This document shows positions 1 to 27,767 of a DNA stretch of 27,767 bases, piece by piece. Made by a program: the position numbers and the translations under genes. The notes under the pieces were generated by a model. The model made no database searches, had not been told where the DNA came from, and saw only the letters and a program-made list of their open reading frames with translations. The stretch lies in the IMG/VR virus record IMGVR_UViG_3300049596_000905, positions 1 to 27,767 of that record, one strand, 5' to 3'. The first letter of the stretch is position 1. Every line of letters begins with the position of its first letter. The stretch is from a virus.

Positions 1-1
1 T

Positions 2-1036
2 ATTGGTGTAGGTGAAACGTATAAGTTATTAACTAAAATTGCTAAGGGTGAACAAGTTAGTAGTCGTGAGTTAGAGAATGCTGACGACGCTATTTACGAT
101 TTTAAATACACTCCAAAGGCTCCGTTTAAAAGTAAAATAGATTTAAAGTTTGACGAGGATGACTATATTAAATTATTCAACCCTAGTGATGATGATATGT
201 GGTATTATAACGCCATCACAGGAAACTACGACACCTATGAGTGGGAAGATGATTATCAGGCTACCGAAGATTTTAAAGAGGGGTATTTTTTTAACCAATT
301 TAACGAAGAAAATCTTAAAAAGGTAAAAGAAATTATTTCAATCATTTCTCCAGAATCTGTTGCGTTAGAAACGGACGAACAAAAAATAGCGGCAGCAAAC
401 AAATTAATTGATATGTTTGGGAATGAGGTAGAGTCAATGATTTACGAGTATACCTCAGAACAAAATGAATGTAAAACTAGAGGGTTTAACCAAATGATAA
501 AAGATGATTTTTGTAACCCATTTTACAATTATGGTATTTTCACAAAACATTGTTTTAGAGAATATTTTACTAGTGTTGGAATGTTATTATCTCTGTATGA
601 TACGATGGGTGATAAAACATTAACTATAAGTGAATTGTTATTTAGAATTGGTTCAGATATGGAGATTACTGGTTGGGGTGATTATATTTATGAAACTGAT
701 TGTTTAGATTTTGACCAAGAATCATTTGATTCCGAATGTTCGAGATATTTGGATAAAATTATTGAAAAACTTGAGGATGAATCTGAATATGCCGATATCT
801 ACGGATATGGTGAATTATACAAACGACTTGATTCTAAATTTAAGATTAATAACCGATATACAACTAAATCCGGAAGAGAATTTTTCTATAGAGGAATTAA
901 TCCAAAAAATAATAGAATACTTGTTCAGGTGTTTAAAAAAGAAGGTGGGTTGGAAGACAGAAGTTATACTGAAGAAGAATTTAATAACTTTTTAGTTTCA
1001 CCTGAGTTATTTGAAGGTTTTATTAGAATAAATTAA
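2..1036 (+). CDS. Unidentified protein, 5'-truncated by window edge
   Basis: The reading frame is open from base 2 with no stop before the first in-frame ATG at 197, so the gene almost certainly starts left of the window; 344 codons are visible. I do not recognise the family. The visible part is acidic and rich in Tyr, Phe, Asp and Glu, with no signal peptide, membrane segment or known catalytic motif. The C-terminal 75 residues (after TTKSGREFFYRG) look like a small beta-rich domain. It ends 42 bases before the next gene, which has its own host-type promoter, so the two need not be co-transcribed. An alternative is a start at ATG 197 giving 279 residues, but coding-like sequence continues upstream of it. 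Confidence 0.7.
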   Translation: MGVGETYKLLTKIAKGEQVSSRELENADDAIYDFKYTPKAPFKSKIDLKFDEDDYIKLFNPSDDDMWYYNAITGNYDTYEWEDDYQATEDFKEGYFFNQFNEENLKKVKEIISIISPESVALETDEQKIAAANKLIDMFGNEVESMIYEYTSEQNECKTRGFNQMIKDDFCNPFYNYGIFTKHCFREYFTSVGMLLSLYDTMGDKTLTISELLFRIGSDMEITGWGDYIYETDCLDFDQESFDSECSRYLDKIIEKLEDESEYADIYGYGELYKRLDSKFKINNRYTTKSGREFFYRGINPKNNRILVQVFKKEGGLEDRSYTEEEFNNFLVSPELFEGFIRIN

Positions 1037-1066
1037 AATAATAGTTAATAATCAAATTATTTTTCC

Positions 1067-1074
1067 TATATTTG
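1067..1074 (+). promoter_or_regulatory. Host-type (Bacteroidota) -7 box TATATTTG
   Basis: TATATTTG fits the Bacteroidota -7 consensus TAnnTTTG. A TTA lies exactly 19 bases upstream (1045-1047), where the -33 TTG is expected. The box ends four bases before the ATG at 1079, so the predicted transcript would start at or next to the start codon. Confidence 0.55.
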
Positions 1075-1078
1075 CCCT

Positions 1079-1897
1079 ATGGAAAGAAATTACGAATTAT
1101 TAAAAGAGGTTTTGTCAATTCCGACAAAAACTTATCAAGAGGACCTTATGGTTGAATTTATAACCAATTGGTTAGAAGAAAATGGGATTCCCTACAATGT
1201 GGATGAACATAACAATATTTATGCTGTTAAACAAACGGATGAATTTGTTGATTACTTCCCTTGTGTAATTGCTCACACCGATACGGTTCATAGTATTGAC
1301 TCAATCAATATTCGTGAGGAAATGTTACAAAACAATCAATACGAACTTAAACCATCATTAAAGGCGTATAACAATTTTGGGGAACCAACAGGAATTGGTG
1401 GTGATGATAAATGTGGTGTTTATGCGTGTTTGGAACTATTAAAAGAATTACCAAATCTGAAAGCAGCATTCTTCGTATCAGAAGAAACCGGATGTCACGG
1501 GTCCAAGAAAGCCGACCCAAACTTCTTTGAAAATGTTGGTTACGGTATTCAGTTTGACGCTCCCGGTAATAGAATGGTTACAGAAGTTTGTATGGGAACA
1601 AGATTATTTGAAAGAGATAGTGAGTTCTTTGAAACCTGTAATGGTGTGTTAAATGAAAGTTTCAAGGGGGAACAAGAATACTTCTCAAACCCTTATACCG
1701 ATGTTTACGCATTAAAGAACTCGTTTGACTTTGCCTGTATCAATTTTGCAATAGGTTATTACGACTATCACACAAGAAATGAGTATGTGGTTGTTGAAGA
1801 TGTTTATAATGGAATTGAGACCGGTAAACAGATGATTGAGAGTTTGGGAAATAAAAAGTACCAATATAAAGTAGAATCAAAATTTAAAATGTTTTAA
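1079..1897 (+). CDS. M20/M28/M42-type zinc metallopeptidase, compact
   Basis: A 272-residue protein with the ordered metal and catalytic motifs of clan MH exopeptidases: HTDTVH (H66, D68), GGDDKCG (D109/D110, bridging metal), SEETGCHGS (E135 catalytic, E136 metal), FDAPG (D160) and HTRNEY (H231). All expected ligands are present, so it is probably an active aminopeptidase- or deacylase-like enzyme; the substrate cannot be told. Typical M20 enzymes have 350-450 residues with a lid domain inserted before the last His. Here only about 70 residues separate D160 from H231, so the lid is missing. No signal peptide is seen, implying a cytoplasmic role. It has a host-type promoter with almost no leader and is closed by a strong hairpin terminator, so it is a monocistronic unit, perhaps expressed early. 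Confidence 0.8.
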   Translation: MERNYELLKEVLSIPTKTYQEDLMVEFITNWLEENGIPYNVDEHNNIYAVKQTDEFVDYFPCVIAHTDTVHSIDSINIREEMLQNNQYELKPSLKAYNNFGEPTGIGGDDKCGVYACLELLKELPNLKAAFFVSEETGCHGSKKADPNFFENVGYGIQFDAPGNRMVTEVCMGTRLFERDSEFFETCNGVLNESFKGEQEYFSNPYTDVYALKNSFDFACINFAIGYYDYHTRNEYVVVEDVYNGIETGKQMIESLGNKKYQYKVESKFKMF

Positions 1898-1921
1898 GAG
1901 ACTTCGGTCTCTTTTTTTTTT
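1896..1921 (+). terminator. Rho-independent terminator with TTCG loop
   Basis: Stem AAGAGAC / GTCTCTT closes a TTCG tetraloop (C-TTCG-G, an extra-stable type) and runs into a long T tract. The stem overlaps the stop codon of the metallopeptidase gene. The hairpin at 5006-5031 has the same stem. Confidence 0.85.
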
Positions 1922-1926
1922 ATACG

Positions 1927-1939
1927 ATATTTATAAATA
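1927..1939 (+). promoter_or_regulatory. T4-like late promoter motif ATATTTATAAATA
   Basis: Contains TATAAATA (1932-1939), identical to the T4 late promoter core. It lies nine bases before the ATG at 1949 and directly after the preceding terminator, so it should drive the internal-protein cassette. The 12-base core TATTTATAAATA is its own reverse complement, so strand is assigned from context. Confidence 0.6.
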
Positions 1940-1948
1940 AACTATTTT

Positions 1949-2416
1949 ATGAAAAAATTATATTTCTTAGATGAAGAAGAGAAACAAAGAATTTTGAATA
2001 TTCACGAAAGTGCAACAAAACGTCAATATTTGGGTGAAGCGCCTATGGTCAATAATACTAACGTCCCAAATAATAGTCCGGAAGAAAGACAAAAAAATAT
2101 CACAAAAGTTTATTGTGGTCTTAAAAATGGTGTAATAACAGCCGGTGTGCAAAAAGATAATAAATGGGACGTTTATGTAAAAGAGTATACCGTATTACCA
2201 AAAGAAATAGATATTGCTAAAAAATCTTGTCCTAAAACAAATAACCCTCAACAGTATAAACAACAAATTATTAATAAAACAAACGATACTACAAAACAAA
2301 TTCAAGGATTATTAGGGTTAGAACAAACAGGTAAAATGGATTCCGGTTTATTACAAAAAATAAATGATAAACTAAACGGTAAACCTCAAGAGGCACCTAA
2401 AGTAGGGGTTAAATAA
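1949..2416 (+). CDS. Putative capsid-targeted internal protein A
   Basis: A 155-residue basic protein of unknown function. Its first 30 residues (EEEKQRILNIHE, then ATKRQYLGE) closely match the N-termini of the genes at 3117 and 5062 and, more loosely, 2429. The segment ends in LGE followed by A31, the (I/L)xE site type cut by T4 gp21 when it trims internal proteins. A gp21-like protease is encoded at 23884. I infer a capsid-targeting sequence removed after E30. Near the C-terminus (IQGLLGLEQTGKMD) there is a weak resemblance to a peptidoglycan-binding repeat. It is the first gene after a late-type promoter motif and is 12 bases from the next gene. The alternative is a cytoplasmic protein whose N-terminus has another role. 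Confidence 0.7.
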   Translation: MKKLYFLDEEEKQRILNIHESATKRQYLGEAPMVNNTNVPNNSPEERQKNITKVYCGLKNGVITAGVQKDNKWDVYVKEYTVLPKEIDIAKKSCPKTNNPQQYKQQIINKTNDTTKQIQGLLGLEQTGKMDSGLLQKINDKLNGKPQEAPKVGVK

Positions 2417-2428
2417 TTAAATACAAAA

Positions 2429-3115
2429 ATGAAAAAAGTTATATTAGAAGAAATTGAAAATATGAAATACCTTTTGGGGTATCAAAGAGGTGTTGTTATT
2501 TCTGAACAAGAAGTGGAAAAAGATGATATGATTGATAAATATTCGTCTAAATCAATTGCAAATCAAATTGATTCAGGAGATTTGGCAAATCTAAATCCTG
2601 CCGCCGCTGACGCAATTAAAAAAACTCAGAATATGGTTGGAGGACAATCTCTATTACCTAACGTGACGACAGGAACTCCGGCAACAGGGGCACCGGCAAC
2701 AGGAGCACCGGCAACAGGAGCACCGGCAACAGGAGCACCGGCAACAGGAGCACCGGCAACGGTAGCAGCAACTCCGGTAACCCCAATAAATATTGGTGTA
2801 AAATACCCTTCAATTGAGGAATTACAAAATACGTTAATTACTAAATTTCAATCAGGGTTAAATAAGGATGGTAAGTATGGTCCTAAAACCGCTGCGAGTG
2901 TTTTAGCGGCTTTACAAAAAGTACCGACAAATAATACCGAAACAAAAACACCGGAAAATCCCGTTGTTGGAGACGCGTCATCTGATGCAATTAAGAAAAC
3001 GGCTGAAGCAAATGCTTCAACTAATGTTGTTGCGAATAATGACCAAAATAAAAATACACAACCAACGGCAGGTGGGAATAATTCTGTTGAGGTAGACGGA
3101 AGCGAATTTGCATAA
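2429..3115 (+). CDS. Putative internal protein B with peptidoglycan-binding-like domain
   Basis: A 228-residue protein. The N-terminus (MKKVILEEIENMKYLLGY, then VVISEQ) is a diverged version of the tag in its neighbours, with a predicted cut after ISE (E26). Residues about 82-111 are six five-residue units of the type TGAPA/T, a flexible linker. Residues about 128-164 (EELQNTL, then DGKYGPKTAASVLAALQ) fit the PG_binding_1 pattern, where a D-G-x-[YF]-G-x-x-T turn is typical. The remaining C-terminus is Asn/Thr-rich and looks disordered. The layout tag, linker, cell-wall-binding module suggests a packaged protein that contacts peptidoglycan during entry; this is inference. Its stop lies one base before the ATG of the next gene. 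Confidence 0.7.
   Translation: MKKVILEEIENMKYLLGYQRGVVISEQEVEKDDMIDKYSSKSIANQIDSGDLANLNPAAADAIKKTQNMVGGQSLLPNVTTGTPATGAPATGAPATGAPATGAPATGAPATVAATPVTPINIGVKYPSIEELQNTLITKFQSGLNKDGKYGPKTAASVLAALQKVPTNNTETKTPENPVVGDASSDAIKKTAEANASTNVVANNDQNKNTQPTAGGNNSVEVDGSEFA
2669..2758 (+). repeat. Six 15-bp tandem repeats (TGAPA linker)
   Basis: Six in-frame copies of a 15-base unit, ACAGGAGCACCGGCA in its commonest form, encode the Thr-Gly-Ala-Pro-Ala linker of internal protein B. Copies 3 to 6 are identical, and the run is more GC-rich than the rest of the gene. Confidence 0.9.
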
Positions 3116-3116
3116 T

Positions 3117-4364
3117 ATGGAAAATTTATTTATAATTAACGAAGAGGAAAAAAATAGAATTTTAAATCTTCACGAAACGGCAACTAAAAGACATTATTTG
3201 TCTGAACAGGTAAAAAAAGGTTCTCAGGGTGACCCATATGAGTATAAATTGGAAAATGGTGTTTATTATTTTAGGAACGCCGACAAAGGTGAAACAAAAT
3301 GGGTGACAGCTAACAAAGACCAAAGTGATAGTATAAAAACAAAAATTTTTGGGAATAAAACACCTGAAACAAGTGTACCAAAAAAGAATGATAAATTTAA
3401 ACTTAAAGATAAATTTAAAGACAAAGAATATAATACTGTTACAAAAGATACATTTAAAGACACATTTCAAGATGTTACGTTAAAAAAACAAGTTGAATAT
3501 GCCATTAAATCGCTAGCCGATACTGAAAAAGAAATAGGTAGAGTTTCTAAAAAAACATACGAACAAATCAAACGTATAAAATCTAAAGGAGTTCTTAAAA
3601 AGAATACTTTTATTGTTGTTAATAAAGATGCTGCGTTGGCATCATTATTTGGTCCTGATTACAAATTTATAACTAAATCGTCAATTACTTCAGGAAAAGT
3701 GAAAGATGTTAAACCAGTTGATAATACTAAACTTGGTTACGGAGAGTGGAGAAAAGTCTCCATCGATTATGCCAAAAAAAATCCAACATTACCGGAAAGT
3801 ATAGTTATCAATAAATGGCTTGAAAAAGCGAAAACTTTACCAGGATTAATTAAAAGTGACGGAACCATTGATGATTCTAAATATAAAGAATATGTTAACG
3901 ACAAAAAAATAAAAGAATTCCAATATTCATATAAGGCTCGTGAAGATGCGGGTCAAGATATCACACCTGGTGGTACATTTAGTTTAAGTTCCGGATATAA
4001 TAAAAAAGGATATGCAGCGTCCGATACTTCAAATACTTTCCCACTTTTTAATGTAGAAACAGGTGAACAATTACCAAACGCTGTTCACGGATATGCTGGT
4101 CAAAAAAGAGGTGATTTAATAAAACAATTTGGAAAACAAGATGTTAACGCATCTAAAGAACTATCTAGAGCTGGGTCGGGATGTATTAATGTTGATGAAA
4201 ACTTTATTAAAAATATTAACAAATATAAACCAACGTATGTTATAATTATACCGGATAATAATCAATTGGTTGATGTTAAAATTGTTACATTTGATACTTG
4301 GACAGAAAAATTAGCAGAATTAGGTGGTAAATGTACACGTACATTAATATCTCTTTTTTCATAA
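3117..4364 (+). CDS. Putative internal protein C with L,D-transpeptidase-like core
   Basis: A 415-residue protein. ATG 3117 is chosen over an in-frame TTG at 3108 because it gives an N-terminus aligned with those of the genes at 1949 and 5062 (NEEEKNRILNLHE, ATKRHYLSEQ). The predicted gp21-type cut is after LSE, E30. The C-terminal 100 residues carry AVHGYAG (H324) and, 32 residues on, GSGCINV (C356), in the order and spacing of the YkuD L,D-transpeptidase site (HG...S-x-GC-[IV]-[RN]). This suggests action on peptidoglycan peptides, either cross-linking or hydrolysis. The middle (residues 60-280) is Lys-rich and unrecognised. With protein B it forms a cell-wall-directed pair. Detection rests on a short motif, so the fold is likely but unproven. 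Confidence 0.7.
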   Translation: MENLFIINEEEKNRILNLHETATKRHYLSEQVKKGSQGDPYEYKLENGVYYFRNADKGETKWVTANKDQSDSIKTKIFGNKTPETSVPKKNDKFKLKDKFKDKEYNTVTKDTFKDTFQDVTLKKQVEYAIKSLADTEKEIGRVSKKTYEQIKRIKSKGVLKKNTFIVVNKDAALASLFGPDYKFITKSSITSGKVKDVKPVDNTKLGYGEWRKVSIDYAKKNPTLPESIVINKWLEKAKTLPGLIKSDGTIDDSKYKEYVNDKKIKEFQYSYKAREDAGQDITPGGTFSLSSGYNKKGYAASDTSNTFPLFNVETGEQLPNAVHGYAGQKRGDLIKQFGKQDVNASKELSRAGSGCINVDENFIKNINKYKPTYVIIIPDNNQLVDVKIVTFDTWTEKLAELGGKCTRTLISLFS

Positions 4365-4370
4365 TTTTTT

Positions 4371-4400
4371 TTGGTAAATAAAATAAATTTCATATCTTTG
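4371..4400 (+). promoter_or_regulatory. Host-type promoter TTG-N19-TATCTTTG
   Basis: TTG at 4371-4373 and TATCTTTG at 4393-4400 are separated by 19 bases, an exact match to the Bacteroidota -33/-7 architecture. The box ends four bases before ATG 4405, the same spacing as at the M20 peptidase gene. The predicted transcript is therefore leaderless or nearly so. Confidence 0.75.
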
Positions 4401-4404
4401 TGGT

Positions 4405-5007
4405 ATGAAAAATTTATATAAAACATTTGCGATATTATTAACCCTATTAATCTCAACAAGTTATATTGGGTTAAAACCACAATCAAAAGAAATTTCTATT
4501 GTGGTTATTGGTGAGTTCCCTAAAAAAGACGTGGAATTTGTTCAAAAGAAGTTAAAAAAATTTTACAATTGTAAGGTTAATATTCTACCAAAAATGGACA
4601 TTCCGGTAAGTTGTAAAGTTAAAGGGTTACGAAAATATTCTTCAGTTAAAATTGTTAAATTATTAAATTTGAAATTTAAAAACGTTGAAGGTAAGGTTGT
4701 TGCGTTAACACAAGTTGATATTTGTACCGACAGAAAATTAAATGGTAAAACTTTTAAAAATTGGGGTGTAATTGGTTTGTCATTAAAAGGAACTAAATCT
4801 TGTGTTGTTTCAAATAAAAGAATGGAAACAAATTATTATGGTAAATTAGAAAAAGTTTCTATTCACGAAATAGGACATTCTTTAGGAATACCACACTGTG
4901 AATCTAATAGTAAATGTTTAATGAATGATGCTAAAGGTAAAGGTTCTAAAATTGATAAAGAATTATTATGGATGTGTGATGATTGTAAAAATAAAATAAA
5001 ATATTAA
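4405..5007 (+). CDS. Archaemetzincin-like zinc metalloprotease, exported
   Basis: A 200-residue protein with the archaemetzincin signature HEIGHSLGIPHC (H154, E155, H158, H164), followed by C165, C171, the Met-turn M173 and a final CDDC pair (C191, C194). The family pattern is HExxHxxGxxHC-x4-Cx-M...CxxC. Upstream stretches such as LTQVDIC and SCVVSNKRM also match the family (usually LTxVD and VVSxxRL). Residues 1-22 form a hydrophobic signal-like segment without a lipobox Cys, so it is likely exported to the periplasm; family members are usually cytosolic, which makes this unusual. It lacks the N-terminal tag of the genes on both sides and has its own host-type promoter and terminator. It looks like a separately regulated insertion in the cassette. 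Substrate unknown. Confidence 0.85.
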   Translation: MKNLYKTFAILLTLLISTSYIGLKPQSKEISIVVIGEFPKKDVEFVQKKLKKFYNCKVNILPKMDIPVSCKVKGLRKYSSVKIVKLLNLKFKNVEGKVVALTQVDICTDRKLNGKTFKNWGVIGLSLKGTKSCVVSNKRMETNYYGKLEKVSIHEIGHSLGIPHCESNSKCLMNDAKGKGSKIDKELLWMCDDCKNKIKY

Positions 5008-5031
5008 GAGACTCCGGTCTCTTTTTTTTTT
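5006..5031 (+). terminator. Rho-independent terminator with TCCG loop
   Basis: Stem AAGAGAC / GTCTCTT with loop TCCG and a T tract. The stem is the same as in the hairpin after the M20 gene (1896), and the loop differs by one base. It overlaps the archaemetzincin stop codon. Confidence 0.85.
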
Positions 5032-5036
5032 GTAAT

Positions 5037-5048
5037 ATATTTATAATA
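5037..5048 (+). promoter_or_regulatory. Late promoter motif ATATTTATAATA
   Basis: Variant of the TATTTATA motif, 13 bases before ATG 5062 and just after the terminator of the preceding unit. Confidence 0.5.
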
Positions 5049-5061
5049 AAAAACTAACAAT

Positions 5062-5481
5062 ATGAAAAATTTATTTAATGATATTTCTCAAGAAGAGAAA
5101 AATAGAATACTTGAGATGCACTCAGGTAAAAAAAATGTAATCTCTGAACAATCTATAGGTGGGGCAATTGATTGGGTTAAGGAAAAAGTTAAAAGTATTT
5201 TACCCAGTTCTTTTAAAGCTGAAGCAACAGTTGAAGGTGATATGGTAATGGAATTTCCGGTTGTTGATATTAATTATAATAAGGGAGGATATGTTGATAT
5301 GAGGATTAAAGACCCAATTAATGGTGATATATTATTTGTTCAGAATTTTGAAGGCCCGATATTTAAGGCGGAAAATAGTAGTAAAAAATATAAAAGTTCG
5401 TATTTTACTAATATCAACACTAAAAATTGGAAAACTATTGCAAAACAAAATAAGATACCAGTATTTGAGACTATGGTATAA
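5062..5481 (+). CDS. Putative capsid-targeted internal protein D
   Basis: A 139-residue protein of unknown function. It begins MKNLF, then EEKNRILEMH and NVISEQ, the same tag as proteins A and C, with a predicted cut after ISE (E29). The mature part of about 110 residues appears to be a beta-rich domain: alternating hydrophobic strands such as MVMEFPVVDINY and YVDMRIKDP, ending KIPVFETMV. No enzymatic motif is seen. It has its own late-type promoter motif and converges on the Clp gene through a shared bidirectional terminator. Confidence 0.65.
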   Translation: MKNLFNDISQEEKNRILEMHSGKKNVISEQSIGGAIDWVKEKVKSILPSSFKAEATVEGDMVMEFPVVDINYNKGGYVDMRIKDPINGDILFVQNFEGPIFKAENSSKKYKSSYFTNINTKNWKTIAKQNKIPVFETMV

Positions 5482-5495
5482 TAAGAAACTAATAT

Positions 5496-5526
5496 AAAAA
5501 AAGAGGACTAATTGTCCTCTTTTTTC
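5496..5526. terminator. Bidirectional terminator between convergent genes
   Basis: Stem GAGGAC (5503-5508) / GTCCTC (5514-5519) with a TAATT loop, flanked by an A run on the left and a T run on the right, so it can terminate in both directions. It overlaps the last codons of the clp gene. Confidence 0.85.
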
Positions 5527-7553
5527 TTTCTTGTCTTTTTGGTGGGTTCAGTTTTAACTACCACTTCTTTTTCTACGGAGATAAGGGTGTATGGAACACC
5601 CTCCACCATATTTCCTTTGATAATCTCTTCAGATACAAAATCCTCAATCTTATCTTGGATTGCTCTTTTAATTGGTCTAGCCCCGTAGGTTTCATCAAAC
5701 CCAACTTCGGAGATTAGTTCTAAAATAGTTTCATCAAACGTGATATCATATTTCAACCCAACTAATCTTTTAGATAATTTATCCAATTCCAAAGTTACAA
5801 TTTTCTTAACATCTTCTTTAACCAAAGAGTTGAAGATAACAACTTCATCTATTCTGTTTAAGAATTCCGGTGTAAAGAATTTTTTAAGTTCTTTTTTAAG
5901 AATATCTCGTTTGTATTCTTCTTCTGCGTAAGTGGTATTTCCGGTTTTGAATCCAACACCCGAACCAAAATCCTGTAATTTTTTAACCCCCACGTTTGAT
6001 GTCATAATGATGACACAATTTTTGAAGTTAATCTTTCTCCCCATACCATCGGTAAGGTGACCGTCGTCTAATACTTGAAGTAGTGTTCCAAAAATATCTT
6101 TGTTAGCTTTCTCAATCTCATCAAATAGAATTACAGAATAAGGTTTGTTTTTTACTTGTTCGGTTAATTGTCCGCCTTCATCGTATCCAACGTATCCCGG
6201 AGGTGCTCCAATTAAACGTGAGATAGAATGTTTTTCTTGGTATTCAGACATATCCACACGAATCATATTATCTTCACTACCGAACATTTGTTTTGCTAGT
6301 TGTTTTGCCAAGTATGTTTTACCAACACCTGTTGAACCTAAGAAGATAAATGAACCGATTGGTTTGTTTGGGTCCTTAATACCAATTCTGTTTCTACGGA
6401 TTGATTTCGCAATCTTTGAAACTGCTTCAGATTGTCCAATAACTTTATCAGATAGGTTTGTCTCCATCTCGGATAATAGTTTAGTTTCATCGGCATTTAA
6501 TTTGGTAACCGGAATTTTAGTCATATTAGAAACAACCTCATAAACCAAATCAAGGGTAATTACTTTCTTGTGTGTAAGAAGTTCTTCTTCAAACTTTTTC
6601 TTTTCAGTTTCAAGTTTGGTTAAGATACGTTTTTCTTTATCACGTAGGTTTGCTGCCTCCTCATAACGTTGTTGTTTAACAACATCCACTTTTTCTTGTT
6701 TGATGTCAGCAGCTTGTTGTTTTAACTTCTCAATTGACTCTGGCATTTTAATTTCCACCTGACTTCTTGCTCCAACCTCATCAATAATATCAAACCCTTT
6801 ATCAGGAAATTCTCTATCTGTGATGTATCTGTCGGCTAAATCAACACATACTGACAATACTTCATCCGTATAAGTTACCTTATGGAAGTTCTCGTATTTG
6901 TCTTTTACATTTTTAAGAATGATTAAGGTTTCTTCTTTGGTTGCGGCGTCCACAACAACTTTTTGGAAACGTCTTTCTAATGCTCCGTCTTTCTCGAAGT
7001 TTTTTCGGTATTCATCTAAGGTTGTTGCTCCAACACATTGAATCTCTCCACGAGCAAGTGCCGGTTTAAAGATGTTTGATGCGTCCATTGAACCTGATGA
7101 ATTTCCCGCCCCAACTATGGTGTGAATTTCGTCAATAAATACAATGATGTTTGGTGCACTTTGAAGTTCTTCAATAATAACTTTCATTCTCTCTTCAAAT
7201 TGTCCACGATATTTGGTACCGGCAACAATTGATGTCATATCTAAGGATACGATACGTTTGTCCATTAAGTTTCTTGGACACTCCCCATTATAAATCATAA
7301 TGGCAAGACCTTCAACGATTGCGGTTTTACCACAACCAGGTTCTCCTATTATAATTGGGTTATTTTTCTTTCTACGTGAAAGGATTTGGGCGATTCGTGT
7401 GATTTCTCTTTCTCTACCAATTACCGGGTCAAGTTTACCCTCTTCAGCAAGTTTTATTAAATCTCTACTAAAATTGTCTAATACGGGTGTTGATGAGTCA
7501 GATTTAACTGCTTTATTACCACCATTACTTCCACCATCTAAAGATTCTATCAT
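5508..7553 (-). CDS. ClpC-like AAA+ unfoldase lacking the N domain
   Basis: A 681-residue protein with two AAA+ modules. D1: Walker A GEPGCGKT (70-77), Walker B VFIDEIH (138-144). D2: Walker A GSTGVGKT (406-413), Walker B ILFDEIEK (475-482). Between them lies a coiled segment with a UVR-like motif ([18 protein letters not shown], about 294-311), which points to ClpC rather than ClpB. The Clp N-terminal repeat domain is absent: the protein enters D1 after about 25 linker residues, whereas ClpC has about 150 more. The D2 loop contains VGF (533-535), at the place of the ClpP-docking tripeptide, so pairing with host ClpP is plausible. The C-terminus is a Lys-rich tail. Likely role: ATP-driven protein unfolding during takeover or assembly. 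It is the only large reverse-strand gene, with a host-type promoter at 7609-7638. Confidence 0.93.
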
Positions 7554-7608
7554 AATTAATTGTTTTATTTAAGTATAAGGGTTAATTCCATTATTTCAAA
7601 TGGTTCGA

Positions 7609-7638
7609 CAAAAGTAATATAAATAATTGGATGGACAA
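7609..7638 (-). promoter_or_regulatory. Host-type promoter for clp
   Basis: Read on the minus strand: TTG (7638-7636), 19 bases, then TACTTTTG (7616-7609), matching TTG-N19-TAnnTTTG. Transcription should start near 7603, giving a leader of about 50 bases before the ATG at 7553, unlike the near-leaderless plus-strand examples. Confidence 0.75.
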
Positions 7639-7652
7639 AACAAATTTGAATT

Positions 7653-7665
7653 ATATTTATAAATA
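7653..7665 (+). promoter_or_regulatory. Late promoter motif overlapping an annotated ATG
   Basis: ATATTTATAAATA, identical to the copy at 1927-1939. Its last base is the A of the ATG at 7665. If transcription starts downstream of the box as in T4, that ATG cannot be used from this promoter. Confidence 0.55.
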
Positions 7666-8006
7666 TGGAAAAGAAATCTGCTTGGAAACAATATATGGAT
7701 ACGATTCATCCGGAATCTGAATTAGCTAATCTTTATAGAAAACTTCGTCACGCATTCCAAAGAGAGGGTTGGACTCAAAAAGATTTGGAAAGAGCCCCGT
7801 ATTATCCACAGGATATTATGAATTATTATCAGAAAATATCGTCTTTAATAAAAGATTTAAGAAGTGAATTAACATCCTATTTTGGTAATATTGACAATGA
7901 AGAGTTTGATGATTATCTTATGGATAAATTAAAACAAATAGATTTAGAAATACCTTTAAAAGATGGCAATATTAAAAGAAACAATTCAAGGGGCGAAGAT
8001 TATTAA
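7665..8006 (+). CDS. Unidentified small protein (start uncertain)
   Basis: Up to 113 residues; family not recognised. It appears helical and charged, with W14 or so, Tyr-rich stretches (PYYPQDIMNYYQK) and an acidic C-terminal half. The most upstream ATG (7665) overlaps a perfect late-promoter motif, so the functional start may be ATG 7695 (MDTIHPESELANLY), giving 103 residues and a leader of up to about 25 bases. The 3' end overlaps the next gene by 44 bases in another frame, suggesting translational linkage. Confidence 0.7.
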   Translation: MEKKSAWKQYMDTIHPESELANLYRKLRHAFQREGWTQKDLERAPYYPQDIMNYYQKISSLIKDLRSELTSYFGNIDNEEFDDYLMDKLKQIDLEIPLKDGNIKRNNSRGEDY

Positions 8007-8205
8007 TGAAATCCAATCGTCAAATGTTAAGAAAACCGAATACGATACTGAAACTAAAAAGTTAGTAGTTGAGTTTAATAATGGACAAAAATATGAATAT
8101 AATGATGTTCCCCACCAAGTATATACTCAATTCAGAATGGCTGAATCTCAGGGGAAATTCTTCTCTTCAAAAATAGTTAAAACTTATACTCACAAAAAAC
8201 TTTAA
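7963..8205 (+). CDS. KTSC-domain small protein
   Basis: An 80-residue protein. Residues about 20-75 fit the KTSC domain: a strand with TEYDTETKKLVVEF, then YEYNDVPHQVY, then a short helix and SQGKFFSSKI, where the family has [AS]xSxGxFFxxxI. The function of KTSC domains is not well defined; they are common in phages and next to lysyl-tRNA synthetase domains. It starts inside the 3' end of the previous gene. Confidence 0.75.
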   Translation: MAILKETIQGAKIINEIQSSNVKKTEYDTETKKLVVEFNNGQKYEYNDVPHQVYTQFRMAESQGKFFSSKIVKTYTHKKL

Positions 8206-8222
8206 CAATTATAGATATTTAA

Positions 8223-8232
8223 GTATTTATAG
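8223..8232 (+). promoter_or_regulatory. Weak late promoter motif GTATTTATAG
   Basis: TATTTATA core ending five bases before ATG 8236. A second partial copy (GATATTTAAG) lies nine bases upstream. Assigned from similarity to the stronger copies. Confidence 0.35.
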
Positions 8233-8235
8233 TTA

Positions 8236-9015
8236 ATGAGTAATCTTAAAAGTATATTATCCAGCTTTCATTTACAGGACGAACTAAATCCAAAGATTTG
8301 GGAATTACCTAATGAAAGAGCTATGTCTGACCCAAAAGGTCAAACAGAAATAATGAAACCTAAGGTTAGGGAACGTTTATTAGATATCGCTTATGAGTTC
8401 ATCGAATTCTTAGGTGTTGATGTAATTGTTTCAGATGTAGTAATGACAGGTTCGTTGGCAAACTTTAATTGGTCACAATATTCTGATGTTGATTTACACA
8501 TAATTGCCGACTTTGAACAATTCTCCGAAAAAGAACTTCCTTTATATGAAGAACTTTTCAGATTAAAGAAAACATTATTTAATGACAATCACGACATTAA
8601 AATCTATGGTTATGATGTTGAACTTTATGTTCAGAATGATGTTGAAGCTCACTTTAGTAGTGGAGAATATTCTGTTCTATTTAATGAATGGAAAACAAAA
8701 CCAAAAAAAGAAAATATTGAAATTGACACTAACCTAATTAAGACTAAATCCGAACATTGGATGAAAATTATTGATGAGGTTATTGAAGACGCAAAAGAGT
8801 CTCCATTAGAATCAGGTGTTGAGAGTATTGGTAAAGTTAAAGATAAATTAAAAAAATATAGAACTGCCGGACTAGAAGACGGTGGGGAAATGTCTGATGA
8901 AAATTTAGTATTCAAAGTTTTAAGGAGAAATGGTTATATTCAAAAACTATTTGATTTTCAAAATGAATACCAAGATGATAAACTTTCTTTAAAAGAAAAA
9001 TCAATTAATTACTAA
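8236..9015 (+). CDS. Nucleotidyltransferase-fold protein
   Basis: A 259-residue protein with the signature of the minimal nucleotidyltransferase superfamily: GS (G72-S73) followed by SDVDLH (D84, D86), with a candidate third acidic residue in YDVELYV (D127 or E129). It probably transfers a nucleotide to a protein, RNA or small molecule; the substrate cannot be inferred. The C-terminal 120 residues are helical and charged. No partner typical of MNT/HEPN toxin-antitoxin pairs is adjacent. It sits between small accessory genes and the virion cluster. An 8-bp hairpin follows the stop. Confidence 0.75.
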   Translation: MSNLKSILSSFHLQDELNPKIWELPNERAMSDPKGQTEIMKPKVRERLLDIAYEFIEFLGVDVIVSDVVMTGSLANFNWSQYSDVDLHIIADFEQFSEKELPLYEELFRLKKTLFNDNHDIKIYGYDVELYVQNDVEAHFSSGEYSVLFNEWKTKPKKENIEIDTNLIKTKSEHWMKIIDEVIEDAKESPLESGVESIGKVKDKLKKYRTAGLEDGGEMSDENLVFKVLRRNGYIQKLFDFQNEYQDDKLSLKEKSINY

Positions 9016-9024
9016 TAATAACGA

Positions 9025-9049
9025 CAGAATTATAACATTTTTAATTCTG
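9025..9049 (+). other. Hairpin between nucleotidyltransferase and next gene
   Basis: Perfect 8-bp inverted repeat CAGAATTA / TAATTCTG with a nine-base loop. No T tract follows, so it may be a weak terminator or a structure in the leader rather than a classical terminator. Confidence 0.4.
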
Positions 9050-9052
9050 AAC

Positions 9053-9070
9053 ATATTTATATATAAAATA
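9053..9070 (+). promoter_or_regulatory. Late promoter motif ATATTTATATATAAAATA
   Basis: Variant of the late motif, 22 bases before ATG 9093, directly after the hairpin at 9025. It is placed to drive the packed cluster 9093-14971. Confidence 0.45.
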
Positions 9071-9092
9071 ATTCCAAACAAAAACATATAAA

Positions 9093-10451
9093 ATGGGAAA
9101 CAATTTGAAACCGGTAGGTAGTGAAAAACTACAAGGGATGGAAAAAATTCAACGTATTATGGAAATTGCCAGATACAAGGAGAACATTCCAAAACCTATT
9201 AATGAAGATAAATCAACAGAATATACAAAAGTTTTAGCTAATGGTAAAACTTATAGAATTGATAAGGAAAGAAATGGTTATGTCCTTAAAAGTAGTTTAA
9301 CTGAATCTACTGAAGATTTTGATTATATGGAACCAATGAAAAATAGAAAATATTATTCATCATATTCTCAAGCGTTGAAACGTCTTAACTTAGTTGCTAA
9401 AGAAGTTAACGTAAACGAAGGTAGTGAAAAAAATGTAAATTTATTTTATGAAAGTGAAAACGACGCTACTAAGTATATTTTGAAAATGAAAGGTGGAGAA
9501 ACTGACGAACAAGTTGCTCCGGCTCCTGCCCCAGCACCTGCTCCGGCACCCGCTCCGGCACCTGCTCCGGCACCTGCACCTGAGGCGATGCCAGAACCAG
9601 CTCCTGATGATATGGACTTAGATGTTGACACTGAAGAGGATGACAATGAAGAAGTAACATTAAAATCTATTCAAAAATTAACAGGAAAATTAGCTCAAAA
9701 ATTAAGAGCATTCCAAGAAACTGAAGAAGGTCAACAAGAAATGACATCTAAAGATTCAAAATACGTTATTAACTCAGTTTTATCAGCGTTAGATTTAGAT
9801 TCTATTGATGAAGAAGATAAAGAAGAAATTATTAATAAAATCGAAGGTAATGAAGATGAAGGTATGGGTGATTTTAATCCTGATGAAGAAGGTGGTGAAG
9901 AACCTGACTTTGGTGGTGAAGAAGAACCGGTAGCACCTGACGGTGAAATGGGTGAGGGTTATATGTATGATGATGTTGATGATGTTAATCCTGATGATTT
10001 AGATTTTGATTTATCTAAATTTGATTTAGATAATGACGATGAAGATGAATTTGAAGAAATTGATTTTAAACCAAGACATCCAAAACGTAGAAGTTTAAAT
10101 CATCCTGATATTGATTCTAAACACTCAGGTCATCTTGAAGATATGATTGAAGGAATTTTTACAGAATCTAAAGTTGATAAAATCATTGAGGGTTATTTTA
10201 ATATAGACGAAAAAGAAAAACAATTATTAGAATCTAAAAAAAGACAAGCTAAATTAGTTACTGAAAGTAAAAAAGTTAAAATTAATAAAATCAAACAATT
10301 ATCTGAAAGTATTTCTCAAGAAGTTGGTGCTAGAAAATTAATGGAAAAATATCCAAACGCTAAATTGGTTGGAAAAACAAACAAACAAAACTTAGTATTT
10401 GAAATGAATGACGAACAATTAAGAGTTAATACCAAAGGTCAGATTATATAA
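9093..10451 (+). CDS. Acidic Pro/Ala-linker protein, possibly prohead core-related
   Basis: A 452-residue protein not assigned to a family. Order: a basic N-terminal region (1-140); a Pro-Ala linker (about 143-172) made of alternating PA units; a helical block (about 187-235, LTGKLAQKLRAF...); a long Asp/Glu-rich tract (about 240-325); and a Lys-rich helical C-terminus with a short beta-like end. Acidic low-complexity cores next to helical segments recall phage scaffold or core proteins, and the scaffold at 25000 has a similar composition, but there is no specific homology I can show. Several LxE or IxE sites near the N-terminus could be cut by the gp21-like protease. The stop and next start overlap as TAATG, indicating coupled translation. 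Confidence 0.75.
   Translation: MGNNLKPVGSEKLQGMEKIQRIMEIARYKENIPKPINEDKSTEYTKVLANGKTYRIDKERNGYVLKSSLTESTEDFDYMEPMKNRKYYSSYSQALKRLNLVAKEVNVNEGSEKNVNLFYESENDATKYILKMKGGETDEQVAPAPAPAPAPAPAPAPAPAPAPEAMPEPAPDDMDLDVDTEEDDNEEVTLKSIQKLTGKLAQKLRAFQETEEGQQEMTSKDSKYVINSVLSALDLDSIDEEDKEEIINKIEGNEDEGMGDFNPDEEGGEEPDFGGEEEPVAPDGEMGEGYMYDDVDDVNPDDLDFDLSKFDLDNDDEDEFEEIDFKPRHPKRRSLNHPDIDSKHSGHLEDMIEGIFTESKVDKIIEGYFNIDEKEKQLLESKKRQAKLVTESKKVKINKIKQLSESISQEVGARKLMEKYPNAKLVGKTNKQNLVFEMNDEQLRVNTKGQII
9519..9604 (+). repeat. Pro-Ala codon repeat
   Basis: An imperfect run of six-base units (GCTCCG, GCACCT and similar) encodes alternating Ala-Pro. It is a GC-rich island inside an AT-rich gene and gives a long artefactual open frame on the reverse strand. 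Confidence 0.85.
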
Positions 10452-10861
10452 TGAGTTATTTAATATATGTTAATGAATTAGGTCCTAATTACAAAGGCGA
10501 TAACATATATGAATTTATTTTCTCGGATAGTTCGGAAGACGTTTGGGGTGAGGCTTGGGAATCAAAACCATCTAATGGTTATCCTCTTCCACCGGACATA
10601 GAACACATTAAAAAAGTAGGAGTTTTGAAGAATGACCAAATAACAATGTCAGTAATTCAAAACTCTGACTATTTTTCGATGATAGATTCAATGGATGATA
10701 TAATCGCATTATGTTGGGAAAACGAAAGTGAAGACGTAGACTTTACCCGTCAAAAAAGATTGGTTTTCAAGTTTGGAGAAACTGAACAATCAGTCAAAGA
10801 TAAATTATACGAGAGAGATATCGTATTAGTATTTGAAAAAACAGTTGAATATGAACACTAA
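10451..10861 (+). CDS. Unidentified 136-residue protein
   Basis: No family recognised. The sequence begins MSYLIYVNELG and is acidic, with a conserved-looking VWGEAWESKPSNGYPLPP segment and a final strand DIVLVFEKTVEYEH. It is probably a compact alpha/beta protein with no membrane segment. It overlaps the upstream stop by one base and the downstream gene by 11 bases, so it belongs to a translationally coupled virion-assembly operon; by position it may be a head or neck component, but the sequence itself does not show this. Confidence 0.75.
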   Translation: MSYLIYVNELGPNYKGDNIYEFIFSDSSEDVWGEAWESKPSNGYPLPPDIEHIKKVGVLKNDQITMSVIQNSDYFSMIDSMDDIIALCWENESEDVDFTRQKRLVFKFGETEQSVKDKLYERDIVLVFEKTVEYEH

Positions 10862-11789
10862 TCAAAAAAAATTGAAACTAGTAAAAGAAGGGATTAAAGC
10901 CTCTACTCTAAATAAAATGACTGATAGTCAAGTTGATGTATTGTTCAGTAAATTACAAGAACAAGTTACAACTACAACTAAACAAGTTAAAACAATTACG
11001 GTTCCTCAAAATATTGCAAAAAGTACAGGTGCCGACATTGGTAATGTAAATGTTAAAACAGATGAAAATGGAAATGTAGTTGCAACTGAAATGACGGAAG
11101 ATGACACATTAAATGTGGTTCAAGACCCAGATGCTACTGAAGATGGAATGGGTATGTTTGAAGAAAAAGAAATTGACGAAAAATTTGAATCAAAAAAACA
11201 ACAAAAACTATTTTTCGCTAAATGTGGCGATGGAAAAACAAAAGAGCAAAAAAAATGGTGTAAAATGGCTGATGAATTCGCAAAAGATACTAACTTTGCC
11301 AAACTTCCTGAAAAGAAAATAGAAACAAAAGAGAATTATCAAGATATGATTAGTGGAGCGTTAAATAAAATCGCTCAAGCTAAACTAACTCAAATAAAAC
11401 CAACTGTTACTATGGGAGAAAGTAAAATTGAAAAAGAAATTATGAGACTCGTAGAAAAACACATTACACCAAAAATGTCTAAAAAAGATTTTAATAATCT
11501 TTTAGAAGGTGACACAAAAACTGCTCCGGCAAAACCAAAAGTAAAACCTGGTACAACTCCAAAACACCCATTCAAACCGGACCCAAATAAAAAAGGAGCT
11601 CCAAAAGCAATGAAAAAAGAAGTTGGTGAAGGTACTGAAGTTGCTCCGGCAAAACCAAAAGTTAGTCCTGGTACAACACCAAAACATCCTTTTGCTCCGG
11701 ACCCTAGTAAACAAGGTGCTCCAAAAGCGATTAAAAGAGAATTACCAAGTTTTTTAAAATTTAATCAGTTAGGTCTTAATACAAAATAG
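10851..11789 (+). CDS. Lys-rich protein with 40-residue C-terminal repeats
   Basis: 312 residues from ATG 10851 (an in-frame TTG at 10833 is less likely). Family not recognised. The N-terminus is basic and helical and reaches KLQEQ at residues 34-38, an LxE-Q site like those ending the tags of the internal proteins, so processing by the prohead protease is possible. A middle region carries a short Cys-containing block (AKCGDGKTKEQKKWCKMA). The C-terminus holds two copies of a 40-residue Lys/Pro-rich unit containing APAKPKV, PGTTPKHPF and GAPKA, probably disordered and able to bind DNA or other acidic partners. A packaged, DNA-associated role is speculative. Confidence 0.75.
   Translation: MNTNQKKLKLVKEGIKASTLNKMTDSQVDVLFSKLQEQVTTTTKQVKTITVPQNIAKSTGADIGNVNVKTDENGNVVATEMTEDDTLNVVQDPDATEDGMGMFEEKEIDEKFESKKQQKLFFAKCGDGKTKEQKKWCKMADEFAKDTNFAKLPEKKIETKENYQDMISGALNKIAQAKLTQIKPTVTMGESKIEKEIMRLVEKHITPKMSKKDFNNLLEGDTKTAPAKPKVKPGTTPKHPFKPDPNKKGAPKAMKKEVGEGTEVAPAKPKVSPGTTPKHPFAPDPSKQGAPKAIKRELPSFLKFNQLGLNTK
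11523..11745 (+). repeat. Two direct repeats, period 120 bp
   Basis: GCTCCGGCAAAACCAAAAGT occurs at 11523 and again at 11643. The two units encode the repeated Lys/Pro-rich 40-residue block of the surrounding gene, the second unit slightly shorter. Confidence 0.85.
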
Positions 11790-11791
11790 TT

Positions 11792-13180
11792 ATGAGTGTA
11801 AATTTAAAAATGGAGAAAATTTTGAAAACCAAAGGTGACTTAGATAAAAAATTAGTTAATGAAGGGTTAACAGATAACCAACAGACTATGTTAAACGAAA
11901 TTAATCGTCGTTTAAATGAGGCTCCTGTTAGTTATGATGGTCCTGAAAGAATGGAACCGGGAATTGAAAACCAAATACAACAAAAAAGAACTCCATATGC
12001 GGAACATCCAGCGTTACCTCAAGATGGTGATAGAGATTTTGTGGAAGTAATATCATCTCAACGATTTAAAGACTCTGTAGATAAAGTAAGAAGATTTTTA
12101 GGTGATACAACACCAATACAAGGAGATAATCCAATGATGGGACTTATGAGTTCTGTAATGAATAGTTTACAACAAATTAAAAGAGTTGAAGTTCAAAACA
12201 AAGAATATCTTGAAAACTTAGCTGTTGATTTGGTTAAAAAAGAATTAGGTATTCCTGAAGGACAATTACAATTTGATGTTGAATTAGTTAATGGTCCAAT
12301 GGGAGCATCTGAAGGAATGCAAACACAACCTGAACAACCGGATGAAGAAGATGTAGAAGAGGCGTTTAAAGAAAGTGAGGAACACCAAGAAGAAATAGAA
12401 GACTTTATGGATTCTATGGAAAAATTCAATTTAGAGAAAGCAAAAAGAAGAATGATTAATTCATTAGTTCAAGGAGCAGCATTTAAAGGTGGACATATGT
12501 ACACATTAGTTAGTGATGAAATAAATAGATTAAGTCCAAACTTATTAAATTTATACGGTGTAACACAATCACTAATGGAACACTTATATTGGTTATATCC
12601 GGATATGGAAAATATGGCCGGTGGTGGTGGTGGTCAAATGGGACAATCAGAATCAGACCCTGAAACTGACCCACCAACAATTAAAGCAAAAGCATTTACC
12701 TTCCCGTTATTGGTGCACGAGATAGTTAAAGGTATTTATTCATTATATGGTGACCAAGGATTACCAAACGACCCTGTTCAAAGAAGTATGGTTGTTGGGG
12801 CTGAAGATACATTACCAGCAGAAATATGGGATTCAAGATTAGGTCCAATATTTTGGGAAAAATTCAGAGAAGCTTGGCCTGACAAATTATATGAAGATGA
12901 CCAAAGACACCTTCAACAATATTTATTTATGAAATTGTCTCAATTAGAGGCGAAAGATTTTATGGTATTAGCAAAAGCTATTATAGCCGATAAACCAGAA
13001 GCAAAAGAGGTAATAAATAGAATGGTTAACGAAATCGTTGAAATCCTTAAAAAACACGACTACGAATCAAAAATGTCTGATGACAATGATGATGAAGATG
13101 AAAGTGAAAATTATGGAGATTACGGATTTGATGACTTAGATGACTTAGATGATATTGATTTATCTGCGTTAGGGTTCTAA
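11792..13180 (+). CDS. Unidentified 462-residue virion-cluster protein
   Basis: No family recognised. It has a helical N-terminus with RRLNEAPV (possible LNE processing site at 41-43), a Met/Gln-rich central region, a long acidic helical segment (EEDVEEAFKESEEHQEEIED), a more globular region rich in aromatic residues (VTQSLMEHLYWLYPDMEN; IKGIYSLYGDQG-like stretch) and a strongly acidic tail (DDNDDEDESENYGDYGFDD...). It lies two bases after the preceding stop and 21 before the terminase start, where T4 has the small terminase gene 16. At 462 residues it is far larger than gp16, so that identification is not made. Confidence 0.75.
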   Translation: MSVNLKMEKILKTKGDLDKKLVNEGLTDNQQTMLNEINRRLNEAPVSYDGPERMEPGIENQIQQKRTPYAEHPALPQDGDRDFVEVISSQRFKDSVDKVRRFLGDTTPIQGDNPMMGLMSSVMNSLQQIKRVEVQNKEYLENLAVDLVKKELGIPEGQLQFDVELVNGPMGASEGMQTQPEQPDEEDVEEAFKESEEHQEEIEDFMDSMEKFNLEKAKRRMINSLVQGAAFKGGHMYTLVSDEINRLSPNLLNLYGVTQSLMEHLYWLYPDMENMAGGGGGQMGQSESDPETDPPTIKAKAFTFPLLVHEIVKGIYSLYGDQGLPNDPVQRSMVVGAEDTLPAEIWDSRLGPIFWEKFREAWPDKLYEDDQRHLQQYLFMKLSQLEAKDFMVLAKAIIADKPEAKEVINRMVNEIVEILKKHDYESKMSDDNDDEDESENYGDYGFDDLDDLDDIDLSALGF

Positions 13181-13201
13181 AAATTACCGACAACAGTATG
13201 T

Positions 13202-14971
13202 ATGTCGAACTTAACAAGAGAACAAGTATTAATAGAATACGTAAAATGTAGTAGAGATATTGAATACGCACTTAAAACGTATTTAGAAACTTATGATAAC
13301 ACCGTTAAAAAATATGTTCCTTTAGAACTTTTTCCGGACCAGTTAACATTACTTAATGACTACGAAGAATACAATGAGAACATAGCATTAAAATATAGAC
13401 AAGCCGGGGTATCAACAGTTACCGCGGCTTGGATGTCTAAAAAACTTGTATTCGCAAGAAAAGAAACTCCTGAAAAAATATTGATTATTGCCAACAAGTT
13501 GGATACATCATTGGAGATGGCTAACAAAATAAAATCCTTTGTTGGACAATGGCCGTCTTGGACAGGTGTGGATTTTGATAAAGCTAAAAATTCCCAAAGA
13601 CATTATAAATTAACAAATGGATGTGAGGTTAAAGCTGTTGCAACATCTAAAGATGCCTTGCGTGGATTTACACCTACCATACTTGTATTTGATGAGGCGG
13701 CGTTTATTGAAGCCGATAGTGACTTTTGGTCTGCCTGTATGGCGTCCCTATCTACGGGGGGTAAAGTAATTGTGGTTTCAACACCTAACGGATATGATGC
13801 AATTTACTACGAAATATATGACCAAGCGTTACGTAATATGAATGATTTCAAAATTACGGAAATGTTTTGGTATAGAGACCCTAGATATACAAAAGATTTA
13901 TATTTTGTTAAAACGGACAACATAATTCATTATCTATTAAATAAAGAAGAATATAACCCTAATGATTTTATTGATTGGGGTAGTAAATCATACGACGCCA
14001 GAAACTTTGATGATGTTAAATTATTAATGGCTGACGGATACAAACCTTGTTCATCTTGGTTTGAGGCGATGGTTAAAAAATTAAAATACGATAAACGTAA
14101 AGTATCTCAGGAGTTAGAATGTAACTTCTTAGGTTCCGGAGATAACGTATTTGATTCTCTTATGATGCAAAACATTCGTGAAAATCAAATATTAGAACCA
14201 ACTAACAAATTAATGGGTAACGCTCTTTGGATTTGGAAAGAACCGGTTGTTGGACATAAATACATTATGGGTGTTGACGTTTCTCGTGGGGATTCGGAAG
14301 ATTTTAGTTCATTCCAAATTATTGATTTTGATGAACAAGAACAAGTTGCCGAATATGTTGGTAAATTACCTCCTGATACGATGGCTGAAATTTGTCATAA
14401 ATGGGCTACAATATATTCCTGTTTTGTGGTAATCGATATCACCGGAGGTATGGGAGTTTCAACTTCAAGAAAACTCCAAGAAATGAATTATCGTGATTTA
14501 TATGTTGACGGAATTGATTTATCCAACAAATGGAAATACGACCCAAAAGCAATGGATAAAATTCCCGGAATAAATTTTAATAATAAAAGGGTTCAAATAA
14601 TTGCATCATTTGAAGAGGTGATGAGACATAAATTTAGAATATATAGTTCTCGTTTATATAATGAAATGAACACCTTTGTATATATCAATGGTCGTCCTGA
14701 CCACCAAAAAGGACATCACGATGATTTAATTATGTCACTTGCTATGGCAACTTATGTTGCCGAATCTTCTTTTAGTAAATTAACAAAGGTTACTGAACAA
14801 ACTAAAGCGATGATTAATTCTTGGTCTGTTAATAATAATGAGGCAATTAAAGAAAATATTAATTTTAACCCTGTTATACCACATTATCAAGATAGAATAA
14901 ATCAATTTAATGGACAACAGGCTAGTCGTGAGGATTATCAAAAATATGGATGGTTATTCGGCACAATGTAA
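13202..14971 (+). CDS. terL: Terminase large subunit (T4 gp17-like)
   Basis: A 589-residue packaging motor and nuclease. ATPase part: Walker A-like RQAGVST (66-72), Walker B LVFDEAAF (161-168) with the catalytic Glu, and a coupling-type motif STPNG (193-197). Nuclease part (RNase H fold): GVDVSRGDSEDFSS (D359), VVIDITGG (D412) and HHDDLIMSLA (D507/D508), the three acidic positions expected. Length and order match T4 gp17 (610 residues). It packages concatemeric DNA through the portal encoded at 20479. It follows the coupled cluster 9093-13180; a weak late motif begins in its stop codon. Start at ATG 13202; no Shine-Dalgarno sequence. Confidence 0.96.
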   Translation: MSNLTREQVLIEYVKCSRDIEYALKTYLETYDNTVKKYVPLELFPDQLTLLNDYEEYNENIALKYRQAGVSTVTAAWMSKKLVFARKETPEKILIIANKLDTSLEMANKIKSFVGQWPSWTGVDFDKAKNSQRHYKLTNGCEVKAVATSKDALRGFTPTILVFDEAAFIEADSDFWSACMASLSTGGKVIVVSTPNGYDAIYYEIYDQALRNMNDFKITEMFWYRDPRYTKDLYFVKTDNIIHYLLNKEEYNPNDFIDWGSKSYDARNFDDVKLLMADGYKPCSSWFEAMVKKLKYDKRKVSQELECNFLGSGDNVFDSLMMQNIRENQILEPTNKLMGNALWIWKEPVVGHKYIMGVDVSRGDSEDFSSFQIIDFDEQEQVAEYVGKLPPDTMAEICHKWATIYSCFVVIDITGGMGVSTSRKLQEMNYRDLYVDGIDLSNKWKYDPKAMDKIPGINFNNKRVQIIASFEEVMRHKFRIYSSRLYNEMNTFVYINGRPDHQKGHHDDLIMSLAMATYVAESSFSKLTKVTEQTKAMINSWSVNNNEAIKENINFNPVIPHYQDRINQFNGQQASREDYQKYGWLFGTM

Positions 14972-14980
14972 TATTTATTT
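14971..14980 (+). promoter_or_regulatory. Weak late motif ATATTTATTT
   Basis: Partial match to the late motif, starting in the terminase stop codon and ending 11 bases before ATG 14992. Confidence 0.35.
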
Positions 14981-14991
14981 AAAAAGAATAA

Positions 14992-17673
14992 ATGGGTATC
15001 TCAGATAGAAAGAGAAGTATTGATGTTTCCGTAAATATAAATCTTGATTTAAACGAAGAAAACAAACCAAACGGATTTATTGTTCAAAACAATTTTAAGT
15101 CAGGTTTTTTTGCTAGTAGAAAAAAATCCGGTAACGTATTTGCAGGCTCTAAACTTTATGTGGATAATCAAGGAATTTATAACATAAAAAATGTAACCCC
15201 TGACTTAATTAAGGTATTCCCAAAACAAACTCCTGTAAATGGGGGTAATCCTCCATCACAAACCCCAACAAACACTCCAACTCAAACTCCAACTCAAACT
15301 ACAACCCCAACAAATACTCCAACACCAACAAACACACCGACTCTTACACAAACACCGACAATGACGCCGACTACAACAACATTAACTTGTGACTTCACAT
15401 ATGTTGTTAGTTCAATAACAAATACACCAACGCCAACACTGACACAAACACCAACAAACACTCCGACACCAACAAACACTCCGACACCAACAAATATTGG
15501 TTGTGTTGGGGTACCTTATAATTTATACAACATATTTGACGCTCCATTAGTGGGTAATATTTTATTTGGGAATGAAAATTTACAACAACCAACAAATAAT
15601 CCGGATGAAATTGTTAGTGGAGGTATCTTATATTTTAATGTGATTGATTATTATGGGGTTGACAGAACATCGTATTTTTCAAATCTAGTTGGTAATTATT
15701 TTACTTTAAATATATGTCAAAATAATGTTTCAGCAATTTTTAGTGGTAATCCATCAACAATACAATATAATGATTTAGGGTCACCTTTTGGATTTAATTA
15801 TTATTGGAACTTTAGTGAAGTTGGAGATGTCTTAGTTGAAATAGTATCAGCCAACACAATTTTTAATTATAATGAGCCGGTGTATATTGATTATACTTTC
15901 AATATACCTCCAACTCCTACACCTACACCGACAAACACATCAACCCCAACAAATACTCCAACACCGACATTAACACTAACAAATACCGTAACACCAACAA
16001 ATACCGCAACATTAACCGTTACCCCAACTATAACTCCAACAGTAACACCAAGTTTTGGTATTAATTGTAGATGTGTTGAAGTAGTAATTAATCAATTAGA
16101 TATTGATTCAGCAACAGGCAATACAAGTAACCCGTTATTAAATGGTGTTGTAAGATTTGCGAACTCAGTATTTGGGTCAAATTGTAGTGGTGGTTCGATT
16201 TTTGATGAATACAGCACACCAGGAACATACTATCACTGTATGAATACGTCAATAGGTGTGATAAATTTATACTATTATAAAGACAATTTACTATATTCTT
16301 ACCCGTCAATTAATAGTACATATACAATATTAAATAATTCTATGTGTGTTGGTAGTTCAACTTGTATTCCAACACCTACTCCAACAAACACATCAACACC
16401 AACCCCTACACCAACGATAACTGAAACCCCAACTCAAACTCCTACACCAACGATAACCCCATCTCCATTACCACCGGATATTAATTATTTCCAAGATTGT
16501 TGTACCCCTAACATATATAAAGTTGGTAGTTTTGTAACATCAATTACAATAGGGGAATCATATTACATTACAACAGATGGGTTTAGTGGTTGTACAACAG
16601 CAATAAGCGGACCATCATATACAAACCAATATAATATTATAAGTTTTGAAACATTTATTAGTTGCTTTGAGTGTAGTAATTCTTACGCTTGTCCTGATGT
16701 TACCCCAACACCAACCCCAACTATAACTGAAACTCCTACACAAACACCAACCCCAACTATAACTGAAACTCCTACACAAACACCAACTATAACTGAAACT
16801 CCTACACAAACTCCAACAAATACTGCGACACCGACAAATACTGCGACACCGACAAACACGACAACACCAACTAAAACTCCTACTCAAACACCAACAAATA
16901 CACCAACATTAACTAAAACTCCTACAAATACACCAACATTAACTAAAACTCCTACAAATACACCAACATTAACTAAAACTCCTACAAATACACCAACATT
17001 AACACCTACACCAACTCAAATACCATCATCCGTTTCTTATTATGGATTTTTATATTTAGACACCATTAATCAAGTTAGTAATTTCGCACCTCCGGGTTGG
17101 AGAGTACCTGAATATTACACTAGTGGATTAACATCGGGGGATGCTCTTATTTTAAGAAGTTTTGTTTCAGTTAATGGTGGTAAATTAAAAAGTACAAGAA
17201 CTGTTCCAACAGCACAACCTAGATGGTTATCACCTAATTTAGGTGCGACGGATGAATATGGATTTAGTGCGTTACCAAATGGTAGAAGGTTTTCTTCTGG
17301 TGGTATGACACTAACTGGTTATGATTTTAATATGTTACTTGGAGGATATACAAATGCAGGTGATTTAGCCTATGGTTCAATGGTTTTTAGTTATAATTCT
17401 TCAGGTATAACGACAAGTGTAACTAGTACTCCTCAACGTGGTGGATATTCAGTTAGATTTGTTAAAATAGACCCTAATAGTTGGTCACCAGGAGACACAG
17501 TTAGTGACTATGAAGGAAATATTTATAGTACTGTTAAAATAGGTACTCAGGTATGGACTGTTGAGAATTGGAGGTCACTTAAATATTGGGATGGAAGTGA
17601 CATACCATTAGTTCAAAGTAACGCCGCTTGGTCGGTATTAACTTCTCCGGCAGCGTGTTATAATACAATTTAA
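14992..17673 (+). CDS. Giant Pro/Thr-repeat protein with permuted FISUMP domain
   Basis: An 893-residue probable virion surface or fibre-like protein. An N-terminal region of about 80 residues ([20 protein letters not shown]...) may anchor it. Then come blocks of PTxTxTPT repeats separating four small domains. One Cys-containing domain ([13 protein letters not shown]... SCFEC) has a paralogue in the next gene. The C-terminus resembles the Fibrobacter succinogenes major paralogous domain (TIGR02145 type): residues 683-825 carry [30 protein letters not shown] and YSVRFVK, which are normally the second half. Residues 840-893 carry [25 protein letters not shown] and AACYN, normally the first half. 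No secretion signal. The repeats probably form extended stalks. It sits where T4 has genes 18 and 19, but no sheath or tube similarity is seen. Host binding is inferred. Confidence 0.8.
15253..15495 (+). repeat. Pro/Thr codon repeats, first block
   Basis: Degenerate six- to twelve-base units (ACNCCNACN and AACACNCCNACN) encode PT, NTPT and QTPT. Further blocks in the same gene lie around 15907-16050, 16366-16467 and 16699-17025. Confidence 0.85.
16915..17004 (+). repeat. 30-bp tandem repeats ([10 protein letters not shown])
   Basis: Three copies of a 30-base unit beginning AAAACTCCTACAAATACACC encode [10 protein letters not shown]. The first two are identical and the third diverges at its 3' end. 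The identity suggests recent expansion. Confidence 0.9.
17038..17670 (+). other. Candidate circularly permuted FISUMP domain
   Basis: Sub-region of the Pro/Thr-repeat protein, residues 683-893. The C-terminal half of the family pattern comes first and the N-terminal half last, joined by about 14 residues; the new ends fall in the loop that normally links a CYN-type motif to YGxLY. This could instead be two partial domains. Confidence 0.6.
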
Positions 17674-17687
17674 ATAAATAAAAATAT

Positions 17688-20414
17688 ATGGGAACAATTA
17701 TAGAAATATTAACAACAAATTATGACGGACAATTGGCCGACATTATCTTTTACCCTTGTTCGGGGGGCGTTGTTAATGTTGGTAATGTTATTTTACCATA
17801 TAATTATGAAACTGAAAATTACTATGGTACATACCTAATTTATATATATAATTACGATAAAACTTGTTCGTTAGTAGTTCCTTGTTTATCCCCAACCCCT
17901 ACACAAACACCGACAAATACTATTACCCCTACTAACACAATAACACCTACAATAACAGAAACCCTAACAATGACACCAACACAGACAAATACGGAAACCC
18001 CAACAAACACACCAACACCTACAAATACATCAACACCGGCAAATACGGAAACCCCAACAAACACACCAACACCAACAAATACGGAAACCCCGACAAACAC
18101 ACCAACAAATACTGTTACTCAAACTCAAACTCCTACAAATACTTCTACACCAACAAATACTCAAACTCAAACACCGACACCTACACCGACACCTACATCA
18201 TTACCTCCAACAATTGAATATTTCCAAGATTGTTGTTATCCAACAATTAGATATAAAGTAGGTGGTGTTACAATACCGATTACTGCTGGAGAGATATATT
18301 ATATTACAACTAATGGATTCAATGGATGTGTTACAGCAGTTAGTGGTCCAGCATATGATAACCAATATGAATTGACAACTATTTCGTTATACGCAAGTTG
18401 TCTTTTATGTATTGCGGTTAATCCGTGTATTCCATTAACCCCTACACAAACACCTACAAATACAATGACACCTACAAACACAATCACGTCAACAAACACA
18501 GAAACACCAACACAAACTCCTACAAATACAATGACACCAACTAATACAATGACACCAACTAATACAATGACACCTACTAATACTATAACTCAAACAGAAA
18601 CACCAACACAAACGCCTACAAACACAATGACGCCTACAAACACAATGACACCTACAAATACAATGACTCCGACTCAAACAATTACCCCAACCAATACAAT
18701 TACTCCAACTAATACGCCAACAAATACAATGACTCCTACAAATACATCAACACCAACAAATACTCCTACAAACACAATGACACCTACAAATACATCAACA
18801 CCGGCAAATACGCCAACAAATACAATGACGCCTACAAATACAATGACGCCAACTAGAACATCAACACCGGCAAATACGCCTACAAACACAATGACTCCAA
18901 CAAACACAGTGACACCAACAATGACTAAAACACCGGCAAATACGCCAACAAATACAATGACTCCAACAAACACAGTGACACCAACAATGACTAAAACACC
19001 GGCAAATACGCCAACAAATACAATGACTCCAACAAATACAATGACGCCAACAATGACTAAAACACCGGCAAATACGCCTACAAACACAATGACGCCAACA
19101 AATACAATGACGCCAACAATGACTAAAACACCGGCAAATACGCCTACAAACACAATGACGCCAACAAATACAATGACGCCAACAATGACTAAAACACCGG
19201 CAAATACGCCTACAAACACAATGACGCCAACAAATACAATGACGCCAACAATGACTAACACTCCGAGTAATACTCCGAGTAATACTCCAACAATTACACC
19301 AACAAAAACTGTAACACCGACAATAACATTAACTAACACACCGTCAATCACACCTACGAGAACTGTAACACCAACTGTAACACCAACAATAACTCCTACA
19401 AATACGCCAACTAGAACTGTAACACCAACACCGACTCAAGAAGTTGCAATATTATGTGTGTGTTATACATTATATTACACCGAATCAATATTTCCAGCCC
19501 CTTACATTGGGTTTACAAATTATCAATATGTTAATTGTGCGGGAGTCGTAACAAATCAAGGTGTATCTGAATTTGGATTACCGGTAGATGTTTGTGCTCA
19601 AGAAGATAGTGTTGTAAAAACCGGTGGTGATGGTAGTGGTTTTTGGGAAATAGCTGGATACGATTGTTGTTTACCTCCACCAACACCGACCCCAACACCA
19701 ACAACACCACCAACACCATTTTTATGTGTAACAGACTTTAATTATGGTACAAGTGCTTCTATTGTTTGTAATTTCCCAGCACTTGATTTTAATTGTGCCG
19801 ATAGTTGTGATTTGTGTTCAGCAACAATGTTAAATTCGGGTGACGGAATGGGTAATTGTTATTTATCTCCTGCAACTGCGGGGTGGTATAGTGATGGAAC
19901 AAATCGAAGATATTGGGACGGTACATTTTTTGGACTTTGTTCTTTGTGTAGTGGAGGATGTTTAGTTTCTGATACTATAATAACATTATCCGATGGGTCA
20001 ACTAAACTAATACAAGATGTTCTAGTGAATGATGTACTTAAATCTATTGATGTTTCAGGAATGCCACAACCATCAAATGAATGGTACTCTTGGAGTAGTG
20101 ACACATTGAATTATGTTGATTCAACATCAACAGTAATTAATTTTACAACATACGAATTTGATTCAGTTGTTAATATTAATGAAGGTAGATTAATTGCTAC
20201 TGATTCTCATAACCACGTTGTTAAACAAAATGGTGTTTGGTACATCAGAACAACATCTGAATTAAATGTTGGTGATGTATTATTAGATATGGATAATAGT
20301 GAATTTGAAATTACATCATTAGTTACAATCACAGAACCAACAACGGTTTACGACATTGACGTTAATAATAGTAACTTGTATTTTGCAAATAATGTTTTAA
20401 CTCACAATAAGTAA
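17688..20414 (+). CDS. Giant Pro/Thr-repeat protein with C-terminal Hint domain
   Basis: A 908-residue protein starting 14 bases after the preceding repeat protein. Order: a short N-terminal domain (about 1-65); Pro/Thr/Asn repeats; a Cys-rich module (about residues 180-245) paralogous to one in the upstream protein; a very long Pro/Thr/Met repeat block (about 246-585); two Cys-rich modules (about 586-757); and a Hint (hedgehog/intein) domain, residues 758-908. The Hint domain starts at C758 in GGCLVSDT, has block B TDSHNH, and ends VYDIDV...NNVLTHNK, with a penultimate Asn preceded by His. No homing endonuclease is present. Self-cleavage or ligation of the mature protein is plausible. Likely a virion surface fibre, by analogy with its neighbour; this is inference. 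Confidence 0.8.
18431..19437 (+). repeat. Long Pro/Thr repeat tract with 66-bp units
   Basis: About 1 kb of degenerate TPTNT-type codons. Inside it, five tandem 66-base units start at 18927, 18993, 19059, 19125 and 19191, each beginning AAAACACCGGCAAATACGCC and encoding 22 residues ([10 protein letters not shown], then MTPTN-type). The last three copies are identical, pointing to recent duplication by recombination or slippage. Assembly or length errors are possible here. Confidence 0.9.
19959..20411 (+). other. Hint (intein-like) autoprocessing domain
   Basis: Encodes residues 758-908 of the upstream-starting gene. Nucleophile Cys at the first position, T-x-x-H motif in TDSHNH, and C-terminal His-Asn followed by only Lys and the stop. 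At about 150 residues it is the size of a mini-intein or bacterial intein-like domain. Confidence 0.85.
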
Positions 20415-20441
20415 TAAAGGGACATATTAGAACAAAGTAAA

Positions 20442-20453
20442 CTATTTATATAA
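20442..20453 (+). promoter_or_regulatory. Late promoter motif CTATTTATATAA
   Basis: TATTTATA core 25-35 bases before the portal ATG at 20479, in the 64-base gap after the Hint-protein gene. Confidence 0.45.
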
Positions 20454-20478
20454 GTAAAAATATATTTAAATTTAGAAT

Positions 20479-22362
20479 ATGGAAAATAATCAAAATACAG
20501 ATTTAACGGTTTGGCAGAGGCTCTCACAAGCATTCGGGCCAAACTCGTTGTTAAATCAAGACTACCCAACATACAAATTAGATAAAAAAGAGTTATTAAA
20601 AACTACTTCACAGGCGGAATACGAAAGAGAAAAATTACAAGCTCAACAAACGTATTATTTATCCAACCAATGGACTAAAATTGAAAGTAATTTATATACT
20701 CAAGCTGTTTATTATGAACCAACTCGTTTAGCATCGTTTTACGATTATGAAAGTATGGAGTATACTCCTGAGATATCTGCAGCCTTAGACATCTATGGTG
20801 AAGAATCAACAACTGTAGATGAAAATGGACATATGTTACAAATTTATTCTGAATCAAAAAGAATAAAATCTATACTAGCCGATTTATTTAACAACGTATT
20901 AGATGTTAATACAAATTTAACTATGTGGACAAGAAATACTTGTAAATATGGTGACAATTTTGTTTATTTAAAATTGGATTCAGATAAAGGTATTGTTGGA
21001 TGTATGCAATTACCAAACATTGAAATAGAACGTTTGGAAAGAGGTATGGCAGCCAAATCGGCAAATATTGATGAACCGGCAGAAAACAAAGGATTAAGAT
21101 TCAAGTGGAAAGCAAAAGATATGGAGTTCAACTCTTGGGAGATAGCTCACTTTAGATTATTGGGTGATGATAGAAAACTTCCTTATGGAACTTCTATGTT
21201 AGAAAAAGCAAGACGTATTTGGAAACAGTTATTGTTATCTGAAGATGCAATGTTAATTTATAGAACTTCAAGAGCACCTGAAAGACGTGTATTTAAGGTT
21301 TTTGTTGGTAATATGGATGACAAAGATGTTGAACCATATGTACAACGTGTTGCAAACAAATTTAAAAGAGACCAAGTTGTGGATTCTAAAACTGGAAACG
21401 TGGATATGAGATTTAATCAAATGGCTGTTGACCAAGATTATTTTATTCCTGTTCGTGACCCAGCCGCAGCATCCCCAATAGAAACATTACCGGGAGCACA
21501 AAATTTAGCGGAAATCGCCGATATAGAATACATTCAAAAGAAATTATTAACAGCTCTTCGTGTACCAAAAGCCTTTTTAGGGTTTGAAGAAACAACCGGA
21601 GATGGTAAGAATTTATCGTTACAAGATATTCGTTTTGCAAGAACAATTAATAAAATTCAAAAATCTATGATTGCCGAATTAAATAAAATTGCAATCATAC
21701 ATTTATTTTTATTAGGATTTGAGGATGAATTATCTAACTTTACTTTAGCCCTTACTAACCCATCATCACAAGCAGATTTATTAAAAATTGAACTTTGGAA
21801 AGAAAAAATTGCATTATACCAACAAGGTGTAGCAGCAATCGCAGGTATTGCACCGGTATCTGTATCGTGGGCTAAGAAACATATTTTAGGATTCTCAGAT
21901 GAGGAAATTAAACTTGATTTACAACAACAAAGAATTGAAATGGCGGTAGGTGCTGAATTAACAAATACAGCAACAATTATAACACATACAGGTATCTTTG
22001 ATAATATTGATAAATTATACGGTAACCCAACATCCGGAGCAACTGCGGGTGGAGCGACACCGTCATCACCACCACCTCCGGGCGGAGGAGGAGGATTCGG
22101 AGGAGGTGGAGATCTAGGTGGAATGGAAGATTTAGGTGGACCTGAAGAAGGAGCGGCACCTGAATCAGGTGGAGCACCTGAAGCCGCACCGGCACCGGGA
22201 GGTGAAGCTGAAGTAACTCCTGAATCGTTTAACAGAGATAATTTAAAAATATTGGTGGAAAGAAGTACTATGACTGAGGACGAATCTTTTATTGATTTAT
22301 CTAAAGGAAAAAATTCTTTAGGAGATATTGAGGCTCAATTAAGTAAACTTCTAAAAGATTAG
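20479..22362 (+). CDS. Portal protein (T4 gp20-like)
   Basis: A 627-residue dodecameric portal subunit, the DNA channel at the head vertex and docking site for the terminase. The typical gp20 N-terminal part is visible: YEPTRLASFYDYESMEYTPEISAALDIYGEES, then SILADLFNNVLDVNTNLTMWTRNTCKYGDNFVYLKLD. Later come GAQNLAEIADIEYIQKKLLTALRVPKAFLGFE and a helical stem. It is about 100 residues longer than T4 gp20 (524); the extra length is mainly a Gly/Pro/Ala/Glu-rich segment (about 520-585) before an acidic helical end. Position upstream of the protease, scaffold and capsid genes agrees. A late motif precedes it. Confidence 0.92.
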   Translation: MENNQNTDLTVWQRLSQAFGPNSLLNQDYPTYKLDKKELLKTTSQAEYEREKLQAQQTYYLSNQWTKIESNLYTQAVYYEPTRLASFYDYESMEYTPEISAALDIYGEESTTVDENGHMLQIYSESKRIKSILADLFNNVLDVNTNLTMWTRNTCKYGDNFVYLKLDSDKGIVGCMQLPNIEIERLERGMAAKSANIDEPAENKGLRFKWKAKDMEFNSWEIAHFRLLGDDRKLPYGTSMLEKARRIWKQLLLSEDAMLIYRTSRAPERRVFKVFVGNMDDKDVEPYVQRVANKFKRDQVVDSKTGNVDMRFNQMAVDQDYFIPVRDPAAASPIETLPGAQNLAEIADIEYIQKKLLTALRVPKAFLGFEETTGDGKNLSLQDIRFARTINKIQKSMIAELNKIAIIHLFLLGFEDELSNFTLALTNPSSQADLLKIELWKEKIALYQQGVAAIAGIAPVSVSWAKKHILGFSDEEIKLDLQQQRIEMAVGAELTNTATIITHTGIFDNIDKLYGNPTSGATAGGATPSSPPPPGGGGGFGGGGDLGGMEDLGGPEEGAAPESGGAPEAAPAPGGEAEVTPESFNRDNLKILVERSTMTEDESFIDLSKGKNSLGDIEAQLSKLLKD

Positions 22363-22374
22363 ATATTTATAATA
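22363..22374 (+). promoter_or_regulatory. Late promoter motif ATATTTATAATA
   Basis: Same 12-base sequence as at 5037-5048, starting just after the portal stop and ending ten bases before ATG 22385. Confidence 0.5.
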
Positions 22375-22384
22375 AAAATTAGAT

Positions 22385-23104
22385 ATGAAAAATTTCGGTT
22401 TATTAAAAACAAAGATAGAAAATGTGTTGTTAGAGTCATATACTAACGACACGTTCAAAAATGAATTAAAAACATTTAAGAAACTGGTTATAGAAAATAA
22501 AAACATTAGCAAATTGTTTTATTTATACGATGAACTAAGTTCTCCAAAATCATTAAAAGAGTCTTACTGTAATGATTACATCAATGAATGTATTAAAATT
22601 TATGAGAATACCGTAAACAAATTAAAACAATCAGATGTTAATCAATTAAATGCTTGGGTAGGAAATAAAAAAGTAGAAAATAACTATACAGATATTGATA
22701 CATTATTCTCTAGCGATGTTTTAACTATTGAATCAAAAATTAAAAGTAGAAAAATTATTGCGGAATCTCTTAAAAAATTACCAATAACAAAAACCGAAGG
22801 AATTGATTTACCATTGTCTACTATGGTAAGTGTTGCAAATAAAACTATCAAAAGTTATATTGATGGTTTAAATGAATCAGATAGAAAAGAATTAATTAAT
22901 TTATTATCAGAAGATGATTCAACATTGAATGAAAAATACAACACACTTAAAGAAGGTGTGGTTGAAAAATTAACAGAAATGAAAAATGGTAGCAACGATA
23001 CTTCGATGCAAACAAGAATTGATGAAACTATTTCAAAAGTAATTTCTGAAAAATACGATAAACTTACGTATTTCAAACTTAAGAATCTTAGAGAGAATCT
23101 TTAA
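22385..23104 (+). CDS. Unidentified helical protein in the gp67/gp68 position
   Basis: 239 residues, Lys/Glu/Asn-rich and almost entirely helical by composition; family not recognised. T4 has the small prohead core genes 67 and 68 between portal and protease, so a role in prohead assembly is possible by position only. An early LLES segment gives no clear cleavage site. Its stop codon overlaps, tail to tail, the stop codon of the reverse-strand bS21 gene, leaving no room for a terminator between them. Confidence 0.75.
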   Translation: MKNFGLLKTKIENVLLESYTNDTFKNELKTFKKLVIENKNISKLFYLYDELSSPKSLKESYCNDYINECIKIYENTVNKLKQSDVNQLNAWVGNKKVENNYTDIDTLFSSDVLTIESKIKSRKIIAESLKKLPITKTEGIDLPLSTMVSVANKTIKSYIDGLNESDRKELINLLSEDDSTLNEKYNTLKEGVVEKLTEMKNGSNDTSMQTRIDETISKVISEKYDKLTYFKLKNLRENL

Positions 23105-23295
23105 TCATTATCGGAATTGAACTTTTTTTGGACATACTTAGCCTTAGAAAGTTCACTTCTTTTAATAACAGATTTCTTAACAAATTCCTTTCTTTTAAAA
23201 AGTTCCCCACTTTGACGAGTCTTAATAACTTTACTTTTATAAAGTTTTAAAGCCTTCTCAATCGTGACGTTGTTATTTAGTTTTACTATTATCAT
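23101..23295 (-). CDS. rpsU: Ribosomal protein bS21 homologue
   Basis: 64 residues from ATG 23295 (MIIVKLN, as in flavobacterial bS21 starts MIIVPVK or MLIIPIK); ATG 23304 would add MLY. The core IEKALKLYKSKVIKT, then RRxFxKPS-like RKEFVKKSVIKRSEL and AKYVQKK, matches the bS21 pattern in order and spacing. bS21 sits at the mRNA exit of the 30S subunit; in Bacteroidota it helps occlude the 16S 3' tail so that Shine-Dalgarno pairing is suppressed. Phage-encoded bS21 is known in other large phages. Here it lies on the opposite strand within the head cluster, divergent from the gene at 23390. Its leader has AAGAGGA six bases before ATG 23304 (15 before ATG 23295), the only SD-like sequence I found ahead of a gene here. 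No clear promoter seen. Confidence 0.85.
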   Translation of the reverse strand: MIIVKLNNNVTIEKALKLYKSKVIKTRQSGELFKRKEFVKKSVIKRSELSKAKYVQKKFNSDND

Positions 23296-23310
23296 ATATA
23301 ACATATATCT

Positions 23311-23317
23311 TCCTCTT
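23311..23317 (-). promoter_or_regulatory. SD-like sequence ahead of bS21
   Basis: On the minus strand AAGAGGA lies six bases before ATG 23304 and 15 before ATG 23295. The pairing to the 16S tail (GAGG or AGGA) is only four contiguous bases. Spacing favours 23304 as the SD-driven start, while the protein family favours 23295. Confidence 0.45.
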
Positions 23318-23389
23318 ACAAAAAAGTTTTGACATTACCCATAAAAACACCTATTCTTTTTAAAAATAAACGGGAAAATATGAAAATTA

Positions 23390-23860
23390 ATGAAAAAGGG
23401 AAAAACTTCTCTACTACGCGGGTTCAAAACAGCTAAAATTGTGTATGGAACGGTAGATTCAATCAACCTCAAATCTCTCTACTTAAACATACAAACTTGG
23501 GTCGAACCAATTTATGAATGTGATAATTGGACAAGGACTGTCCTTAACCTAAGTAGAAGTATCAAACACTCAATATACGAGTCAATAAACAAACAAATAT
23601 TTAATGAAAAATTTATAGTAGATTTAGACTTAAGGTCCAGCGGACTCAATCTAAATAAAAAATCATTTATGAATCTTGAAATAAATTTTTACTTAATCAG
23701 GGAAGATTTAGATTTTAAAGGAGATGAAATCAAAGAATCTCTCCAAAATATAACACTACAAATTTTTAAAGATAATTTTTTAGATAATGAAAATTTTAAT
23801 TTTTATCTAACCAAAAAGAGTAAATTAATAGAAGAATCGTTACAAACCGAGAATGTTTAA
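23390..23860 (+). CDS. Unidentified 156-residue protein
   Basis: No family recognised. Mixed alpha/beta: a basic start (MKKGKTSLLRGFKTAKIVYG), then a beta-rich region with FIVDLDLRSSGLNLNKKSFMNLEINFYL. It resembles a small structural protein. It lies between bS21 and the prohead protease, where T4 has gene 68, but I see no specific gp68 feature. Start at ATG 23390; another ATG ten bases upstream is in a different, short frame. A strong late motif begins at its stop codon. Confidence 0.7.
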   Translation: MKKGKTSLLRGFKTAKIVYGTVDSINLKSLYLNIQTWVEPIYECDNWTRTVLNLSRSIKHSIYESINKQIFNEKFIVDLDLRSSGLNLNKKSFMNLEINFYLIREDLDFKGDEIKESLQNITLQIFKDNFLDNENFNFYLTKKSKLIEESLQTENV

Positions 23861-23872
23861 TATTTATAAATA
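23860..23872 (+). promoter_or_regulatory. Late promoter motif ATATTTATAAATA
   Basis: Third perfect copy of the 13-base form (others at 1927 and 7653), 11 bases before the protease ATG. Confidence 0.6.
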
Positions 23873-23883
23873 AAACATTCAAA

Positions 23884-24609
23884 ATGAATTTAAGAATATT
23901 ACAACCAAGTGAATCTGGAAAAGGTATATTAGTTGAGTACGATGCGGGGTATATTAACCCAAATGATAATCGTAATGAAACTTTAATTAGAGAATCTAGT
24001 GAAATGTTAGACCACTCTAAACCAATTGAATTTTATGCCGTATTACAAAAATATGACACCCCAAATAGAAATGGTAGATTATACCCTGAACGTATATTAA
24101 AAAGAGAAGCTGAGAATTATAAAAAAATGATTAAAAAGGGCACGTCCCTATCCGAGTTAAATCACCCGGAATCATCTCTAATTGATTTAGATAGAGTTTC
24201 TCATATGATTACTGAAGTATGGTGGGAAGGTAATGTCCTAATGGGCAAGATAAAACTACTTACATCACCGGGATATCACGAAAGTGGGATTTGTTCAACC
24301 AAAGGTGATATAGCAGCTAACTACCTAAGACAAGGTGTAACATTAGGTATCTCATCAAGAGGTGTAGGTTCCCTTAAAAAGATTGGTGAACAAAATGAAG
24401 TTCAAGACGATTTTGAATTAATCTGTTTTGACTTAGTATCTTCACCGTCAACTCCGGGAGCGTATCTATTCTTAAATAAAGAGGATAAACAACTATACGA
24501 CGAGAACTTAGAAGAAGAGAAAAAAATAAGTGTTGAAAGACACGTTGGAGATTCCGGAAATAAATCGCTTGACTTAATGAAAAAATTAAACGATTATTTG
24601 GGATACTAA
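23884..24609 (+). CDS. Prohead maturation protease (T4 gp21-like)
   Basis: A 241-residue serine protease of the phage prohead class. Visible motifs: YDTPNRNGRLYP (57-68), typical of the family; ELNHPESSLIDL with H94; LGISSRGVGS with S157/S158; and ICFDLVSSPSTPGA with D183 as candidate third residue. In T4, gp21 cleaves scaffold, capsid and internal proteins after (I/L)xE. Candidate sites of this type occur here in the capsid protein (INE-A), the scaffold (LSE-Q) and four internal proteins. Length is close to T4 gp21 (212). It has a perfect late-type promoter motif and is followed after 14 bases by a small gene. Confidence 0.93.
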   Translation: MNLRILQPSESGKGILVEYDAGYINPNDNRNETLIRESSEMLDHSKPIEFYAVLQKYDTPNRNGRLYPERILKREAENYKKMIKKGTSLSELNHPESSLIDLDRVSHMITEVWWEGNVLMGKIKLLTSPGYHESGICSTKGDIAANYLRQGVTLGISSRGVGSLKKIGEQNEVQDDFELICFDLVSSPSTPGAYLFLNKEDKQLYDENLEEEKKISVERHVGDSGNKSLDLMKKLNDYLGY

Positions 24610-24623
24610 ATAAATAACAAAAA

Positions 24624-24833
24624 ATGGAAGAAAAGTATTTTATCGCAAAAGTTACCTTAGACTCACTTGATGAGGCGTCAGGTAAGATTAAAAAATTAAG
24701 AGAAGAAAAATTAGTGAGTGGTTATAACCCTACTGACGTTGAGGCGAAAGTTACTAAAGTTTTTGAACATTACACAATGGAGTGGAGAATTACAGCAATT
24801 GTTGAAAGTAAAATTGACGAAGTTATTGAGTAA
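24624..24833 (+). CDS. Unidentified 69-residue protein
   Basis: A small alpha/beta protein (beta strand KYFIAKVTL, helix SLDEASGKIKKLREEKL, strand EWRITAIVES). Family not recognised. It lies between protease and scaffold with an A-rich leader and is closed by a terminator, so it ends the protease transcript. Confidence 0.75.
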   Translation: MEEKYFIAKVTLDSLDEASGKIKKLREEKLVSGYNPTDVEAKVTKVFEHYTMEWRITAIVESKIDEVIE

Positions 24834-24854
24834 TTAAAATTTTAATTATTAAAC

Positions 24855-24881
24855 AAAAGAGGACAAACGTCCTCTTTTTTT
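24855..24881 (+). terminator. Rho-independent terminator before scaffold gene
   Basis: Stem GAGGAC (24859-24864) / GTCCTC (24869-24874), loop AAAC, flanked by A and T runs. Same stem as the bidirectional terminator at 5496. It separates the protease unit from the scaffold and capsid unit. Confidence 0.85.
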
Positions 24882-24901
24882 ATGCTTTTTATTTTTTGGT
24901 G

Positions 24902-24910
24902 ATATTTATG
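24902..24910 (+). promoter_or_regulatory. Possible distal late motif ATATTTATG
   Basis: Incomplete copy of the late motif 67 bases upstream of the stronger copy at 24969. It may be a second start site for the scaffold-capsid unit or a chance match. Confidence 0.3.
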
Positions 24911-24968
24911 AATGTATAAAAAACCTGACGTGAAATGAGTATAATTTAAACTTTTTTCGCATTGGGAG

Positions 24969-24980
24969 ATATTTATATAT
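24969..24980 (+). promoter_or_regulatory. Late promoter motif ATATTTATATAT
   Basis: Preceded by GGG-AG and located 19 bases before ATG 25000. It is the presumed main promoter for scaffold and, by read-through, the major capsid protein. Confidence 0.5.
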
Positions 24981-24999
24981 TAAAACCAATATAAAAACA

Positions 25000-26520
25000 A
25001 TGGCAAAAGAAAAATCTTTAGTTGAAGAGGCTATCATCCAAATGAAAAATTTGGAAGAGGCAGTCGCTGAAAATGCAAAAGGAATACTTGCTTCTACAAT
25101 GAAACAAGAAATCAAAGACCTAGTAAAAGAATCTTTATCAGAACAAGCTGATGATGAGATTGAAACCGATGACGTTGAAATGGATGAGCCTATGGGTTCT
25201 GATGATATCGCTGATATTGATATGAGCGACGATGAATCAGATGAAGAAGGTGACGAAATGGATACTGATGATATGGACGACGAAGAAGATATCGAATTCG
25301 ATGACGAAGAAGATATGGACGACGAAGACGATACCATCGATTTAACTGACGCAGACGATGAAGAAGTACTTAGAGTATTTCAACTTATGGGACCAGATGA
25401 TAATATTGTCGTAACAAAAGACGACAAAGGAAACACTCACCTTAAAGATGAGGAGACTGGTAAAGAGTATATGATTGTTGGCGAAAGCGAAGAAGATGAA
25501 GAAGAATTAGACGAACAAGAAGATGGAATGGATGATGAATCTATTGAATCTATTGTTGAAAGAATGTTTAGTTCTGATGACGAAGAAGACGAAGACGGAA
25601 TGGCGTTTGAAGAGTTTGACGAAGAAGATGGAATGGACGATGAAGAAATCGTTTATGAAATCCAAATGGATGACGAAGAGTTAGATGAAGAATTCGACGA
25701 AGAATTAGACGAAGAATTTGACGAAGAATTAGATGAAGAAATGGAAGACGATTCTATTTACGAATCTAAAAAAGCTACAATCAAACCTAAAGGAGTTGGA
25801 ATCGGAAGTCCAAAATTCAAATATAACGCAAAACCTAACCAAGGAACAGGATTCAAAACTAAAATGAAAGAGGCTCCTAAATCTGTTGGTACAGGTAAAG
25901 CTAAATTTGATTTCAAAGACGGTGAAAATGCTGGGACTAAACTTGGTAAAAACAAAATGGTTAAAAAAGTTGAAACTAAAGAACAATTTGATGAAAAACC
26001 TGTTGTAAAAAAATCTGAAACAAAAGAGGCTGTAAGAACATTAGGTTCAGGGTCTAATTTCAGAAAAGGTGGTTTACCAAAACCAAGAGCTCACTCTAAA
26101 TTTAATACAGCTATCAAAGAAAGTACTTCTAATACAGAACTACAAATTCTTAGAGAGAAAAATGAAGAGTACAGAAAAGCACTTAATGTTTTTAGAAGTA
26201 AATTAAACGAGGTTGCAATATTCAATTCAAACTTAGCTTACGCTACACGTTTGTTCACTGAACATTCAACATCAAAACAAGAAAAAATTAACATTTTAAG
26301 AAGATTTGATGGTGTTGAAACTATTAAAGAATCTAAAAATTTATATCAAGTCGTTAAAAATGAATTATCCTTAGATACTAAATCTCAAAATATGAATGAG
26401 TCAATCGAAAGAACAATTGCTAAATCACCTTCTACAGGAGCAGTTAACTTAATTGAATCTAAAACATATGAGAATCCACAGTTCTTAAGAATGAAAGATT
26501 TAATGACAAAAATTAAATAA
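25000..26520 (+). CDS. Prohead scaffold/core protein (T4 gp22-like)
   Basis: A 506-residue internal scaffold around which the capsid shell assembles. After a helical N-terminus (with LVKESLSEQ, a gp21-type site after E48) comes a very acidic tract (about 50-250, including DEEL/DEEF repeats), then a Lys-rich linker with two related units (GVGIGSPKFKYNAKPNQGTGF and SVGTGKAKFDFKDGENAGT-like), then a helical C-terminus. The latter contains KLNEVAIFNSNLAYATRLF, followed by QEKINILRRFDGVETIKESKNLYQVV, a pattern typical of T4-type scaffolds. It is about twice the length of T4 gp22 (269), mostly from the acidic tract. Position directly upstream of the capsid gene supports the call. Expected to be degraded or cut during maturation. 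Confidence 0.85.
   Translation: MAKEKSLVEEAIIQMKNLEEAVAENAKGILASTMKQEIKDLVKESLSEQADDEIETDDVEMDEPMGSDDIADIDMSDDESDEEGDEMDTDDMDDEEDIEFDDEEDMDDEDDTIDLTDADDEEVLRVFQLMGPDDNIVVTKDDKGNTHLKDEETGKEYMIVGESEEDEEELDEQEDGMDDESIESIVERMFSSDDEEDEDGMAFEEFDEEDGMDDEEIVYEIQMDDEELDEEFDEELDEEFDEELDEEMEDDSIYESKKATIKPKGVGIGSPKFKYNAKPNQGTGFKTKMKEAPKSVGTGKAKFDFKDGENAGTKLGKNKMVKKVETKEQFDEKPVVKKSETKEAVRTLGSGSNFRKGGLPKPRAHSKFNTAIKESTSNTELQILREKNEEYRKALNVFRSKLNEVAIFNSNLAYATRLFTEHSTSKQEKINILRRFDGVETIKESKNLYQVVKNELSLDTKSQNMNESIERTIAKSPSTGAVNLIESKTYENPQFLRMKDLMTKIK
25672..25746 (+). repeat. Acidic codon repeat (DEEL/DEEF)
   Basis: Short 12- to 15-base units of GAC/GAT-GAA-GAA plus TTA or TTC/TTT encode alternating DEEL and DEEF within the scaffold's acidic tract. 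Confidence 0.75.
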
Positions 26521-26555
26521 ATAAAAATAAATTAAAATTAATAAAAACCAAAAAA

Positions 26556-27767
26556 ATGGGAGCATTATTAGAATCAGGTCTAGTTGGTAACATCGGGTTA
26601 AAACACCTTAAAGTTATTAAAGAAGACACAATCAACAAATGGGATAAATTAGGATTCCTAGAAGGTCTTAAAGGACATATGAGAGAAAACGTAGCTCAGT
26701 TATATGAGAATCAAGCGTCTTTCTTAATAAACGAAGCGACAGGAGAAGGTTCAAATGGTTCATTTGAAACAGTTGTATTCCCTATCGTAAGAAGAGTATT
26801 CTCTAAATTATTAGCGAATGAAATCGTATCTGTACAAGCTATGAACTTACCAATCGGTAAATTGTTCTTCTTCGTACCAAAAATTCAAGGATTTACAGGA
26901 GCAACATCTGCTAATGGAATCCCTGAAAGTTCAGGACAACACTACGCACCAATCGGTTCTCCGGGTAATTATCCTGGTGATGTAAATGGTGGTTACGGAA
27001 CGTCTACAGGAGCTTACCAAAAAAATCTTTATGATTTATTCTACGAAGGAACTGAACCAGGTTTAGACCCTGAAGGTTTATTCGATTATTCTAAAGGTAG
27101 ATGGTCAGCAATCACTGCTACTTGTACTACTGTAACTTGGGTTAACGGTGATTTAACTAAAACTGCTCTTCCATCTGGTGAAGCAAGAAAAATCTTAGTT
27201 GCAATGACAGGTTTCTCTAACACAGGTGACGGAAAATTAATCGGACCAAACGGTCAAGAAATGGATTCTGAAGAATTTTTATCAGGTCTTAGATTATTTA
27301 CTGCAACTTCAGGTGTTGCTACTGATTTAGGTGTTTCTACATTTACTAACTTATTATTTAGAGTTGTTACTCAAAAATATGGTAAAGGAATTGTTGAATA
27401 CGGAAATACTACAACAGCAACATTCGCAAATTTAGGTAACGGAGGTTCTTTCAAAGATATTTGTGACTCTCAAGGTACAATCTATTTAGAAGTTGATACA
27501 CAAAGACCAGTATGTGCTGATTGTGGTTCAAATAGTTTAGATGGATATTCAGGAGCAACTTTATCAGCTGCTAACTGGAGTGGAGCATCTCAAGATACTG
27601 CGATTAAAGCGGTATTCAGACGTTACGAAGAATTAGAATTTGAAGACAAAATCGGTGAGGTTTCTTTTGATTTAGATTCAGTTACTGTATCTGTTACAGA
27701 AAGAAAATTAAGAGCACAATGGTCTCCTGAGTTAGCTCAAGACGTTGCGGCTTTCCACAACATCGAT
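26556..27767 (+). CDS. Major capsid protein (T4 gp23-like), 3'-truncated by window edge
   Basis: 404 codons are visible and the frame is open at the right edge. The N-terminal region (DTINKWDKLGFLEGL..., then YENQASFLINE-A) aligns with the T4 gp23 propeptide, whose cut is after FLTE at residue 65; here the equivalent site is after INE, E60. Further matches are FPIVRRVFSKLLANEIVSVQAMNLP (T4: MVRRAIPNLIAFDICGVQPMNSP) and VTERKLRAQWSPELAQDVAAFHNID (T4: AKSRQLKAAYSIELAQDLRAVHGMD). A Cys pair, CADC, lies in the segment between these. No separate late motif is seen in the 35-base gap after the scaffold, so it is probably co-transcribed with it. The leader is A-rich without an SD. Confidence 0.94.
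   Translation, partial: MGALLESGLVGNIGLKHLKVIKEDTINKWDKLGFLEGLKGHMRENVAQLYENQASFLINEATGEGSNGSFETVVFPIVRRVFSKLLANEIVSVQAMNLPIGKLFFFVPKIQGFTGATSANGIPESSGQHYAPIGSPGNYPGDVNGGYGTSTGAYQKNLYDLFYEGTEPGLDPEGLFDYSKGRWSAITATCTTVTWVNGDLTKTALPSGEARKILVAMTGFSNTGDGKLIGPNGQEMDSEEFLSGLRLFTATSGVATDLGVSTFTNLLFRVVTQKYGKGIVEYGNTTTATFANLGNGGSFKDICDSQGTIYLEVDTQRPVCADCGSNSLDGYSGATLSAANWSGASQDTAIKAVFRRYEELEFEDKIGEVSFDLDSVTVSVTERKLRAQWSPELAQDVAAFHNID

Follow-up and report, generated by a model that had tools for sequence, protein, structure and literature searches.

Four proteins encoded in the window, our term for the whole 27,767-nucleotide stretch of DNA analysed here, begin with short tags that we interpret, with a probability of about 80%, as cleavable T4-type capsid-targeting propeptides of new sequence that load many different cargos. 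The window is a piece of an uncultured virus record, with a head region of T4 type and jumbo-phage relatives. At the level of sequence, we observe the tags themselves, their N-terminal placement, a constant xxE end, their modularity, a motif shared with the scaffold, and co-occurrence with a gp21-type protease. In the mechanism we propose, the N-terminal 26-30 residues would act as a cleavable capsid-targeting propeptide, whose helix (residues 9-30 in tag A) would dock the precursor on the scaffold or core of the prohead while the head assembles. The phage’s gp21-type protease would cut after (L/I/V)xE, freeing inside the head a cargo whose new first residue is mostly glutamine, and the freed cargo would be ejected with the DNA at infection. 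Tag families A-D would do the same job and be swappable between cargos, and one genome would load some 13-26 or more different proteins by means of them. A modular packaging tag had been put forward in a preliminary description of this DNA, and all comparative tests able to break that reading support it; what we infer is that the precursors bind the scaffold and are cut, and that the cargos reside in the head and are ejected.

All four tagged genes lie on the plus strand. The first (1949-2416) encodes a 155-residue protein in which tag A (residues 1-30, 1949-2038; N-terminus MKKLYFLDEEEKQRILNIHESATKRQYLGE/A, with the slash marking the predicted cut) ends at a predicted LGE/A cut site (E30/A31) and precedes a 125-residue cargo with no assigned function, homologues of which lie behind tag A in contigs L004, L072 and L123. 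The second (2429-3115; 228 residues) joins tag B (residues 1-26, 2429-2506; N-terminus MKKVILEEIENMKYLLGYQRGVVISE/Q; predicted cut ISE/Q, E26/Q27) to a linker rich in A, P and T and a weakly endolysin-like (PG-binding-like) C-terminal part; it matches PHROG endolysin families at E-values of 0.0012-0.016, and a Pfam search gave no match. In the third (3117-4364; 415 residues), tag A (residues 1-30, 3117-3206; N-terminus MENLFIINEEEKNRILNLHETATKRHYLSE/Q; predicted cut LSE/Q, E30/Q31) is followed by a short module (GDPYEY) and then by a C-terminal region whose SGCI motif, by eye only, is reminiscent of L,D-transpeptidases. Over the tag and GDPYEY module, this protein is 57% identical to one in L076 whose C-terminus is YkuD/Tlde1; a Pfam search for an L,D-transpeptidase identity gave no match in the 3117 protein itself, and no confirmation. 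For the tag of this protein, AlphaFold2 with 51 aligned tags predicts a single helix spanning residues 9-30 (mean pLDDT 93 for residues 11-20), while the full protein modeled without an alignment was uninformative (pLDDT 36.5). The fourth gene (5062-5481; 139 residues) carries tag A (residues 1-29, 5062-5148; N-terminus MKNLFNDISQEEKNRILEMHSGKKNVISE/Q; predicted cut ISE/Q, E29/Q30) on a 110-residue cargo with no assigned function and a homologue at 50% identity behind tag A in L112.

Correcting the preliminary description, the cassette (1949-5481) also holds an untagged gene (4405-5007, plus strand) for a protein with an M54-type metallopeptidase domain (Pfam PF07998, 1.7e-6, over the cut-off) and a hydrophobic, signal-peptide-like N-terminus. 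Adjoining the tagged genes is an M20/M28-like peptidase gene (1079-1897; below cut-offs), and beside them on the opposite strand is a gene for a ClpA/ClpB-like AAA+ protein, recognised by eye from the sequence (5508-7553). Farther along the window, 17688-20414 encodes a PT-repeat protein whose C-terminus ends in VLTHNK and resembles a splicing domain of intein/Hint type (PF14890, below the cut-off at E 3.3e-4).

The consensus of tag A is MKNLFxISEEEKNRILxLHESATKxxYLxE/Q, that of tag B MKKxILEEIExMKYLLGYKRGVVISE/Q (core EIxxMKYLLGYKRGVVISE/Q), that of tag C MKKIIRLTESDLxRIVKRVIxE/Q (LTESDL), and that of tag D MKIIITESQYxxLxxE/ (ITESQY). The pattern originally recognised at the N-termini of the 1949, 3117 and 5062 proteins was confirmed by an IMG/VR search with a degenerate nucleotide pattern encoding EEK-x-RIL-x-[ILM]-H, which found the tag A core in at least 101 distinct viral proteins. 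The motif lies 7-12 residues after a Met in 99 of the 101 listed; the other two have no in-frame upstream Met, and one of these starts at the edge of the stored stretch. The same pattern gave 32 matches in 84,980 bacterial and archaeal genomes, none of them a real tag by inspection. The 2429 protein, first taken for a diverged version of this tag, instead belongs to a separate tag B family with about 20 distinct cargos among the matches listed. Tag B is placed as tag A is, except for chance matches and a few C-terminal copies, and about 150 of 158 tag C matches among those listed start at most seven residues from a Met. These IMG/VR counts are lower bounds drawn from non-random samples in which many contigs are fragments.

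Two related genomes, G027 and G031, each contain tags A, B, C and D together. G027 (308 kb) is the nearest near-complete relative of the window phage, with 92-97% amino acid identity in the portal, protease and core protein. A profile search (E 0.01) identified about 26 tagged proteins in G027 and about 13 in G031; here, as in the window, tags sit on otherwise unrelated proteins of one genome, and the phenomenon is much larger than first reported. Chance origin of the tag similarity is excluded: profiles built with the window’s own copies included score 50-61 bits in the window, whereas its ORFs, shuffled 20 times, give no score above 9 bits. The proposal of a new, lineage-specific tag holds in part, as the consensus differs from that of T4 (compared by description), but there are at least four tags and they span a broad phage group rather than a single lineage. 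Among cultured phages, tblastn with tags A, B and C, short and thus insensitive queries, returned nothing at E 10 from 50,697 phage records; the whole 3117 protein had no match at E 0.01 in these records, and Microcystis phage Mel-JY01, whose protease is the best match, lacks tags A, B and C. A literature search, with subscription papers mostly outside its scope, found no earlier description of these tag motifs.

Tags B and C also occur at C-termini or between two protein parts (L161:1586-3031, L194:5150-5902, L234:854-1579 and L261:1648-2730). In L261:1648-2730, tag C stands between a first and a second cargo, and the whole may be a polyprotein. The simple N-terminal-tag model does not apply directly to these few C-terminal or internal tags.

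Among the matches listed, [LIVM]xE follows the core in 83/83 tag A and 20/20 tag B proteins with non-redundant cargos, compared with 26% and 23%, respectively, of control windows further along the same proteins. The search patterns for tags A and B did not include this end; the E was part of the tag C pattern and ATG part of the tag D pattern, so neither of those features is independent evidence. The linker before the terminal E varies in length, placing it at residue 21-35 in tag A and 25-28 in tag B. L or I, rather than V or M, opens the motif in 79 of 83 tag A and 19 of 20 tag B proteins, and the P1 Glu is invariant in alignment A2 and nearly so in alignment A1. The residue after the E is Gln in 56/83 and 20/20 proteins, respectively. 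T4 gp21 cuts with the specificity L/I-x-E, and the first ten residues of T4 IPIII are sufficient for targeting (PMC9026906); the gp21-type (I/L)xE end initially proposed for the tags is thus well matched. The tags might alternatively stay uncleaved and either direct proteins to a destination within the infected cell, such as a replication compartment, or serve as inhibitory prodomains, since most cargos are without a known domain and cleavage is something we infer. We find this distinctly improbable, given that all 83 cargo-distinct tag A proteins have a Glu preceded, two positions earlier, by a hydrophobic residue, a pattern that, like the motif shared with scaffold proteins, is hard to explain without a common protease.

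The head module of the window follows the same xxE rule. Its terminase, portal gp20, prohead protease gp21 and major capsid gp23 all score above Pfam cut-offs. On the plus strand lie genes for the gp20-type portal (20479-22362; Pfam Portal_T4, 2.4e-79), a probable prohead core protein (22385-23104), the gp21-type prohead protease (23884-24609) and, between gp21 and gp23, a probable gp22-like scaffold (25000-26520); the gp23-type major capsid protein is encoded at 26556-27767 (Pfam Gp23, 7.6e-19). The protease, already recognised as gp21-like in the preliminary description, matches PHROG 207 (2.5e-44) and Peptidase_S77 (5.6e-24, over the cut-off) and contains LNHP and GISSRG stretches. The scaffold has 12 [LIVM]xE[QASG] sites where 3.2 are expected, including LSE/Q and LDE/Q, and the core protein has five where 0.8 are expected; the portal has none against 3.0 expected, and the terminase count is at expectation. 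Two structural-region genes, 9093 and 10833, are also enriched in the cut motif. Across 16 homologues of the scaffold, the counts for [LIV]xE are 37 with S as the next residue (9.4 expected), 21 with A (6.3), 14 with Q (3.8) and 20 with N (7.5), and in 15 homologues of 22385 the next residue is enriched mainly for S, N and T; in all long ORFs of G027 and G031, such counts are about 1.0-1.6 times expectation. The predicted gp23 processing site, LINE/A (residues 57-60 of the capsid protein; 26724-26735, plus strand), lies where such a site is expected and is unchanged in 30/30 aligned relatives. Together with LINE/A, the scaffold and core enrichment indicates that the prohead core of these phages shows the rule too, E/Q included. 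Gln follows [LIV]xE at 14 of 174 scaffold sites, far less commonly than after the tags, so protease preference alone is not a full explanation for it.

Of 50 contigs tested for PHROG 207, one (L163) was left out as a chance match. The gp21-type protease (PHROG 207 near 1e-44) is present in 40 of the 49 remaining, tag-bearing contigs, compared with 2,498 of 50,697 phage records; among the contigs tested, the tags do not occur mainly in those lacking such a protease. Protease-negative tag contigs that were checked for a portal lack it as well, so that the head module, and not just the protease, is missing from these records. L101, outside the portal-checked set, has gp23 and no gp21, and in two large contigs, of 274 and 214 kb, tag C is present with no detectable gp21, portal or gp23. 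Eleven chance-match contigs, most of them short, have neither protease nor portal. Peptidase_S78, considered as a substitute protease in gp21-negative contigs, was absent from 12/12 contigs tested and thus does not account for the gp21-negative ones.

Clustering of 397 tagged proteins among the matches listed gave 224 cargo clusters, 66 with more than one member, and 12 of these 66 stand behind more than one tag type. For example, a cargo with the motif YNYNxAIQCFLNK is joined to tag A in L003 and, at 73% identity, to tag C in L189, and the part common to cargo homologues with different tags starts after xxE. Judged from sequence, the tag is a module exchangeable between cargos. Annexin-repeat-like proteins occur among the tagged cargos (L062:2-505, PF00191 E 2e-5; L239:1596-2027, by eye), and three members of this cargo were matched across two tag sets.

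The DNA of the tags has pS of 0.49-0.67 and pN of 0.16-0.21, values partly biased by selection through the search pattern; their synonymous sites are strongly diverged, so recent DNA copying does not account for them. The shared 5' ends could still be promoter/start cassettes spread by recombination and encoding a functionless peptide, as a ATATTTATA box upstream of some tagged genes (1927-1935 before 1949 and 5037-5045 before 5062, both plus strand) means that promoter and tag could travel together. This is highly improbable, because residues are kept while synonymous sites diverge (partly a pattern-selection bias), different tags have the same xxE end, and genes 2429 and 3117 are tagged with no box within 60 bases. 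A ATATTTAT-type box lies shortly before the start codons of 1949, 5062, 9093, 22385, 23884 and 25000. A box of this kind precedes the protease, core and scaffold genes, and in relatives also tail and head genes; it is possibly a late promoter. Its frequency before tagged genes in two genomes is 30-31%, against 14-16%, and given this weak enrichment we kept it out of the main evidence.

Most tagged cargos have no recognised domain; the few recognisable ones are mainly of cell-wall type (PG_binding_1, YkuD/Tlde1 and OmpA), and one cargo has a PHROG match to a tail-associated lysin. Cell-wall domains on several cargos could also suit tail-associated proteins, with the tags docking elsewhere in the virion (on the tail tube, baseplate or tape measure) and xxE forming a binding surface or being cut by another protease. 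We consider such docking unlikely, as the xxE end is constant despite variable linker length, prohead core proteins are enriched in this motif, with partly the same residues after it, and T4 gp21 substrates are head proteins (PMC9026906).

Capsid-targeting sequences cut by gp21 are known from the T4 internal proteins IPI, IPII and IPIII (reviewed in PMC9026906). As there, the tags are putative short N-terminal propeptides that end in (L/I)xE and are carried by proteins otherwise unrelated to one another, in phages with T4-type gp20, gp21 and gp23. Compared by description, tags A-C are longer (about 22-30 residues, against 10-20 in T4) and differ in consensus; at least four interchangeable families serve some 13-26 or more cargos per genome, the next residue is mostly Gln, and several cargos are of cell-wall type. 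T7 gp16, also compared by description, is an internal head protein with peptidoglycan-cleaving activity and gives a precedent for a head-carried, ejected cell-wall enzyme, although it is not known as a tagged protein processed by a gp21-type protease. In phiKZ and SPN3US, ejection and inner-body proteins are processed by a gp21 homologue, and SPN3US gp53 and gp54 have 15 identical N-terminal residues in common (PMC5694885). These jumbo phages likewise have many head proteins with N-terminal propeptides removed by the prohead protease, a step predicted here; however, several of their propeptides exceed 100 residues and end in A-x-E or S-x-E, whereas the tags are short, reusable for many cargos and follow L/I/V-x-E.

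For several signal peptides of G027 and G031, cleavage at the likely site would expose Gln, as in the Bacteroidetes Q-rule, by which signal peptide cleavage exposes Gln (PMC5837995, PMC10653852); this points to Bacteroidota hosts. That an N-terminal Gln is selected on the cargo, perhaps as pyroglutamate, we offer simply as a testable idea. A broader and tentative possibility is a multi-tag loading code: each genome would pack dozens of proteins into the head, many of them with the host envelope as their target, and cutting would leave these with an N-terminal Gln, as Bacteroidota exported proteins have under the Q-rule (pyroglutamate). As infection begins, ejection would deliver them to the periplasm, where they would act as stable effectors.

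Overall, the tags suggest a general code for loading proteins into a virus head, and their interchangeability raises the question of what common scaffold feature they recognise. They give exact predicted mature N-termini that can be used in mass spectrometry. Tags A-D may serve as a search key to predict, from its genome, which proteins of such a phage are packaged in the head; through them, hundreds of unannotated proteins of uncultured phages are predicted to be packaged in the head and probably injected into the host.
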